Shown here: positions 1 through 64,000 of the stretch, one piece after another
Layout of the letters: every line of letters begins with the position of its first letter
How positions within the stretch are numbered: position 1 is the stretch's first letter
NCBI RefSeq assembly: GCF_001447355.1
Contig: NZ_JXBW01000006.1
Coordinates: 1 to 64,000, forward strand
Length of the DNA: 64,000 nucleotides
Direction: 5' to 3'
DNA from: Alicyclobacillus tolerans
GTDB taxonomy: Bacteria > Bacillota > Bacilli > Alicyclobacillales > Alicyclobacillaceae
Notes under the pieces: model-generated
Told to the model about the DNA's origin: nothing
Databases searched by the model: none
The model's input: the letters and a program-made list of their open reading frames with translations, nothing else
Made by a program: the position numbers and the translations under genes

Positions 1-54
1 CTGGGAAATGGGACCAAAGAGTAACTCGCAACTCGCATGTTTTTGCAATATGTG

Positions 55-1428
55 TTACGCCTCTACCGTTAAGCACTGTTGAATTTGTTGCACTTCCCCT
101 TGTGACCACGTCCCAAATAAGAGTTGAGATTCAAACAGAAAGGGACTCGGCAGGGTTTTGACACCGTCAATTGTCCGAGGCACAAGGCATAGTAATACCG
201 ATCTGGCGCGAGTCATCGCCACGTAGAATAGACGGCGTTCCTCATCATTGATGAAATTTGGATCAACACGCTCAACGACGGTGTCTAGCAAAATGACAAC
301 ATCCCATTCCTTTCCCTTGCTATCGTGGAACGTTCGAAATTCCACTCTTCTTTGCAACGAACGCCATGTGACTCCCAGTTCACGTTGTAGCGCCCACCAG
401 ACGCGCGCCACCTGCCGACGGGTTCGCGCTAAAATGGCTATTGAACAGGGTATTTGCAGACAGCTTTTCAGGATATCTTTGATGCAGGCGATTTCAGCCC
501 CCTCATGATCTATTTCCACAGCACGAACATATCCCTCGCGACTCGACACAGGCCGTAATGGCTTATCAATGCGATATGACACGTGCTGAATCAACTGTGC
601 AGCTGCATGTACGATAGAGATACACGATCGAAAGTTTTTGGTAAGTAGAAACTGCTCGATATGAAAAAGTTGTTCGGACGCGTGTTGCAAAAATAATGGT
701 GAGGCTCCGCGGAACCCATAAATGGATTGATCGTCATCGCCCACAACAAAGATAGGCGTATGGTAGGATTCGTGCAACAGGCGAACAATTTCCCACTGCG
801 GCTGATTCGTATCCTGGAATTCATCAACAAGAATATATCGGATTTTGGTCCACCGCTCAGGCTTCGTTCCGGAGCGCAGAACGGCCAAACTTTCGGCAAG
901 AATATCGTCATGATCCCACCGATTGGCGCAACGCTTGATGCGATTGTAGGCCTGATAAATCTTCTGCTCGTGCCGCTCCCCCGTCGTTCTACCTGTGCCG
1001 ACATATTTTGTGTAACGCGTCAACCAAGAGGCGGTGTCGTAGAAACCTACAGCCTTTGACTGACCGATGACTTTCTCAATGGCTTCTCGCATACATGCAA
1101 ATTGTTCTTCACGGCTGAGTAGCACTGGAATATCAGAACGCAGTTCCATCATGAAGCGAAACATCGATCCATGAAATGTGCCGATTTGTAAAGATTCGAC
1201 TTCCTTTTTGTTGAGCAAGGGATGAATACGAAGTTTCTTGCGCATATGCTCAGCGGCTTGCCTGGTGAAAGTCATCGCCAAAACAGAGGCTGGCGCAACC
1301 CGACGAGCCTTGACAACCTGTGCAATATGTTCTGTTAGAACCGAAGTTTTGCCGCTACCAGGTGCAGCCACTACACATGTTGATCCTTCACGCGGAGAAA
1401 TAATGCTAAGTTGTTCATCAGTCCACAT
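55..1428 (-). CDS. Short UvrD/Rep-type (SF1A) DNA helicase
   Basis: ATP-dependent 3'-5' helicase of the UvrD/PcrA superfamily, probably acting in DNA repair. Visible motifs are Walker A (AAPGSGKT, residues 21-28), the Walker B / motif II block VDEFQDTN near residue 200, motif III GDDDQSIYGFRGA near 230, and the C-terminal YVAMTRAR motif VI. At about 457 residues it is far shorter than PcrA/UvrD (over 700), so the 2B insertion and C-terminal tail are reduced or absent. I chose the ATG at 1428 because the in-frame GTG at 1440 lies inside the ribosome-binding sequence GAGGTGAGGGG. It is divergent from the phosphoesterase gene. The family is certain; the exact role is not. Confidence 0.88.
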   Translation of the reverse strand: MWTDEQLSIISPREGSTCVVAAPGSGKTSVLTEHIAQVVKARRVAPASVLAMTFTRQAAEHMRKKLRIHPLLNKKEVESLQIGTFHGSMFRFMMELRSDIPVLLSREEQFACMREAIEKVIGQSKAVGFYDTASWLTRYTKYVGTGRTTGERHEQKIYQAYNRIKRCANRWDHDDILAESLAVLRSGTKPERWTKIRYILVDEFQDTNQPQWEIVRLLHESYHTPIFVVGDDDQSIYGFRGASPLFLQHASEQLFHIEQFLLTKNFRSCISIVHAAAQLIQHVSYRIDKPLRPVSSREGYVRAVEIDHEGAEIACIKDILKSCLQIPCSIAILARTRRQVARVWWALQRELGVTWRSLQRRVEFRTFHDSKGKEWDVVILLDTVVERVDPNFINDEERRLFYVAMTRARSVLLCLVPRTIDGVKTLPSPFLFESQLLFGTWSQGEVQQIQQCLTVEA

Positions 1429-1579
1429 CTCGCCCCTCACCTCGACAATAATCCTGGCAAATGCGGCGTGGGCAGTCGATAATGTTTAGACCAATTCGAG
1501 CTGATTCAAGAAAAAAATCTGCAATCGATTTATTCTTTCACAAGTCGTGGTATCATGGGCATTTAAGGGGGCGTCGTAT

Positions 1580-2281
1580 ATGGCAATATACGCAATCGGC
1601 GATTTACACTTGGGAAGCTCGGTCAATAAGCCGATGGACATCTTCGGTGCCCTGTGGAAGGATCACGTTGCTCGCATTCGCTTTGCATGGGAAGAACGCG
1701 TTACTGATTCGGACATCGTATGCATTCCTGGCGATATATCGTGGGCCATGACACTGGACGAAGCCCGAAGCGACCTACATTGGATCCAACAGCTCCCTGG
1801 GACCAAAATATTGATTCGTGGAAACCATGACTATTGGTGGAGTGGGATTCAAAAAGTTCGTCAGTGCATGGATGCGCAGACATTCGCGCTACAAAACGAT
1901 TGTATACGCATTGGCGAAGTCTGTTTTGCAGGTACCAGAGGGTGGCTCCTGCCATCACACCCAAGCTTCACAGAAGATGACGCCAAACTTTTACATCGAG
2001 AAGAACACCGCTTAACGCTGTCACTGGAAGAGGCGAGTCGCACCAACTTACCTATCGTATGCTTGATGCATTACCCGCCCGTCGACAGCACCGGCGAGTC
2101 AAGCACTTTTTCGTCACTGTTACAGTCCTATAACGTGAAGGTTTGTCTATATGGGCATCTGCACGGGGCGTCACATAAATTTGCCTATAACGGTTATTTA
2201 GAAGGCGTTTACTACCGGCTTGTAAGCAGCGATTATCTCGGGTTTACACCCTTTCGCATTCCTGATGAATGGCTTTTATAA
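1580..2281 (+). CDS. Calcineurin-like metallophosphoesterase
   Basis: Predicted cytoplasmic metal-dependent phosphoesterase of 233 residues. The five blocks of the calcineurin-like fold are present in order: GDLHLG (residues 7-12), GDISWAM near 48, RGNHDYWW near 77, MHYPP near 160 and YGHLHG near 200. These supply the two-metal site. An upstream ATG at 1547 is in frame, but the start at 1580 follows AAGGGGG with good spacing, and the protein then begins directly at the first beta strand (MAIYAIGDLH). The substrate cannot be read from sequence. A GC-rich hairpin follows the stop and faces a convergent methyltransferase gene. Confidence 0.9.
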   Translation: MAIYAIGDLHLGSSVNKPMDIFGALWKDHVARIRFAWEERVTDSDIVCIPGDISWAMTLDEARSDLHWIQQLPGTKILIRGNHDYWWSGIQKVRQCMDAQTFALQNDCIRIGEVCFAGTRGWLLPSHPSFTEDDAKLLHREEHRLTLSLEEASRTNLPIVCLMHYPPVDSTGESSTFSSLLQSYNVKVCLYGHLHGASHKFAYNGYLEGVYYRLVSSDYLGFTPFRIPDEWLL

Positions 2282-2286
2282 ATACG

Positions 2287-2310
2287 GCCGGCGGTCAACC
2301 AACCGCCGGC
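2287..2310. terminator. GC-rich hairpin between convergent genes
   Basis: Perfect 9-bp inverted repeat GCCGGCGGT / ACCGCCGGC with a 6-nt loop, just after the phosphoesterase stop. There is no proper T tract on either side, so it is only a possible (bidirectional) terminator. I see nothing else convincing in the rest of the 2282-2557 gap. Confidence 0.4.
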
Positions 2311-2557
2311 ATCAAACACCGCTTCGCGATTATTTCGTACCCGACTAACCTTGGAATCCAAGGATCAGGCGTTTGACAGCTCTGTTGAATCCCATAAGGT
2401 CCAAACCTTCCTCTGCAACCTACACAACTGACATCCGTCGCCCTGATATCCGTCGAGACCGGGTTCAACATAGGCTTGCATCATCAGATGTTTGGAGCGA
2501 ATACGATCGCGATCGCGAAGTCGATGTCGATTGTACTATGTCCAGTGAACACAAGGT

Positions 2558-3280
2558 TTATGTTGGTCTACAACGCAGTTCAAACACACCGTAGCCCATT
2601 TCTTTTCCGTGTTCCTCCATCCACTGGGCGTTACGCTGCAGAACTGTTCTAACTTGAGGATCCAATAATGCCTTCGGATCAGCCAAAGTTGAGTCTTGCT
2701 GATTTACCGGCAGGGGCAAGCTTGACACCGAGCCGGAGCGTAGCACCTTGACCTCAAAACCGGCATCGTGAAAAAGTCGTTTCCACCCGGACAGATCAGG
2801 CACATACTGAGCGCCATATAGATTTCGGACTTCTTTTCGCCAAGCGTCCGTCACAGGGCCAAGTGTCATCATCTCAACCGCAATCACGAAACCATTTTCC
2901 TCCATCACGCGCCGATATTCTCGAAGGGCACGGTGGGGCTTCGTAAAGACCAACACAGATTCACTGACAATCGCATTGAACGATTCGCGCTGGAACGGCA
3001 TCGCCTCGGCCGAACCCACCACTCCACGCAAACGTAGATTGCGCTCAGAAGCCAAACGAAGAGCGTGATCGATCATCTTGCGACGCACATCGAGCACGGT
3101 GACGTTTGCATCCCAACGTTGCGCAAGTAAACATGCAGTTGCACCGTTACCACAGCCGACATCCAAGATACGAGCGTGTTCTCGCAACGAAATGCGGTCC
3201 ATCCACCACGTAGTCAATTGTTCACCGCCAGGGTGTGCATGGAGAATTCCAAGTTGTGCCAAGGCATCATGATATGTCAC
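2558..3280 (-). CDS. Class I SAM-dependent methyltransferase
   Basis: A 240-residue methyltransferase with the SAM-binding motif I ILDVGCGNG at residues 38-46, followed by the expected acidic strand end (VTVLDVRRKM) and a motif-IV-like region (FNAIVSESVLVFTKPHRALREYRRVM). This pattern is typical of the UbiE/Methyltransf_11 group acting on small molecules. It starts with GTG behind GAGGAGGGGCGAGCG. The acceptor substrate is unknown. It is divergent from the small hypothetical gene at 3424. Confidence 0.87.
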   Translation of the reverse strand: MTYHDALAQLGILHAHPGGEQLTTWWMDRISLREHARILDVGCGNGATACLLAQRWDANVTVLDVRRKMIDHALRLASERNLRLRGVVGSAEAMPFQRESFNAIVSESVLVFTKPHRALREYRRVMEENGFVIAVEMMTLGPVTDAWRKEVRNLYGAQYVPDLSGWKRLFHDAGFEVKVLRSGSVSSLPLPVNQQDSTLADPKALLDPQVRTVLQRNAQWMEEHGKEMGYGVFELRCRPT

Positions 3281-3423
3281 CGCTCGCCCCTCCTCAGCCC
3301 ATCGTATGCGGCCAAGACGCTTTACGAACCCGTTGAATGCCTAGACACCGACCAACCTGCAAAGTTGCAGTTGCCTGGTCTGATCTCGTACAGTGAAGAA
3401 ACGAACCAGGAGGGGAACCTGAC

Positions 3424-3795
3424 ATGGCCAAGATTGGGCATATCTTTGAGGCAAGTATTGAGGAAGCAGGGGATTACATCTTCACACCGTCCGGAGTGAT
3501 CATCCTGATGGAGAGCGGGGATTTTCAAATATATAGCGAGAGCGCTCGCCACAACCTCCTGCGTCGCACTTGTATGCGCTACGCTTGGGATCAGCTCGTC
3601 GACGGTGTGAAGGTGGATGAACTCAACATCCGGATTCGCGACATCACCGCAGACCTACGGCGTCGCCTCGACTCCGAAAATGAATGGACGACGGACGAAA
3701 TTCTGAAGACGTGGTACGAGCAAAATCCACGCCAACTATTTTTTCTCCGCCGTTATTCAAGCTCGCCATCCCATACCAACATGCCGCCGCTGTAA
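3424..3795 (+). CDS. Hypothetical protein, 123 aa
   Basis: I do not recognise this protein. It is soluble, with no signal peptide or membrane segment, and has an acidic N-terminal half and a basic helical centre (RIRDITADLRRRLD). It ends in a low-complexity tail, RRYSSSPSHTNMPPL. A strong AGGAGG lies at the right distance before the ATG, which supports a real gene. The last 43 bases overlap the 3' end of the convergent rhodanese gene, so the tail may be a recent extension. Confidence 0.65.
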   Translation: MAKIGHIFEASIEEAGDYIFTPSGVIILMESGDFQIYSESARHNLLRRTCMRYAWDQLVDGVKVDELNIRIRDITADLRRRLDSENEWTTDEILKTWYEQNPRQLFFLRRYSSSPSHTNMPPL

Positions 3796-4061
3796 TTGGC
3801 CACATGTTCAAAACCGTTGGCCCGTAAAAATTCCGCAACGCGCTGCGATCGATTGCCGCTACGGCAGACAAACACATACGACTTTTGCGGATCGAGCTCT
3901 GACATCCAATCTGCTACTTCCTGCATCGGTCGCAGCGGCACGTTGGGAATGTGGCCCTCTGCGTATTCTTCTGGTGTCCGCACGTCGATCACCTGTACAT
4001 CGCCAGCCTGTAGCAACCGCTTCAGTTCATCCGCATTGTACTGAGGAATATCGTTGACCAT
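3753..4061 (-). CDS. Single-domain rhodanese-like protein
   Basis: A 102-residue stand-alone rhodanese domain, likely a cytoplasmic sulfur carrier or sulfurtransferase. It shows the entry motif VIDVRTPEEYAEGHIPN and the catalytic loop VCRSGNRSQRVAE, whose cysteine would carry the persulfide. The full domain length fits GlpE/PspE-type proteins. No partner gene sits in the same operon. Its 3' end overlaps the convergent gene at 3424. Confidence 0.9.
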   Translation of the reverse strand: MVNDIPQYNADELKRLLQAGDVQVIDVRTPEEYAEGHIPNVPLRPMQEVADWMSELDPQKSYVFVCRSGNRSQRVAEFLRANGFEHVANYSGGMLVWDGELE

Positions 4062-4154
4062 AACTGCCTCCAGGGTACAAAATTATCTCCGTCTCGCAAC
4101 CTAGTCGTGGCAGACGGACATCGATACTGTACCACAATCGTGAGGGGATGGATA

Positions 4155-4862
4155 TCAAAGTGGCTCATGCAAAATTTCGCTCACTCGTTTTCTCAGCACA
4201 TCCGCGCTGATGGCAAAACCGATGCCCTGCGAACTCTGGGACACCGCTGTGTTCATGCCAATCACTTCGCCACGAAGGTTGATGAGTGGTCCACCACTAT
4301 TGCCTCGATTGATGGCCGCGTCTGTCTGAATGAGATTTGGGTAGTCGCGATCACCAATTTGTAGCGGACGGTTTTTGGCACTAACGATGCCTACCGTCAC
4401 CGTATGATCGAGGCCGAGCGGCGAACCGATGGCCAACACCCATTCTCCCACGTGAATGTCTCGACTGTGGCCAAGTCTCAGGATGGGTGAGGGGACAGGC
4501 ATGTCAGCCCGTAAAATGGCGATATCATGCCGGCGATCGCGCCCGACAACTTCGGCATCGATGAGTTCCTTGCGCCCAAAAGCACGTAGCATAATGCGAT
4601 CTGCCTCGGCGATCACGTGTTCATTGGTCAAAATATACCCTTTGGGGTGGAATACAAAACCTGTTCCAATGTTCAGGGCGGAGCGACCGACTCTTGGCAC
4701 AGGGCGATCCCAGGGGAAAAACAGCGTTCGATCGCGGTACGGAGTCTGAACAACCTCAATGCCGAGGACAGACTTTTTATAACGCTCAACTAATTTCACG
4801 AAATTGGGAATCGCAGCTCCGGAATGCCGCTTCCCAGCCGACACCTGCGACTTTTTCATCAT
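4155..4862 (-). CDS. PDZ-less HtrA-type (S1C) serine protease
   Basis: A 235-residue trypsin-fold protease. The triad is visible as His82 (LTNEHV), Asp113 (RRHDIAIL) and Ser189 (GNSGGPL), with the usual DAAIN block before the serine. An open frame runs upstream to 5192, but a start at 4862 (or the adjacent ATG at 4859) follows AGGGGTGA, and the upstream frame covers another gene. From this start there is no signal peptide or transmembrane anchor and no C-terminal PDZ domain, unlike the membrane-anchored HtrA/DegP proteases of Bacilli. It therefore looks cytoplasmic, with the substrate unknown. Confidence 0.86.
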   Translation of the reverse strand: MMKKSQVSAGKRHSGAAIPNFVKLVERYKKSVLGIEVVQTPYRDRTLFFPWDRPVPRVGRSALNIGTGFVFHPKGYILTNEHVIAEADRIMLRAFGRKELIDAEVVGRDRRHDIAILRADMPVPSPILRLGHSRDIHVGEWVLAIGSPLGLDHTVTVGIVSAKNRPLQIGDRDYPNLIQTDAAINRGNSGGPLINLRGEVIGMNTAVSQSSQGIGFAISADVLRKRVSEILHEPL

Positions 4863-4969
4863 GTGCGTCACCCCTAAGAACAACAAAAGCCGCATACGCC
4901 CACGACGATGCGTTGTACATTGTATTCTTGGGGAGAAACGGGCGTGAGATGGGTTTCCAAAAACGGGCT

Positions 4970-5143
4970 TTAGACCGATACATCTCTCCGATAGCGCACA
5001 CCATAGTTGCCCCGTCGTGTTTTGTAGACCTGTACGCGAAGATCCGTATTGCCACTTTGTAGATGATCGTCGCGTATGCACATTGCGACGTATGACGCCA
5101 CCGACTTTGAGTCGTACAGGCGAGCTTCGTACACCCATGTCAT
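4970..5143 (-). CDS. Small protein of a two-copy family (57 aa), copy 1
   Basis: Unrecognised 57-residue protein starting MTWVYEARLYD and ending YKTRRGNYGVRYRRDVSV. It begins at an ATG preceded by GAGGGGGAT with 7-nt spacing. It clearly resembles the 55-residue product at 8659-8826: both start M[TA]W[VI]Y..RL.D and share T.RG.YGV near the C-terminus, with similar length. The repeated pattern argues that both are real genes and not noise. No membrane segment. It stands alone upstream of the HtrA-type protease gene with a gap of about 107 bases. Confidence 0.7.
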   Translation of the reverse strand: MTWVYEARLYDSKSVASYVAMCIRDDHLQSGNTDLRVQVYKTRRGNYGVRYRRDVSV

Positions 5144-5229
5144 GTGATATCCCCCTCGCATGGGATAGTGTGTCCACATACCATGAGTTCATGAAATGGT
5201 TTTACGGATAGTTCCTATGCTACCAACGT

Positions 5230-6027
5230 CTACAAACATGTAATTGACACTTCATAACCAGCGAACTTCTTTACATTCCACACACCCTCGTCAAACAACA
5301 AGTATTGGCCCTTAGCTCCCCTTAACGTCCCCTCCCAAATCGGTTGCTTATCCAGTTGTACAGACTTTATATTGACATTAAACCCTTCCGGCCGCGGATA
5401 ACGAAACGCGTACGTTGTAACATCCGAAAGCACGTACTGTGAAAACTCTGGAGTCAATCGCGCCACGACTTCTTGACGAAGTTCCGCAAGCGACTGTTCC
5501 GGCCGTTGCTCTTCTTTAAGCATTTTTCGCCAATCCGTTTTGTCCGGCAAGTGCTTCGCAATTTCCATTTCCAGTTCCCCAGCTAACTTTCTAGTTGGAA
5601 CTTCCGCTATCGGCAACGCCAGTGTGGCACCTTGGTCCATCCATCGTTTAAACTGTCTTCCCTTTCTGGTTAGACCAACCTTATAACCACTACTCCAAGC
5701 GAGATATACATAGTGCGGAACCATGCAGTGTTCTTCTGCAAACGTTTCGTCTCTGCATGTACCGAGGTGAAAGTGACAGTCATGGGGTTTGACAATGCAA
5801 AGGTCACATTCAGCCAATGAGCGAACGCACGGGAAACAATATCCATTTTGAAAAAGCTTGTTTACCTTCCGCCCACAAACAATGCACCGCCGGACGCCTG
5901 TAAAGTTCACCCGCACGGTCTTGTTAAACCAACTGGCAAGTTCTATCGTTCCCGACGATAACGATAAGCGATAGGTGACGGGCTCACCTACCTGCGGGTC
6001 CAATTCCCGGATGTCTCCTTCAAACAT
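5230..6027 (-). CDS. DUF2797-family protein with zinc-binding cysteines
   Basis: A 265-residue protein fitting DUF2797. The central part carries a cysteine-rich cluster (CIVCGRK, GYCFPC, CDLC, then His/Cys pairs), probably a zinc site. It is followed by a GIY-YIG-like stretch (HYVYLAWSSGYKVGLTRKG and RWMDQGA). The family is described as nuclease-like, but no activity is proven. A longer frame to 6378 is open, but the ATG at 6027 has GGAGG eight bases before it, and the longer form would run over the divergent PrsW gene. Ancillary domains for membrane binding are absent. Confidence 0.8.
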   Translation of the reverse strand: MFEGDIRELDPQVGEPVTYRLSLSSGTIELASWFNKTVRVNFTGVRRCIVCGRKVNKLFQNGYCFPCVRSLAECDLCIVKPHDCHFHLGTCRDETFAEEHCMVPHYVYLAWSSGYKVGLTRKGRQFKRWMDQGATLALPIAEVPTRKLAGELEMEIAKHLPDKTDWRKMLKEEQRPEQSLAELRQEVVARLTPEFSQYVLSDVTTYAFRYPRPEGFNVNIKSVQLDKQPIWEGTLRGAKGQYLLFDEGVWNVKKFAGYEVSITCL

Positions 6028-6084
6028 ATTTGCCGCCTCCATTCGCCAAACTACGGGCACAATTTCCGACAAGGAGTGGGCCCA

Positions 6085-6756
6085 ATGCTGTATGTTGCAC
6101 TCGCCGTCATTCCGGGCTTGTTTTTGATGATCTTTATTTACACGCGCGATCAACTCCACCCCGAACCCAAGCGGCAAATAATACGACTGTTCCTCCTCGG
6201 GGCCGCCATCGTCTTTCCGGCAGGGCTCATCGAGCGAATGACAATGGATAGCCCTGGCTTTCAACAAGGAGGTCTCGAGGGACGGATTATTACGGCCTTT
6301 TTTATTGCAGGGATGATTGAGGAATTTCTCAAGGCCTCGATTTTTGACCGCACAGTCCTTCACAGCAGTCTTATCCAAGGCCGTGTCGATTGTATCGTCT
6401 ATGCGGCTGCAATCGGACTTGGTTTTGCAACCGTCGAGAACATCTTATATGTGACAAGTTCTGGCTTTCTAACGGCCATCGTACGCTCGGTCACAGCCGT
6501 GCCAGCTCACTTCATGTTTGCAATCATCATGGGATATCGATTCGCTAAAACTAAGTTTGACGGCAAGAACAAAGCTTTCGCATATTTGCTGCCAGCGCTT
6601 GCTCACGGAACCTACGACACGTTTGCGCTGGCCTCCACCTTGTGGGCCGACATTATCTTGGCCGTATTGCTTCTCGTTCTCGCCGAAATATCTGCAAAAA
6701 TTTTACGAAATGTCGGCGCCACACGGCGTGGGACCGTACACTTTCGCAACAGCTAG
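6085..6756 (+). CDS. PrsW-family intramembrane metalloprotease
   Basis: A 223-residue membrane protein with about seven hydrophobic segments. It has the PrsW signature residues: EEFLK in one helix, FATVEN in another, and a later His (LAHGTYD) for the metal site. In Bacillus subtilis PrsW makes the first cut in the anti-sigma factor RsiW, but no sigW/rsiW pair lies here, so the substrate is open. ATG 6085 follows AAGGAG by 8 nt; the GTG at 6076 is inside that site. A short inverted repeat (GCTAGCAC / GTGCCTAGC, 6752-6779) covers its stop. Confidence 0.88.
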   Translation: MLYVALAVIPGLFLMIFIYTRDQLHPEPKRQIIRLFLLGAAIVFPAGLIERMTMDSPGFQQGGLEGRIITAFFIAGMIEEFLKASIFDRTVLHSSLIQGRVDCIVYAAAIGLGFATVENILYVTSSGFLTAIVRSVTAVPAHFMFAIIMGYRFAKTKFDGKNKAFAYLLPALAHGTYDTFALASTLWADIILAVLLLVLAEISAKILRNVGATRRGTVHFRNS

Positions 6757-6774
6757 CACACCTGCAACGGGTGC

Positions 6775-7152
6775 CTAGCGTAAATCAAACCCGTTCTGTC
6801 CAAACGGCACCGGTCCAGTAGCGACGCCATGAAATTCAAAGAGCCAGGCCCTCTCGGCACGAAAGATAGACATCTCTATGCTTTCATCTAGCATCAGCAT
6901 TTGAAATAAATTCATGGACGTACGGAAATAAGGGCTCATGTGCTCATCTTGAAGACGAAGGTTTAACACTTTGTAGCGATCTGGCTCCCTTACGCGCACG
7001 CCATCCCGTCCGATTACCTCACCGAACACCGCAACGTCTAGTAGATCCTCTTGCTGTGCGCGAGCGCGTAGGACGTCATATAATTGCCGAACCGATTTTG
7101 CTTTACGGCTATTGTCGAATACAAGCGCATAATGCGCTATCCGCTCTGTCAA
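6775..7152 (-). CDS. Hypothetical protein, 125 aa
   Basis: I do not recognise this protein. It is soluble, of mixed charge, with a plausible alternating alpha/beta pattern (HYALVFDNSRKAKSV, LLDVAVFGEVIG, AERAWLFEFHGVATG). A TTG start fits, with GAGGG 8-9 nt upstream; the nearby ATG at 7160 is out of frame. It is probably transcribed alone, since a terminator lies between it and the upstream Sir2 gene. Confidence 0.6.
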   Translation of the reverse strand: MTERIAHYALVFDNSRKAKSVRQLYDVLRARAQQEDLLDVAVFGEVIGRDGVRVREPDRYKVLNLRLQDEHMSPYFRTSMNLFQMLMLDESIEMSIFRAERAWLFEFHGVATGPVPFGQNGFDLR

Positions 7153-7214
7153 CCGTCCATCCCTCTACTTTTTCTCGCAGACGGCGTACCTGCCATCTCC
7201 AATATGTTCCCATG

Positions 7215-7254
7215 CAAAACGCCCCCTGTGGTAAACCAACCTGATTAGGGGGCG
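7215..7254 (-). terminator. Rho-independent terminator of the Sir2 gene
   Basis: On the minus strand, CGCCCCCT and AGGGGGCG form an 8-bp GC-rich stem with a 19-nt loop, followed by TTTTGC. It lies 110 bases downstream of the Sir2 stop codon. Confidence 0.65.
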
Positions 7255-7365
7255 ATTTGCGCATAAGGATATGGGAAAGTCTGTTCTCATTATACATGAC
7301 AAAAGTCGAGAAAGAAATAGGACGAGCCCTAGTTCCTGTAGAAAATTCGCGATTTTGCACGAACT

Positions 7366-8058
7366 TTAACGACACGCATCTACCAATGCGCAAACCCATG
7401 CCTCCGCGTCATCCAACACCCAAATGATGTCCGCACCAGCTCGCACCCCCACTTCTCGTAACCTGCGAACAGGATCCATATTCATTTCTGTGCCCACAAC
7501 GAGGACACAGCGCGCATCTGCAACCCATTCCGTCGCCCTCGCGATGTGGCGTACCTGTTCACCCTCAAACACAACCCCAGGGAATAGTCTTCCCGTACAC
7601 GTTGGGCATTGTGGAACCGCTTCCCGAAAGGCCAACTTGGCGGTGAAAAGCGAGCTACATACATCACACCGCAATTCCCGCAAATTGCCATGTAATTCAA
7701 TTACGCTTTGACTACCAGCATCACGATGAAGGCCATCGACATTTTGGGTGACAATGCGCACTCCCGCGTGTGCTAATGCCAAATGTGCGGCATTGGGAGA
7801 AGCGCTCCGCCATGTCGACAGCATGTGACGATAGGCATCATAAGCTGAGTGAGGATCATCCAGCCAAATATCCCGTCGAAAAAAGTCGTCAAGCGAAACA
7901 CCCATAACGGAGCCGGTTCCAACAGGTAAACCGCTTTCCACACTAATGCCTGCACCTGTAATGGCCACTAATTGGGATCTGCAAAACCGTGACATATCGA
8001 TACGTTTTAAGGTATCCAGGATATTACCGTTACAGTAAAAAACCATTTCATCGCGCAC
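7366..8058 (-). CDS. Sir2-family (sirtuin-like) protein with altered loop
   Basis: A 230-residue NAD-dependent deacylase-like protein. It has GAGIS (residues 35-39), TQNVDGLH, the catalytic His in ELHG, and a four-cysteine zinc site (CDVC and CPTC). The usual GIPDFR segment after GAGIS.ESG is replaced by GLPVGTGSVMG, so the conserved Phe-Arg pair that contacts NAD/ADP-ribose is missing. It may have a changed activity. GTG 8058 or ATG 8046 are both possible starts behind AGGTG. It is divergent from the XRE regulator at 8165. Confidence 0.85.
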   Translation of the reverse strand: MRDEMVFYCNGNILDTLKRIDMSRFCRSQLVAITGAGISVESGLPVGTGSVMGVSLDDFFRRDIWLDDPHSAYDAYRHMLSTWRSASPNAAHLALAHAGVRIVTQNVDGLHRDAGSQSVIELHGNLRELRCDVCSSLFTAKLAFREAVPQCPTCTGRLFPGVVFEGEQVRHIARATEWVADARCVLVVGTEMNMDPVRRLREVGVRAGADIIWVLDDAEAWVCALVDACR

Positions 8059-8164
8059 CTATACAAAATTTTATAGATTATTTCCAGTATTGTATTTACA
8101 TATGCACGCTCAACCTATATATTTACACCGTGAGCATGATTCACTAATTGTTAGGAGGATTTAC

Positions 8165-8584
8165 ATGAAGGATTCTTTTGGGAGCCGTGTTCGAGCCATT
8201 CGACAGAGCAGATCGTGGTCACAACAGGAGTTGTCTATGCGTTCCGGAATTTCGACACCGCACATCTCGTCGATTGAACGCGACAAGCGTCACCCATCGT
8301 TGGACTATGCCCAGCGTTTGGCCGCGGCACTGGGCGTACCGTTGCATGTTCTATGTGATCCCCATACGGCGTACAGAACACCGAACATGCGCAACTCGCC
8401 GGATGAATTGCCGCTCTCCATGCAAAACTTTATTTTGAATGAGTCGGCCATGCCCTACCTAGAAGCAGCCCAGCGAATGGCTACGCTATCCGAAGCAGAG
8501 GCATCATTTTTACGCGTCGTTATCGAATTATTGGCACAACGAAAATGCCTGATGAACTCTGACAAAGAGAACCGCAAACCGTGA
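8165..8584 (+). CDS. XRE-family transcriptional regulator
   Basis: A 139-residue DNA-binding protein. Residues 5-60 form a Cro/CI-type helix-turn-helix (RVRAIRQSRSWSQQELSMRSGISTPHISSIE, given here in outline), with PSLDYAQRLAAALGVPLHVL closing the domain. The remaining C-terminal part is helical and has no recognised sensor domain. ATG 8165 follows AGGAGG. Its target is unknown; the divergent Sir2 gene is a natural candidate because the two share a 100-base intergenic region. Confidence 0.88.
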   Translation: MKDSFGSRVRAIRQSRSWSQQELSMRSGISTPHISSIERDKRHPSLDYAQRLAAALGVPLHVLCDPHTAYRTPNMRNSPDELPLSMQNFILNESAMPYLEAAQRMATLSEAEASFLRVVIELLAQRKCLMNSDKENRKP

Positions 8585-8611
8585 CAAAACGGTGCGGGTA
8601 CTATCACCGTC
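8584..8611 (-). terminator. Terminator of the resD-resE-small protein operon
   Basis: Minus strand: ACGGTG and CACCGT form a 6-bp stem with a 10-nt loop, followed by TTTTGTC. It lies about 50 bases after the small gene that follows resE, and abuts the convergent XRE gene. Confidence 0.5.
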
Positions 8612-8658
8612 CCATCCGATTTTTCAAGTACTTGTTCCACCCCATCGCAAGGGGCACA

Positions 8659-8826
8659 TTAGTCCCAAAGAACCTTGACGCCATAGCGTCCACGCTGCGT
8701 TTGGAAGACACCGATGAACCTGGGCGGACGCTTTGGCATCCACCATACTCCCTCTTCCAAGCGGGCTGCAAGGCAGTCCGCTTGAAAACGAGTATCAACC
8801 AATCGATAATAATATATCCAGGCCAA
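8659..8826 (-). CDS. Small protein of a two-copy family (55 aa), copy 2
   Basis: Unrecognised 55-residue protein: start MAWIYYYRLVD, end FQTQRGRYGVKVLWD. The TTG start at 8826 has GGGAGTGA 7-8 nt upstream, and lies only 7 nt after the resE stop, so it is the last gene of the resD-resE operon. It is a clear relative of the 57-residue product at 4970-5143 (same start motif M.W.Y..RL.D, same T.RG.YGV motif). Link to ResE function is inferred only from position. Confidence 0.68.
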   Translation of the reverse strand: MAWIYYYRLVDTRFQADCLAARLEEGVWWMPKRPPRFIGVFQTQRGRYGVKVLWD

Positions 8827-8833
8827 CGCTGAT

Positions 8834-10600
8834 TCACTCCCACTCGTCGGATTGACGTTGCTCTGAATCGGTGCTGATGGGTAAAACAACTGTGAACGTT
8901 GTGCCCTCGCCGAACCGGCTTTCAACCAATATGTCACCGTGGTGTTCCAGCACAATTTGTCTCGCAATCGCCAAGCCGAGACCTGTACCAGATCGAGAAC
9001 GCGTTCTCGCTTTATCCGCCTTATAAAACCGCTCGAAAATATACGGTAAATCTTCTTCAGGAATGCCTGCTCCCGTATCGGAAACCCGAATGTATGCGTA
9101 GCCGTTGCGAATATCCGACGCAAACGAAATCGTACCTTCCGCTGTGTGGCGAAAAGCATTGTCCAACAGGTTTGTAAAGACCTGTTCAAGCCGGTCTTCA
9201 TCCGCCTCAATCCATACCGGTTCGTCCTGCGTAGACAACTTGAACGCCAATCCATAGTCAGAGGCGAGCGCCTGAAATTTCCGTGCTGTACGCCGGATCA
9301 GCTGTACCAAATCGATATGATGAATATTCATTTGGAATTGTCCACTTTCTAACTGTGCCAAGTTGAGCAAGTCGTTGACCAACCGTTTCATACGGAGCGT
9401 TTCATCGTGAATGATCTCGGTGAGCTCATGACGCATGGCCGGATCGTCCGAGATATCATCCAGAAGTGCTTCTGTATACCCTTGCATCATACTCAGAGGA
9501 GTACGTAACTCATGTGACACGTTTGCGATAAAATCCTTGCGCAAGCGGTCTAGCCTGCGCTCTTCCGTCACATCTCGTAATACGCATAACGTCCCCCGCA
9601 TCGTCGTAGCATCTGCCTCGTACAAAGGAAGCATCGTGATGGCCATCGTGCGACCTTCCCACGTATCTTCGCGGAAGACCGGTTCCTGTTCTTGGGTAAC
9701 CCGAGCAAACAGCTTCATCAATCGATCCGGCAATAGTTGTTCGTTGACCACGCCTTGCTCGGCAACCGATAGCATGCGCAACCTTCTCCTTGCCGGAGGA
9801 TTGGCAAGGACCACACGACCTTGCATGTCCGTTGCAACAACACCATCCTCGAGCGAAGACAAGATGCGCTGTAGCCCTTCTCTCTCCATCGAAAGTTGTT
9901 CGATGGTTGCAGACAACTCCTCCGCCAGTGCGTTAAAGGTATGGCCTAACCTGCCGACTTCGTCATTGGTTACGACTTTGACTCGTTGTCGATAGTGTCC
10001 ACGGGCCATTTGCTCCGCCGCGCGATTCATTTGCAACAGCGGCCGTGATAGGTTGTTTGAAATGACAAAAGCGAAGCCTGTCGCGAGGATAACACCCAAA
10101 ACCGTATCAAAAACGACTAGGTTGCGCATCTCATGCGCAGGTTCATCGAGAACGCTCATCTGCTGTGTGACTACCAGCATACCGGGCGGCGCCCCGGCAT
10201 CCGGGAGCTTGACATAGACTGCCAACTCATTGGACTGGTTTCCGACGCGATGCACAGCTACCGGCTCGCCATCGTTAAATTGGGATTTTTGCGACGGTGT
10301 CAAACTGCGGTATGCTTGAAGCAATGTGGGGTTTTTTGTATAAGGAATTCCATACTTAATCTCCGCCCGCTCCACATTGCGTGCGAGATCGCTCGCAACC
10401 CGTTCCTTGACACCGCGATTGGAATTAGATGTCAACACAGACTGGATTGACGTGGCTAGTTGGGTCAAGGTTTCAACTTCTCGCTGAACAATGTACTTGT
10501 TAAATACCTGTTGCAAAAGCACGGACAACAGAGCTTGAATGACGAACACCATGCCTACGATGGTCAGCCACAACTTCGCGACAACACTGTTGCGAATCAC
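8834..10600 (-). CDS. resE: Sensor histidine kinase ResE
   Basis: Membrane sensor kinase of 588 residues. Order: TM1 (about 9-31), extracytoplasmic sensor region, TM2 (about 162-181), HAMP linker, PAS-like domain (about 240-345), HisKA with phospho-acceptor His363 in FIANVSHELRTPL, then HATPase_c with NLLDNAFRHT, DTGAGI and GTGLGLAI boxes. In Bacillus ResE answers oxygen limitation and nitric oxide and phosphorylates ResD. GTG 10600 overlaps the resD stop by GTGA, indicating coupling. The resABC cytochrome maturation genes usually found upstream are absent here. Confidence 0.88.
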   Translation of the reverse strand: MIRNSVVAKLWLTIVGMVFVIQALLSVLLQQVFNKYIVQREVETLTQLATSIQSVLTSNSNRGVKERVASDLARNVERAEIKYGIPYTKNPTLLQAYRSLTPSQKSQFNDGEPVAVHRVGNQSNELAVYVKLPDAGAPPGMLVVTQQMSVLDEPAHEMRNLVVFDTVLGVILATGFAFVISNNLSRPLLQMNRAAEQMARGHYRQRVKVVTNDEVGRLGHTFNALAEELSATIEQLSMEREGLQRILSSLEDGVVATDMQGRVVLANPPARRRLRMLSVAEQGVVNEQLLPDRLMKLFARVTQEQEPVFREDTWEGRTMAITMLPLYEADATTMRGTLCVLRDVTEERRLDRLRKDFIANVSHELRTPLSMMQGYTEALLDDISDDPAMRHELTEIIHDETLRMKRLVNDLLNLAQLESGQFQMNIHHIDLVQLIRRTARKFQALASDYGLAFKLSTQDEPVWIEADEDRLEQVFTNLLDNAFRHTAEGTISFASDIRNGYAYIRVSDTGAGIPEEDLPYIFERFYKADKARTRSRSGTGLGLAIARQIVLEHHGDILVESRFGEGTTFTVVLPISTDSEQRQSDEWE

Positions 10601-11301
10601 GAGGCCACCTCGAACTTGTAACCGACGCCCCAAACCGTGACGATGTATTGGCTGACCCTATGCGACACTTGTCCAAGTTTTTCTCGGAGTCGCTTGATAT
10701 GCGTATCGACCGTGCGCTGATCTCCGTAGAACTGATAGTTCCAGACATCGCGCAACAACTCTTCGCGACTGAACACTTTGTCAGGACGCTGTGCCATATA
10801 GACCAAGAGATCAAACTCTTTTGGGGTCAAGCTCACCTCATTTCCATCCACTTCCACGCGGCGGGCATCAATCTGGATGGACAACCCAGGAAACGTAAGC
10901 GTCTGGTTTAAGTCGTTACGAGCGTAATCCACTTCTCCCGTTCGTTTCAGCAATGCCTTGATGCGCATCACCAATTCACGAGGACTAAACGGTTTGACAA
11001 CATAGTCATCTGCGCCAAGTTCGAATCCGTGTATTCGGTTCGACTCATCGCCCGCAGCCGTCAACATAATGATGGGCACGTTGCTATGTTGTCGAATTTG
11101 CGTACACACATCGCGCCCGTCCATTCCTGGCAACATCAGATCCAAAACGATCAGCGAGTACGGCTCGGACAGCGCCTTGTCCACAGCCTCATTGCCATCT
11201 TCCGCCTCGGCAACACAGAATCCGCTGCGTTCCAAATACATCCGAACCAATCGCCGTATGCGCTCTTCGTCATCAACGACCAGAATACGTGGTTGTGGCA
11301 T
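10597..11301 (-). CDS. resD: Response regulator ResD (OmpR family)
   Basis: A 234-residue OmpR/PhoB-type regulator. The receiver domain has acidic residues D10-D11, phospho-acceptor D54 (VLDLMLPGMDG) and the Lys in VVKPFSPREL. The winged-helix domain includes SLTPKEFDLL and DQRTVDTHIKRLREKLG. The wording of these blocks and the place beside rluB, spmAB and scpAB match ResD of Bacillus subtilis. It is first gene of a three-gene operon with resE and the 55-residue protein. Confidence 0.92.
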   Translation of the reverse strand: MPQPRILVVDDEERIRRLVRMYLERSGFCVAEAEDGNEAVDKALSEPYSLIVLDLMLPGMDGRDVCTQIRQHSNVPIIMLTAAGDESNRIHGFELGADDYVVKPFSPRELVMRIKALLKRTGEVDYARNDLNQTLTFPGLSIQIDARRVEVDGNEVSLTPKEFDLLVYMAQRPDKVFSREELLRDVWNYQFYGDQRTVDTHIKRLREKLGQVSHRVSQYIVTVWGVGYKFEVAS

Positions 11302-11412
11302 CTTGCGACCTCCGTCCCTGTCTTTCTGTCCATTATAAGGCCAGAAGATCTCGTCAACAACGATCCGCCGATCGCAGAGCGCATAAAGCCCTGCAACCGA
11401 CGGATCGGCTGT

Positions 11413-12036
11413 TTAGGATTGAGTCGGAAACATCCGGTTAACAGAGGTCCGAAAGTTGTTCCAGACAGCATCTACCGGTCGACCTGCAGCTAGGTCTTTC
11501 GAAAAACTTTGGAAACGCGTATAAACGTCTGGGTTAGCGCTTACGTACACTGTGCGGATTTGTGGATTCATGCGACGTACGCGATGACTGATGGCCTGTT
11601 TGTCCTTCAGTCCCTGGTTGGTCGTTGCCGGGTGGGCTTGCTGCAGTGCAACATAAGCCGTGTCGCCAGCGACAAACGTCACGGCCTGTTTGGCATAGCC
11701 GGCCCGCACAAGATCATCGGAGATCTTTTGCGCAATCTGCATGTGCACAGCATTTGCATGCTGGGGGTTGGCCGGGACGCCCGGCACGCGATTGCCAATG
11801 TCTGCGGCAGCCTGTCCTGCTCGACGAGTTGCCGTCGCCGCGCCACTCGCGAGATCGCGCGCGCCCTTGTCCGCTATCTGTCCAGCTCGGTCTGTGGCGT
11901 TTGTCACCGCGTTGCCGGCTTGACGCGTGGCATTCAGCACATCAGTACCTGTTTGCGCTGCGTTTTTGCCTGTACCACAACCGGCGACGGACAGTGCAAC
12001 CAAACCAACTGCTACCATACGTAACACACGTTTCAC
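11413..12036 (-). CDS. YhcN/YlaJ-type sporulation lipoprotein
   Basis: A 207-residue predicted lipoprotein. Signal peptide with lipobox LSVAGC, then an Ala-rich, coiled stretch (about residues 25-85), then a YhcN/YlaJ-like domain (IAQKISDDLVRAGYAKQAVTFVAGDTAYVAL in outline). Such proteins are found in the spore or forespore membrane, with roles in germination or outgrowth. GTG 12036 follows GGAGGAGG with 8-nt spacing; the longer frame from 12084 has no such site. Monocistronic between resD and rluB. Confidence 0.8.
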   Translation of the reverse strand: MKRVLRMVAVGLVALSVAGCGTGKNAAQTGTDVLNATRQAGNAVTNATDRAGQIADKGARDLASGAATATRRAGQAAADIGNRVPGVPANPQHANAVHMQIAQKISDDLVRAGYAKQAVTFVAGDTAYVALQQAHPATTNQGLKDKQAISHRVRRMNPQIRTVYVSANPDVYTRFQSFSKDLAAGRPVDAVWNNFRTSVNRMFPTQS

Positions 12037-12096
12037 TTGCAACACCTCCTCCGCCCTTAGCATGTGGCCTAGACGAAGGAACATACGCAGCGAATT

Positions 12097-12948
12097 TCAC
12101 CGAAAGCCAGTCGTGTTGCCCTTCCTCCGCGCTCCTGTTGCAGATGTCGCCTTGCGCGCCTGCGCACCACCGCGTCGAGAATCGCGCTTCGGGCGTGGTG
12201 AATCAAGAAATGTCGGCTTTACGTATGGCGGCGCCGTCAGATCGACACTCCGATATAACGCCTTCCATTCATCAGGCTCAAGCATGCGCCACTCACCCGT
12301 CTTTAAGTGGCCGAGTGCGATAGGGCCAAACGCGATTCGCTTGAGCCGCTTCACCGGTAAGCCGAGCGCTTCGAACATGCGGCGAACCTGACGATTACGC
12401 CCTTCGTGAATCGTCAAATGAACAACGGATTCTTCCCCTTGCCGTAACACCTCGACGACTGCAGGTGCCGTTAACCCGTCGTCAAGTTCAACACCTTGCT
12501 GCAACAATTGACGGGCCTCTTTGTTCACTCGACCTTGCACCGTGACCCGATAAACCTTCTCGACATGATGAGAAGGATGCAACAAGCGCTCGGTCAATGC
12601 GCCATCGTTAGTGAACAGCAGGAGCCCGCTCGTATCATAATCGAGCCGGCCAATGGGATAGAGCCTCTCTTCGATTTTCGGCAAAAGAGACATAACCGTC
12701 CGTCGCCCTTCCGGGTCGGACACCGTTGACACGTAAGCCGTCGGCTTGTTCAGCAGAATAATAACCTTTGCTTCGAGGCGAATTGGCTTGCCGTCGACGG
12801 CGATCACTTGACGAGCGGGGTCGACTTTGTAACCAAGCTCGGTCACTGTTTTTCCATCGACGCTTACCCGGCCATCTGCAATCAAAGACTCACACTTGCG
12901 TCGAGATGCGACGCCGGCGTGTGCCAAAACCTTTTGCAGTCGTTCCAT
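12097..12948 (-). CDS. rluB: 23S rRNA pseudouridine synthase RluB
   Basis: A 283-residue enzyme that isomerises a uridine of 23S rRNA helix 89 (U2605 in E. coli numbering). It has an N-terminal S4 RNA-binding domain (residues 1-60) and the RsuA-type catalytic motif GRLDYDTSGLLLFTNDG with the catalytic Asp, then HVEKVYRVTV and EGRNRQVRRM. A strongly basic tail (about residues 245-283) is typical of Bacilli RluB. Position beside spmAB/scpAB matches Bacillus. Confidence 0.93.
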   Translation of the reverse strand: MERLQKVLAHAGVASRRKCESLIADGRVSVDGKTVTELGYKVDPARQVIAVDGKPIRLEAKVIILLNKPTAYVSTVSDPEGRRTVMSLLPKIEERLYPIGRLDYDTSGLLLFTNDGALTERLLHPSHHVEKVYRVTVQGRVNKEARQLLQQGVELDDGLTAPAVVEVLRQGEESVVHLTIHEGRNRQVRRMFEALGLPVKRLKRIAFGPIALGHLKTGEWRMLEPDEWKALYRSVDLTAPPYVKPTFLDSPRPKRDSRRGGAQARKATSATGARRKGNTTGFR

Positions 12949-13004
12949 GCTTATACTCCCGTCTGCCGCCCTATGTAGATGTCTTCAAAACATCCCGCGA
13001 TGTA

Positions 13005-13553
13005 TCAGAAGTGTATCATACCAGAAAAGAGCGATACGGCGAACACGGATGCAAGGACACTGATGAAGTCGCTGAGTAAACCTACTTTCAGCGCATACCG
13101 AAAGCGGCTGATGCCCACACTGCCAAAATAAACAGTTAAAATATATAACGTTGTATCCGAAGAAGCTTGCATCGTCGATGCCAGCATGCCAAGCCACGAG
13201 TCTGGACCATGCTTCTGAAAAATGTCGATCATCATCGCTAGACTACCTTGGCCACTGATGGGACGGAGAATGCCCATAGGGGCAACCTCAGCAGGAATGT
13301 GCAACCAATTGAGTACGGGATGCAAGCATTTGACGAGCAAGTCCATGGCACCTGATGCCCGAAACACGCTAACCGCCACAACCATCGCGATCAAATGCGG
13401 GATCAAACGAACTGCCGTGCCAAAACCACCTTTCGCACCGTCGACGAACGCGCTGTAAATGGGCACGCGTTTAACGATGCCATGAAGCAAAATGACACCA
13501 ACGAGCAGTGGCAACATCCATTCGCTAATTGCCGAAATCGCCTGCTGCATCAC
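13005..13553 (-). CDS. spmB: Spore maturation protein SpmB
   Basis: Integral membrane protein of 182 residues with nucleoside-recognition (Gate) type helices. In Bacillus SpmA and SpmB act together in spore core dehydration. The segments GAKGGFGTAVRLIPHLIAMVVAV and RPISGQGSLAMM (in outline) are typical. GTG 13553 overlaps the spmA stop as GTGA; the next codon, ATG 13550, is better spaced from GGGGGAG. It is coupled to spmA. Confidence 0.93.
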   Translation of the reverse strand: MMQQAISAISEWMLPLLVGVILLHGIVKRVPIYSAFVDGAKGGFGTAVRLIPHLIAMVVAVSVFRASGAMDLLVKCLHPVLNWLHIPAEVAPMGILRPISGQGSLAMMIDIFQKHGPDSWLGMLASTMQASSDTTLYILTVYFGSVGISRFRYALKVGLLSDFISVLASVFAVSLFSGMIHF

Positions 13554-14146
13554 GCTCTCCCCCGCCGTCGCCGATCAATTGCACGGTACATGCGATCCAG
13601 CGCGATCGCGGCGACCGTTCCGATGGCCGATGCGATGAGTGTGGTACCGACGACCGCAGTCGGATGCGCCGAATGATATTGCATGCGCATGGCGATCACG
13701 GTCGTTGGAATCAGCGTGATACTCGCCGTATTGACTGCCAATAGCGTACACATGGCGTCACTGGCAGTCTCTTTGTCGGGATTGAGTGTCTGCAACTCGC
13801 GCATCGCCTGTAGACCGAGCGGCGTGGCTGCATTGCCAATACCAAGCAAGTTGGCACTCATGTTTGCGAGAATTGCGCCCATAGCCGGATGGTCCGGCGG
13901 CACGGACGGAAACAAAAAACGCGCCACAGGTCGCAAGCGGGCGGATAACCACGCCACCGCACCGGCCTGCTCCGCAATCTTCATGAGACCCAGCCACAGC
14001 GCAATTGCGCTAATCAGTCCAATCGACAACTGCACGCCGCTTTCCGCCCCTTTTAATATGGCGTTTGCGACGTGCGACATATGGCCTGTAAACATAGCTG
14101 TGACGATGCCTGAGAGAAACAAAGTGAGCCAAATAAAGTCGATCAC
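13550..14146 (-). CDS. spmA: Spore maturation protein SpmA
   Basis: Integral membrane protein of 198 residues, partner of SpmB in spore maturation. The conserved core LGIGNAATPLGLQAM and the AVNTASITLIPTTVIAMR region are visible. The open frame extends to 14218, but GTG 14146 follows GGGGGTG by 8 nt and gives an N-terminus (MIDFIWLTLFLSG) that matches the usual SpmA start, so I prefer it. Confidence 0.92.
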   Translation of the reverse strand: MIDFIWLTLFLSGIVTAMFTGHMSHVANAILKGAESGVQLSIGLISAIALWLGLMKIAEQAGAVAWLSARLRPVARFLFPSVPPDHPAMGAILANMSANLLGIGNAATPLGLQAMRELQTLNPDKETASDAMCTLLAVNTASITLIPTTVIAMRMQYHSAHPTAVVGTTLIASAIGTVAAIALDRMYRAIDRRRRGRA

Positions 14147-14243
14147 GCAGGAAACACCCCCGTCGGACAACACCTTGTCCGTACAGGGTATGCCGACCTT
14201 GGCCCAGATAACACTCACGCAGAGCCAAAGCCGGAACTCTGTA

Positions 14244-14666
14244 TCACATCACAGGAGGCTGGCTCTGCTGCTTGTTTGCCTGTCCACCGCCGCCTGCAAA
14301 CAACTGTTGAATGCGCTCGATCACGCTGGGAGCCATATCGATCAACCGGTCATACAACTGGTTTTGATTGTCGGTTGAAAGTAACCTCACATTGTTTCCG
14401 TGTACAATGAGGAAGCCGATTGGCGTGATCGAAACACCGCCGCCAGAACCTCCGCCAAACGGGTGTTCACCCCCCTGGCCGGATCCCCCGTCGCCGCCTT
14501 CAAACTCGCTACCGCCAGCCGCAAAGCCAAACCCCACTTTTGAGACTGGTAAAATGACAGTCCCGTCAGGGGTCTCCACGGGGTCGCCGATGATCGTGTT
14601 GACGTCGACCATTTCCCGAATGTTGGCCATCGCCGTTTGCATCAATCCTTGGATTGGGTGCTCCAC
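14244..14666 (-). CDS. ytfJ: GerW/YtfJ-family sporulation protein
   Basis: A 140-residue protein of the YtfJ/GerW family, expressed in the forespore and needed for germination in Bacillus. It contains the hallmark PDGTVILPVSKVGFGFAAGG, a glycine-rich linker, and SITPIGFLIVHGNNVRLL. The GTG start lies one base after the stop of the DUF2953 gene, the same pairing as ytfI-ytfJ in Bacillus. Confidence 0.92.
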   Translation of the reverse strand: MEHPIQGLMQTAMANIREMVDVNTIIGDPVETPDGTVILPVSKVGFGFAAGGSEFEGGDGGSGQGGEHPFGGGSGGGVSITPIGFLIVHGNNVRLLSTDNQNQLYDRLIDMAPSVIERIQQLFAGGGGQANKQQSQPPVM

Positions 14667-14667
14667 G

Positions 14668-15306
14668 TCAAAAAGCCCTCCTTTTCCAGGCTACAAGCAG
14701 CCGGATTCCTGCGCTGATAACGTACCCCATTCGTATCCGCAATATGCTTTGCGTTCGCAGATGAAACAGAGTCTGATGAAAGGCGGGACGTACTTGAATA
14801 TACGGGCGATCGACAAACTTGCACTGGTGACTGAGCCAACCAAGAAACGTGCTGATCGCTGCATACATGGTGCCTACAAGCATGCCCGTTTGCACCGAGT
14901 CGTTGACCCCTACGTGGGCTTCGACACGTAGATTGTAGATGTGAATGTGCGGGGACGTGTTTTTGGCGATGTGCAGAGCACGCTTGATAAACGCGATGAG
15001 CTCACGAATTTGATCCCAGCGCCGGGGAACATCTGCCGTCGAAACGCCTCCCTCGTCGGTTGGGCCATCGTGACCTGCTTTGCCATGTGCAACGACGGCC
15101 GGTCCGCCATCGGTCTGCGTCGCTTCCAATTTCGTCAACTCGCGTCGCACGCAAACCAGACCAAGCAGTGTTCGAATTTCAATAGACGCGCTGTCGTCCG
15201 CATGCACGCGCTCATAGACAAGCGAAATTTCAACAGGAAGGCAAAGGAACAAAAAGACGAGTACAAGCAGTGCCAATACAATGAGGAGCAGCCACATAGT
15301 ACGCAC
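14668..15306 (-). CDS. ytfI: DUF2953 protein (YtfI-like)
   Basis: A 212-residue protein with one N-terminal transmembrane helix (residues 3-25) and a DUF2953-type body. It is paired with YtfJ, as in Bacillus subtilis, which suggests a sporulation role, although the function of the family is not known. GTG 15306 is close to AGAGGTGG; ATG 15297 is an alternative start. Confidence 0.82.
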   Translation of the reverse strand: MRTMWLLLIVLALLVLVFLFLCLPVEISLVYERVHADDSASIEIRTLLGLVCVRRELTKLEATQTDGGPAVVAHGKAGHDGPTDEGGVSTADVPRRWDQIRELIAFIKRALHIAKNTSPHIHIYNLRVEAHVGVNDSVQTGMLVGTMYAAISTFLGWLSHQCKFVDRPYIQVRPAFHQTLFHLRTQSILRIRMGYVISAGIRLLVAWKRRAF

Positions 15307-15366
15307 GCCACCTCTTTCGTGTCGATGACATTATGCGTACCTTCCAGCACTCCTATACTTAACCTG

Positions 15367-15927
15367 TCAGTCGCGAGCGATATCGGATGGCAGTTGGAAC
15401 AGTGAGACGCCTTCGCGCCCTAAATCTTCTGGCAAGGGGGGCAGTTCGTCGAGCGAACGAAGACCGAATTGGCGTAGAAATTCGCTTGTTGTGCCATAGA
15501 GGATGGGCCTACCTGGGGCATCCTGACGACCGACCTCTGCGACAAGTTGGCGGTGAACCAATGTAGCCAAGGCGCGATCCGACTGCACGCCGCGAATTTC
15601 GTCGATTTCCGGGCGTGTGATGGGTTGCTTGTAGGCCACGACTGCGAGCACCTCGAGCGCCGCCGTCGACAATGTGCTTTGCATCGGCGTTTGCGCCATC
15701 CGCTTGAGATAATCAGCGTATTCAGGGCGAGTGACCAATTGCCACGTGTCGGCGACTTGTTGCACGGCGATCCCAGCCGCGCGCTCATCAAGTTGTGCCC
15801 GCAACTGTAGGCATAGACTCTCCGCCTCGCCCGGGGAAACACCGAGAATGGAGGCGATGTCCCTCGTTTCCAAACCGTCGCTTCCGACTGCAAACAAGAC
15901 GGCTTCTAATGCGGACAACAAGTGCAT
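15367..15927 (-). CDS. scpB: Segregation and condensation protein ScpB
   Basis: A 186-residue winged-helix protein, the ScpB subunit of the SMC-ScpA-ScpB condensin that organises and segregates the chromosome. Recognisable are LEAVLFAVGSDGLETRDIA at the N-terminus and AALEVLAVVAYKQPITRPEIDEIRGV in the first winged helix, plus GRPILYGTT. ATG 15927 follows AGGGGATTG and lies one base after the scpA stop, forming an operon with scpA. Confidence 0.95.
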   Translation of the reverse strand: MHLLSALEAVLFAVGSDGLETRDIASILGVSPGEAESLCLQLRAQLDERAAGIAVQQVADTWQLVTRPEYADYLKRMAQTPMQSTLSTAALEVLAVVAYKQPITRPEIDEIRGVQSDRALATLVHRQLVAEVGRQDAPGRPILYGTTSEFLRQFGLRSLDELPPLPEDLGREGVSLFQLPSDIARD

Positions 15928-15928
15928 A

Positions 15929-16648
15929 TCAATCCCCTACCCAAATCAGCTCAAGTGGACCAAAAGGTTCTGTTTGACGGCACGCCAAGCGGCCACCTTT
16001 AATCAGTTCAAGAACGGCAAGAAATGCCGTCACGAGCGCTGGGCGCGTGCGTGCTCCCTGAAATAACACGGCAAACTCCGTCATCCGGTAGCGGCGCATT
16101 CTTTCCACGATTTCTTCCATAACGTTTTCGACGCGCTCAACATGACCCCGAATTTCAGCGACCCGCTCACTAGGCGGTAAACGCAAGTACAACTTGCGAA
16201 AGGCGTCCACCAAATCCCAAAGTGTAACGCCGGATAAAGGAGGTACTTCACGCGTGCGAAACGGATGCAAATCCATCGGTTGCCGGGAATAAACCTCGGC
16301 ACGATTGGCGGCCATCGTCGACAGTTGAGCAGCTGCCCATTTGCAGCGCTCATACTCTAATAATTGCTCGACGAGAGGAGCGCGCGGGTCCTCTACTTCT
16401 TCTTCGTCGTTGGTACGCGTGCGCGGCAGAAGCATCCGCGATTTGATAGATAAAAGCGTTGCAGCCATCACCAAAAACTCACTGGCGATTTCTAGAGACC
16501 AAGTTTCCATCTCGTGCAGATACTCCATATATTGATCTGTAATGGATGCAATCGGTATATCATAAATGTCCACCTCGTGCTTGCGGATCAGGTGTAGCAA
16601 CAAATCCAGTGGGCCTTCAAACTGAGCCAGGCGAACTTCGTAAGACAT
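15929..16648 (-). CDS. scpA: Segregation and condensation protein ScpA
   Basis: A 239-residue kleisin that bridges the SMC heads. The N-terminal motif FEGPLDLLLHLIRKHEVDIYDIPI is characteristic, and the C-terminal winged helix includes FLAVLELIKGGRL. The frame opens with GTG 16657, but ATG 16648 is better placed after GAGGGGGTG. Operon with scpB, and 13 bases after the M50 protease gene. Confidence 0.95.
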   Translation of the reverse strand: MSYEVRLAQFEGPLDLLLHLIRKHEVDIYDIPIASITDQYMEYLHEMETWSLEIASEFLVMAATLLSIKSRMLLPRTRTNDEEEVEDPRAPLVEQLLEYERCKWAAAQLSTMAANRAEVYSRQPMDLHPFRTREVPPLSGVTLWDLVDAFRKLYLRLPPSERVAEIRGHVERVENVMEEIVERMRRYRMTEFAVLFQGARTRPALVTAFLAVLELIKGGRLACRQTEPFGPLELIWVGD

Positions 16649-16661
16649 GGCACACACCCCC

Positions 16662-17267
16662 TCACGTCCCGTAAAACCAAGACATGAGCAGATACACGAG
16701 ATCGGAAAATGCGGCGTTCAACGGTGGCACAAGGAAAATGAACAGCAGAATCCACGGCCCGTAAGGTTCAATTCGACTGTACACAGCCGCCTGCCGATAC
16801 GGCAACAGTTCGTATAAGATGCGCGAGCCATCAAGCGGCGGGATGGGAATCATGTTCAGCACGAACAGCGCAATATTAATCTCAAAGAGCATGCCAAGTA
16901 CCGTGCCCAAAATTCCGTATGTGTACGGTTGCATCGCCCGCAACACGCCATAGCTCGCCGCTGCGATCACGAGGTTGGAACATGGCCCGGCGGCGGCCGT
17001 GACGATCACGCCAAGACGCCGATGGCGAAAGTGTGCGGGTTGGATGGGTACAGGACGCGCCCAGCCAATTGGCGCGATGAGCATGGCGATGACACCTGTC
17101 CACTCAAGGTGAACGAGTGGATTCAAGGTCAACCGTCCCTCGTGGCGAGCCGTTTTATCTCCTTGAAGATCAGCTGCCAAAGCGTGGGCAAATTCATGAA
17201 GAACGAGACTCGCAAGTACCAGTAAAACGCGCAAAATCCAAGTTGGCGACGACCATTGAGCGAACAA
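16662..17267 (-). CDS. Site-2 protease family (M50) membrane metalloprotease
   Basis: A 201-residue multi-helix membrane protease. The zinc ligands are HEFAHA in the first helix and the Asp in NMIPIPPLDGSRI in a later helix. It lacks PDZ and CBS domains, so it belongs to the small M50 group found upstream of scpA in many Firmicutes. TTG start with GGGAGG 7 nt upstream. Substrate unknown. Confidence 0.9.
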   Translation of the reverse strand: MFAQWSSPTWILRVLLVLASLVLHEFAHALAADLQGDKTARHEGRLTLNPLVHLEWTGVIAMLIAPIGWARPVPIQPAHFRHRRLGVIVTAAAGPCSNLVIAAASYGVLRAMQPYTYGILGTVLGMLFEINIALFVLNMIPIPPLDGSRILYELLPYRQAAVYSRIEPYGPWILLFIFLVPPLNAAFSDLVYLLMSWFYGT

Positions 17268-17299
17268 AGCGAAACCTCCCGCCGCGATCGATAGACGAA

Positions 17300-18037
17300 T
17301 TATAGCACAGCCCCGCGCAAGTCACGCAGACGAGCACGCCACAGGCTACGCTCTACGAAAGCGGCATCTGTGTACAGGAGAGCCTCCTTTAATTCGCCGG
17401 CAAGATTGGGTTTGTCACTGACAATAAGCAGGCGATTTTGGCTCGTCCACGGCACGCCCACAGGCAGATCGACGATAGATGCGAAGCGTTCGGCACCTGC
17501 CCTGACAAACGCTCGCAACTGTCCAGCCCGATAATGGGATGCGATGATGTTGTAGACGATGATCCCTGACGGTTGCAAAACATCACGCAACCAACCCCAC
17601 ACCTCAGTGGCCAAGGCTGGCTGGTATATGCGCGTTTTGAGGTAGGCATCGACGAAAATGAGATCGTATATTCCGGCCATCTCCGAGCGCACAAACGCGA
17701 AGCCGTCACCCACCCAGTAGTCGGCCTCCTTGTGTGTTGGCGCTTGAAAGTACTCGATGGCGAGCCCAAGGACCGTTTCGTCGATCTCGACGCCGTGGAG
17801 CTGACAGTTTGGATGTGCCTTACGAACATGGTACAGACTTGTACCTGCACCCACACCTATTGATAAAAACGAAGATAACTGAGGTCGTGTTTGAACAAGT
17901 CCCCGAAACGCACGTTGATAAGGGAAAACCGGCCGGTCGGGCCGGGCGAGATCGACCGCTCCCTGCCACCCGCCCCGCTTTCCAAATCGCATTTGGCGCA
18001 CGCGCCCGTCTTCGATGACTTCTATCCAATCGTGCAC
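17300..18037 (-). CDS. Spermidine-synthase-like protein
   Basis: A 245-residue Rossmann-fold protein of the spermidine synthase family. It has LSIGVGAGTSLYHVRKAHPNCQLHGVEID (outline) as nucleotide-sugar edge and DLIFVDAY as active-site-like motif. The N-terminal beta domain is short and the polyamine-binding residues are not evident, so polyamine synthesis should not be assumed. GTG 18037 has only a weak ribosome-binding site. It follows the spoVA cluster and may be co-transcribed. Confidence 0.75.
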   Translation of the reverse strand: MHDWIEVIEDGRVRQMRFGKRGGWQGAVDLARPDRPVFPYQRAFRGLVQTRPQLSSFLSIGVGAGTSLYHVRKAHPNCQLHGVEIDETVLGLAIEYFQAPTHKEADYWVGDGFAFVRSEMAGIYDLIFVDAYLKTRIYQPALATEVWGWLRDVLQPSGIIVYNIIASHYRAGQLRAFVRAGAERFASIVDLPVGVPWTSQNRLLIVSDKPNLAGELKEALLYTDAAFVERSLWRARLRDLRGAVL

Positions 18038-18119
18038 CGAACCAGGTCCAGAAAATAGTTCTGAAATCGCACGTCATCCCCAATCGCAATCAGTCTGCAA
18101 TTAGTATAACGGAACGCCG

Positions 18120-18257
18120 TCAGGCTGTCGCTGTCGCTGGCTGACGTGACCAGAACCGTGAAAGAAACGGCCAAACAGGGCGAACGATCCCCACAAATGT
18201 CTGAAACATGCCGAAATAGCGGAATAGCCGGGGAAGGAACATCAACATGCTGAGCAT
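18120..18257 (-). CDS. Small hydrophobic-basic protein after the spoVA cluster (45 aa)
   Basis: Unrecognised 45-residue product beginning MLSMLMFLPRLFRYFGMFQ and rich in Phe, Arg and Trp, ending ATATA. The ATG at 18257 has GGTGGAGGTGA 8 nt upstream, one of the best ribosome-binding sites in the area. It lies 49 bases after the spoVAEa stop, so it may be co-transcribed with spoVA and could be a spore-membrane peptide. That role is inference from place and composition only. Confidence 0.5.
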   Translation of the reverse strand: MLSMLMFLPRLFRYFGMFQTFVGIVRPVWPFLSRFWSRQPATATA

Positions 18258-18305
18258 GACGGCTCTCACCTCCACCTTTCTTCTGCACGATATGCTATGG
18301 CAGGG

Positions 18306-18914
18306 TCATTCTTGTGGGCGCTCTTGTCGATGATTGTGTGCCAACATCAACACCCATTCGATTGCGGAGGTGGTGACAGGAGAGCCACGTTGCGGAGCAT
18401 CGCGCCCTTGCATCTTGCCGATGTCTCCGATACCAATGACAACGGGCGCGTCAAGTCGCCGCAGAATATCGACCGTGTCCCCTTCGACGATGTAGGAGTT
18501 CAATTCAAAACCGTCCTTATCGACTGCCCGTTCCACCCGGTTGCCAAACCGGTCGATGCTAAAATCCACCGCCGCACCTTCGACATCTGTCGTCTTGGAG
18601 GCGACGGCGAGGGCTCCAATGACCTCGATGTCAGGGTGGTGCAAGAGCACGCTTAACGCCGACTCGCCACCTGACTCGTGCTTGTTGCCGTTATCGTCGA
18701 GCATGACAATGACAGGATCGCCTGCAGACTGGCGGATCCAGTCGACCAATTGGATGCCCGTCGCTGGCGTCGGATTGCCGGCACTCTCTGCAATCACCTG
18801 GCAGCCCGTACGCCGTGCCGCCATTTTGAGCGCACGTAAAGCCATGTGATCGCCATCGGTGACGACAATGACCCTCCGCTTGCATCCCCCTTTGCCGCTA
18901 TTTGCATGTGACAT
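18306..18914 (-). CDS. spoVAEA: Stage V sporulation protein AE, soluble (SpoVAEa)
   Basis: A 202-residue soluble protein of the SpoVAEa family. Features are RRVIVVTDGDHMALRAL near the start, ESAGNPTP, VIVMLDDNGN, and IGIGDIGKMQGRD near the end. It is a component of the SpoVA locus, located on the outer face of the spore inner membrane in Bacillus and affecting germination. ATG 18914 is preferred over GTG 18923, which overlaps the spoVAEb stop. Confidence 0.9.
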   Translation of the reverse strand: MSHANSGKGGCKRRVIVVTDGDHMALRALKMAARRTGCQVIAESAGNPTPATGIQLVDWIRQSAGDPVIVMLDDNGNKHESGGESALSVLLHHPDIEVIGALAVASKTTDVEGAAVDFSIDRFGNRVERAVDKDGFELNSYIVEGDTVDILRRLDAPVVIGIGDIGKMQGRDAPQRGSPVTTSAIEWVLMLAHNHRQERPQE

Positions 18915-18919
18915 GACAC

Positions 18920-19282
18920 TCACCCTTTGGGTTTAGCAAACATGGCCGCCAAAAAGGCGAAGACGATTGCAGCAGAGATGCCTGCGCTGGTTACCTCAAA
19001 AATGCCAGTAATGACACCAATCCAGCCGTGTGTCTGCGCTTCGAGCATGGCCCCGTGGACAAGCGCATTGCCAAAACTGGTGATAGGGACTGTCGCACCC
19101 GCACCCGCAAATTTAATGAGCGGATCGTAAAGTCCTAACCCGTCGGCCACTGCCCCAGCCACGACCAATATAGACATCACATGTCCAGGCGTCATTCGCG
19201 TCGAATCCATCAGAATTTGCCCGACGGCACAAATGGCACCTCCGACGAGAAACGCCCAAAGAAACGTCGACCAAGTTGGCAT
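18920..19282 (-). CDS. spoVAEB: Stage V sporulation protein AE, membrane (SpoVAEb)
   Basis: A 120-residue integral membrane protein with about four helices. SpoVAC and SpoVAEb form the membrane part of the channel that moves Ca-dipicolinic acid into the forespore and out at germination. Motifs [21 protein letters not shown] and [18 protein letters not shown] are typical (given as two parts). Its start follows AAAGGATG, 4 bases after the spoVAD stop. Confidence 0.94.
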
Positions 19283-19285
19283 GGC

Positions 19286-20305
19286 TTACACATCCTTTCG
19301 TTCGAACGCGATCGCGTGGGAAATGCCAGGAATGGTGTCGCTTTGCTGGGCGCTGACCGTCGATAGCAAGGCACCCGTAGCACTGACCAGAATCCGTTTG
19401 TAGGTACCGTCGAGAAGTCGTTTAAAGAGATGCCCAAACGTGACGATGGTACAGCAGGCTCCGCCACTTCCACCAGAAAAGACTTCAGGCTGCTTCGCGT
19501 CGTAAATTAACGCCCCACAGTCGTTTAAGCGCTCTGGTTCAGGGTTTATACCGCGTTCTGTCAAGAGCTGACGCAACAGCCGCAAACCGATGTGGCCAAG
19601 GTCTCCGGTGACCACCAGATCGTAATCGGCAAACGTACGCCCTGTGTCACGCAGATGTTGCAAAAGGGTATCGCAAGCGGCTGGTGCCATGGCGGCACCC
19701 ATTTCCCAGGGCGACTTGATACCGTAGTCGACAACACTGCCAATCGTCGCGTGAGTCAATTGGATGGTGCTCGATGCGCGAGAAAGAACTGCGGCTCCAG
19801 CCCCTGTCACGGTCCGTTGCGCTGTCGGTGGCTTTTGTGCGCCGTACTCCGTCGGGTAGCGAAATTGACGCTCTGCCGTGCTGGTATGACTGGACGTCCC
19901 GACAATCGCCCGCTGTGCGTGACCAGTGTGAACGATCAAGGCACCAAGCGCCAACGACTCACAAATCGAAGCACAGGCGCTATACACCCCCAAGGCAGGC
20001 CGCATAAAGGCGCGCGTACCAAAGTAGAATCCCGTCAACTGAGCGTTGAGGTCGCCCCCGACTACAACGTCAATGTCTTCGCTCGTCACATGTGCTTTCT
20101 CCATTGCAGTCTGTACCGCTTGCGAAAACATTCGCTGTTCTGAATGCTCCCACGTGTCGTCGTCGATGCGGTCGTTGTCAAGACGAATATCAAAATCTTG
20201 TCCCAGCGGTCCTTGCGCTTCGACCTGACCGGCAACCGTACCAGCGCCGGCGACGTATACCGGATTTTGTTGCAAATCCCACGTGGATCGCCCCAGACGC
20301 GCCAT
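19286..20305 (-). CDS. spoVAD: Stage V sporulation protein AD (dipicolinate-binding)
   Basis: A 339-residue thiolase-fold protein that binds dipicolinic acid as part of the SpoVA complex. Recognisable are VVVGGDLNAQ, GVYSACASICESLALGA (the thiolase-like Cys position) and GSGGACCTI near the end. ATG 20305 follows AAGGAGGATGAGG; the open frame to 20365 has no such site. Middle gene of spoVAC-AD-AEb-AEa. Confidence 0.95.
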   Translation of the reverse strand: MARLGRSTWDLQQNPVYVAGAGTVAGQVEAQGPLGQDFDIRLDNDRIDDDTWEHSEQRMFSQAVQTAMEKAHVTSEDIDVVVGGDLNAQLTGFYFGTRAFMRPALGVYSACASICESLALGALIVHTGHAQRAIVGTSSHTSTAERQFRYPTEYGAQKPPTAQRTVTGAGAAVLSRASSTIQLTHATIGSVVDYGIKSPWEMGAAMAPAACDTLLQHLRDTGRTFADYDLVVTGDLGHIGLRLLRQLLTERGINPEPERLNDCGALIYDAKQPEVFSGGSGGACCTIVTFGHLFKRLLDGTYKRILVSATGALLSTVSAQQSDTIPGISHAIAFERKDV

Positions 20306-20318
20306 GTCCTCATCCTCC

Positions 20319-20777
20319 TTACAGGTGCTCGATGATATAACGAATGAGTGCGATAAAGAAGGCACTCACGACCCCATAGACAATCACCGGGCCGGACACC
20401 TTGAACATGTTGCCACCGATACCTGCAACAAGCCCTTCACTCCTATGTTCCATGGCGGCTGAAGTCATGGTGTTGGAGAATCCTGTGACAGGCACAGCGG
20501 ACCCCGCTCCGGCCCACTGCGCAAATCGATCGTACACGCCAAAAGCGGTGAAGCAGGCCGCGAGGAAGATGAGTACTGCGACGGTAGGGTTGCCAGCTTC
20601 TGTGGGCTTGAAGTGTCCGTAGCGGATAAACAGCGTTTGGATGACCTGTCCCATTTCGCAAATCAGACCACCCACGATAAACGCCCGTACCGTGTTTCGT
20701 ACAATCCGGCGAGCAGGTCGCTCGCGTTTGACCAATTCTTGATAACGAAGGCGATCCTCTTTTGTGACCAGCGACAC
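20319..20777 (-). CDS. spoVAC: Stage V sporulation protein AC
   Basis: A 152-residue membrane protein, proposed as the mechanosensitive part of the SpoVA channel. The core AFIVGGLICEMGQVIQTLF and GAGSAVPVTGFSNTM is diagnostic. I chose GTG 20777 (after GGGAGGG with 6-nt spacing); the ATG at 20783 touches that site. spoVAA, spoVAB and spoVAF are missing from the cluster, which begins here, downstream of a terminator after sigF. Confidence 0.93.
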   Translation of the reverse strand: MSLVTKEDRLRYQELVKRERPARRIVRNTVRAFIVGGLICEMGQVIQTLFIRYGHFKPTEAGNPTVAVLIFLAACFTAFGVYDRFAQWAGAGSAVPVTGFSNTMTSAAMEHRSEGLVAGIGGNMFKVSGPVIVYGVVSAFFIALIRYIIEHL

Positions 20778-20832
20778 GCACATCCCTCCCACAAGCGTTC
20801 GTTTGATCGACGATAGGATGCCCAGTGCAAAT

Positions 20833-20856
20833 GAAAAAAGCCGCCAACGGCGGCTT
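20833..20856 (-). terminator. Terminator between sigF and spoVAC
   Basis: Minus strand: AGCCGCC and GGCGGCT form a 7-bp stem with a 3-nt loop, followed by TTTTTT. It separates the spoIIA-sigF operon from the spoVA cluster, which suggests the latter has its own forespore promoter. Confidence 0.8.
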
Positions 20857-20884
20857 TGCAATTATCCACTGAATTTCCAACCCG

Positions 20885-21640
20885 TCACTCCAGTTCCTTC
20901 TTGATGTGCTGTAAAATGCGTTTCTCAAGCCGAGACACTTGAACTTGCGAAATTCCCAAGACGCGTGCGACGTCGCTTTGCGTCTTGTCGCGAAAGAAGC
21001 GCATGTACACAATGAAGCGCTCTCGTTCGGGCAAACGCCCAATAATTTCATGAAGCTCGACTTTATCAAACTTCCCATCCGTCTCTTCGTCGGCAATTTG
21101 ATCCATCAGATAAATCGGATCGCCGTCATTTTCGTACACCGTTTCATGAATCGATGCGGGTGCCCGCAGTGCCTCCTGCGCAAAGACGATCTCGGAAGGC
21201 TCCATGCCCATAGCTTCTGCGACCTCGGTAATGTGCGGTTGCCGACCAAGTTCTTTGGAGAGCCGATCGCGCACGTGCCGTATTTGTTTTGCCGTCTCCT
21301 TAAGGCTACGACTCACCTTGACCGTGCTGTCATCGCGCAAAAATCGTTGGATTTCGCCGATGATCATGGGGACGGCATACGTGGAAAACTTCACGTCATA
21401 AGACAAGTCGAACTTATCGACCGCCTTCATCAGGCCAATGCAACCGATTTGAAAAAGATCATCCGCCTCGTACCCGCGGCCCAAAAAGCGTTGCACAACT
21501 GCCCACACGAGCCTTTGATTATGTACGATCAACTTGTCGCGTGCCTCTGTATCGCCCTCGTGGCTCAACTCAAGCAGCTTTCGTACCTCGTCATCGGAGA
21601 GCTTCTGATGTTTCAAAGACGACTCTTTCGCATAGTCCAT
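20885..21640 (-). CDS. sigF: RNA polymerase sporulation sigma factor SigF
   Basis: Forespore-specific sigma factor of 251 residues. Region 2 (DDLFQIGCIGLMKAVDKFD, STYAVPMIIGEIQRFLRDD) and region 4 (SDVARVLGISQVQVSRLEKRIL) are intact. It is held inactive by SpoIIAB and released by SpoIIAA. Third gene of the spoIIAA-spoIIAB-sigF operon; ATG 21640 lies 15 bases after the spoIIAB stop, behind AGGGGG. Confidence 0.96.
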   Translation of the reverse strand: MDYAKESSLKHQKLSDDEVRKLLELSHEGDTEARDKLIVHNQRLVWAVVQRFLGRGYEADDLFQIGCIGLMKAVDKFDLSYDVKFSTYAVPMIIGEIQRFLRDDSTVKVSRSLKETAKQIRHVRDRLSKELGRQPHITEVAEAMGMEPSEIVFAQEALRAPASIHETVYENDGDPIYLMDQIADEETDGKFDKVELHEIIGRLPERERFIVYMRFFRDKTQSDVARVLGISQVQVSRLEKRILQHIKKELE

Positions 21641-21655
21641 CGCGAGACAGCCCCC

Positions 21656-22117
21656 TTACATGACGTCAGGGGCGGTTCGAAACGTTTTAACGAGCGTGAC
21701 GCGAGTTCCTTCCCCCACTTCAGAGACAATTTCCATCGAGTCGACAAATGTCTCCATGATGGTCATGCCCATCCCGGATCGCTCCAATTCGGGACGCGAT
21801 GTATACATGGGCTGTTTGGCCATTTCAATATCAGGGATACCTACGCCATGGTCCTCGATGACCACGCGCACCGTGTGTTCAAATAACGCACACTCGACGG
21901 TGACTTCTCCGTCACCCTCCTGGTAGCCGTGAATAATGGCATTTGTGACCGCCTCCGAAACAGCCGTCTTTAATTCTGTCAGCTCTTCCATCGTTGGATC
22001 CAATGCTGCAACAAAAGACGCAACGGCAACCCGAGCCAACGATTCGTTTTCCGACCTACTTGGGAACTGCAGACGCAGGTAATTGTCAAGGCGGACATCC
22101 TCAGCGATGCGATCCAT
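21656..22117 (-). CDS. spoIIAB: Anti-sigma F factor / kinase SpoIIAB
   Basis: A 153-residue GHKL-type serine kinase that binds SigF or phosphorylates SpoIIAA. ATP-binding boxes are visible: SEAVTNAIIHGYQ (N box), EDHGVGIPD (G1), and RSGMGMTIME (G2). A GTG at 22126 overlaps the spoIIAA stop as GTGA; ATG 22117 is better spaced from GGGAGCG, so I chose it, but either may be used. Confidence 0.95.
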   Translation of the reverse strand: MDRIAEDVRLDNYLRLQFPSRSENESLARVAVASFVAALDPTMEELTELKTAVSEAVTNAIIHGYQEGDGEVTVECALFEHTVRVVIEDHGVGIPDIEMAKQPMYTSRPELERSGMGMTIMETFVDSMEIVSEVGEGTRVTLVKTFRTAPDVM

Positions 22118-22122
22118 ATATA

Positions 22123-22473
22123 TCACGCTCCCAGAATGGCTGCCATCGCAGCTTCCTCAGATTCATACACCGGCAGTATTTTTAACAGGCCTGACATATC
22201 AAACAATCTCCGCAACGGCGCACTCACTTCACAAAGCGCCATCTTACCACCATGTTCCATGACAGTGCGATACCTGCCAAGAATCAGCCCTAACCCCGAA
22301 CTGTCCATGAAGTCGATGTTGCGAAACGACATCACTAAGCCCCGATACCCATGTTCCTCCAACTGCTGTTCGATTCTATCCCGAATTTGTTCCACAGCAT
22401 GGTGGTCCAACTCACCTTTGAGTCCAATGACCAAGACACCTTGCTCGTATCTCGTCTCTACCGGCACTGTCAT
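22123..22473 (-). CDS. spoIIAA: Anti-sigma F factor antagonist SpoIIAA
   Basis: A 116-residue STAS-domain protein. When unphosphorylated it displaces SigF from SpoIIAB. The phosphorylated residue Ser58 lies in IDFMDSSGLGLILG, at the same number as in Bacillus subtilis. ATG 22473 follows GGAGGGAGA. It is the first gene of the operon and is preceded by a sigma-H type promoter. Confidence 0.96.
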   Translation of the reverse strand: MTVPVETRYEQGVLVIGLKGELDHHAVEQIRDRIEQQLEEHGYRGLVMSFRNIDFMDSSGLGLILGRYRTVMEHGGKMALCEVSAPLRRLFDMSGLLKILPVYESEEAAMAAILGA

Positions 22474-22503
22474 TCTCCCTCCATATCAGCGATCTGGCCA
22501 AGA

Positions 22504-22533
22504 AATTCACGCTTCAAACGGTCAATTCCTGCA
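22504..22533 (-). promoter_or_regulatory. Sigma-H type promoter of the spoIIA operon, with a 0A box upstream
   Basis: Minus strand: GCAGGAATT (22525-22533) matches the sigma-H -35 pattern RNAGGAWWW. Then 12 bases, then CGTGAATTT (22504-22512), which matches RNNGAATWW except at its first base. An exact 0A box TGTCGAA (minus strand, 22565-22571) lies about 32 bases upstream. Transcription would begin about 24 bases before spoIIAA, as in Bacillus, where this operon needs sigma-H and Spo0A~P. Confidence 0.65.
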
Positions 22534-22637
22534 CGTTGACAAAAGTAGTTGTGATTCTTGCGTTTTCGACAATTCTCCCATTTCAAGCTAAACTTCTACG
22601 TAGTAAAATGGACAAAAGCGGTCGTGGAGGTAGCTTT

Positions 22638-23954
22638 ATGGAAACCCTCGGAAGAAAAATGCGGGCTTTGCGCAAGCAACGCGGTTTAACTCAACTACAA
22701 CTGGCCCGTGGAATTTCAACGCCAAGTATGATTAGTCAAATTGAAAGTGACCGAGCAACACCGTCACCACAATTGCTTGAACAACTCGCCAATCGTCTTG
22801 GTGTCGAACTCAATTATTTTGAATCTGAGTTCATTGAAAAATCGGACGAACTGCAGTGCTATCGGTCAGCAAAAGAACACATGGAGGCAGGGAATTACCG
22901 CGAGGCTATCGACTTGTTCCAATCTCTGAGTTGGCCACTGGCGCCACAATTTCGCCCAGACTCCATCTATATGGATGTAGCCACCTGTTACTTCCGACTT
23001 GAGGAGTACGAACGAGCGGCCAATATGTATGAGTCGCTCGTCGAGTTGGGATGCAACCGCTCGGAAGTTTCGGTCGTGGTGAGCGGATATTACCATGGTG
23101 CGTTGGCCTATCGGAAGCTAGGTCACGACGATGTGGCGATCGCGTACTTAGAACGTGCTCGCGAAATCCTCCGCACTCATGTGGAACATTACTCCTCCAT
23201 GTCAATCAAAGTAGGGCTCAGTTTGGCGCGACTTTACCTGCAATGGAGTCATTTTGCAAAGGCCAAGGAGACTTATCTCGAACTGCTCGAACTCACACAC
23301 AGATATTCGAGCCGTGTTGACTTCGCGACGATTTACCATGGTCTAGCGTGTTCGTCGACCTACCTGGGCGAATTTGAAGACGCTTTAGTTTACTGTGAGC
23401 GAGCCGTAGAAGAACACGAAAGCTTACAGAACAATGGCAACGCCATGCGCTGCCGGATCAATCGTGGCCTCATTCTGCGTATGGCGAACCGCTACGATGA
23501 GGCCTACACTTACCTACAAGAGCTTCGTGCACGTGTAAATCCGCATGACAGCTTACTTCGGACCGCCATACACCACGAACTCGCTCAACTCTGCTTGCAG
23601 TTCGAACGGCTGCACGAGGGGATTGAACACACCGAGATCGCGCTTGCGTCGAAACGTCTTGACAGACGGGCGGAGGTCGCGTTGCGAACGTTGCGTATCA
23701 AGATATTCTTACAACTTCAGGATCTTGTGAACGCGTATGCTGAATTGGATCGATTGGAAGGCTGCTGCAAAGATGATACAACGTCGTTGCCCACGGACTA
23801 TGTCCGCTTAAAGTGCGAGGTTCTACACCAACTTGGAGCTGACGCAGAGCTGATCAAGTTTTGTCAAACACAAGCGGGACAAACAATCTCCGCCGACGAA
23901 AACCAAGAACGAGAGATAGCGCCGTTCACATTTTGGATATTTCCAAGACAATAA
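22638..23954 (+). CDS. HTH regulator with TPR-type helical repeats
   Basis: A 438-residue protein: an XRE-type helix-turn-helix (residues 3-60: RKMRALRKQRGLTQLQLARG in outline) followed by about seven or more TPR-like helix pairs (for example YRKLGHDDVAIAYLERAREIL). This layout is shared with peptide-responsive RRNPP regulators, but no peptide gene is seen next to it and that function is only a possibility. ATG 22638 follows GTGGAGGT; the open frame from 22536 has no such site. It is divergent from spoIIAA across about 160 bases. Confidence 0.85.
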   Translation: METLGRKMRALRKQRGLTQLQLARGISTPSMISQIESDRATPSPQLLEQLANRLGVELNYFESEFIEKSDELQCYRSAKEHMEAGNYREAIDLFQSLSWPLAPQFRPDSIYMDVATCYFRLEEYERAANMYESLVELGCNRSEVSVVVSGYYHGALAYRKLGHDDVAIAYLERAREILRTHVEHYSSMSIKVGLSLARLYLQWSHFAKAKETYLELLELTHRYSSRVDFATIYHGLACSSTYLGEFEDALVYCERAVEEHESLQNNGNAMRCRINRGLILRMANRYDEAYTYLQELRARVNPHDSLLRTAIHHELAQLCLQFERLHEGIEHTEIALASKRLDRRAEVALRTLRIKIFLQLQDLVNAYAELDRLEGCCKDDTTSLPTDYVRLKCEVLHQLGADAELIKFCQTQAGQTISADENQEREIAPFTFWIFPRQ

Positions 23955-23964
23955 GATTCATCAG

Positions 23965-24016
23965 CAAAAAACTCGTTCGCTCGACACGTTGTCGATAGGA
24001 GTCGAGCGAACGAGTT
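23965..24016 (-). terminator. Strong terminator after dacF
   Basis: A 16-bp perfect inverted repeat (AACTCGTTCGCTCGAC, 23970-23985, and its complement at 24001-24016), followed on the minus strand by TTTTTT. It terminates dacF and probably also the convergent HTH-TPR gene, although the plus side has only a weak T run. Confidence 0.85.
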
Positions 24017-24036
24017 GCAATTTCGACACGAGATCG

Positions 24037-25293
24037 TCATGACTCGGCGTGACCAAAGGTGACGACCTTTTTGACGGTTTTCGCAAAACCCTGGAAGAAA
24101 TTCGCCTTGTCCACGGACTCCTTGGCCACCAAAGGCACTTGTGCGACCGTCTGTCCTCCCGAGCGTACAACGACCTTGCCGACCACGGTTCCCGCATGCA
24201 CTGGCGCCTTGACCTTGTCGAGAAGTACCTCTGTCGTGTAGGGCTTGCGCATTCCCTTTTCCGTAACAAAGGCGACAGGTTGTTGCGTGACGGCTTCCAC
24301 CGTATCCCGTTTACCCTTTAAAACCTTTGCCTTACCCACAACTTGCCCCTTCGGAAATACGGAGACGGTCGTGTAATGGGCGAACGCCCAGTTGAGCATA
24401 CCGCTGACTTCTGCGTTGCGCACCGCAGGCTTGGGCTCGCCCATGACCACCGCGATCACGCGAAATCCTTCGCGCTTGGCAGTCGCCGATAAGCAATATT
24501 TAGCTTCCTGTGTGTACCCCGTTTTCAATCCGTCGACACCATCGTAAAAACGCACCAGTTTATTGGTGTTGACTAGCCAAAGTGGGTGATCGGTATCCTT
24601 GCGCAGATAGTCGCTGTAGATGGATGTAAAGGACGTCACTTCCGAATGTGCCAATAGCGCGCGCGACATCACCGCAATATCGTGTGCACTCGAATAATGG
24701 TTTGCAACAGGAAGCCCATTACAATTCGAAAAGTGCGTATCGGTCATGCCAAGCTGTTTGGCACGCTCATTCATGCGAGCGACAAAGGCTTCTTCACTGC
24801 CATCCAGATGCTCCGCCATCGCCACGCATGCGTCGTTCGCAGAAGCGACGGCAATGCCTTTGACCATATCGCGGACGGTCATGCTTTCTTCGGGTTCGAG
24901 GAAAATTTGTGACCCACCCATGCTCGCGGCGTGTTCACTGACCTTAACCGAATCGGTCCACTTGAGTTTTCCTGAATCGATGGCTTCAAAGATGAGAAGA
25001 AGGGTCATGATCTTCGTGATGCTCGCCATGGGAAGCCGTTCGTGTGCGTCCTTGGCGTACAACACTTTTCCTGTTGTCGCGTCCATGAGCACAGCAGAAC
25101 GCGCTTGTTTGGCGAGATCGACAGACGACCCCGATTCTGGTACGGGAGTTTCTAGTATCTCCTTAACCGGGACGACAGAACTAAGTTTCGAAGTTGCATC
25201 CGCGTACACCATGGGTGCACATGGCCCAGCGAGAGTCGCCAGCAACGCGGTTGCGGCGACGGCCTTGTGCATATGTTTGGAGTGCCGTTTCAT
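24037..25293 (-). CDS. dacF: D-alanyl-D-alanine carboxypeptidase DacF
   Basis: A 418-residue penicillin-binding protein (S11 family) that trims peptidoglycan stem peptides. Signal peptide (about 1-31, ending PMVYA), Ser91-Lys94 in MASITKIM, SAND (SXN motif) in AVASANDACVAM and KTG in DGLKTGYT. Its position between deoB and the spoIIA operon matches dacF of Bacillus, which is forespore-expressed. ATG 25293 follows GGGGGTTGC. Confidence 0.93.
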   Translation of the reverse strand: MKRHSKHMHKAVAATALLATLAGPCAPMVYADATSKLSSVVPVKEILETPVPESGSSVDLAKQARSAVLMDATTGKVLYAKDAHERLPMASITKIMTLLLIFEAIDSGKLKWTDSVKVSEHAASMGGSQIFLEPEESMTVRDMVKGIAVASANDACVAMAEHLDGSEEAFVARMNERAKQLGMTDTHFSNCNGLPVANHYSSAHDIAVMSRALLAHSEVTSFTSIYSDYLRKDTDHPLWLVNTNKLVRFYDGVDGLKTGYTQEAKYCLSATAKREGFRVIAVVMGEPKPAVRNAEVSGMLNWAFAHYTTVSVFPKGQVVGKAKVLKGKRDTVEAVTQQPVAFVTEKGMRKPYTTEVLLDKVKAPVHAGTVVGKVVVRSGGQTVAQVPLVAKESVDKANFFQGFAKTVKKVVTFGHAES

Positions 25294-25415
25294 CCTGCAA
25301 CCCCCTTTTCGTTCGGTTTCGAATCGAATCGGGGTTATTTTGTGCAGAGAACCACGCATCTACACGCCCGCGCCGGCCGATACCCCACAGTCTCTACACG
25401 ATGTCCAAAATCTGT

Positions 25416-26594
25416 TCAGCACTCGAGCAAATCGAGGAACGAGACGCCTACAGGTGGCGCTTCCACGCCAAAGAACGCAGCAACCGTCGCACCGACATCG
25501 GCGAAAGTAGAACGTACGCCTAAATCGATGGGGGAGGACATCCGCGTGTGCCAAACGAGTAGCGGAACGCGCTCTCGAGTGTGATCCGTACCAGGGACCG
25601 TGGGATCACATCCGTGGTCTGCCGTCACAATGAGCAAATCCTGCGGCCGCATGGTGGCGAGCAAAGAGCCCAATGAATGATCGAATGCTTCGATGGCCCG
25701 CGCAAACCCGACCGGGTCATTGCGGTGTCCATACTTCGCATCAAAGTCCACTAGATTCGCGTAAATGAGACCTTCTTGGACGACTTGCATCTGCTCCAGA
25801 ACGACGCGCATCGCATCGTCGTTGTCGTGCGTATGGATACTCGTGGTAATGCCCGCTCCACCATAAATGTCCCCAATCTTTCCGATCCCGATGACAGGGT
25901 ACCCAGCTTGCTCGACAGCGTTCAACACCGTGTCGCCAAAATGTAGAGAGAAATCGCGGCGGCGATCCGTACGCACAAAATGGCCAGGCTCACCAATAAA
26001 CGGACGAGCGATCACGCGCCCGACCGCATGCCGTCCTGTCAGGATAGAACGCGCATACGCACACCAGTCGTACAACGTGTCGACGGGTACGATCCCTTCA
26101 TGAGCAGCGACCTGAAACACGCTATCTGCCGACGTATAGACAATTGGACGACCCGTCTGCATATGAAGATGGCCATACTCGTCGATCACGACGGTGCCTG
26201 AAGCTGGCTTGTTCGCAAGCACAGGTTTGCCAACATACCGCTCAAACGGCTCTATAATCTCGGGAGGAAATCCATTTGGGTACGTCGGCATCGGCTCGGA
26301 CAAAACGACACCGACGAATTCGAGGTGCCCGTTGGTCGTATCCTTTCCCGCTGAGCGTTCGACCATTGTGCCGTATGCGCCTGTCGCCGCAGCGGCCGAC
26401 ACGCCTGGCACGCGATCGATCCGCCCCAAACCCAGGCGCGCCAAGTTGGGAGCAACCAGGCCGCCCACGGCCTCGGCGACGTGAACGATGGTATTGCTCA
26501 TAGCGTCAGGTTCACCGTACGATGACGCGTCCGGTGCGGCGCCAATCCCACAACTGTCAAGGACAATCCAAATACAGCGTCGCGATGCCAACAT
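25416..26594 (-). CDS. deoB: Phosphopentomutase DeoB (Drm)
   Basis: A 392-residue alkaline-phosphatase-superfamily enzyme that interconverts (deoxy)ribose 1-phosphate and 5-phosphate in nucleoside use. Metal-ligand regions WIVLDSCGIGAAPDA at the start, TVNG-like GKDTTNGHLE (phospho-threonine site) and TADHGCDPTVPGTDHTRE near the end are intact. Usual family length. The companion purine nucleoside phosphorylase gene is absent here. Confidence 0.95.
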   Translation of the reverse strand: MLASRRCIWIVLDSCGIGAAPDASSYGEPDAMSNTIVHVAEAVGGLVAPNLARLGLGRIDRVPGVSAAAATGAYGTMVERSAGKDTTNGHLEFVGVVLSEPMPTYPNGFPPEIIEPFERYVGKPVLANKPASGTVVIDEYGHLHMQTGRPIVYTSADSVFQVAAHEGIVPVDTLYDWCAYARSILTGRHAVGRVIARPFIGEPGHFVRTDRRRDFSLHFGDTVLNAVEQAGYPVIGIGKIGDIYGGAGITTSIHTHDNDDAMRVVLEQMQVVQEGLIYANLVDFDAKYGHRNDPVGFARAIEAFDHSLGSLLATMRPQDLLIVTADHGCDPTVPGTDHTRERVPLLVWHTRMSSPIDLGVRSTFADVGATVAAFFGVEAPPVGVSFLDLLEC

Positions 26595-26615
26595 GACATC
26601 TCCTTCCTAAAACAC

Positions 26616-27497
26616 TTAAGAACGTGGATGAGCAGATGCGTACACTTGCTTCATGCGCGTCTTTGTCACATGCGTATAAATCTGCGTCGTCGAGATGTCA
26701 GCATGCCCGAGCATCTCCTGTACTGCCCGCAAGTCGGCGCCACGCTCCAAAAGATGTGTCGCAAATGAATGCCGCAGCGTGTGGGGCGTAATGTCCGATA
26801 CGATGCCTGCTTCACGCGCATACTTCTTAATAATTTTCCAGAATCCCTGCCTGGACATTTGCGTGCCATGATGATTGACAAATAGCGCAGTCTCACCAGC
26901 ACGAACCAGAGTAGGGCGAGCATGCTCAAGATATAAAAGAAGCGCTCGCAAGGCGTACTCCCCAATGGGAATAACACGTTCTTTGCCACCCTTGCCAAAA
27001 CATCGCAAAAAACCTGCGGCAAGATGAACGTCTTCACAGCGTAGTGAGACGAGCTCACTCACGCGGATGCCTGTGGCGTACAGCAGCTCCAACATCGCTA
27101 TATCGCGAAGTCCAGTCGGGCCACTAGGGTCTGGTGCACGCAGCAGACGATCCACGTCTTCCGGCGCTAATACGCGCGGCAACCGCTTTTCAGTTCGTGG
27201 CGTTTCCACATGTCGCGTTGGGTCCCGCTCAAGAAGATCCTCACGTACAAGAAAGTGAAAAAACGAGCGAATGCTCGCCAAATTGCGCGACAACGTTGAA
27301 CTCGCTCGACCTCGCGCATGCAGATGAGCTAAGTACGCGTTGATGTGGTGCCTTTCCACGTCTCCCCAGCGACATCCGCGTTCGTTTAAGAATGCATGAA
27401 AGGCACGCAAGTCGCGCTCATACGAGTCGAGTGTGTTGACGGACAACCCTCGCTCCACGCGAAGATGTTCCATAAACTGCCGAATCCACTCGTCCAT
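26616..27497 (-). CDS. xerD: Site-specific tyrosine recombinase XerD
   Basis: A 293-residue tyrosine recombinase that resolves chromosome dimers at dif with XerC and FtsK/SpoIIIE. N-terminal SAM-like core-binding domain, then catalytic Arg in [13 protein letters not shown], and [12 protein letters not shown] (active-site Tyr). ATG 27497 follows AAAGGAG; the frame to 27575 lacks a site. In the conserved spoIIM-xerD-deoB-dacF order. Confidence 0.94.
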
Positions 27498-27590
27498 AAG
27501 AACGCTCCTTTGCCGTTCAAAACTACACGCATTGGAGTATTCCACGATCCGAACTGAAAGTCCTGCAACAACCATTCGAGCCGGAAACGA

Positions 27591-27932
27591 TCACGCCTTT
27601 GGATGTTTCATCAATTCATAAAGTGCCTCTTGCTCATCTGGTTGAACCGCCACATCTTGAAGTACAATGTTGCGCGATTCGTGTCCACATCGCTGGCAAC
27701 GATGGACGATTTGATACCCTTTGCGCGAATTGTACTCTATTCGCAAAGGTTCCATGATGCCGCCACAGTTTGCCTGTCTGTCACCCGGAAAGACGTCGAG
27801 ATGCACAGAGTATAGGCAATGTGGGCAGTGATTGCGGCATGTCCTTTCGCTGGGCTCGACTTGAAGCCCACAGTTTATACAGGTAAACGATTCATTGCGA
27901 TGCGTGAAACGAGACAAGAACCAAAACCTCAC
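27591..27932 (-). CDS. RNHCP-domain zinc-binding protein
   Basis: A 113-residue protein with the RNHCP motif, CRNHCPHCLYSVH, preceded by FTCINCG and followed by CQRCGH, so two zinc-binding sites are likely. The biochemical role of this domain is unknown. GTG 27932 overlaps the spoIIM stop (GTGA); the TTG at 27917 behind GGGTGAGG is another possible start. Coupled to spoIIM. Confidence 0.8.
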   Translation of the reverse strand: MRFWFLSRFTHRNESFTCINCGLQVEPSERTCRNHCPHCLYSVHLDVFPGDRQANCGGIMEPLRIEYNSRKGYQIVHRCQRCGHESRNIVLQDVAVQPDEQEALYELMKHPKA

Positions 27933-28594
27933 CCAATGAGTTGAGTCAGCAAAGCGGGAACCATGAAAGCCTGAATCGACGCACCCAACATGATTCCGCC
28001 GCTGCATAACAAGAATGTACCAGTATATCGCAAAAACTGCACGGTGAGACGAGACACCGGCACTGCTTGCATCACCAATTGGTATGAAAAGCGGATGGCA
28101 GTGGCACTCGCGATGAACAGCGTGAACAGGATGATCAACTGATGTGCAAAAATCCCGATGGAGGCTACGACAAATCCTTTCCACCCGAACTGAAGCGTGG
28201 TATAGGCGACACCGAAGCCTACCGTGAACGATTTAAGGAACACGGCACCCACGATGAATGGAATACCAATGACCGAGACGCCAAACAGCCAAATGCAACC
28301 GATGAGTTCTGCGTCAGACAATGCTCGCTGTGCCCATACCTCGCTGCCAGAAGCCACCTGATGATGTGCGAGCGCGATAAAAAGCTGCTCCAAGGCATTG
28401 CCCAAAACCAATTTGTCTGCCTGCCCCAGTTGCCCCGCAACAATTGCGCCAAACACCAGTCCGCAAACGGCAATACCAAGCAAAAACGACCATGTGTGCG
28501 CATGTTTTCCGACCTGTGCGCGCAGCTGACGGCGGATCGTATGCGTGAGTAGATCCCAGCGGCGTCGTTGTGGTACGAATGCGGTCGATCTCAC
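27929..28594 (-). CDS. spoIIM: Stage II sporulation protein M
   Basis: A 221-residue membrane protein with about five helices, part of the SpoIIDMP complex that thins peptidoglycan during engulfment. The C-terminal GWKGFVVASIGIFAHQLI (outline) and the GxE-like helix region are typical. GTG 28594 follows GGGGGATGG; the open frame reaches TTG 28636 without a good site. Position next to xerD agrees with Bacillus. Confidence 0.9.
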   Translation of the reverse strand: MRSTAFVPQRRRWDLLTHTIRRQLRAQVGKHAHTWSFLLGIAVCGLVFGAIVAGQLGQADKLVLGNALEQLFIALAHHQVASGSEVWAQRALSDAELIGCIWLFGVSVIGIPFIVGAVFLKSFTVGFGVAYTTLQFGWKGFVVASIGIFAHQLIILFTLFIASATAIRFSYQLVMQAVPVSRLTVQFLRYTGTFLLCSGGIMLGASIQAFMVPALLTQLIG

Positions 28595-28748
28595 GTTCCA
28601 TCCCCCAAATTCGGCCTCGGCTGCCTGGCCTGACAAGCCGTTTATGCGAAAGGTGGTACCTCAGCCACCTCTCATCAGGATTCTATGAAACGAACATCGC
28701 CGCTAGACTTCGAAATTGAGTTGACATGATGGAGTGCAAGATTCCGCG

Positions 28749-28773
28749 AAAAAAAGGGGGGGATGCCCCCTTC
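28749..28773 (-). terminator. Terminator of the nudF-endoQ-like operon
   Basis: Minus strand: GGGGG and CCCCC form a stem with a tiny loop followed by CCTTTTTTT. It begins directly after the stop of the EndoQ-like gene. The rest of 28595-28748 holds a second small inverted repeat (AGGTGG / CCACCT, 28651-28670), with no clear promoter motif for spoIIM. Confidence 0.8.
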
Positions 28774-29935
28774 ACACTAGCACTTTGCCATAAGTTCCTG
28801 CCCCGCCAACAGCAAACGAGACATGACCCTGCAACGTCTGATACACGCGTTCGCCGAGCGCCGCCCCGACGACCTGTTGCACATCTTGTTTGGCGACATT
28901 TTCGCGGAGCAACGCTAATTCGCTACCAAACGCGTCGACAAGTGAGCGATACGCCTTCGGTCCAACCCCGGGGATGTCTAGCAATGGCACTATGTGGCGA
29001 TAAGGTGGCCGCCACTCTGGGTGTTGTGGTTCCTCAAAATCGGCCAGAGCGTCAATTCGATCCGACACGCCGGTTACGACGTTGCGATCCGTGCCGCAAC
29101 TGCACACGCGGCCATCCCCTGCGATCTCGCCACAGCGCCGGCAACGTGTCTGATAATACTTGCCGTGAACCGGATGTAGACCGATATTTTCGACAATCTC
29201 CCTACCATCCTGACGTGCGAGAAGGCGACGCACCTCGGCGAACGACACGCGGTCGAGACGAACGCGATTGCATTCGCGAGCGATGGTATCGAGACCGTGT
29301 GCGTCCGAATTGGAAAGGTACGTGAAAGGCTGAATTTGCTCAATGCGATCCGCCATTGAGGTATCCGCCGAAAGGCCGAGTTCCAACGCATCGATGGCAC
29401 CGAGATCGATAAAGTCGGAGACGCGATCGACAGCGGCGCCGAGAATACCTTTAAATGGCGTGAACGCGTGATGGATGACAAGCAGCCCGCCGCGCTCATG
29501 CGTCTCCTGACTTAGCGCAAAAGGGCTGGTCCGGGCAAGCTGGGACGACAAGGATGTATTCTTTTGCACCGTCTTTAACCACGCATTAAAATCGTGTGCC
29601 GCAGCCAGGTTGGGAAACCAGCAACCAAAGTGAGCGGCACGTCCCTTCGGCCCCTTTAACTCGACCTCCGCCCCAGCGATGACCAGGAGTCGATCCCGGT
29701 ATAACAGCCCCCCGTCCGGCAACTCGGCGAGCTCGCCTGCGGCGACCAACTCGTCGAGTTCGGCCAACACTGGGTCACACACGCCGTCGATCACGCCGAC
29801 AATGTCAAGCCCCTTGACCTTTTGTGCATGCTCCAGCAAGTTCGTGAGCGTGAGATTCTTCCCAGCGGCAATTTTCACAGGCCGATCTTTTGCGCGCCCT
29901 ACGTGAATGTGGAAGTCTGCAAAGTAGGTCTTCAT
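28772..29935 (-). CDS. Endonuclease Q-like PHP-domain protein
   Basis: A 387-residue protein of the EndoQ/TIGR00375 group. EndoQ cuts DNA at deaminated bases. It has the PHP metal motif ADFHIHVG at the start, IAGAEVELK, IHHAFTP and SNSDAH, then a Cys-rich zinc region (CRRCG, CSCG) and a helix-hairpin-helix DIPGVGPKAY. ATG 29935 overlaps the nudF stop (ATGA). Same place as yqxK in Bacillus. Confidence 0.85.
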   Translation of the reverse strand: MKTYFADFHIHVGRAKDRPVKIAAGKNLTLTNLLEHAQKVKGLDIVGVIDGVCDPVLAELDELVAAGELAELPDGGLLYRDRLLVIAGAEVELKGPKGRAAHFGCWFPNLAAAHDFNAWLKTVQKNTSLSSQLARTSPFALSQETHERGGLLVIHHAFTPFKGILGAAVDRVSDFIDLGAIDALELGLSADTSMADRIEQIQPFTYLSNSDAHGLDTIARECNRVRLDRVSFAEVRRLLARQDGREIVENIGLHPVHGKYYQTRCRRCGEIAGDGRVCSCGTDRNVVTGVSDRIDALADFEEPQHPEWRPPYRHIVPLLDIPGVGPKAYRSLVDAFGSELALLRENVAKQDVQQVVGAALGERVYQTLQGHVSFAVGGAGTYGKVLV

Positions 29936-30465
29936 CGGCCGTTCTGGCGCCACCAGTAAAGCGCCACCAGCGTTTTCGCATCTTCGATTTCACCATTTTC
30001 GAGCATTCGCTCAACTTCATCCCTCGTAAACAGGCGCGCTTCGACGAATTCATCTGCGTCCGGATGGACTTCACCCGCTTCTACAACACTCGTGAAGTAC
30101 ACGTGCAGGCGCTCGTTTGTAAATCCAGGAGCTGTGAAAAAACGGTATACCAATTGCACGTCCTTCGCTACATAACCCGTCTCTTCCGCCAACTCTCGCA
30201 GCGCAGCTTGTTCCGGTGCTTCACCCGGTTCCAACTTGCCCGCGGGGATTTCCCATAAGGTCTTTTCACACGGCTTGCGATATTGCTGCACGAGCACGAT
30301 GGAGCCGGGTTTGACCTCAGCCAACACCGCGACCGCACCTGGATGAACGACCACTTCCCGAGTACTGGTCGAACCGTTGGGTAGTTTCACCGTCAAACGC
30401 TTCAGCTGGATCATGCGTCCGGTAAACAAAGATTCCTCGCCAATCGTCTCTTCGTGATGAATCAC
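29932..30465 (-). CDS. nudF: ADP-ribose pyrophosphatase (NUDIX) NudF
   Basis: A 177-residue NUDIX hydrolase that splits ADP-ribose to AMP and ribose 5-phosphate. The Nudix box spans GKLEPGEAPEQAALRELAEE plus TGYV, with all Glu ligands present. GTG 30465 follows GAGGAGGG by 8 nt and lies one base after the M20 peptidase stop. Operon with the EndoQ-like gene. Confidence 0.92.
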   Translation of the reverse strand: MIHHEETIGEESLFTGRMIQLKRLTVKLPNGSTSTREVVVHPGAVAVLAEVKPGSIVLVQQYRKPCEKTLWEIPAGKLEPGEAPEQAALRELAEETGYVAKDVQLVYRFFTAPGFTNERLHVYFTSVVEAGEVHPDADEFVEARLFTRDEVERMLENGEIEDAKTLVALYWWRQNGR

Positions 30466-30466
30466 G

Positions 30467-31549
30467 TCACATTCCCTCCTCGTCCACACCGAGTCCGCTG
30501 CAAATCTTAACAATCAGATGCTCCAACTGGTACAGACTGTTTACGTTGATGCGCTCGTCCTCCGAGTGCTCGCCTTCATAACCGGTGCCTAGGTTCAAGG
30601 CTTCCACGCCAAGTGTGGATAACCAATTCGCGTCACTGCCATGCATCACATGAAGTTCTTGACATGCGAGGCCGCAATCGCGGATCGCAGAAGACACTGC
30701 ACGATACCAAGCTCCGTCGCGCGCAATGGCATAGGGTGGGTACAACAGTTCCCGCTCAACTCGAGCGTCATATCCGCATAAAATTGCTGTCTGCTGAAAC
30801 CTTTCCGACGCAATGCGGGCAGCCTCAACGAGTCCAAGAGCTTCGCTTGATACCACCCTCCCCACAACCTGTATCCCATGTTCGAGCGGTTGAAACGAAT
30901 CGATTTCGATTGTCGCACCGCCAAGCTGTGGCTGGCGCATGGCCGCGATGGCTTGCGTAGCCGCCTGCACCAGCCCAACTCGTGGCACACCCCCGCCAGT
31001 CGGCAAGCCTAGTGTGCAGGTCAGGCGAACGAGACCGGCTCCAGATAGCACGACGGACCCCACTGGACCATGACAGTCCAGTACCAGTGCTCGCTTGGCG
31101 TACAAAGCACTCGGGTCAAGTGCCCGCACACCATAAAGCCCTGCCTCTTCGCCGACGGTCATAAGGATCTGAATATCCCCATGCGGCAAGTGTTCTTCAC
31201 GCAAACGGCGAATGGATGCGAGAATGGCGGCAACCCCTGCCTTATCATCAGCCCCTAGCTGGGATCCGGTTCGACTGCGAATCATGCCTTCACGGTCCAT
31301 ATAGGGCTGGACTCCCGTCGCTGCACTTACCGTGTCCAGATGTGCACACAATAAAACGGCGGGCATGCCGGCTCTACCAGGCATAGACGCCCATAGATTT
31401 CCGGTTTGCCCACCGAATTGCTCATTGGCGTTGTCGATTTCCACCTCGCACCCGAAGTGTTCGAGCCAAGTTCTGCATGCGTCAACGATTGCCTCTTCCT
31501 GAAACGAAGGGCTGGGGATGGCGACGAGATCGAAAAAAAGTTCGATCAC
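30467..31549 (-). CDS. M20-family metallopeptidase (PepT-like)
   Basis: A 360-residue zinc peptidase. Metal-site motifs: VLLCAHLDTV (His, Asp), GADDKAGVA (bridging Asp), TVGEEAGLYG (catalytic Glu and ligand), and GSDAN near the end. It resembles PepT-like tripeptidases of Bacilli. GTG 31549 follows GAGGGG with 9-nt spacing; the longer frame to 31585 overlaps lipB. Operon with nudF. Confidence 0.87.
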   Translation of the reverse strand: MIELFFDLVAIPSPSFQEEAIVDACRTWLEHFGCEVEIDNANEQFGGQTGNLWASMPGRAGMPAVLLCAHLDTVSAATGVQPYMDREGMIRSRTGSQLGADDKAGVAAILASIRRLREEHLPHGDIQILMTVGEEAGLYGVRALDPSALYAKRALVLDCHGPVGSVVLSGAGLVRLTCTLGLPTGGGVPRVGLVQAATQAIAAMRQPQLGGATIEIDSFQPLEHGIQVVGRVVSSEALGLVEAARIASERFQQTAILCGYDARVERELLYPPYAIARDGAWYRAVSSAIRDCGLACQELHVMHGSDANWLSTLGVEALNLGTGYEGEHSEDERINVNSLYQLEHLIVKICSGLGVDEEGM

Positions 31550-31571
31550 GCCCTCCCGCCCCTCGCTTGAC

Positions 31572-32264
31572 TCACACATCCGCATGGCTCATCTCGGAAT
31601 GGATCGGCGCACAGTCAAACACATCACAAAATGCATCACAGAGGGCCTTCTCCCAAAATGGCATGGATTGTGCCTGACCCAATACCTTTGCAACCGATGT
31701 CACGCCGCGATCTTGAATACCGCAAGGGATGATCGCGCCAAAGTCGGCCAACTGTGTATTGACGTTGAGTGCAATGCCGTGGTAAGTGACGAACTCCCCA
31801 CTTGGGCGCCGTTTGACGCGCGCACCTACAGCGCAAATCTTGTCGTCGCCAACCCATACGCCTGGTAAATCGCCGACGCGAGTACCCGTGATGCCGACGT
31901 TTGCCAAAGCACGGATCACGAACTCCTCCAAGTTGCGAACAAATTTGGCCACATCGTTTTCCCATGGAGCAAGGTGAAGGATCGGATACAAGACTAGCTG
32001 TCCAGGCCCGTGATATGTCACATCGCCGCCGCGGTCGACCTCGCGCACGACGAAGCCCCGACGCTCAAGCACTTCAGCCGGCAACAGAATGTGATCGCGC
32101 GTGCCGTTGCGGCCGATGGTGATGGTCCGCGGATGCTCCAACGCGAACACGGTCTGTCGCTCATCTATGCCGGCAAGAAGTGCGTCAACGCGAGCCAATT
32201 GCAATTGCAATGCCCTATCGTAGTCGATCTCGCCGAGCGACTGCCAATCAAGCGCAGCTGCCAT
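31572..32264 (-). CDS. lipB: Octanoyltransferase LipB
   Basis: A 230-residue enzyme that moves octanoyl from octanoyl-ACP to the lipoyl domains of 2-oxoacid dehydrogenases. Recognisable: RGGDVTYHGPGQLVLYPI, VGARVKRR (conserved lysine) and the catalytic Cys in FGAIIPCGIQDRGVTS. ATG 32264 follows GGAGGTC. It sits beside lipA, so lipoate is made de novo. Many Bacillus species instead use LipM/LipL. Confidence 0.93.
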   Translation of the reverse strand: MAAALDWQSLGEIDYDRALQLQLARVDALLAGIDERQTVFALEHPRTITIGRNGTRDHILLPAEVLERRGFVVREVDRGGDVTYHGPGQLVLYPILHLAPWENDVAKFVRNLEEFVIRALANVGITGTRVGDLPGVWVGDDKICAVGARVKRRPSGEFVTYHGIALNVNTQLADFGAIIPCGIQDRGVTSVAKVLGQAQSMPFWEKALCDAFCDVFDCAPIHSEMSHADV

Positions 32265-32312
32265 GTCTATGACCTCCAGAATGAAAATCCGCTAGCAAAC
32301 CATTTCGCCGCG

Positions 32313-33245
32313 TCAGCGCACTTTTCGTGCACCTGCTGGCACTTGCTCTTTGGCGTGGTAAGAACTGCGCACCATAGGTCCTGACTCGACGTGTCGAAAG
32401 CCACGCTTCAAGCCTTCGCCGCGCAGCCTCAAGAATTCGGTCGGCGTATAAAACCGTTCAACGACTAAATGCTTTTCCGTCGGCTGTAAATATTGTCCAA
32501 TGGTCAAGATGTCGACGTCGACAGCACGAAGATCGTCCATGGTCGCATAGATCTCGTCCATGGTTTCGCCGACGCCAACCATGATACTCGACTTGGTTGG
32601 AATGTCGGGTTTCATCTCCTTGGCACGGCGCAAAAGTTCCAGCGTGCGATCATACTTCGCGCGCGAACGGACGCTGTCGGACAGGCGGCGAACTGTCTCC
32701 ACGTTGTGATTTAAAATGTCTGGCTCAGCGTCCATGACGAGCCGCAATGCGTCCCAATTGCCATCGAAATCAGGAATTAACACCTCGACGCTGCAACTTG
32801 GCACTTGTTTACGGACTTCGCGAATCGTCGCAGCGAACATTGACGCGCCGCCATCTGCGAGATCGTCCCGGGCAACACTCGTGATGACGACGTGTTCAAG
32901 ACCCATGGCGACCACTGCTTCAGCGACCCGCTTGGGTTCCCGTAAATCGAGTTCCGTCGGTCGTCCCGTGTGCACGGCGCAAAACCTGCAGGCGCGCGTG
33001 CAAATATCGCCGAGGATCATGAACGTAGCTGTTCTTTGCTCCCAGCACTCAAAAATATTTGGACAATGAGCTTCTTCGCAGACCGTATGCAGTGACTGCG
33101 TGCGCATGATGTCCTTGAGCGCCGTATAGTTTTTGCCTGTTTTCGCGGTCACCTTAAGCCATTCAGGGCGGTTTTTCCGCTGTTCCTCTATCTTTTGGGC
33201 CCGCTCTTCCTTCGCCCCAATCGTCGATTCACTCATTTTCATCAT
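32313..33245 (-). CDS. lipA: Lipoyl synthase LipA
   Basis: A 310-residue radical-SAM enzyme adding two sulfurs to the octanoyl chain. Two iron-sulfur clusters are supported: [12 protein letters not shown] for the auxiliary cluster and CTRACRFC for the radical SAM cluster, with the RSSY C-terminal serine ligand. ATG 33245 or ATG 33236 are possible starts; no strong ribosome-binding site is seen. Located immediately upstream of lipB. Confidence 0.95.
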
Positions 33246-33319
33246 CCCAACTTGTGAGATCAAAAGCGGCACCCCCGCTTTCGTCCTCTCTCTATTGTAC
33301 CGCTTGCGAACTCGAGCTT

Positions 33320-33814
33320 CTAGCGGCGCTCAAAGGTGCCACTTTCGCCCCCACTCTTATAAACCAAGCGCGTATGTTCAATCTCGATGGCGCGATCGGT
33401 TTTCTTGCACATATCGTAGACTGTGAGTGCTGCGACGGCACAGGCGGTGAGCGCCTCCATCTCGACACCCGTCTGGTGCGCGGTGTCGACCTGCGCCTCG
33501 ATGCGCAACCAGGCATAATCTGGGTGATCTTGCTCCTCGAAGTCCATATCGACCACAACGTGGTGCAAGGGCACAGGATGGCATAAGGGAATAAGATCGG
33601 ACGTCTTTTTAGCCGCCATAATCCCAGCTAATTCTGCAATCGCTAGGACATCGCCTTTGCGCATTGCTTGGTGTACAATAGCGTCGCGCGTCGCTTTTTG
33701 CATGCGCACCAGTGATTCGGCGACAGCTGTACGCTTGGTGATGGCCTTCTCGCTGACATCGACCATGTGTGGTCGGCCGTCCTGTGTAAAGTGGTTCAAG
33801 CTTTGCTCCGACAC
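33320..33814 (-). CDS. moaC: Cyclic pyranopterin monophosphate synthase MoaC
   Basis: A 164-residue enzyme of molybdenum cofactor synthesis, forming cPMP from the MoaA product. [36 protein letters not shown] (in outline) and the conserved Lys/His residues are present. GTG start with AGGAG 9 nt upstream. It is divergent from the MoaD-MoaE gene, so both lie in one Moco locus, but moaA is not in this window. Confidence 0.95.
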
Positions 33815-33865
33815 ATAACATCGCTCCTGTTGTCCAATTGTACGACTGGCACGAGGTGATCCGAC

Positions 33866-34540
33866 ATGCAGATCGAAATTCGCCTGTTTGCAAATTTAAA
33901 GGAAATCATGGGAAAAGACAAAATTCGCATCGATGTGCCAGACGGGCTACCAGCTGGTGAACTGGCCAGTTTGGTTGCAAGCCGGTATCCACAACTGGAG
34001 GATGCGCTGGCGAACGTGCTCGTTGCGAAAAACCACGCGCTGGCACGGCCGGCTGACACATTTCGCCCGACCGACGAGATCGCCTTCATCCCGCCTGTCG
34101 GCGGCGGTGAAGTCGAAAATGAGACACCATGGCTACGGGTTAGTGAACAGCCGCTCGTCGTCGAGGAAGCGTATAAACTTTTAGAAAACCCAAAGCACGG
34201 TGGAACAGTATTGTTTGTCGGAACCGTTCGCGAATGGACCGGCCAGCGACACACAGATCACCTGTTCTACGAAGCGTATCCGGCGATGGCGTACAAACAG
34301 TTGGCAGCCATTCAAAGCGATGTGGAGCGGCGTTTCTCGGGTATTCAAACGCTGCAATGGCACCGGATTGGAAAGCTTGTGCCCACCGACATCGCCGTCA
34401 TCTGTGGGGCATCCTCGCCGCATCGCGCCGCCGCCTTTGAGGCGGCGAACATGCTGATTGAACGCCTTAAGCGCGAAGCTGCCATTTGGAAAAAAGAGTT
34501 CTTCGCAGACGGGTCAACCGCTTGGCAGGCGAATCCATAA
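33866..34540 (+). CDS. MoaD-MoaE fusion (molybdopterin synthase)
   Basis: A 224-residue fusion. Residues 1-81 are MoaD (ubiquitin-like sulfur carrier) ending in FIPPVGGG; residues about 90-224 are MoaE with FVGTVREWTGQR, YEAYPAMAYKQL, HRIGKLVPTD and KREAAIWKKE. In the usual enzyme the MoaD Gly-Gly end must be free to take sulfur, so the fusion needs cleavage after GG or a different mechanism. Fused MoaX proteins are known in mycobacteria. ATG follows GAGGTGATCC. Confidence 0.9.
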   Translation: MQIEIRLFANLKEIMGKDKIRIDVPDGLPAGELASLVASRYPQLEDALANVLVAKNHALARPADTFRPTDEIAFIPPVGGGEVENETPWLRVSEQPLVVEEAYKLLENPKHGGTVLFVGTVREWTGQRHTDHLFYEAYPAMAYKQLAAIQSDVERRFSGIQTLQWHRIGKLVPTDIAVICGASSPHRAAAFEAANMLIERLKREAAIWKKEFFADGSTAWQANP

Positions 34541-34641
34541 TGGCAGCCCATCGTTTATTCTAGCACGTTGCGTTTATTCTTCTAAACGGGGCAATCCGGT
34601 CATAGACTCTCACAGGAATGTCAATAGAGAGGTGTGTGGCC

Positions 34642-36000
34642 ATGGATCGTACCACGCTTCGCAACGTCGTCTCGCAGTTCATTGCCGCTTCCGCCGCACT
34701 CCTGCTCCTCTTGCTGGGTTGCACGTGTACGGTATGGGCCTTCCTTGGCAAGTCCGGGATGGAGCAAATCGCCACCTCCGAAGCGGACGAGCTGTCGAAT
34801 ATCGAATTAAACCAACTCTATGGAACGGCAGACTATGAAGGACAGTCCACGACACAGACGCAGTCCATCGCGTCGGCTGTCGCGGCCCATGTCCGACTGC
34901 CGTTTTCTAACCCCCTTAAGATGTTGACCTCCTTACTGCCTGAAACAAGCGCACAAGCTGTCCAGAATAGCGGCGCACAGACGTCGTTGTTCCAGTCGAT
35001 CACGACTATCGCCAACAACCCCCAGGACATTGTCCTTGGCTGGCTGCCGTCGACGTCAAGCAGTTCTTGCATTCAGCTCATGGCCGATAATCCTGGGATG
35101 AACGTCGTGAGTCCCGGATGGCTGCATCTTCAGGATGCTTCTGGCAATTTAAGCGGTAGCGTACTGCCGTCCGTGATCGAGTACGCTCACCAACATAAGA
35201 TCAAGGTCTGGGTGATGGTTGACAATCAATTTTCCGCGACCTTGACGCACGAGGTTTTGGCCAATCCCAAAGCGGAGTCGAACCTAATCGATGAATTGGT
35301 ATATCAATCCAAACTCTATCACTTGGATGGTATCAACATCGATTTTGAAAATTTGGCGGCGGCGGATCGGAACCTGTTCACGCAATTTATCGGGAATTTG
35401 CACCGCGCGCTCTCCCCCATCCATGTCAATCTCTCGGTCGATATTTCGCCTGACATCGTTCCACTAGACGACAGTCTCGCGTTTTTCCATGCGGGGTTGG
35501 CTGACAATGCCGATGAAATTGTCTTAATGGCGTACGACGAACACTGGAGCACAGACCCCGATCCCGGCCCTGTCGCCGACCTGCCATGGGTGACGGCAGG
35601 CGTCAACGATTTACTCGACACGGGCGTACCGACTGATAAGCTGATTTTGGGTATGCCATTTTACACGCGTTTCTGGTACGTGCACAGCGATGGGAGCGTC
35701 ACGAGTTCAGCGGTCAGTGCGGGCGCGGTCACCGATATCCTGCGTCAGGACAAGGCACCTTTAGGCGTATGGGACCCGAAGCTCGATCTCATGTACACAA
35801 AATTTCCAGATGCAGACGGTTATACAGAGGTATGGTATCCAACGGCCAACACCTATCAGGATACCTTGTCGCTCGTGACACAAAATGGGCTTGCTGGCGT
35901 CGCGGTATGGTCGCTTGCATGGTCAGATCCAAGCACTTGGACAGCGACGGTTCACTCCTTACGCACAGAAGGCATTCAAACGAAACACGCCGCCGGTTGA
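34642..36000 (+). CDS. Glycoside hydrolase family 18 protein, membrane anchored
   Basis: A 452-residue extracytoplasmic protein with an N-terminal signal anchor (about residues 9-33). A low-complexity linker (50-120) is followed by a GH18 TIM barrel. The catalytic motif DGINIDFEN ends with Glu236 as acid; VLMAYDEHW and LAWSDPSTW are also typical. Related proteins (YaaH/YdhD) digest spore cortex or cell wall, but LysM domains are absent here. ATG 34642 follows AGAGAGGTG. Confidence 0.88.
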   Translation: MDRTTLRNVVSQFIAASAALLLLLLGCTCTVWAFLGKSGMEQIATSEADELSNIELNQLYGTADYEGQSTTQTQSIASAVAAHVRLPFSNPLKMLTSLLPETSAQAVQNSGAQTSLFQSITTIANNPQDIVLGWLPSTSSSSCIQLMADNPGMNVVSPGWLHLQDASGNLSGSVLPSVIEYAHQHKIKVWVMVDNQFSATLTHEVLANPKAESNLIDELVYQSKLYHLDGINIDFENLAAADRNLFTQFIGNLHRALSPIHVNLSVDISPDIVPLDDSLAFFHAGLADNADEIVLMAYDEHWSTDPDPGPVADLPWVTAGVNDLLDTGVPTDKLILGMPFYTRFWYVHSDGSVTSSAVSAGAVTDILRQDKAPLGVWDPKLDLMYTKFPDADGYTEVWYPTANTYQDTLSLVTQNGLAGVAVWSLAWSDPSTWTATVHSLRTEGIQTKHAAG

Positions 36001-36019
36001 TGTCGAGGGGGAGATGCGC

Positions 36020-36523
36020 ATGGATAAAACGCTGATCGGCCTCACAGCTGTGACGGTTGCAGGGTACGCGATTTGCGCATGGACGCGCCCAGAACTAGCC
36101 GCCGAAGGTTGGCATGAGGCCATGGAGATGTTGATGCAAGCGGCACCGTGGATCCTAGTGTCCATGTTTGCCGCTGGCCTCATAGCACAGCTTTTCGATC
36201 CGGCCGCAATCGCTCTCTGGCTGGGACCTAAATCTGGTGTGATCGGTATTACATTGGCGGCCTTTTTGGGGCTTGTCGGCACTGGATCCCGCTTCGCCGT
36301 GTATCCACTTGCTGCTGGACTGTTGGCAGCGGACGCCGCACCTGGTGCCGTCTTCGCATTCGTGACGTCGTGGCAGTTAGTATCACTTAGCCGCCTGCCA
36401 GCAGAACTGCCGTTTTTCGGGATCCGCTATACTGCGCTCAAAACGGCAGTGTCCTTGCTGATGGCCATCGCAGGCGGCATAGCTTTTCAAGGGCTTTGGG
36501 GACACTGGCAGCGACTTCGCTGA
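36020..36523 (+). CDS. Half-size permease (UPF0718/ArsP_1-like)
   Basis: A 167-residue membrane protein with about five helices. The pattern APWILVSMFAAGLIAQLF, LGPKSGVIG, LGLVGTGSRFAVYPLAAGL and SLSRLPAELPFFGIRY fits one half of YraQ/ArsP_1-type permeases. Such half-size proteins may act as dimers. ATG 36020 is 8 nt after GAGGGGG; ATG 36014 is adjacent. It follows the GH18 gene by 19 bases and may be co-transcribed. Confidence 0.7.
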   Translation: MDKTLIGLTAVTVAGYAICAWTRPELAAEGWHEAMEMLMQAAPWILVSMFAAGLIAQLFDPAAIALWLGPKSGVIGITLAAFLGLVGTGSRFAVYPLAAGLLAADAAPGAVFAFVTSWQLVSLSRLPAELPFFGIRYTALKTAVSLLMAIAGGIAFQGLWGHWQRLR

Positions 36524-36546
36524 CGACAAATGCCCGCAAGAGTTCA

Positions 36547-37062
36547 TCACTGCACGCGCGATTCCGCGCCTCCCTCGATATACCGTTGGTTCATCCAAAG
36601 CACATGTTCGATATTGGCCTGCCCGACGTTCGTTTTTGCAAGCAAGTAAAATTCCCGCGGCAATGTATGACCCTTTACGTTCCATACGGCCACCCAAGTC
36701 TGATTGCCTTTAAGCGGAACCGAAGCAATACGCTGCAAGTGCGTTGTGTCGCGCAGCACATAGTCGCCGTCGTGGATCATAACAGCCTCTGGCGGTGCGT
36801 AATAAACGTCAATCGTGTGCCCGTTCCAACCGTGATCGTCCGACCGAATGACGATGTTGCCGTCTTTTGTCATGACGTCAAAGTGCGGATTACGTGCCTG
36901 ATAATGCGGGAGATCCACGTTGTTGGGCGGATCGGCGATCGCGCTGGGCAGAGCTTGTTGGGCAAGAGCAGCTTGGTTCGCTGGCCGATTTTCATCACCG
37001 CAGCCAGTAAGAATCCATGTAGCAGAGAAAACAGCGACAGCCACAGATGTTAACCGATGCAT
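36547..37062 (-). CDS. Hypothetical lipoprotein
   Basis: A 171-residue predicted lipoprotein with lipobox WILTGC (Cys near residue 21). The mature part has a Tyr/Asp/His-rich beta pattern (HGWNGHTIDVYY, HDGDYVLRD, QTWVAVWNVKGHTLPREFYL) and I do not recognise a family. ATG 37062 follows GGAGG by 7 nt. It is divergent from the YgjP-like gene at 37150. Confidence 0.7.
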   Translation of the reverse strand: MHRLTSVAVAVFSATWILTGCGDENRPANQAALAQQALPSAIADPPNNVDLPHYQARNPHFDVMTKDGNIVIRSDDHGWNGHTIDVYYAPPEAVMIHDGDYVLRDTTHLQRIASVPLKGNQTWVAVWNVKGHTLPREFYLLAKTNVGQANIEHVLWMNQRYIEGGAESRVQ

Positions 37063-37114
37063 GGCCAAACCTCCAATCTTGGACTGGATGGACTATCGTG
37101 TAGTCTGCTTCCCA

Positions 37115-37150
37115 GCGACACGGTTATGCCCGTGCGTTACAATGTGTCTA
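37115..37150 (+). promoter_or_regulatory. Possible promoter giving a leaderless mRNA
   Basis: GCGACA (37115-37120), 17-nt spacer, TACAAT (37138-37143). Transcription would start about six bases later, at the ATG of the YgjP-like gene (37150), which has no ribosome-binding site. Confidence 0.35.
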
Positions 37151-37908
37151 TGGACAAGCGCAAAATCCAAGGAAACGAGCGACAAGACGGCGATCAAATC
37201 CGCCAAATTAGGCTAAACGGTGGCATCATCCCGTATAAAATGATCCCACCACGACCACACCAGGTGCGTATCATTCTGCGGTGGCAGGATGGCATACTGT
37301 GCGTCAGTGCGCCGCGGGGAACACCGGAGGCAACCATTCAAAGTGCGATTGAACGCAACTGCGAGTGGGTTCTGGCACGGCAGCAAGCGTCATCCATGCT
37401 TCACATCCGCCCTCTTGTCCCCGGCGACAGCATCTGCTTGCTCGGCATGCCATGGTCCATCCGCCAAGCTGGACGAATCGTTGGTCCAGATTCACTTCAC
37501 AGATGCATTTATGTACCAGAGGCGCCACCCACGTCTCAACACGAGGTGCTATATGCTTTGATCAAGCAGATGGCGGCGGAAGTTTTGCCGAAGCGAGCCT
37601 GGGAATTGGCAAATGCACACGGACTCCTGCCGGACAATGTGCGCGTCAGAGAGCAAACGAGTAGATGGGGGAGTTGTTCAAGCAAGCGTAATATCCAATT
37701 GAATTGGCGGCTTATACAGGCGCCGGAATGGATTTGTGACTACGTTATCATCCACGAACTGGCACACTTGCGCGAGATGAATCACAGTGCGCGCTTTTGG
37801 TCCATCGTCGAATCGATCCTGCCTAATTGGCAAGAAGCACGTAATTGGTTAAAGCAGTATGGCGATGATTTGTTTCGGCTACGAGCGGATGGTTGGGTGC
37901 AATTGTGA
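37150..37908 (+). CDS. YgjP-like metallopeptidase (DUF45)
   Basis: A 252-residue protein of the YgjP/DUF45 family, related to SprT/WLM zinc proteases. Metal site HELAHLREMNHS (two His plus Glu, and third His two positions later) and TSRWGSCSSKRNIQLNW before it. I placed the start at ATG 37150; several upstream ATGs are open (37057, 37126) but none has a ribosome-binding site either. Substrate unknown. Confidence 0.82.
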   Translation: MDKRKIQGNERQDGDQIRQIRLNGGIIPYKMIPPRPHQVRIILRWQDGILCVSAPRGTPEATIQSAIERNCEWVLARQQASSMLHIRPLVPGDSICLLGMPWSIRQAGRIVGPDSLHRCIYVPEAPPTSQHEVLYALIKQMAAEVLPKRAWELANAHGLLPDNVRVREQTSRWGSCSSKRNIQLNWRLIQAPEWICDYVIIHELAHLREMNHSARFWSIVESILPNWQEARNWLKQYGDDLFRLRADGWVQL

Positions 37909-37932
37909 ACAGGCGCCACATTCCACTATGGT

Positions 37933-37968
37933 AGAAAACGGTCCGCCTTTCGAGTCGGACCGTTTTCT
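37933..37968. terminator. Bidirectional hairpin between convergent genes
   Basis: AGAAAACGGTCCG and CGGACCGTTTTCT form a 13-bp stem with a 10-nt loop. The A and T runs inside the stem work as a T tract in both directions. It lies between the YgjP-like gene and the small sporulation gene. Confidence 0.75.
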
Positions 37969-37981
37969 GAGCCACCATGCA

Positions 37982-38104
37982 TTAATACACCGGGGTCGTG
38001 GTGCAGGTTGTGGTGGTACCATAAGGAACCAACAAGATGAACAGGACGAAGATGATGAGGAACACAACCGCCCAGCGGGTGTAACCGCCAAACACTCCGT
38101 ACAT
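37982..38104 (-). CDS. YjcZ-like small sporulation protein (40 aa)
   Basis: A 40-residue protein: N-terminus MYGVFGGYTR, one hydrophobic helix (WAVVFLIIFVLFILLVPYG in outline), and a Thr-rich end with TTCTTTPVY. This glycine/tyrosine start plus single helix is like YjcZ-family sporulation proteins. ATG 38104 follows GAGGGGGTG. Function of the family is unknown. Confidence 0.7.
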   Translation of the reverse strand: MYGVFGGYTRWAVVFLIIFVLFILLVPYGTTTTCTTTPVY

Positions 38105-38222
38105 CACTACACCCCCTCGCTCAATTCTGGTGTAGTGTATGAGGGCCTCGATTGCCCCGCAAGTGACAGCCGCCCTTATCAAATCCACCTTGCCTTGGCA
38201 CAGCGTAGAACGCCGTATCCTG

Positions 38223-39398
38223 TTACACGGTTTCGTTCTTAAGAAACTGTAAAGCGATGGCGACAAACGCTCGACAGCCGACAGCAAGCGCATCTTCATC
38301 AATATCAAAACGCGGGTGATGGTGAGGAAACGCGTCCTTGGCAACAGGCCGAATTCCGGTGAAAAAGAACGTACCGGGAGCCGCCGTTTGATAAGCTGAA
38401 AAATCCTCGCCACCCATGGTCGGCACGGCTTCGGTCACCAGATTGCCCAACTCAGCTTGCAGTACATTGCGAACAAAACGCGTAAGTTCTGGATCATTGT
38501 TTACTGGGCGATAGCCTTTGTCGTAGTGAAACGTGTAACTCGCCCCATGCGCGGACGTGATGCCACGAATGATGTCCTCCATCCAGCGCGCCGCAAGATC
38601 GCGTCGTTCTTCTCGAAAGGTGCGCACCGTGCCAGCCAATTCCACGGAATTGGAAATGACGTTGTCGGCGGTGCCCCCGATGAACTTCGTCACGCTCAAT
38701 ACGAATGGTTCAAGCGGATCGATCATCCGGCTTGCGATGTGTTGCAGGTTGACGACGACTTGTGCGGCGATGGCTATCGGATCGACATTCAAATGCGGTT
38801 GCGCCGCATGGCCGCCGCGCCCGACAATCGTGATGTGGAAAGTGTCGGGCGAAGCCATTAATGCGCCTTCACGAACCCCGATGCGACAACTCGCAAGCTC
38901 TTGCCACAAGTGTTGTCCGACAACCGCGTCCACGCCATCCAAAACACCCTTGTCGACAAGTTCCTGCGCGCCGCCTGGATTCAATTCTTCGGCATGTTGA
39001 AATATGAAGCGAATTTCGCCGCTTAATAAATCTCGCCGGTCGTGTAGAACTTTTGCGGCACCGAGCAACATGGCGGTATGCCCGTCATGGCCGCAGGCGT
39101 GCATCACACCTGGATTTTGCGACGCAAACGAGAGCCCCGTTTCCTCCGTAATCGGAAGTGCATCCATGTCGGCCCGCAACGCGAGCACCTTGCCCGGCCT
39201 ACTCGTAACGAGCCGAGCCACGACGCTCGTCTCGGTGGGACGAGAAATTTCAAGTTCAGGCAATTGTGAGAGCACATCAAACACAAACTGTGACGTCTGA
39301 ACCTCTTCGAACGAAAGTTCAGGATGCGCGTGCAGGTGGCGCCGCCAGCGCACCAAATCTGGCTCAATGGCCTTGACCCATTGTTCGATTTCTGACAT
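38223..39398 (-). CDS. M20 amidohydrolase (aminoacylase/IAA-amide hydrolase type)
   Basis: A 391-residue zinc amidohydrolase of subgroup M20D. Motifs: RRHLHAHPELSFEE at the start, ADMDALPI, MHACGHDGHTAMLLG, FQHAEELNPGG and GRGGHAAQPH in the lid. It could cleave N-acyl amino acids or diaminopimelate derivatives. ATG 39398 is chosen over the longer frame to 39458. It follows hemQ by 29 bases and may share its transcript. Confidence 0.88.
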   Translation of the reverse strand: MSEIEQWVKAIEPDLVRWRRHLHAHPELSFEEVQTSQFVFDVLSQLPELEISRPTETSVVARLVTSRPGKVLALRADMDALPITEETGLSFASQNPGVMHACGHDGHTAMLLGAAKVLHDRRDLLSGEIRFIFQHAEELNPGGAQELVDKGVLDGVDAVVGQHLWQELASCRIGVREGALMASPDTFHITIVGRGGHAAQPHLNVDPIAIAAQVVVNLQHIASRMIDPLEPFVLSVTKFIGGTADNVISNSVELAGTVRTFREERRDLAARWMEDIIRGITSAHGASYTFHYDKGYRPVNNDPELTRFVRNVLQAELGNLVTEAVPTMGGEDFSAYQTAAPGTFFFTGIRPVAKDAFPHHHPRFDIDEDALAVGCRAFVAIALQFLKNETV

Positions 39399-39427
39399 CG
39401 TTCCCCGGTTCCCCTCTCGTAAGCGAA

Positions 39428-40174
39428 TTACGCACGTGCGCTCATGAGCCATTGCCACAATCCATCTGTGTCGACTTGGTGTCCGACATAAAACGGACCG
39501 AATTCTGCAAAGCGCGCGCTCGACTCGTCAAAGCGCATCTCATGCACCAGTTTTTTGAATTGCAGCGGATCGTCCGCGAAAAGCGTCACACCCCACTCCC
39601 AATCGTCAAGACCGATCGATCCACAGATGATCTGTTTGACAATTCCTGCGTAGCGCCGACCAATGGCCCCATGGGCTTGCAAGAACTTGCGCCGTTCGTC
39701 TTCATCGAGCATATACCAGTTATCCGGATGCATCCGCCGTTTGTTCATCGGGTAAAAACATATATGGCGGTGTGCCGGCATGGTCGGTTTGAGTCGAGCT
39801 TGGATGGCTTCGTCCTGCTCGATATCTACACCAGGCTTCGCCAAGTACCCGCCCAGTTCAACCACCGAGATGTACGAATATGTAGATTCAGTCAAGTCCG
39901 CCATGGGAGTTGCCGCAAAAGCCGCCTTCACCTCGTTCAATTCTTCCAGCGAAGGGCGCATATACAAAAACAAGACATCCGCTTTGTGACCAGCAATCAC
40001 GAACTGACCAAAGCTACCCTTGCGATCGCGCTGAAGCGCATACTGACTTTCTGCAAACTCCGCATAGGTGCGCAGCACCGAGTTGGGCTGTGGAGTGTTC
40101 TTCCATACGTCATAACGAACCTTCCGAAAGTCGTGATAAACATACCATCCATCCAGTGTTTTGGGCGCACCCAT
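39428..40174 (-). CDS. hemQ: Coproheme decarboxylase HemQ
   Basis: A 248-residue chlorite-dismutase-fold enzyme that makes heme b from coproheme in Gram-positive bacteria, using peroxide. The proximal heme His is in AHGAIGRRYAGIVKQII, and GSIGLDDWEWGVTLFADDP is diagnostic; a tyrosine in YTYSYISVVE-like context (TESTYSYISVVELGGY) is the reactive Tyr. ATG follows AAAGGAGGAAGG. Confidence 0.93.
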   Translation of the reverse strand: MGAPKTLDGWYVYHDFRKVRYDVWKNTPQPNSVLRTYAEFAESQYALQRDRKGSFGQFVIAGHKADVLFLYMRPSLEELNEVKAAFAATPMADLTESTYSYISVVELGGYLAKPGVDIEQDEAIQARLKPTMPAHRHICFYPMNKRRMHPDNWYMLDEDERRKFLQAHGAIGRRYAGIVKQIICGSIGLDDWEWGVTLFADDPLQFKKLVHEMRFDESSARFAEFGPFYVGHQVDTDGLWQWLMSARA

Positions 40175-40301
40175 AACGACCTTCCTCCTTTGCCTGTGAC
40201 CACATTATAGCAAGGTATAGCACAGGCCCAAAGGCGCGACGATGCATGTTCAAATGATACGGAGCATATCGTTCTATATGTTTGGACAGGCAGGGGGGAG
40301 A

Positions 40302-40673
40302 ATGATGGTTCGTACTGTGAAATGGACTGTCTTTGCTATATCATTTGCCACGGCTGTATACAGCACGGGGTCGGCCCTCATTATCGCACGAGCAGGGGCC
40401 TTGAACGGCATTGATCAACTTGCAGCGGCAGGTGCCGCCGAGACCATCGCGGGCCTCGCTTTTTGCGTTGCAGGTTTGCTCGCCCTGTGGAAGTTATGGA
40501 TTGGCGCGATTCTCCACGGGCTAAATTTCCTTTGGTGTAGTGCTGTGGCGGCAGCTTATGGCGACGTGACCGTGTGGCTATGGTGCGGTGTCGCAGCAGT
40601 TCTCTGCGCTGTGTCGCTATTGACAGGATGGCGTCAGCGCAAGCGTCAAATGGTCTCCTTGCACAGCCCGTGA
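40302..40673 (+). CDS. Hypothetical four-helix membrane protein
   Basis: A 123-residue protein with four hydrophobic segments (about 8-28, 38-60, 64-85, 90-110). I do not recognise the family. ATG 40302 (or 40305) follows GGGGGGAGA. It is divergent from hemQ and ends 178 bases before the merA stop. In that gap (40674-40851) I see no clear feature. Confidence 0.62.
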   Translation: MMVRTVKWTVFAISFATAVYSTGSALIIARAGALNGIDQLAAAGAAETIAGLAFCVAGLLALWKLWIGAILHGLNFLWCSAVAAAYGDVTVWLWCGVAAVLCAVSLLTGWRQRKRQMVSLHSP

Positions 40674-40851
40674 ACCTGCGTCGACTCGCCGGGAGAGCTA
40701 CAACACGCTCCGCCTGCGTCCATCTGGATTCTGACAAGTCTCGATACGCAAAAATCTGTGGATGCTCCCCTGACGAAAGCCGCTTCGCATGAGCGCTGCT
40801 ACCGACAACAAAGAGGGAATCTGATATCCCCTGCTTGCCGTTATTTGGGGT

Positions 40852-42519
40852 TCAGCCCGCACAACACGACAACTTCGACACGTCCTTGTCAAACGTCAGC
40901 GCCGCCAGCTTCAATCCCTCCGCCATGGTCAGATACGGAGCAAGGGTTGATTGCAGGTCTTCGATCGTCAGCCCAAACTTGACGGCGATCACGCCTGAAT
41001 AAATGACATCTCCCGCATTTTCCGCCACTACGTGCACACCGACGATTCTGCGTGTCTTGGCGTCCGCCACGAGCTTGAACACCCCGGTCGTCTCGCGGTT
41101 GACCAGAGCCCTCGGCACAGCGTCAAGCGGCAATACGGACGTCAATACGTCATACCCGGCTGATTTCGCCTGTTCTTCCGTGAGCCCCACCGTCGCAATG
41201 GCTGGACTGGTAAATGTCACACCGGGTACGACGTTCAGGTCCACTTGCAGCTCGGCACCAGCAACCGCATTCTGCGCAGCAATGGCCCCCTCGTCTGCGG
41301 CTACATACACAAATTGCGGACCCATCGTCACGTCTCCTGCGGCATAGATACGATGATTGCTGGTGCGCAGATATTCATTCACCAGGACTTCGCCACGGCG
41401 ACCGACCTTTACGCCCGCTGCGCCCAGGTTTAACGACTCCGTGTTCGGTTTGCGGCCCGTGGCGACAAGCAGCGCCTCCGCCTCTATCACTTGTTCCGTG
41501 CCATTCACAGTGACAAACACCCGTTTGAGTTCCCCATCCTGCTCAACACGTTGAATGAGGGCATTTGCGACGAGTTGGATTCCTTTCTCTGTCAAAGCAT
41601 GCGTCACAGCAGACGCAACTTCTGGTTCGGCCTTCGGCAAAATGCGGGACCCACGTTGCAGCAATGTGACCTCCGAGCCCAAATTTCGAAACAAGCTCCC
41701 CATTTCCAGTCCGATAAATCCGGCGCCAATGACAACGAGGCGCTTCGGGACTTCCTGGAGTTCAAGTGCAGTCGTGCTGACCAGGTAATCCACATCGGCA
41801 AGACCAGGAATGTTCGGCACGAACGGGGACACACCGGTTGCAATCAGGAAGCTTCGGGCCGTGATCTGTCGGCCATTCACTTCGATGGTCGATTCATTGA
41901 CGAAGTGCGCTTCCCCTGAAATCCACTCAAATCCATACTCGTCAATCAAATCCACGTACTTGTGCTGGCGCAAGTCTTCGACCAGTTCATTCTTTCTGTT
42001 CACGAGGGTCTTCATGTCAACCGCACCGGCGCTCGTGTGCAATCCAAGAAATGGGTTACTCGCTGCCAGCTGGTGAATTTCTGCTGCGCGAAGCATATTT
42101 TTCGACGGGACGCATCCAAAGTTCACACAGGTCCCGCCCACCGTGCCGCGCTCGACCATGGCGACTTTCGCACCGGCTGACGATGCTTCGATGGCAGCCG
42201 AAAACGCCGCGCCACCAGATCCGATAATGAGCAAATCAAAGTCGAAGTTGTCGTCCATGTCGTTGGTTTTTTCCTGATCAGGGTCGCTGAAGATGGTCGC
42301 ATCTCCCGGTCGGTACCCTGTATCGGCAATCGCCTGTCTGGCATCATCTAAACGATTCAAATCAGCCAGTTCAAATGTCGCTTCATTTCTGCGATAGCTG
42401 GCGGATATATTTTCAGCACCCACACGTTGCAACGCATGGGATACATGACGTTCACAATCCTCACAAGTCATTCCGTTCACGACCAGCCGAATTCGTTTCC
42501 TGTTTCGTGACTCTGCCAT
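40852..42519 (-). CDS. merA: Mercury(II) reductase with N-terminal HMA domain
   Basis: A 555-residue flavoenzyme reducing Hg(II) to volatile Hg(0) with NADPH. N-terminal heavy-metal-binding domain GMTCEDC (C19, C22); FAD motif [11 protein letters not shown]; redox pair C131/C136 in [15 protein letters not shown] motif [13 protein letters not shown]; and C-terminal vicinal pair C552-C553 (SCCAG), which separates MerA from lipoamide dehydrogenase. ATG 42519 follows AGGAGTG. Last gene of the mer operon. Confidence 0.94.
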
Positions 42520-42533
42520 AAGAAACACTCCTA

Positions 42534-43208
42534 TCAAACGCCTGCATACAGCCGCACATACGGCAGCCAGTAGATGACAAGATACACTCCAGTCCCAAGT
42601 GTGATGAGCGCACTGAATCGCCCCATCCATCGGGCGCCCAAGCGAACCCACTTGCCGACCAGCTGCTGCGATATCGTCGATGCCAGGGATATGACGGTCA
42701 CGACAAAACCCATCCCCAGCGCATAAATCACAAAGTCAGACAGGCCATTTGCAAATCCTTGGCTGCGAAACGACGACAAGACCAGTACAGAGAACAAGGG
42801 AAGCGTGCAGCCAAGCGAACCAAGTGCGTAGGCAATGCCGTATAAAAAAATGGCACCCTTACTGCCCTGCTGTAAATGCCAGTTGCCGCCACCGATGTGA
42901 AACGAAACACCCTGCCTGCCAAACAGCATCAGTATCCCCATCAGCACAAAGGATACGCCGACAAATTCAGCGATCCACCCTACCGCTTTGCCTAGGGCTG
43001 CGGCGAACGTGACAGCCACAACGCCCGCCAGTACGAACACAACCAAAAACCCTGCGGTCATGAAGATACCCGCCCACACCCCATCCCAAACACGACGATC
43101 ACGCCCCGCAATCAGGTGCACAATATAAGACGGAAGCATAGCTACACCACACGGGTTAAAGGCCGCCATCATACCCGCACCAAGAACGACAGCCAGTTCA
43201 GCATTCAT
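42534..43208 (-). CDS. CcdA/DsbD-type membrane protein in the mer operon
   Basis: A 224-residue membrane protein with about six helices. Cys20 in [12 protein letters not shown] and Cys134 in [11 protein letters not shown] are the pair that passes reducing equivalents across the membrane in CcdA. It overlaps the thioredoxin-like gene by ATGA, so the two are a likely working pair. It may reduce the partner protein or move thiol-bound mercury. That is an inference. Confidence 0.87.
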
Positions 43209-43744
43209 GCAAGCACCTTCTTGAGTTGACCTTCCGATGGCACAACCCCTTCGTAGATGACCTTGTTGTGATACAGCACCACCACCGTATCCAGTTCAGT
43301 GACGTGGAATTTCTGTATCAGCGAGGCGTTTGTTTCGAGCACATACGGCCAATGGCTACGTGCCACTTGAGAAAACTGCGCAACGGTGTTGGCGTTATCC
43401 GCCTGGGGTTCCACGTCAATCGAGATCAGCTGCAACCCTGGCACGTTCTGAAACTTCGCCAATGCCATTTCCGTTGGCAAACAATCGGAGCAGGAAGAAG
43501 TCATGAAGTGAAGCACCGTCTTCTCATTAGGATTGACTGTGATGCGTTTTCCATTGACGTCGGTAAAACTGAGGTCGCCCACCCCCGTGGCGGTGGTCTC
43601 GTTGTGAAGGCTTGTCTGACGCGAAGCGGCAGATGGGGAACTAGTGGAACCCGAGGCCGTCGTCGTATGTTCAAAGCGGGTGAAGCCGAAAACGCCGGCT
43701 CCGACCACAACCACCAAGGCACCGCCAAGCCACAGCTTGTTCAT
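43205..43744 (-). CDS. Membrane-anchored thioredoxin-like protein
   Basis: A 179-residue protein: signal anchor (about 4-22), Ser/Thr-rich linker to residue 50, then a redoxin domain with C85-S-D-C88 in FMTSSCSDCLPTE and a cis-Pro-containing end. It is extracytoplasmic. Partner is probably the CcdA-like protein next door. It lies in the mer operon in the place where merP would be. Confidence 0.85.
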   Translation of the reverse strand: MNKLWLGGALVVVVGAGVFGFTRFEHTTTASGSTSSPSAASRQTSLHNETTATGVGDLSFTDVNGKRITVNPNEKTVLHFMTSSCSDCLPTEMALAKFQNVPGLQLISIDVEPQADNANTVAQFSQVARSHWPYVLETNASLIQKFHVTELDTVVVLYHNKVIYEGVVPSEGQLKKVLA

Positions 43745-43765
43745 GGGTTGCCCCTCCTCCCTTCG

Positions 43766-44107
43766 TTACATCCTGGTGCAGCACCGGATGTGTTCCGCAT
43801 TGTCTGCAACGATCTCCTTCGCCAGTTGCAGAATCATCCGCACCCGCTCGTCGGATATGCGATACACGACGTACTTCCCTTCCTGCCTCGAGGTCACATA
43901 GCCACACCATTTCAGACAAGCGAGTTGGTTGGACACCTGGCTTTGGGACGCTCCAATGGCGTCAACCAGCTGACTCACGTTCATTTCTCGGTCGAGCAAG
44001 GCCTCCACGATTCTGAAACGTGTCGGATTCGACAATCCATGAAAAAACTTCGCAAAAATTTCAATCTGCGCTACATTGTCAGGTAATGTTGTATTGAGTT
44101 CCGGCAT
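43766..44107 (-). CDS. ArsR/SmtB-family metalloregulator of the mer operon
   Basis: A 113-residue winged-helix repressor. LSNPTRFRIVEALLDREMNVSQLVDA and SQSQVSNQLACLKWCGYV form the DNA-binding part. Cysteines are C64 and C68 in the recognition helix (C-x3-C) and C109-C110 at the C-terminus, an arrangement like CmtR (C57, C61, C102). There is no MerR-type gene, so this should sense mercury. ATG 44107 follows AAAGGAG; TTG 44116 overlaps the upstream stop. Confidence 0.87.
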   Translation of the reverse strand: MPELNTTLPDNVAQIEIFAKFFHGLSNPTRFRIVEALLDREMNVSQLVDAIGASQSQVSNQLACLKWCGYVTSRQEGKYVVYRISDERVRMILQLAKEIVADNAEHIRCCTRM

Positions 44108-44112
44108 CCCCT

Positions 44113-44397
44113 TCAACTCCTTTCGTGACGCTCCGACAAGTCGTGGGAAGTGATTGTACAGCTTGAATTTGTCCTAAATTTTTTGCTTTTGCGCCATCCA
44201 AAAAACATCACAATGGCGATTGCAATGACAACGCCACCTGCAATCCAAAAGCGACTTGCAGCTAACACCGCTCCTGCGGCCGTAAATCCCAGCGCCCCAA
44301 CCAAAATTGGCAACCCGCAACAAAGCATTGGGATCACCGCAATGCCCATGAGCCCCCACGTTCCGCTTGCATTACGTTTTTGCACATTGTTCCCCAC
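44113..44397 (-). CDS. MerT/MerF-like mercury transporter
   Basis: A 94-residue protein with two hydrophobic helices. The pair C26-C27 in MLCCGLPILVG within the first helix is the hallmark of Hg(II) importers MerT/MerF, and a third Cys80 lies in the C-terminal tail. GTG 44397 is 8 nt after AAGGAGG; GTG 44406 is inside that site. First gene of mer operon: this gene, arsR, thioredoxin-like, ccdA-like, merA. Confidence 0.82.
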   Translation of the reverse strand: MGNNVQKRNASGTWGLMGIAVIPMLCCGLPILVGALGFTAAGAVLAASRFWIAGGVVIAIAIVMFFGWRKSKKFRTNSSCTITSHDLSERHERS

Positions 44398-44420
44398 AAC
44401 GCGCACCTCCTTCGTTCTTC

Positions 44421-44446
44421 ATTATATCACAATATCAAAATATATA
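44421..44446 (-). promoter_or_regulatory. Promoter -10 and candidate operator of the mer operon
   Basis: Minus strand TATAAT at 44421-44426. It lies within an AT-rich imperfect dyad (TATAT ... ATATA, 44423-44446), the kind of site bound by ArsR-family repressors. No good -35 is seen. The transcript leader would carry AAGGAGG before GTG 44397. Beyond it, 44460-44481 holds a small inverted repeat CGACGG / CCGTCG. Confidence 0.45.
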
Positions 44447-44663
44447 AAGTGTATGTTGAACGACGGCTAGAAAACACCGTCGAATTGTAATTTTTAAGTC
44501 AATTGACTCGAGCTTTCATCAAGCACATTTTCAAAATACTTGAAGACGTGCACCGAGAAAGCATGGCGCGAGCAATAGGGATATTTTCCTCAACTTCGTA
44601 CGCATGAAAGATAACAAGAAAGAGAGACGCGAAGCGTGGGGATCACCTATCCAGAAGTGCATA

Positions 44664-44703
44664 ACGCCAAAAACCACATCTCTACGGACATGGTTTTTGG
44701 CGT
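44664..44703. terminator. Hairpin after spo0A
   Basis: Perfect 13-bp inverted repeat ACGCCAAAAACCA / TGGTTTTTGGCGT with a 14-nt loop, about 60 bases beyond the spo0A stop. The T run is inside the stem and not after it, so it would be an atypical terminator. The remainder of 44398-44766 apart from the mer promoter shows no gene. Confidence 0.55.
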
Positions 44704-44766
44704 CTGGGGTCTGGAAACGCACCCGTTCCAGCGATATTCTTCCTGCATCTCTTCACAGCTACGGGT

Positions 44767-45576
44767 TTAGCCGACTCTATGCTCCATTCTCAGCTTGTCG
44801 GCAATCATCGCGATAAACTCCGAGTTGGTGGGTTTCGTCTTGGAAGCGCTCACGGTATACCCAAACACTTTTCGAATGGCATCGATATTGCCACGCCCCC
44901 AAGCGACCTCGATGGAGTGACGGATGGCCCTTTCAACACGAGAGGGGGTTGTTTTGTATCGATCCGCAATTTTAGGGTACAAAATTTTTGTGATGGAACC
45001 TAGAATTTCGACGTCTTCATACACAATTCCAATAGCTTCCCGTAAATAATGATAGCCTTTGATATGCGCTGGGACCCCAATTTCGTGAATAATTTGAGTG
45101 ATTTGCGCATCTACAGAGCGACGGGAAGGCGGCGCTGGCGTGTATGTACTCGTACTGTTGTAGGCTACAGCTTGTTGTGTAGCTGCCACAGGTGCGGCAT
45201 TGCCGTTCATCACCTGACGGATTCGCTCAGCCAGAAGCGGCATGTCAAAAGGCTTCAGAATGAAGTACGACACGCCCAACTCGACAGCTCGCCGCGTAAC
45301 CGTCTCCTGACCAAATGCAGTTAACATAATAACTTTCGGTGGACGCCTCGTGACTTCGGAAAGTCGTTCCAACGCTCCAATGCCATCAAGAACTGGCATA
45401 ATGATGTCCAATACCAATACATCCGGCTCTGTATCGCGAATCAGATTGAGAACATCGCTTCCGTTATAAGCAATACCACAAACTTGCATATCCGGCTGGG
45501 CCGAAATGAATTCGCCCAAAAGTTCGGCGAACTCATGATTATCGTCCGCAATTAGCACCTTCATTCGAGAAGACAC
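44767..45576 (-). CDS. spo0A: Sporulation master regulator Spo0A
   Basis: A 269-residue response regulator that starts sporulation when phosphorylated. Receiver domain: D11-D12, phospho-acceptor D57 ([13 protein letters not shown]), Lys in ILKPFD. Linker from about 125 to 150. The DNA-binding effector domain contains [20 protein letters not shown] and the helix [18 protein letters not shown] (outlines). GTG 45576 follows GGAGGGTG; ATG 45564 is alternative. Preceded by a sigma-H type promoter and 0A boxes. Confidence 0.97.
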
Positions 45577-45611
45577 GAATTAACACCCTCCCTGCTTATC
45601 TGTCAGTCTAA

Positions 45612-45640
45612 AGATTCGACGGCAAAACGTACACTCCTGC
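45612..45640 (-). promoter_or_regulatory. Sigma-H type promoter of spo0A
   Basis: Minus strand: GCAGGAGTG (45632-45640), an 11-base spacer, and GTCGAATCT (45612-45620), against consensus RNAGGAWWW and RNNGAATWW. Each element differs from consensus at one weak position. It gives a start about 30 bases before the spo0A GTG, as for the Ps promoter of Bacillus. Confidence 0.6.
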
Positions 45641-45678
45641 CAAATCTATGTAATACTTTTCGTGTCGATATATGGCTT

Positions 45679-45695
45679 TTCGACAACATTCGACA
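45679..45695 (-). promoter_or_regulatory. Tandem 0A boxes upstream of spo0A
   Basis: Two exact TGTCGAA heptamers (minus strand, 45679-45685 and 45689-45695) spaced 10 bp apart, so on the same face of the helix. They sit about 40-55 bp upstream of the -35 element. A one-mismatch copy (TGTCGAT, plus strand) is at 45663-45669. They suggest autoregulation by Spo0A~P. Confidence 0.6.
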
Positions 45696-45719
45696 AGGGC
45701 CGTCCGGGATGGCCCTTGT
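45693..45719 (-). terminator. GC-rich hairpin after spoIVB
   Basis: ACAAGGGCC and GGCCCTTGT form a 9-bp stem with a 9-nt loop, 32 bases after the spoIVB stop. No T tract follows. It overlaps the upstream 0A box. Confidence 0.45.
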
Positions 45720-45750
45720 CGTACACCGATTGTGCTTTCAGGAGAGTCGT

Positions 45751-47028
45751 TTATACAGCCTTCGCCGGACCACTCGTAAGCGCTGTCGAAGCAGGTTCCT
45801 CGTCGTGCCCAGTATGATGCAACATCCAGTAAGCATACACACCGTATCCACGCGTAGGGTCTGAAACAAAAACATGCGTCACGGCTCCGACGAGTTTGCC
45901 ATCCTGCACGATGGGACTGCCACTCATACCCTGAACGATACCACCGGCGGTGGACAACAAACGAGGATCTGTCACTTGCAAAATGAGACTTTTGGTCGAA
46001 GGCGTGCGCTGTCGTGATGTATTTTCAATTCGGACTTGAAATGGCTCCACCTTTTGCCCATGCAAAACCGTATAGATAACTGCTGGTCCCGGGTGAACCT
46101 GCGTTGGTAGCGCGACGGGTATAGGTTCACGCAAGCCTCCAGCGGCATTGCAAGCCGCGACATCAAGCTTCCCAAAGATGCCATATGGTGTGTTCTCCGC
46201 GATATGGCCCAGTTCACGGCTTGAATGTACAAACATCCCCTTTTTTTCACCCGGCTCCCCTATTTTACCTGCCTGAACCCCTGTGATCACAGCAGGATAC
46301 ATTGTACCCTGCCCAACAATAGGCCGCCCCGTGTCGACGTCACTTATCATGTGTCCCAGTGCCGCAAATGCGCCCGTTTGCGGATTATAAAAGGTCAAGG
46401 TTCCAACACCGACCGTTTTGTCTCGAACATAGACGCCCAATTGCGATCCGTTAGCAGTTGCTGGACAACGTACAACAACATCCCGTTTGCGTTGGCCGCG
46501 TTGAACGGTCAATACAATTGATCCTCGCTTATCGCGCATCGCTTGTTGCAATTCAGTCGCCGTACGGACGGGGTGCTTGTCGACCGAAAGGATCATGTCA
46601 CCAATTTCCACGTGTGCACTGGCTGCGGGGGACGATCCATCGGATGTTCGATGAAACCCGACAACAATGGGTCCCATGGACGACAGACGGATCCCCACAG
46701 CCTGTCCACCGACGATCACCCGTTCGGCTTGCTCCACATGAACGTGCGTGTGCCAAGGTATGAGTCCGAATACACGATTTTGAATATCGACTTCACCAGG
46801 CTGTTGCGACGAAAGATCGACAAATGTCGGATGGGAAAAATCAGAACGCGTTTGCTCTGGGGAATGAATGATCCGAAAACCACTCGTGCGAGGTACCGCG
46901 ATATCATCGTCGGTCGTCATATCAATATTGGTCGGCAAGGTTTCCAGGTGCCGAACCGGTGGCGCAAAGCAAGCAAGTGTAACCGCAATCAAACTGGCAA
47001 ACTTCAGCGCACGCAACCAACCCGCCAT
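45751..47028 (-). CDS. spoIVB: SpoIVB serine peptidase
   Basis: A 425-residue forespore protease (S55) that triggers sigma-K activation by cutting SpoIVFA. N-terminal signal anchor (about 8-25), PDZ domain (about 95-185: VEIGDMILSVDKHPV), and catalytic domain with His in FAALGHMISD and Ser in VQGMSGSPIVQDG. ATG 47028 follows GGGGAGGG; the open frame to 47052 has no better start. Conserved recN-spoIVB-spo0A order. Confidence 0.95.
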   Translation of the reverse strand: MAGWLRALKFASLIAVTLACFAPPVRHLETLPTNIDMTTDDDIAVPRTSGFRIIHSPEQTRSDFSHPTFVDLSSQQPGEVDIQNRVFGLIPWHTHVHVEQAERVIVGGQAVGIRLSSMGPIVVGFHRTSDGSSPAASAHVEIGDMILSVDKHPVRTATELQQAMRDKRGSIVLTVQRGQRKRDVVVRCPATANGSQLGVYVRDKTVGVGTLTFYNPQTGAFAALGHMISDVDTGRPIVGQGTMYPAVITGVQAGKIGEPGEKKGMFVHSSRELGHIAENTPYGIFGKLDVAACNAAGGLREPIPVALPTQVHPGPAVIYTVLHGQKVEPFQVRIENTSRQRTPSTKSLILQVTDPRLLSTAGGIVQGMSGSPIVQDGKLVGAVTHVFVSDPTRGYGVYAYWMLHHTGHDEEPASTALTSGPAKAV

Positions 47029-47103
47029 GGTTCGTTCCCTCCCCTTGGACATGACACCTCGTGCAGCGTAATCCTAAGGTGCCCGCGGCGGGCCGATCTA
47101 TAA

Positions 47104-47142
47104 CGTAAAAAAGCTCCCACCTACTTCGCGATGGTGGTCCCT
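47104..47142 (-). terminator. Terminator of recN
   Basis: Minus strand: a stem of CCACC and GGTGG (plus flanking pairs) spans the recN stop codon and is followed by GAGCTTTTTTACG. Confidence 0.5.
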
Positions 47143-48812
47143 CTTCGGAAGCTTTCCAATAGTGCACGTGCATGGCGCACTGCCGTTTCATCCGAGACGC
47201 CAGCCCCGAGCAGTCGCCCGATTTCCAACGCCCGTTCGCGCTCCTCAAGCTGGCGAACACGCGTCGAAGTCGCGTTAGCGACCACTTCTTTATGAATTTC
47301 ATAATGCACATGCCCCGCTGCGGCCAACTGAGGTGAATGCGTCACACATAAGACTTGTTTGTCGCTACCCAACTCCCGCAAAAGCTCTGCGACACGTTGC
47401 GCCGCATCACCGCTCACACCCGTATCGATCTCGTCGAACACGAGCGTCTCAATTTGCTCGATATCGGCGACAACGACTTTGACAGCCAATAGCGTGCGCG
47501 AAAGCTCCCCGCCCGATGCAACTTTTTGCAGAGGCAGTAACGGCTGACCGCGATTTGCACGAAAAAGAAATTGAATGTCGTCCATACCATCCTCAGACCG
47601 TGCGCTGTCCTGCCAACGAACAGCAATTTCACACTGAGCATCCGTCATTTGCAACCGATGTAACGCCTCGTTAACTCTTACTTGCAGCCGTTTCGCCGTC
47701 TCGACACGCGCATCGTGCAATCGGCGTGCAGCTTCGATATATTGGGTTTCCATCACCGTCACTTGTTCTTCAAGAGTGGCGAGACGCTGTTCATGTGATT
47801 CGAGCTCAGCAAGCTTCATCTTCATGCGTCGCAAGTACTCGGCGATCTCGGCTGCGGTAGCGCCATATTTGCGCGTCAGTCCGCGCAACTGAGCCAGCCT
47901 GTCTTCAATCTGTGCTAAACGACTTGGATCGACATCTAGACGTCCCGCGTAACGGCTCACCGTAAACGCAGCCTCTTCAACCTGGATTTTCGCAGCGACG
48001 ATAAATTCGTGGATTTGGCCAAACTCTTGCACACGTTCAGCCAATTCGGCAGCCTCCTGCTCCGCTGTCGTCAACTGCGCTATGGCTCCACTCCGCGGAT
48101 CGTCCAGGCTGTTGGCCAAGACGTCGACATGTCCTCGAAGTTTTTGGGCAGCCAAGAGACGTTGTCGTTCTTCGCGAAGCTCGTCGTCTTCTCCGGCGAC
48201 AACGCCCACCCTTTCAATTTCTTCAATTTGAAAGCGACACATGTCGATCTGTTGCGCCCGCTCCCGTTCAGTCACCAGCGTCTGTGCCAACTCCCGCACA
48301 AGCGATTGCCAAGCTATATATGCTGAAGCAGTCGCATCCAATAATTCTCCATGTCGGCCGTAGAGATCCAACAAACTTCGCTGATAAACCGGCGTGACTA
48401 ACGCAACCGATTCGTGTTGATCTTGCATCTCGACCAACGTTTGGCCAACCTGGCGCAACATCTGCACGGTGGCCGCACGGCCGTTGATCCGGCACTGGGA
48501 GCGGCCGCTTGTGTACACCGTGCGCGAGACCACGAGCACGTCATCATAGTCAATTCCCCATTGCTCCAACAGCTCTTCACAGGCCGAATTCCGACCGACG
48601 GCAAACACAGCTTCAATCAGCGCATTGTCCGCCCCCACCTGCACGATTTGAGAAGACACCCGTGCGCCGAGCACCGCGCGCGTCGCATCGAATAAAAGCG
48701 ACTTCCCAGCGCCCGTTTCGCCTGTGAAGACATGGAGCCCCTTGCCAAAGGTGAGCCGCAATTCGTCAATCAGGACAAAATTGCGAACATACAACTCAAT
48801 AAGCAATGCCAT
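47121..48812 (-). CDS. recN: DNA repair protein RecN
   Basis: A 563-residue SMC-like ATPase for double-strand break repair. Walker A GETGAGKS near residue 31, long coiled-coil arms (about 150-360), signature SGGELSRTLLAVK and Walker B TLVFDEIDTGVSG. ATG 48812 follows GAGGGGG; the frame to 48905 overlaps nadK. Its length is normal. It lies 7 bases after the nadK stop. Confidence 0.95.
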   Translation of the reverse strand: MALLIELYVRNFVLIDELRLTFGKGLHVFTGETGAGKSLLFDATRAVLGARVSSQIVQVGADNALIEAVFAVGRNSACEELLEQWGIDYDDVLVVSRTVYTSGRSQCRINGRAATVQMLRQVGQTLVEMQDQHESVALVTPVYQRSLLDLYGRHGELLDATASAYIAWQSLVRELAQTLVTERERAQQIDMCRFQIEEIERVGVVAGEDDELREERQRLLAAQKLRGHVDVLANSLDDPRSGAIAQLTTAEQEAAELAERVQEFGQIHEFIVAAKIQVEEAAFTVSRYAGRLDVDPSRLAQIEDRLAQLRGLTRKYGATAAEIAEYLRRMKMKLAELESHEQRLATLEEQVTVMETQYIEAARRLHDARVETAKRLQVRVNEALHRLQMTDAQCEIAVRWQDSARSEDGMDDIQFLFRANRGQPLLPLQKVASGGELSRTLLAVKVVVADIEQIETLVFDEIDTGVSGDAAQRVAELLRELGSDKQVLCVTHSPQLAAAGHVHYEIHKEVVANATSTRVRQLEERERALEIGRLLGAGVSDETAVRHARALLESFRRGTTIAK

Positions 48813-48819
48813 TTCCCCC

Positions 48820-49671
48820 TCACATACCAGAGGACGGATCATTGTGGAGCTTGTTTCGCAGTACATCAAAAAATTCGCGATCCGGCCATCGAACCAGCGT
48901 CGCATCGTACGGTGCCTGTCGGATCAACACTTCATCACCCTCTTGCAACCAAATACCCTCTTGCCCGTCGACGGCGAGTGCCACGTCGCGATGTCGCGCA
49001 TGTACGGTGAGACGGACGACAGACGACGAATCGATAACACATGGGCGGGAAAACAGCGTATGCGGACAAACTGGGGTAACGAGCATCACTTGTAAGTGCG
49101 GACTCACAATCGGTCCACCACAGGACAGAGAATAGGCTGTGGACCCGGTAGGTGTCGATATGATGACACCATCCCCCGTGTACGTATCCACATATACATC
49201 GTCGACGTAAACGTCAAGAGTCACCATGCGCGCAAACGATCCCTTGCCGATGCCCGCATCATTGAGCGCCGTGAATTTCGCGACTTCTTTGAGATTGCGA
49301 TACACAAAGGCTTCAAGCATCAAACGGTTTTCTAAATGGTAATCTCCGGCGACGATACGACGAATAGCCGGCTCTAGTTGGGAAGGTTCAGATTCCGTAA
49401 GAAATCCTAGATGCCCTACATTGATGCCAAGTAGTGGAATGTGATATGGTGCAAGCTGACGCGCAACCCCGAGCAGTGTTCCATCGCCGCCAAGAACAAT
49501 AGCCAATTCCGCTGTCTTGACCTGCGAGTTACTCGCAATAATGTCTGTGTCGTGAGCGACCGAGACGTCGATCACGCCAATGCCGGCTCGTTCCAATTGC
49601 TCCGTGACATCATTGCGAACCGAACAAGCTTCTGCCTTCTGCGGATTATACAAGAGAGCAATTTGGCGCAA
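48820..49671 (-). CDS. nadK: NAD kinase NadK (PpnK)
   Basis: A 283-residue enzyme making NADP from NAD. Motifs: LGGDGTLLGVAR (GGDG), GINVGHLGFLTE, NDAGIGKG (NE/D-like), and TPTGSTAYSLSCGGPIV (outline). TTG 49671 follows GGGGGAGG. It stands where ahrC/argR stands in Bacillus (tlyA-ahrC-recN); argR is not in this window. Confidence 0.93.
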   Translation of the reverse strand: MRQIALLYNPQKAEACSVRNDVTEQLERAGIGVIDVSVAHDTDIIASNSQVKTAELAIVLGGDGTLLGVARQLAPYHIPLLGINVGHLGFLTESEPSQLEPAIRRIVAGDYHLENRLMLEAFVYRNLKEVAKFTALNDAGIGKGSFARMVTLDVYVDDVYVDTYTGDGVIISTPTGSTAYSLSCGGPIVSPHLQVMLVTPVCPHTLFSRPCVIDSSSVVRLTVHARHRDVALAVDGQEGIWLQEGDEVLIRQAPYDATLVRWPDREFFDVLRNKLHNDPSSGM

Positions 49672-49687
49672 ATGTCCTCCCCCATCC

Positions 49688-50188
49688 CTACATGCGGTGA
49701 AGCCAAGCGAACACGACAAGAGCGCCACCACTAAGCCAAGCCAGATTGTGAAGCCATTGTCGCATTAGTTGACGCCGCGGTTTGGCAATCGAAAATTCGG
49801 CACGCTGAATTCGCTCGTGCAACACATCGACAAAGAGTACACCGTGGATACCAAGAATCACAGCAACAGGAAAATATCGCTCATTCACTTCAGCTTCTGG
49901 TACCTTCTCAAGCGTTACAAACACAGCATACTCGCGTCCGTTTTTACGCGCAATGAAGTCGGCGCTCATGGAATAACTCCATTGTGAATCGTCAACCCAA
50001 CCAACGTATTCCGCCTTGCCTTCGATCCGCAGAATATCGTACCCGTTTTCTTCAAGCCACTTGCGCGCAACCGATTTCAGGCCACCGACACCAACTTCGC
50101 GATCGCGATAGAGCCATTCGCGACACAAGGAGCGAATGACGATACCCACACAGATACACGCCGCCAGCAAAGCCAAGCCCGTCAGCAT
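49688..50188 (-). CDS. Hypothetical protein with two membrane segments
   Basis: A 166-residue protein: N-terminal helix (residues 3-20), a soluble region (about 25-145, including ARKWLEENGYDILRIEGKAEYVGW), and a C-terminal helix (LAWLSGGALVVFAWL). I do not recognise a family. The middle part recalls restriction-endonuclease-like or Vsr-like folds only loosely, so I make no claim. ATG 50188 is distant from GGGAG; TTG 50206 also possible. It lies between tlyA and nadK in the same operon. Confidence 0.62.
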   Translation of the reverse strand: MLTGLALLAACICVGIVIRSLCREWLYRDREVGVGGLKSVARKWLEENGYDILRIEGKAEYVGWVDDSQWSYSMSADFIARKNGREYAVFVTLEKVPEAEVNERYFPVAVILGIHGVLFVDVLHERIQRAEFSIAKPRRQLMRQWLHNLAWLSGGALVVFAWLHRM

Positions 50189-50229
50189 GTGACAGCCAAC
50201 TCCCAACCGTCACCCAGATTTATGGCTGG

Positions 50230-51060
50230 TCAACCTGGCTCCCTTCCGTCGCCTCCTACAGCGTGCCATGCAGAATCGACGAGGTCAGAACAGCGCGATC
50301 TCCATGTAGCGGTTTGCTCTGGATTCGGAAACATTCTCCACCATGCAAGAAATTCAATATTTCCGTCGCCGCCCGAAATTGGCGAGTAATCGAGCCCCCA
50401 GCAGGACCAGCCGAGTGTTGTGACATGATCCAGCATGTCCAACAACACGTCGAGATGAACCTGTTTGTCTCGGACAATACCACCCTTGCCGACTCTCCCC
50501 CTGCCTGCTTCAAATTGTGGCTTAATCAGACTGACAATATCAGAAACGGGATTACATACCTCTGCCAACTTCGGAAATAGCAATTTCGTCGAGATGAACG
50601 AGACGTCCATCACAGCCAAATCTGGAGTCGGATCGAATAACACTGGATCGGCATGGCGGAAATTGAATCGCTCCATCACGCGGACGCGATCGTCTTGGCG
50701 CAACGACCACGCCAATTGCCCATATCCGACGTCGACTGCATAAACCAAGCGAGCCCCGTGCTGCAAGAGACAATCTGTGAAGCCACCCGTCGAGGCTCCA
50801 ACATCGATAGCGACGCGATCCGTCACGGATATGCCAAATGTCGCCAACGCCCGTTCCAGCTTCAACCCACCGCGCGACACGAATTGATGCGGTGGCCGCT
50901 TCACCGTAACCTGCCGTTCCGGGTTAATTTGCGTCCCCGGCTTTTCGACACGCACGCCATCGACATCGACAAGACCTGCCATCACAGCCCGGCGCGCCGC
51001 CTCGCGGCTTGGAAAGTCACCCCGTTCATGTAAAAAGACGTCCAACCGAACCTTGGTCAT
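50230..51060 (-). CDS. tlyA: TlyA-family rRNA 2'-O-methyltransferase
   Basis: A 276-residue protein: N-terminal S4 RNA-binding domain (1-60) and a FtsJ-like Rossmann methyltransferase domain with AIDVGASTGGFTDCLLQ and LAVMDVSFIS. The end shows SPISGGDGNIEFLAWW, followed by an extra tail of about 35 residues not typical of the family. TlyA modifies 16S and 23S rRNA and, in some bacteria, has haemolytic activity reported. ATG 51060 follows AAAGGAAG. Confidence 0.92.
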   Translation of the reverse strand: MTKVRLDVFLHERGDFPSREAARRAVMAGLVDVDGVRVEKPGTQINPERQVTVKRPPHQFVSRGGLKLERALATFGISVTDRVAIDVGASTGGFTDCLLQHGARLVYAVDVGYGQLAWSLRQDDRVRVMERFNFRHADPVLFDPTPDLAVMDVSFISTKLLFPKLAEVCNPVSDIVSLIKPQFEAGRGRVGKGGIVRDKQVHLDVLLDMLDHVTTLGWSCWGLDYSPISGGDGNIEFLAWWRMFPNPEQTATWRSRCSDLVDSAWHAVGGDGREPG

Positions 51061-51079
51061 GCTGTCTTCCTTTCTTGCC

Positions 51080-51664
51080 TCACGTCCGATTTGTCCGCCG
51101 CAGCCGAGCCGGATTGCGCCCGACAAGAGCAACTGTCTCCCACACACGTGCGGCAAATAGGATAATTGGCGTCGGTGAGTGAATAGCCACGGTCTTTCCC
51201 ACGGCCTTGCCTCCGACCGTCAGCGCAGTAATGACAGCCGTAATTCCAATTTTCCACGCTTCCTGTGCCCACCCCTGAGCGTGCACAGCAAGTAATACCT
51301 GCACACTGACAGCCAGTGCGCCAGCCCCGCTCAAAACACCCGCGATATCGCCAATCACATCACTGCAGACGCTCGAAACTTTTTCTGCGTTGCGTACAAT
51401 GGCGATGGCACGACGGGCACCATATACCCGCTTAGATGCCATCGCGTGGAACGGCGTCTCTCGCGCCGCAGCTGCCGCCATACCAAGCATGTCGAACAAG
51501 GCGCCGATACAAACGATGAGCAGTACGATTACGGCTCCGATGTACCAACTCGTCTGATTTAAAAAGATCGTAGATGTATCGAAAACCGCACTGATGGGCA
51601 AAGTCAGTGCGGCGATAGTCCAAACAAATTTGAAATTGGCTGACCTCGAACCGTTCTTCTTCAT
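51080..51664 (-). CDS. oapA: OLE-associated membrane protein OapA
   Basis: A 194-residue membrane protein with about four helices. Its hallmarks are FDMLGMAAAAARETPFHAMAS, RNAEKVSSVCSDVIGDIAG (with the DxxxD pattern DVIGD) and SPTPIILF. These are the features I know for OapA, the membrane partner of OLE RNA, itself related to CNNM/CorB-like domains. It lies directly downstream of a large structured non-coding stretch on the same strand. ATG 51664 follows GCGAGG. Roles in Mg2+ and cold or ethanol stress are known for the complex; here they are inferred. Confidence 0.85.
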   Translation of the reverse strand: MKKNGSRSANFKFVWTIAALTLPISAVFDTSTIFLNQTSWYIGAVIVLLIVCIGALFDMLGMAAAAARETPFHAMASKRVYGARRAIAIVRNAEKVSSVCSDVIGDIAGVLSGAGALAVSVQVLLAVHAQGWAQEAWKIGITAVITALTVGGKAVGKTVAIHSPTPIILFAARVWETVALVGRNPARLRRTNRT

Positions 51665-51699
51665 CGAAACCTCGCTTAAAGCTGGGTTCTCACGCACTT

Positions 51700-52353
51700 A
51701 TGTAATGAAAATCAAAGGGTGGCAGTTTCCTGAGTAAACGCTGTGGCTTAGGTCCAGTAGGTTTTCCCAAGCGTTCACCGAGACGTCGCCGTCACGGTGG
51801 TTTCCCATTATGAACACCTTGACAGCGTCACCGACTGTCAGACTGGATTACCACTTAGTCCACACTATAATCCTCAGAAAACCTCGCCTTGTAGCGAACA
51901 GTCTAGGCGTTTTCCGCAACAGCCGCGAACGCGCCCTAGCCTCTTTTGCAGTACGGATTTCACCCAGCACCGGCGGCATCTCCGTGGCCGCGGGACGCCG
52001 CCTGAATTCCTGGGATCCTTCAGCACCACTTCAAGGCAGGCTACACTGCACACAGATTGCCTCCGCATGCAGGTTCATACCCCAAGCCATAACCCTTCCC
52101 ATGGATTGCGAGCTACGCACTTGGGCCTCCGCGAAAGCTGGGTTAGTCTCCGCATGCCATTGCGGGCTACCCAACTTTCTTAACTCCCAGCATAAGCCCA
52201 GGGCTGGGCGCCCCAAGCCAACACCAGGAACTTCATCGATGTGCCCTTTGACGGATTTTTAGCCCCGCCTTCAGGCGCGGACGGCTGACTAGAATACTGC
52301 GCCACCCAATGACATTCGCAAGCACTTGTCGTAGACCGAAAGCGACTTTACGT
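51700..52353 (-). ncRNA. ole: OLE (ornate, large, extremophilic) RNA
   Basis: A 650-nt stretch with no plausible gene, on the same strand and between ispA and oapA. The minus-strand RNA folds strongly: GUGAACGCU/AGCGUUUAC (51734-51742 with 51770-51778), CACCG/CGGUG, GGCGGC/GCCGCC, CUAGG/CCUAG, a nested CCGCA/UGCGG inside GUUGGGUAG/CUAACCCAGC, and GCCCAG/CUGGGC. Published OLE RNAs are about 610 nt long and stand next to oapA, often beside ispA. Ends are my estimates: 5' from the -10 at 52360, 3' where structure stops before oapA. Not compared with a covariance model. Confidence 0.82.
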
Positions 52354-52359
52354 GTTTGT

Positions 52360-52369
52360 ATTATATCAC
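52360..52369 (-). promoter_or_regulatory. Extended -10 promoter for the OLE RNA
   Basis: Minus strand TGATATAAT (TGn plus TATAAT at 52360-52365), an extended -10. No good -35 is seen. Transcription would begin near 52353. The space from 52369 to the ispA stop at 52453 shows nothing else. Confidence 0.5.
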
Positions 52370-52452
52370 ATCATAAGGCCAATACCTGTAGTCGTCTTCT
52401 GGAGTGTTACGCAAATCTGAGATGAGACGGCAACTGTTGGCGTTTCACAATG

Positions 52453-53337
52453 TCAATGAGATCGAACGAGTACAAGCGATTGTAGTTCCCCTAAGTACGG
52501 AGAATGAATCCCACATCTGTTCAATGCTTCTTGCCCGCGCGCGATGGTCTCCTCAGCAAGGCGACGGGTTTCCTCAATTCCTATGAACCGCGGATAGGTC
52601 AGCTTGCCTTCCGCCTCGTCCTTGCCGGCAGTCTTGCCCAATTCGGAAGTTGAACCCACGACATCCAACACATCGTCAACCATTTGAAACGCGAGTCCCA
52701 AAGCCTCTCCATAGGTCGACAGGGCTTCTTGTGCTTTTGCATCTAAATCGGGAAACAAACTTCCGATTTCCACTGCAGCCTGGATCAAGCGCGCAGTCTT
52801 GTGAAGATGAATAAACTGAACGTCCGTTAACGTCCCCTGCCCACCGGTTCGCTCGACGTCGACCGCCTGTCCGCCGACCATACCGTCAGCTCCCGCACGC
52901 GAAGCCAGGATTTGAATCATACGCAACTGTCGCTCAGCAGGAACTTCTGGTATCGGCCTGGCCAATAGGGCAAACGCTTCAGTGAGTAACCCATCGCCTG
53001 CGAGCAATGCCATGGCCTCGCCAAATACCACGTGGTTGGTTGGCTGTCCACGTCGCAAACTGTCGTCGTCCATACAAGGCAAATCATCGTGAATCAACGA
53101 ATAGCAGTGTATCATCTCCAAAGCCGCCGCTGCCGGCAACACACGTTGGCGTTCCACGCCAAACGTCTGCGCCGTCGCCATCAGTAACGCCGGGCGGAGA
53201 CGCTTGCCATCTGCCATCAAACTGTAATTCATCGCTTCATACAAACGCGTCGCCAGACCGTCCGTGTGAAGAAGACCTTGCAAATATGCTTGTAACTCTG
53301 TCTTGCAGGATTCCAAATAGGACCCCATGTCGATCAC
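52453..53337 (-). CDS. ispA: Farnesyl diphosphate synthase IspA
   Basis: A 294-residue polyprenyl synthase that makes farnesyl-PP from isopentenyl-PP and dimethylallyl-PP. Both aspartate-rich motifs are present: DDLPCMDDD (near residue 85) and DDVLD (near 220), plus the conserved GKRLRPAL and the QMVDDVLDV region. GTG 53337 overlaps the xseB stop (GTGA). dxs, which follows ispA in Bacillus, is not here; OLE and oapA take its place. Confidence 0.94.
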   Translation of the reverse strand: MIDMGSYLESCKTELQAYLQGLLHTDGLATRLYEAMNYSLMADGKRLRPALLMATAQTFGVERQRVLPAAAALEMIHCYSLIHDDLPCMDDDSLRRGQPTNHVVFGEAMALLAGDGLLTEAFALLARPIPEVPAERQLRMIQILASRAGADGMVGGQAVDVERTGGQGTLTDVQFIHLHKTARLIQAAVEIGSLFPDLDAKAQEALSTYGEALGLAFQMVDDVLDVVGSTSELGKTAGKDEAEGKLTYPRFIGIEETRRLAEETIARGQEALNRCGIHSPYLGELQSLVLVRSH

Positions 53338-53582
53338 GCCCTTTCCTCGCCTGCAGGTGTTTCTTCCACCGCATCGAGGGTAAGCTGCTCCAACTGGAAC
53401 TCCGCTTTGTCTAACTGTTCACGGCAGAAGGCGACCAACCGCATCGATTCCTCGTACGCGCGTATCGATGCGTCGAGCGGCAAATCGCCGGCCTCCAACT
53501 TGCGTACGATTTCCTCAAGTCTTTGCATCGCTTGTTCAAATGTCAAGTCTGATTTGCTCGTTTCGTTCTCGTTTTGTACCAT
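53334..53582 (-). CDS. xseB: Exodeoxyribonuclease VII small subunit XseB
   Basis: An 82-residue helical subunit of exonuclease VII. The motif FEQAMQRLEEIVRKLEAGDLPLDASIRAYEESMRL is typical (outline). ATG 53582 follows GGAGGTG. It overlaps xseA by 47 bases and ispA by four, so the three are translationally coupled. Confidence 0.93.
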   Translation of the reverse strand: MVQNENETSKSDLTFEQAMQRLEEIVRKLEAGDLPLDASIRAYEESMRLVAFCREQLDKAEFQLEQLTLDAVEETPAGEERA

Positions 53583-54939
53583 GCCGTTTCACCTCCGCTT
53601 GGACGATTCCATCGGCTACCTGGATTTGAATGTCTCTGCCCGGCGTCAGTTGTTCGACGCTCGCCAGCACCTGACGACCGGCTTCATCGAGTACCAAACT
53701 GTAGCCGCGCCGCAAGACCGCCAAAGGATTTAACGCCTCAAGAGCCGCAATGGTTCTGTCGAGATCGGCTTGTGACCGCGCGATGCGCGCCCGCAAAACC
53801 TCGCCCAGTCGACTTTCCAAACGCTCAATGCGATGGCGAGACGCCCCGACACCATGTCGCAAATCGACCCGATGCAGGCGGCGTTCAAGCTCGTCGAGGC
53901 GCCGCCGCGCTTGCACTGTCGGGCGCCGAAATGACTCGCGCAGCCTGCCTTCCAAAAAGTCAACGGCCTGGCGCTGAGGCATCAGCAGACGATCGGGGAA
54001 GCGAAACAGCGGTCGATTTTCGAACTGTTGCAACGTTCTGCGATACAACTGTACCTTTGACGCAACGGCTGCCTGCGAACGCGCCAACGCCTGCGACAGT
54101 TGCAACTGTAAATCTCGTCGGTGCGGCGCCACCAACTCCGCCGCCGCGGTCGGTGTCGCCGCGCGGACATCTGCGACATAGTCGCAAATGGTGACATCCG
54201 TTTCATGCCCGACCGCGGAGACAATCGGAACCGGAGACCGTGCGACGGCACGAGCCACCTCTTCTTCATTGAATGGCCAGAGTTCTTCGAGCGATCCACC
54301 GCCGCGCCCCACGATGATGACATCTACCGGCTCGGACAACTGCCATAGTCCTTCTAAAGCCGCGACAATCGTACGGGCCGCGGTAACGCCCTGGACCTGG
54401 GCTGGTGCCAAAATCACACGGGCCAGCGGATAGCGCCGCTCCAGTGTCGTACAAATATCGCGTATCACTGCACCCGTTGCGGAAGTTACAACGCCGATCC
54501 GCTTAGGATATGCTGGTAGCTTCCGCTTTCGCTCGGCAGCGAATAAGCCTTCCGCTTGCAGTTGATTCCTTAATTGCTCAAACCGAACATATAACGCCCC
54601 GATGCCATCAGGCTGCAAATCGTCCACATACAACTGATACTGACCATCGCGATCGAAAACGCTGACCGTGCCCAGTGCGATGACTCGCATGCCATCTTCC
54701 GGCTTAAATCGCAACCTACGGTTCCGCCCGGCAAACATCACGGCTCGAATGCGGCTGGTTTCGTCCTTTAAAGTAAAGTACATATGGCCGCTAGAATGGT
54801 GTTTGAAATTAGAAATTTCCCCTGCCACGTAACACTGTGCAAAAGTTGGGTCCGTCTCAATCCGGCGCTTAATTCGCAGGTTGAGCTCAGTAACCGTAAA
54901 AACCGTCGCTGACGAGGGCGATCGCGCTGCTTCAGTCAT
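53536..54939 (-). CDS. xseA: Exodeoxyribonuclease VII large subunit XseA
   Basis: A 467-residue nuclease subunit. N-terminal OB fold (about 15-110, including AQCYVAGEISNFKHHSSGHMYFTLKD) and catalytic domain with RIGVVTSATGAVIRDI, IIVGRGGGSLEELWPFNEE and SAVGHETDVTICDYVAD, then coiled coil. It cuts single-stranded DNA from both ends. ATG 54939 follows GAGGGACG and overlaps folD by 8 bases. Confidence 0.95.
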   Translation of the reverse strand: MTEAARSPSSATVFTVTELNLRIKRRIETDPTFAQCYVAGEISNFKHHSSGHMYFTLKDETSRIRAVMFAGRNRRLRFKPEDGMRVIALGTVSVFDRDGQYQLYVDDLQPDGIGALYVRFEQLRNQLQAEGLFAAERKRKLPAYPKRIGVVTSATGAVIRDICTTLERRYPLARVILAPAQVQGVTAARTIVAALEGLWQLSEPVDVIIVGRGGGSLEELWPFNEEEVARAVARSPVPIVSAVGHETDVTICDYVADVRAATPTAAAELVAPHRRDLQLQLSQALARSQAAVASKVQLYRRTLQQFENRPLFRFPDRLLMPQRQAVDFLEGRLRESFRRPTVQARRRLDELERRLHRVDLRHGVGASRHRIERLESRLGEVLRARIARSQADLDRTIAALEALNPLAVLRRGYSLVLDEAGRQVLASVEQLTPGRDIQIQVADGIVQAEVKRHGTKRERNEQIRLDI

Positions 54940-55798
54940 CGACGTCCCTCCTCATTCCACGCCTCTGCTCGCAGAGGGAAACCGCATTGGCGACAAGCAT
55001 GGCTACCGTCATCGGCCCGACGCCGCCCGGAACCGGCGTGATGGCACTGACCAGAGGCGCGACTTGCACAAAGTCGACATCGCCAATTAACCGGCCATCG
55101 ACGCGAGTCATCCCAACATCAATCACGGTCGCTCCTGGTTTTACATGCTCTTTGCCGATGAGATGCGGTACACCTGCAGCCACGACAAGTACATCTGCTT
55201 GTCTCGTGTAGGTTGGCAAGTTGATAGTCTGACGATGGCATTGTACCACGGTGGCACCACGCGACAATAGCCATTGCGCTGTGGGCCAGCCAACCAACCG
55301 ACTACGACCGACGACGACCGCCGTTTGACCCGCAATGGGTACACCCGTGGAATCCAAGAGCCGCGCAATGCCTGCTGCCGTACAAGGCCAAACCGACGGG
55401 GTGCCCCGGCTGGTCAGTCCAAGATTGGCCGGGTGCAGACCGTCGACGTCCTTTTCCGGCGCAATGGCCTCCAGCACGCGATCCGCGTTCAAATGCGGAG
55501 GCAACGGCAGTTGAACGAGAATGGCATCCACGCTGTCATCCTCGTTCAGCTGCCCAATGAGCCGAAGCAACTCGGATTCTTTTACATCGCCGGGCAATTC
55601 GCGAATCACTGCATGCAGTCCCAAATCCATGGCCAATTTGCGTTTGCTGCGCACATATGAGGCCGAAGCTGCATCATCCCCGACAAGGACAAGCGTTAAA
55701 CCAGGCACAACGCCTTGCTCGCGCAAGCGCTGTACGCGTTCTGCCACATCTCGCTTCACTTCAGCTGCGACCTGTTTACCATCGATGATTTGCGTCAC
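54932..55798 (-). CDS. folD: Bifunctional FolD (methylenetetrahydrofolate dehydrogenase/cyclohydrolase)
   Basis: A 288-residue folate enzyme. Motifs: ASASYVRSKRKLAMDLG (catalytic Lys), VQLPLPPHLN, PCTAAGIARLLD and VVGRSRLVGWPTAQ, and PVPGGVGPMTVAML at the end. It links C1 units for purines and N-formyl-methionine. GTG 55798 follows GGAGGTGTG. First gene of folD-xseA-xseB-ispA. Confidence 0.95.
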   Translation of the reverse strand: MTQIIDGKQVAAEVKRDVAERVQRLREQGVVPGLTLVLVGDDAASASYVRSKRKLAMDLGLHAVIRELPGDVKESELLRLIGQLNEDDSVDAILVQLPLPPHLNADRVLEAIAPEKDVDGLHPANLGLTSRGTPSVWPCTAAGIARLLDSTGVPIAGQTAVVVGRSRLVGWPTAQWLLSRGATVVQCHRQTINLPTYTRQADVLVVAAGVPHLIGKEHVKPGATVIDVGMTRVDGRLIGDVDFVQVAPLVSAITPVPGGVGPMTVAMLVANAVSLCEQRRGMRRDVDD

Positions 55799-55898
55799 AT
55801 GTCACACCTCCATCCGACACCTGACATGTACAATTTCGGAAACGAGCAGGGGCCGTCTCACCCGATCACGCATCCGAGCAAGACAGCCCACTCTCGTT

Positions 55899-56903
55899 TT
55901 AGCGACTCATGCTTGTGCTGTGACCCGGGAACAACTTGGCCTGCGGGTCGATAAACGTCTTGGCATTGTTGACTGCCGTCGGTGCTTCTCCAAAGCCAGT
56001 CGCGATGAGCTTCAGTTTACCAGGATAGGTGACCACATCGCCGGCCGCGTATACACCCGGAATGTTGGTCTCCATTTTCGAATTGACGACGATGTCATTC
56101 TTCTCGATTTCAAGCCCCCACTCTTTAATCGGTCCGAGCGAAGCGGTAAATCCGAGGCCGCTGACAATCGCATCAACTTCAATGGTCTCTGTCTGCTTCG
56201 TCTGGTTATTCACAATTACCGCGCGCTCTACCCAGTTGCCGCCTTGCACGTCGGACAGTTCGTAGAACGTCTTAATCTGGATGCGCGACTCGTAAAGCTG
56301 CCGCACACTTTCTTCGTGTGCGCGAAACTGATCCCGGCGGTGAATCAACGTGACAGAGGCGGCTACTTCTTCGAGCATTAGCGCGTAATCCACCGCAGAG
56401 TCGCCGCCACCAATGACCAACACGTTTTTGCCGCGGTAGTTTTCGACTTTATCAATATAATAGGCAACGCCACGGCCCTCAAAATCCTTAGCCGTCGGAG
56501 CCGGCAGAGGCCTTGGTGAAAAAGCACCAATACCTGCGCAAATGATGACCGCACGACCGATATGCACAGATTTGTCCGTGTGCAGTTCGAACAAACCATC
56601 TTCACGACGAACGAGGGTTTGAACCGACTCGTTTAGGTGGATGCCCGGATTGCGCTCCATCGCTTGTTCAATCAGTTGATCGACAAGTTGACGAGCGCGA
56701 ATTTTCGGAAATCCAGCGACATCGTAAATAAATTTTTCAGGATACAACGTAGCCAACTGCCCACCCAGTTCCGGCAGGCTATCGATAATTTTGCATGAAC
56801 AATTGCGCATACCGCAATAAAATGCCGCAAACAGTCCGGTTGGACCGCCGCCGATGATCAGCATGTCTGTGACGTTTTCTTGGACGAAAGCCTGATTTGA
56901 CAA
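55899..56903 (-). CDS. Ferredoxin-NADP+ reductase, thioredoxin-reductase type (YumC-like)
   Basis: A 334-residue FAD enzyme. FAD motif IIGGGPTGLFAAFYCGMR, NADPH motif VIGGGDSAVDYALML and the C-terminal FAD/NADP region VYAAGDVVTYPGK are intact. It lacks the CxxC redox pair of thioredoxin reductase, as expected for this FNR type. TTG 56903 follows AGGAGG. A TATAAT on the minus strand (56945-56950) lies at promoter distance. Electron acceptor probably ferredoxin or flavodoxin. Confidence 0.88.
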   Translation of the reverse strand: MSNQAFVQENVTDMLIIGGGPTGLFAAFYCGMRNCSCKIIDSLPELGGQLATLYPEKFIYDVAGFPKIRARQLVDQLIEQAMERNPGIHLNESVQTLVRREDGLFELHTDKSVHIGRAVIICAGIGAFSPRPLPAPTAKDFEGRGVAYYIDKVENYRGKNVLVIGGGDSAVDYALMLEEVAASVTLIHRRDQFRAHEESVRQLYESRIQIKTFYELSDVQGGNWVERAVIVNNQTKQTETIEVDAIVSGLGFTASLGPIKEWGLEIEKNDIVVNSKMETNIPGVYAAGDVVTYPGKLKLIATGFGEAPTAVNNAKTFIDPQAKLFPGHSTSMSR

Positions 56904-57031
56904 CGTGAAACCTCCTTAGTCAACGTAAAAACACACTTGCGCTCATTATACAAGAGACAGAAAAAAAAGACTACGAAAACCTATGTGTTTTGTCGACAAT
57001 TCGGTCTTTGCCAACTTGTTTACCCGGTTTT

Positions 57032-58027
57032 TTATGCATGAATTCGCCAATATCCGATTTGCGCTACCCCAAGCGCATTGTCGCGCGCAAAGAGAGCCGG
57101 CGCAAACGCGATATGCACGTTTCGCAAACGCCTGCCCAGCCGGGCGACGACCTCTCGTTGAATCTCTTGGTTCGCAGCGACTCCTCCAGCGATAAGTACA
57201 TGATCGAGTGGATCGCGATGTGTCCGTATCACATACTCGACGGATTTGGTAAGTGCACGCGCAATACAAGACTGCACAGCCCGAGCTACGACTGGCCCGG
57301 GTACTCCCTGCTCAATGGCCGTGAGCGCCTTTGTCAACGGCCCGGAAAAGCTCATTCTGGCACCGCGCACAGGTGCAGGCAACTCGAGTTGCTCGGTCGA
57401 CTGAAGATCAACTCGACTTAACGCCTCAAGATGTGGACCGGCTGGGAAAGGCAATCCGAGGGCCACGCCGACGCGATCGACAAACTGTCCCACATGCAGA
57501 TCCGCCCCTTCGCCGACTCGGACAATTTGATAGCCAAAGGGGGTACGCTTGACAACCATGACATCACACGTTCCACCAGAAATATGGATAGCTACGAATG
57601 GAGTTGGTGGCATTGGCTCAAAATATTCGGCCGCCGCCAGGTGACCTTCCTGATGGGACGTGCGTGTCATGGGAATGGAAAGCATCTGCGCAATGGTAAG
57701 CCCAAACGAAGCACCCGCGTGAAAGGCTGGCATGTAGGAAGTCGCCCATGGTCGCGGCCGCACACTGGCTGCGACATGCACAAAACGTGGCTCTATCCCG
57801 TCACGTGTGAGTTGATCCTGCAAGGACGCCATCATTTTGGGCAGATTTTGCACGTGTTGAAATACGGCTTCGGACTGGCGCAGACCCTTCGCGCCATTCG
57901 CGACACGTAAAAGCGTTCTGGATTCGGCGAGCATTTTTCCATCCTGAGCATCGATAGCACACAAAGACGTCGTATAGTTGCTCGTATCGATGCCAAGCAC
58001 ACACGCTACTTTACGACGGCTCGCCAT
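57032..58027 (-). CDS. Kae1/TsaD-related protein (peptidase M22-like paralog)
   Basis: A 331-residue ASKHA-fold protein. The iron site HxxxH is His125-x3-His129 in SHQEGHLAAA, and the nucleotide loop ISGGTCDVMVV and IAGGVAANQEIQREV (near 280) are in place. It differs from standard TsaD in the region before it (PRPWATSYMPAFHAG in place of GPGLP.LRVG), so it looks like a second, specialised member, as seen in other Bacilli. Function unproven. ATG 58027 overlaps the nusB 3' end by 17 bases. Confidence 0.75.
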   Translation of the reverse strand: MASRRKVACVLGIDTSNYTTSLCAIDAQDGKMLAESRTLLRVANGAKGLRQSEAVFQHVQNLPKMMASLQDQLTRDGIEPRFVHVAASVRPRPWATSYMPAFHAGASFGLTIAQMLSIPMTRTSHQEGHLAAAEYFEPMPPTPFVAIHISGGTCDVMVVKRTPFGYQIVRVGEGADLHVGQFVDRVGVALGLPFPAGPHLEALSRVDLQSTEQLELPAPVRGARMSFSGPLTKALTAIEQGVPGPVVARAVQSCIARALTKSVEYVIRTHRDPLDHVLIAGGVAANQEIQREVVARLGRRLRNVHIAFAPALFARDNALGVAQIGYWRIHA

Positions 58028-58490
58028 CTACCGGTTCGACCTCCACATCAGAAACCTCTTCCGTAGGCACATCACGTTCACGCGCAATGGTCGGCAACAC
58101 TTTCGCAAGAACACCATTGACAAACTTCCCCGACTGCTCCGTCGCGTACCTTTTCGCTAAGCGAACTGCCTCATTGATAGCACTTGCCATCGGAATCTCT
58201 GGCTCATGCATCAACTCAAAGACAGCGAGCCGCAACACGTTTCTCTCCACACGCCCGATCCGCTCCGGCGACCAACGGTCCATACTTCCGGCAAGAACGC
58301 CATCGATCTCATCCAAGTGCTCCATGACGCCTCGTACAAGCCTCGTCATATAGTCCACATCGGCGTCTGTATAGGACTTGTCCTCCAAAACAAACGAAAC
58401 GGCGTCGATCACGCCGCTATCGCTCAGGTCAATTTGATACAAAGCCTGCAAGGCACACTCTCTAGCTTCATGTCGAGTCAAGCAAGTCAC
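58011..58490 (-). CDS. nusB: Transcription antitermination factor NusB
   Basis: A 159-residue helical protein that binds boxA RNA with NusE for rRNA antitermination. Motifs RHEARECALQALYQID, WSPERIGRVERNVLRLAVFELM and AINEAVRLAKRYATEQSGKFVNGVL (outlines) are standard. GTG 58490 overlaps the DUF2273 stop (GTGA); the TTG at 58481 is also plausible. An acidic tail beyond residue 140 is extra. Confidence 0.95.
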   Translation of the reverse strand: MTCLTRHEARECALQALYQIDLSDSGVIDAVSFVLEDKSYTDADVDYMTRLVRGVMEHLDEIDGVLAGSMDRWSPERIGRVERNVLRLAVFELMHEPEIPMASAINEAVRLAKRYATEQSGKFVNGVLAKVLPTIARERDVPTEEVSDVEVEPVDGEPS

Positions 58491-58717
58491 TCCGTATATC
58501 GATCTGAAAGTAGTTTATCCAAAAGCTCGCGCCATGTTTGATTCTCTTCGAGCACGCGACCAACCATGTAACCAATTGCAGCGAGTACCGCCAGCAACAG
58601 CGTTCGCCAGAAACCGAACAGAAGCCACAAAATCCAAAGCACAACCCCTAGGAGCAGGCCGTGATAGCGCCGGGGCCAAGCCCGAAATGCCGAAATCGCG
58701 CGACGCAACGCGTTCAT
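58487..58717 (-). CDS. DUF2273 small membrane protein
   Basis: A 76-residue protein with two hydrophobic segments (LLLGVVLWILWLLFGF and LLLAVLAAIGYMVG). DUF2273 proteins occur between amaP and nusB/asp23 in Firmicutes. They are thought to help place the Asp23/Gls24 system at the membrane, but this is not proven. ATG 58717 is close to GGAG; GTG 58729 is alternative. Confidence 0.85.
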   Translation of the reverse strand: MNALRRAISAFRAWPRRYHGLLLGVVLWILWLLFGFWRTLLLAVLAAIGYMVGRVLEENQTWRELLDKLLSDRYTE

Positions 58718-59259
58718 ACGCCGCTCCACGCCTTACCTGAACGCGCACCGGCAGCCAACTCCGTCACATGCACGAGTACGCGCTCGACCACGACGCCCGT
58801 CGCCCGCTCGACATATTCTTTCACGGCTGTCTGCGCATCCCGGCTCAACTGCGCAATATCGACGTCAGGCAACACCTGCATCCGCACCAGAATCAGGATT
58901 CCCTCCTGCCCCTGGCGAATTCGCGAATCAAACGACTCCGCACCTTTTAGTTGCGACCCCCGACGATTGGCGAGTTGACGCAAGGTATCATAAGAAATCC
59001 GGATTTGGCCATGATCCCCCGTCAGCGCAACGTACTCCGCCGTCTGCATACGCGATAGTCGATAAAACAAAAAACGGAGCGACAAAAGGGCTGCCACGGC
59101 TCCGACGACAATTGCCACCATGTTATAGGGCACGGTCAACAACTCCGTACTCACCCACGTGACGGAGATCACGTTGGCGCCGACCAAGGCCAGCACCACG
59201 CCAACAACCAAACCGATTACGGAGAACAAAAACAACAACAAACGATCCAACAGGCTCAT
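58714..59259 (-). CDS. amaP: Alkaline shock response membrane anchor protein AmaP
   Basis: A 181-residue membrane protein with two N-terminal helices (about 6-28 and 45-68) and a C-terminal cytoplasmic Asp23-like domain (VLPDVDIAQLSRDAQTAVKEYVERATGVVVERVLVHV in outline). In Staphylococcus AmaP fixes Asp23 at the membrane. Located between asp23 and the DUF2273 gene. ATG 59259 follows GGGGGATAGC. Confidence 0.9.
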   Translation of the reverse strand: MSLLDRLLLFLFSVIGLVVGVVLALVGANVISVTWVSTELLTVPYNMVAIVVGAVAALLSLRFLFYRLSRMQTAEYVALTGDHGQIRISYDTLRQLANRRGSQLKGAESFDSRIRQGQEGILILVRMQVLPDVDIAQLSRDAQTAVKEYVERATGVVVERVLVHVTELAAGARSGKAWSGV

Positions 59260-59276
59260 GCTATCCCCCCAACGGG

Positions 59277-59708
59277 TCAGAGGCCCGGACTTCGCTCAGT
59301 ACTAAGAATTTGATCCGCATCGGCCGTTTTTGCGTCTCCGTCCGATTGAAACGCGACACCTACGACGTGAACGTGAACCGCGACGACCTTTAGACCAGTC
59401 ATCCCTTCCACCGCCGCTTTGACCCGCTCTTGTATTTGATACCCTGTATCAGGAATGTTTACACCAAACCGGAGCGAAACCGAGACGTCAATCGCACATG
59501 CCCGTTCGTTTTCTACGAACTGAACTTTCACGCCCTTCGACAGATTCTTACGACCTGTCAACGATTCCGTCAAACCGCCCGCAAACGAACCGCTCATGCC
59601 CGCGACGCCCTCGACCTCGCTTGTCGCAACGCCAGCAATGATTTGCACCACTTCGTCTGCAATATGGACGGAACCTCGATCTGTCAGTTCGTACTCCATG
59701 TCAGCCAC
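59277..59708 (-). CDS. Asp23/Gls24 family envelope stress protein
   Basis: A 143-residue protein of the Asp23/Gls24 family. The motifs GSVHIADEVVQIIAGVATSEVEGVAGMSG and RFGVNIPDTGYQIQERVKAAVE (outlines) are typical. It probably sits on the inner face of the membrane through AmaP and responds to envelope stress. GTG 59708 follows AGGAG by about 10 nt; GTG 59717 overlaps that site. Confidence 0.93.
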   Translation of the reverse strand: MADMEYELTDRGSVHIADEVVQIIAGVATSEVEGVAGMSGSFAGGLTESLTGRKNLSKGVKVQFVENERACAIDVSVSLRFGVNIPDTGYQIQERVKAAVEGMTGLKVVAVHVHVVGVAFQSDGDAKTADADQILSTERSPGL

Positions 59709-59760
59709 GCTTATCACACTCCTGATTATCGTTGTCCCTTCATCCTATGACAAGCTTCGC

Positions 59761-61104
59761 CTAAAGTATGTGATTCTCCTCCAAAAAGCGAGTCGTCACA
59801 TCCGCACTGCGAAACTTCTCGTTCTGCATCAGGGCGATGTGAAACGGAATGGTTGTACGAACGCCATCGATTTCATACTCGTCCAAAGCCGCGAGCATCC
59901 GAGCTATCGCTTGTTCGCGCGTGGGCGCCCAAACGATGAGCTTTGCCACCATTGAATCGTAAAACGGCGGGATTGTATAGCCTTGATAGCATGCTGAATC
60001 GACACGAACACCAGGTCCCGACGGGGGTAGATACGTAGTGATGGTTCCGGGAGACGGTGCGAACTGCCGCAATGGATCTTCAGCATTAATTCGACACTCG
60101 ATTGCATGTCCACGAAGTCTGATGTCCTCCTGGCGCACCGACAACGGCTCGCCGGAAGCCGCGAGAATCATTTCGCGAACGAGATCGACACCGGTAACCC
60201 ATTCGGTGACTGGATGCTCAACCTGAATACGCGTGTTCATTTCCATGAAATAAAAATCGCCATCGTCTGTATAAATAAACTCAATGGTGCCTGCCCCTAC
60301 ATAGTCGACCGCACGCGCAGCGGCAACCGCAGCCTGCCCCATTCGTTCGCGCACTTCATCGCTCAACACAGGACATGGAGACTCCTCAACCAATTTCTGC
60401 AGACGGCGTTGCACCGAACAATCTCGCTCTCCAAGGTGGATCACATTCCCGTGACGATCCGCCAAGATTTGAATCTCAACATGCCGCATGTGCTCAATGT
60501 ACTTCTCAATGTAGATGCCACCGTTGCCAAACGACGCCTCCGCCTCGCGACGAGCCGCATCGACCGCCTGCCGCAGGGCTTGTTCATCACGCACCACGCG
60601 GATGCCGCGACCACCGCCGCCAGCCGTCGCCTTGATAATCAGCGGATAGCCTATTGCATTTGCGATATCCAACGCTTCCTGTAGGCTTTCCACAAGCCCA
60701 TCACTTCCAGGAACCGTTGGCACCCCAGCCTTGCGCATGGTTTCTTTTGCTGCCGACTTGTCACCCATCTGTTCGATGGCCTTCGGACTTGGCCCGATAA
60801 ACGTGATGCCGCACGCTTCGCATGCCTCAGCAAAATCGCTGTTTTCCGATAAAAAGCCATATCCCGGGTGTACAGCGTCCACTCCGCGCAACGTCGCCAC
60901 AGAAATCAAACTTGGAATATGTAGATAGCTAAGTTTTGGCGCCGCAGGCCCAATGCAGTACGCCTCGTCGGCGAGACGAACGTGCAAAGCGTCCTGATCT
61001 GCCGTCGAATAGACGGCAACCGTCTCGATCCCCAACTCGCGGCAAGCGCGAATGACGCGGACGGCGATCTCGCCCCGATTAGCCACAAGTACACGTTTAA
61101 ACAT
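59761..61104 (-). CDS. accC: Acetyl-CoA carboxylase, biotin carboxylase subunit AccC
   Basis: A 447-residue ATP-grasp enzyme that carboxylates biotin on AccB, the first step in fatty acid synthesis. Standard motifs: [47 protein letters not shown] and [17 protein letters not shown] 61104 follows AAGGGGCAACG. Operon with accB; full length as expected. Confidence 0.96.
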
Positions 61105-61169
61105 ACCGCGTTGCCCCTTGTCGAAAACTCAAATGATGTAGAACAGTCCATGCCTCCTGCGGTAACTCC

Positions 61170-61637
61170 TCAGGCACGGCGAACTTTGAAGAGCGGTTGC
61201 CCATACTCAACCAGTTGACCGTTCTCGGCCAAAACCTCTATGACTTCTCCAGACACTTCTGCCTCAATCTCATTCATCAGCTTCATCGCCTCGATAATGC
61301 AGACAACGGTCTTGCTCGTCACTTGTGAGCCCACTTCGACGAAAGGCGCCGACTCAGGCGACGGAGCGCGATAAAATGTGCCGACCATTGGCGACGCAAT
61401 CACGTGAATATCTGCACTTTGCAGTTCCTGTGCTTGCGAGTGAGTCGCCTGCGTAGCGGCGGGGGTCGGCGCCGGAGCAGCCAGGGTCGGCGCGGACTGT
61501 ACTGGCATGTACGCAACAGCCTCCGGTGCCGCCTTTTTGAGTTGCAGCTTTCCATCTTCAAATTCAATATTGATTTCACTTAAACTACTTTCATCCAAAA
61601 GACGAATCAGCTCGTGGATGTCTTCCAATTTCAGCAA
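61170..61637 (-). CDS. accB: Biotin carboxyl carrier protein AccB
   Basis: A 155-residue protein that carries biotin. The biotinylated Lys119 is in [10 protein letters not shown], and an Ala/Pro-rich linker (about 45-75) precedes the domain. TTG 61637 follows GGGGAG by 8 nt and gives [17 protein letters not shown], the normal AccB start; the longer frame to 61688 is not needed. First gene of accB-accC. Confidence 0.94.
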
Positions 61638-61722
61638 TTTGTTCTCTCCCCGATCCATATCTCGTAAATGCTCGTCCAAGTATACCATAGCTTTGACCGT
61701 ACCTCTAGGTTCCCTGAAGATG

Positions 61723-61758
61723 AAAACAGCCGCCGCATCGGCTTTCGATGCTGGCGGC
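61723..61758 (-). terminator. Terminator of the spoIIIA operon
   Basis: Minus strand: GCCGCC.GCATCG pairs with CGATGC.GGCGGC (61746-61758 with 61729-61740), followed by TGTTTTC. It closes spoIIIAH, the last gene of the operon. Confidence 0.8.
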
Positions 61759-61771
61759 GCACAAGCACGCT

Positions 61772-62350
61772 TTACGCATGGGGCTTAACCGAGATGTTCA
61801 GAATGGATATGTCGAGTTGCTGACTGACGACATTCATGATTTTGACTGCATCTGCCCGCGAAATGTCTTTAGCCTGAACGTAGACTGTAAAGGTCTTCTG
61901 ATCCTTGTCCGGCTCAATTACTGCGTTTGCATAGCCTTCTGCCAGGACCGCCTGTGTCGCCTGTTGGAGGCTGTTGTACAGAGATTCTTCATTGCCGAGG
62001 GCCTTTTGTGCCTCTGCAATTTGGGATTGTGACGCATTGTTATTGGCAATCACCGACTGATAATTGCTGATGCGCTGACTGATTTGGTTATTGACCAATG
62101 TCTGCAACGAGTTATACCAGTTGCCCGTCGAAGTCATACCCGTCTCACTGGAACTGTTGTTAGGTTGGTTGTCCCCCGACTGAGTCTGAGCGCTATTCCC
62201 CGTATCTGGAGTCGTTACGACCGTGGTCGTGTTCGAGGTTGTCGGGGTTGTCGTCGTCGGACTTGCTTGATTATTCATGGTGTAGTACCCGATGAGCATC
62301 AGCGATAGCACCATCATCGTAGACAACCACACTGTTTGCCGCTTTACCAT
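61772..62350 (-). CDS. spoIIIAH: Stage III sporulation protein AH
   Basis: A 192-residue mother-cell membrane protein that binds SpoIIQ of the forespore. N-terminal TM helix (about 9-26), Thr/Ser/Asn-rich linker, then a YscJ-like ring domain ending [19 protein letters not shown] (outline). ATG 62350 has AGGAGG nine bases upstream; ATG 62359 is too close to it. Last gene of the spoIIIA operon. Confidence 0.93.
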
Positions 62351-62375
62351 GCTATACATCCTCCTAATCTAGCGT

Positions 62376-62837
62376 CTAGTCTCCCTTTTGAGGTTCCACA
62401 CTAATCTTATATGCAGGCACGTCCAACACATTCGTAATTGCGTCCACGATTTCGGTTTTGGCCGTAAAAAAATTATCCGCAGCGACCGTGACCAGCACTC
62501 CGGCGACACCAACCCCGGTGCTGCCGCTGCCGGCGAGGTTGCCTTGATTAGTCAGTACGACCATCACATTGACCGCGCGCACCCCTTGTATCTTGGCGAG
62601 TATCGCATCGAGTTCGTCGTCGTAATGCCGCTCGATCGGTGCCGCTGGCAAGGGATCGGACGTATTTGCAGGACTCAATGCATTGGTGAACGAGGTAGAC
62701 GTTGAAACCGGAAGAGCGCTTGAAGTGTTCGCTGGATGCGCTTGCACCATCGATCCGACAACCAGCATGACCACACCGACGGCAGCTACGAAAAGCAACC
62801 ATTTTTGTTTCCAAAGCTGTTGCCAATCCAACCTCAT
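62376..62837 (-). CDS. spoIIIAG: Stage III sporulation protein AG
   Basis: A 153-residue protein with one N-terminal TM helix (about 12-32) and a ring-forming domain with HYDDELDAILAKIQGVRAVNVMVVL (outline), the core of the large SpoIIIAG ring that links mother cell and forespore. It overlaps spoIIIAF by 4 bases. Confidence 0.93.
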   Translation of the reverse strand: MRLDWQQLWKQKWLLFVAAVGVVMLVVGSMVQAHPANTSSALPVSTSTSFTNALSPANTSDPLPAAPIERHYDDELDAILAKIQGVRAVNVMVVLTNQGNLAGSGSTGVGVAGVLVTVAADNFFTAKTEIVDAITNVLDVPAYKISVEPQKGD

Positions 62838-63370
62838 CGCCCTCCATCGTCCACGACAAGCACCTGATCCGATTCAACGCCAAGTGCTTCAGCGATTGTC
62901 TGCCCGATCTCGCCGCTCCAGGGTGTCCCGTTTGCTTTGATTGCCACGGTAACGCTGAGCTTCGCAGGATTCATCGCGTTTTCTACTTGCACATTTGTCA
63001 CATACTTCGTCAAATTCTCCGGTAAAGCCGCCTTTGCTTCCTGTGCCAGATATTTGTCCGCATCCAGGCTCTCCTCCTGATTGAGTGTGGCGGCATACCC
63101 ACGAGCCGCAGCGGATCCATCGGCCACATTCGTGGCTTGCGTCGCCAACGTGTTACCAAACAAGGCTGCGGAAGCCTGGGTAGCCAACTGCGATGGCCAA
63201 TTGGATCGCAGCATCGGCACCAAAGGGCTCAGCATGGAGGCGATCATCGCAACGCCCAGTACGCTCCGAACGTATTTCACAAGCGCCCTTGTCGGAAGTA
63301 ACATTTCGGCAATCCCAGCCAACATGGCAATTGCCACGATTTGTTTCAGCCATTCCCCTAGCGCGGTCAC
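62834..63370 (-). CDS. spoIIIAF: Stage III sporulation protein AF
   Basis: A 178-residue protein with two N-terminal helices (WLKQIVAIAMLAGIAEMLLP and the next hydrophobic segment) and a ring-building-like domain. GTG 63370 overlaps the spoIIIAE stop (GTGA), giving MTALGEWLKQIV; the longer frame to 63412 lies inside spoIIIAE. Component of the mother-cell SpoIIIA export-like machine. Confidence 0.9.
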   Translation of the reverse strand: MTALGEWLKQIVAIAMLAGIAEMLLPTRALVKYVRSVLGVAMIASMLSPLVPMLRSNWPSQLATQASAALFGNTLATQATNVADGSAAARGYAATLNQEESLDADKYLAQEAKAALPENLTKYVTNVQVENAMNPAKLSVTVAIKANGTPWSGEIGQTIAEALGVESDQVLVVDDGGR

Positions 63371-64000
63371 GCGGTCATCACCGCCAGATTCGCCGATGCG
63401 AGGAGAATGCAAATAGCGAAGAAAAACATCAGCGCGACGCCCGCGACACAGGCAAAGACAAGTACCATGGTCTTGCCTAAGGCACCCAGACAGGCGACGA
63501 TGGGTGTCTCGCCAAGGGGTTGCATTAAGGCAGCGCTACCGCCGTACATCGTCGCCACTGCGAGAATCTTTAACGCCGGGAAGACGGCGATGAGCGTGAT
63601 GATCACTAACCCTGCCACGCCAACCGCGTTCTTCACCAATAGCGAGGCACTCAATACCGTCTCGGCCGCGTCCGAAATCGCTTTGCCCACCACTGGTACG
63701 AATGTACTTACCCCAAGTTTCATCGTTCTAAGCACAACACCGTCAACGATGCCTTTACCAGCACCTTGTACGGTTGATATGCCAATGAACACAGCCAATC
63801 CAAAGCTGAGTACAGCGACACTGACGGTTCGGATCAATCCCGCCAAGCGAGATAAGGTGTAGCGAACCGATAGGGCACTCGTCAGATCGAGAACAGCGGC
63901 AAAAAAGATCAACGGGAAGACCACGTAAAACACCAAGTTGCTGACGAAGTGAACGGTAAATAACAGCATCGGTTGGAAGAAAGCGGCGGATGCAAGCGAG
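63367..64000 (-). CDS. spoIIIAE: Stage III sporulation protein AE (partial)
   Basis: C-terminal 211 residues or so of a multi-helix membrane protein. The gene runs off the right edge of the window, where the frame is open and the start is missing. The preserved core FPLIFFAAVLDL, KLGVSTFVPVVGKAISDAAETVL and GGSAALMQPLGE matches SpoIIIAE, a likely channel element of the SpoIIIA complex. Its full length would be about 390 residues. Confidence 0.9.
   Translation of the reverse strand, partial: SLASAAFFQPMLLFTVHFVSNLVFYVVFPLIFFAAVLDLTSALSVRYTLSRLAGLIRTVSVAVLSFGLAVFIGISTVQGAGKGIVDGVVLRTMKLGVSTFVPVVGKAISDAAETVLSASLLVKNAVGVAGLVIITLIAVFPALKILAVATMYGGSAALMQPLGETPIVACLGALGKTMVLVFACVAGVALMFFFAICILLASANLAVMTA

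Follow-up and report, generated by a model that had tools for sequence, protein, structure and literature searches.

A complete OLE RNA gene and its OapA partner in Alicyclobacillus tolerans, with comparative evidence on the promoter, partners and distribution of OLE

Between the farnesyl diphosphate synthase gene ispA and an ATG at position 51664 in the Alicyclobacillus tolerans genome, about 790 nt of the minus strand contain no plausible gene. What this stretch encodes, and how it relates to the membrane protein gene that follows it, is the question raised by the locus. We analysed it within 64,000 nt of contig NZ_JXBW01000006.1 (hereafter the window). An earlier note, made from the letters alone, had proposed that the stretch is dense in stable minus-strand stems and encodes OLE RNA next to its partner OapA. 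The predicted fold of the minus strand is indeed far more stable than that of shuffled sequences (-283 versus -230 kcal/mol, z = -7.5). A scan of the whole 64-kb window with all 4227 Rfam families returned a single match, to OLE (RF01071), at 52321-51703 on the minus strand; it covers model positions 1-616 of 616 with 519.2 bits (E 2.1e-149), against a gathering score of 50 bits, and a genome search identified no further copy. The interval proposed in the note, 51080-52369, is accurate once divided into ole (51703-52321) and oapA (51080-51664). To our knowledge, few structured bacterial RNAs without a known biochemical function are as large as OLE.

The 619-nt RNA forms standard pairs at 147 of the 159 base pairs of the Rfam structure. 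We then aligned 96 distinct OLE sequences, drawn from Alicyclobacillaceae, Bacillaceae, Paenibacillaceae and other groups, and found two-sided compensatory changes at 115 of 158 model pairs; 90% of all pair cells in this alignment are standard, compared with 42% in a control in which the partner was slid by three positions. Helices P7, P8 and P9 all align to RF01071, which places the RNA with the full-length type rather than with variants 1 and 2 of the same RNA class, described from the TANB77 and RF39 clades (PMC11332333). In variant 1, P7-P9 are shortened and the OapB site is often missing; variant 2 has neither P7 nor P8. The window copy, by contrast, has all three helices, and its host genome encodes both OapB and OapC. 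With the Halalkalibacterium halodurans prototype of RF01071 it shares the full model length, the conserved nucleotides, P3/P3.1, P4a and P5-P9, both 3'-domain hairpins, the GGCC loop of P9, a promoter of its own, ispA upstream and oapA directly downstream. It departs from the full-length type in a -10 element set farther upstream and in the absence of CCUCC from P6, and its locus does so in the absence of dxs between oapA and tlyA and in an acidophilic host. The gene-free stretch is confirmed as a complete, ordinary, full-length member of the known OLE class, and was probably already included in published genome-wide surveys, such as that of 2,822 OLE genomes (PMC11332333). The locus itself is ordinary, and its interest lies in the comparative by-products, which sharpen some claims about how OLE works.

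Downstream of the RNA, oapA (51080-51664, minus strand) encodes a 194-aa membrane protein, with a GAGG ribosome-binding site ahead of the ATG at 51664. The motifs FDMxGxxxxxxxETPFHAM and DVIGD, on which the earlier assignment to OapA had relied, are present at the expected places. The assignment is upheld by comparison: at the large majority of 80 further loci, the gene that follows OLE encodes a member of this protein's conserved family. It is 100% identical to its counterpart in A. hesperidum DSM 12489, 99% identical to that of A. sacchari and 42-100% identical to 80 homologues. Among 34 aligned OapAs, residues E69, P71-M75, D102, G105 and D106 are invariant and the ETPFHAM block is conserved; D102 and D106 make up the DxxxD motif (51347-51361), the hallmark that distinguishes OapA from CNNM transporters. 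The match to the CNNM Pfam family is weak (E 2.9e-4) and falls below the curated cut-off, and a search of solved structures with the OapA sequence gave no match. When its AlphaFold model (pLDDT 77.5) was compared with the PDB, the top four fold matches, and the only high-probability ones, were to MtCorB (probability 1.00, E only 0.02-0.08, TM to query 0.41-0.51). The predicted fold of OapA accordingly appears CNNM-like and nearest to this archaeal CNNM transporter, in line with a published comparison between OapA and CNNM proteins (PMC11332333). The CNNM Mg2+ transporters MpfA, CorB and CorC share with OapA a weak CNNM-domain similarity, but OapA carries DxxxD, co-occurs with OLE and is without the CBS pair and the CorC_HlyC domain, neither of which was found in its 194 residues.

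Several elements with assigned roles in OLE can be followed in this copy. P3.1 and P3, which are unpaired in the Rfam model, form here between 5' strands at 52274-52287 and 3' strands at 51920-51935 as 6 + 6 pairs. Across the 96 sequences, 1087 of 1149 pair cells in these helices are standard, with strong covariation, and the length is fixed at 12 pairs while the sequence varies freely. In the literature, P3/P3.1 connects the two OLE domains and has been put forward as a helix that may cross the membrane (PMC12265935). Just 3' of P4a lies the palindrome CAUCGAUG (52234-52241), identical in 93 of the 96 RNAs. By analogy with published work (PMC12265935, PMC9723947), it is probably the P4a-side contact of OapA, and it may also serve as the 5' strand of the OapC kink-turn (J4a/5). 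This kink-turn joins J4a/5 with J5/6 or J6/7; the comparison covered its 5' strand alone, which is nearly invariant. The GGCC palindrome in the P9 loop (51986-51989), the kissing-loop site of the OLE dimer, is present in all 96 RNAs; in the cryo-EM dimer this loop kisses its twin, forming contact B3 (PMC12286853). The 3'-domain hairpins with GGYGAC loops, in the region of the OapB site P12.2/P13, are likewise retained.

The alignment also bears on how OLE binds the ribosomal protein bS21, which has been mapped to P6, a stem-loop that in H. halodurans carries CCUCCU, the sequence of the 16S rRNA tail (PMC12054373). In the window copy, P6 (52133-52179) keeps its GGG/CCC pairing and has no CCUCC. 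On the 3' side of P6, CCUCC occurs in none of 34 Alicyclobacillaceae RNAs and in only 5 of 62 others, with GGG/ACCC retained, so the anti-Shine-Dalgarno mimic is neither general nor class-defining. This rarity agrees with the published mutants, in which binding was unhurt when the Shine-Dalgarno and anti-Shine-Dalgarno letters were changed with pairing kept, and was hurt when conserved G-C pairs were swapped (PMC12054373). It argues that bS21 binding, if general, relies on conserved G-C pairing in P6 rather than on imitation of the ribosomal sequence.

The claim that the RNA has a recognisable promoter holds, though not in the standard form. A consensus scan found no standard -35/-10 pair on the ole strand, the best -35 match being 2/6. 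What is present is an extended -10, TGATATAAT at 52368-52360, whose hexamer occupies 52365-52360 and which has no matching -35. This element is shared by every OLE gene examined: of the 95 whose 5' end could be read, 79 are preceded by a perfect TGNTATAAT and the rest by a copy with one mismatch, whereas dinucleotide shuffles gave means of 6.6 (up to one mismatch) and 0.8 (perfect). Among 66 upstream regions that are less than 70% alike, the bases before the extended -10 are T in 95% and A in 70%; the TG was required by the search, so that its 100% is by construction. The -35 is weak, and better outside Alicyclobacillaceae. A single full-text literature search returned no earlier description of an extended -10 at OLE. 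This near-universal element offers a handle on OLE expression and start sites.

In most species, 13-21 nt separate the -10 element from the first conserved block, GUGGYGCAGU. The distance is 53-56 nt in the window (54 nt), A. hesperidum, A. sacchari and A. acidiphilus, so that a 5' leader about 40 nt longer is expected in these four. Judged by the promoter position, the primary transcript would start near 52353, and an RNA running from there through the last Rfam-matched position would measure about 650 nt. A promoter of OLE's own inside the operon is on record for H. halodurans, as PMC9723947 relates from a 2007 paper. The only terminator-like site on the ole strand in this region lies inside OLE and is within chance expectation, and none was found between OLE and oapA; the 3' end of OLE is therefore presumably generated by processing, as in H. 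halodurans.

The genes around the RNA are those of the known OLE neighbourhood, as the earlier note had recognised. On the minus strand, ispA (52453-53337) lies directly upstream, as in nearly all linked loci, and tlyA (50230-51060) downstream of oapA. Two usual operon members are found elsewhere in this genome: dxs, normally between oapA and tlyA, at G000:C12:52176, and argR at G000:C1:337364. In the congeners G001, G004, G006, G007 and G012, dxs is still found after oapA, so its departure from the operon, by relocation or loss, took place within the genus. The surrounding 10.6 kb are 96.6% identical to A. hesperidum DSM 12489 and 83.9% identical to A. sacchari, placing the host at or close to A. 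hesperidum. The host genome (2.81 Mb, 99.8% complete) also encodes the other known partners of OLE, namely OapB, a KOW-type protein of 116 aa whose gene sits between adk and infA and which matches PDB 7k9b, 'OLE-associated protein B' (E 2.8e-19), OapC, a 99-aa protein between rpoC and rpsL that matches YbxF structures (E 5e-19), and bS21; together with OapA, all are intact.

Between tlyA and the NAD kinase gene (49688-50206, minus strand) we also noted a 172-aa protein that has hydrophobic stretches close to its two termini and matches no Pfam or NCBIfam family. It occurs in all Alicyclobacillaceae searched and has weak homologues in related families. We considered it as a new OLE partner and rejected it, because weak homologues also occur in the sister family that has no OLE, several of them near argR.

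Turning to distribution, OLE was found in 40 of 41 Alicyclobacillaceae genomes and OapA in all 41. The remaining genome (G034, locus L127) was rejected as an OLE-less case, because the contig breaks off 110 nt beyond oapA, with the 3' 89 nt of OLE still on it. The sister family in the same order had neither OLE nor OapA in 18 of 18 genomes. The CorC_HlyC domain, the hallmark of MpfA, shows the converse pattern: no protein of the host genome has one, and it occurs in 5 of 41 Alicyclobacillaceae genomes (36 lack it) against 16 of 18 in the sister family, a contrast (Fisher p = 2e-8) between related genomes that are not independent. Five Alicyclobacillaceae genomes have both OLE and a CorC protein. 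Among the 62 other genomes of our class sample, CorC was present in 44 of 44 without OLE and in 15 of 18 with it (p = 0.02). The counts within the order and the MpfA-less host genome thus repeat at short range the OLE/MpfA anticorrelation reported previously (PMC11332333), although inside the order it may represent one evolutionary event. With OLE and almost no MpfA on one side, and MpfA without OLE in the sister family, the order allows replacement of one by the other to be examined across a short evolutionary span. As a separate observation, Pullulanibacillus pueri (L070, 4959-7600) has an oapA unlinked to OLE, and the second gene after it encodes a full MpfA-type transporter (CNNM, CBS and CorC_HlyC; 6254-7600), with a MerR regulator between them, placing OapA beside its supposed all-protein counterpart.

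These comparisons allow two other readings of the locus to be weighed. The structured RNA could be a cis-acting leader that controls the translation or transcription of oapA in the manner of a riboswitch, and not a trans-acting RNA. The layout invites this reading, since OLE stops only about 38 nt short of the ATG of oapA, no terminator separates the two, and they are adjacent in nearly all loci. However, P. pueri, P. camelliae and Caenibacillus caldisaponilyticus each have an intact oapA (52-56% identical) without an adjacent OLE, and carry a full-length OLE (501-550 bits) at another place in the genome; the two genes are likewise widely separated in G069, G077 and G090. The unlinked pairs in the three species indicate that OLE and OapA work in trans, and binding of OapA by OLE and membrane localisation in trans have been published (PMC12265935). 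A cis-acting leader is thus largely refuted, and we consider it very improbable. Still less credible, to the point where we give it almost no weight, is that the window OLE is a degenerate relic kept by its position in the operon. In its favour, twelve of the 159 model pairs are non-standard, one for want of a base, and dxs has gone from the operon in the species group of the window. Against this, the RNA agrees with its 95 homologues at all columns conserved in 95% or more of them, except for an inserted A at RNA position 291, its four protein partners are intact, and OLE is present in every Alicyclobacillaceae genome searched, the contig end in L127 being the lone apparent exception. We note that the three genomes with unlinked oapA (L070-L072) had also been considered as exceptions to the co-occurrence of OLE and OapA, and were dismissed because each has its full-length OLE elsewhere, and that the OapAs of G069, G077 and G090 rank with the most divergent examined, at 33-40% identity.

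We regard it as highly probable that the ole-oapA locus of Alicyclobacillus expresses OLE from its own promoter as an RNA bound by OapA at the membrane, where it would act as a stress and divalent-metal regulator in place of MpfA. OLE would be transcribed from its extended -10 inside the ispA-oapA-tlyA operon, starting at about 52353; the transcript would read through into oapA, and processing would give the mature 3' end. The RNA would fold into two domains, with the 12-bp P3/P3.1 helix connecting them, and dimerise partly through the GGCC loop of P9. Dimers of OapA, a CNNM-like transporter relative, would hold it at the membrane, and OapB, OapC/YbxF and bS21 would bind it, yielding a putative membrane-bound regulator of stress and divalent metals that stands in for the missing MpfA-type Mg2+ transporters. 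This model joins our observations on RNA identity and fold, OapA identity, the full set of partners, the absence of MpfA and promoter conservation to the binding, membrane location and stress phenotypes demonstrated by others in H. halodurans (PMC9723947, PMC11332333, PMC12265935, PMC12054373, PMC12286853). By analogy, the same binding, location and stress role may be expected in the present species; the metal-regulator role of the complex is a proposal that is unsettled even in H. halodurans.

Alicyclobacillus hosts grow best in hot conditions at about pH 3-4, and this bears on one step of the mechanism, as distinct from the identification of OLE, namely whether P3 crosses the membrane and leaves domain 2 outside. 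There is a substantial chance, somewhat short of even, that OLE is wholly cytoplasmic in these acidophiles and that the membrane-crossing arrangement is wrong, at least here. With approximate domain borders (domain 1 taken as RNA positions 54-395), the ratio of domain 2 to domain 1 divergence is 0.90 between Alicyclobacillaceae and others, 0.95 among others and 0.99 within Alicyclobacillaceae, so that faster evolution of domain 2 in acidophiles is not seen, although an external domain 2 would meet acid. This absence is weak evidence for a cytoplasmic RNA; in addition, OapB, which binds domain 2, is encoded beside infA and by inspection has no obvious signal peptide. On the other side, the partial models of two cryo-EM groups are best fitted by a membrane-crossing P3 (PMC12265935), and P3/P3.1, with its constant length and unconstrained sequence, looks as a fixed-length spacer should. 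The strict retention of these 12 pairs also fits the bolder proposal that Alicyclobacillaceae OLE is an integral membrane RNA with domain 2, which holds the 5' and 3' ends, exposed to the acidic exterior; domain 2 itself bears no sign of special adaptation, and we consider this proposal unlikely. If true, a folded RNA domain of about 270 nt would be at work outside the cell of an acidophile. Acid-growing hosts place the proposed outward-facing domain under a testable condition, which makes the Alicyclobacillaceae a good natural test bed for OLE.

Finally, the survey turned up a natural OLE of just 371 nt in Paenibacillus sp. NAIST15-1 (G124; L107, 4609-4979). Compared with P. alvei (L096), a clean deletion of about 300 nt has taken out P5-P9, the core of domain 1, with oapA and the remaining parts in place. 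The other OLE-bearing genomes of this genus that were searched all have full-length copies (9 of 9), and the short RNA is either an assembly error or an OLE reduced to domain 2.
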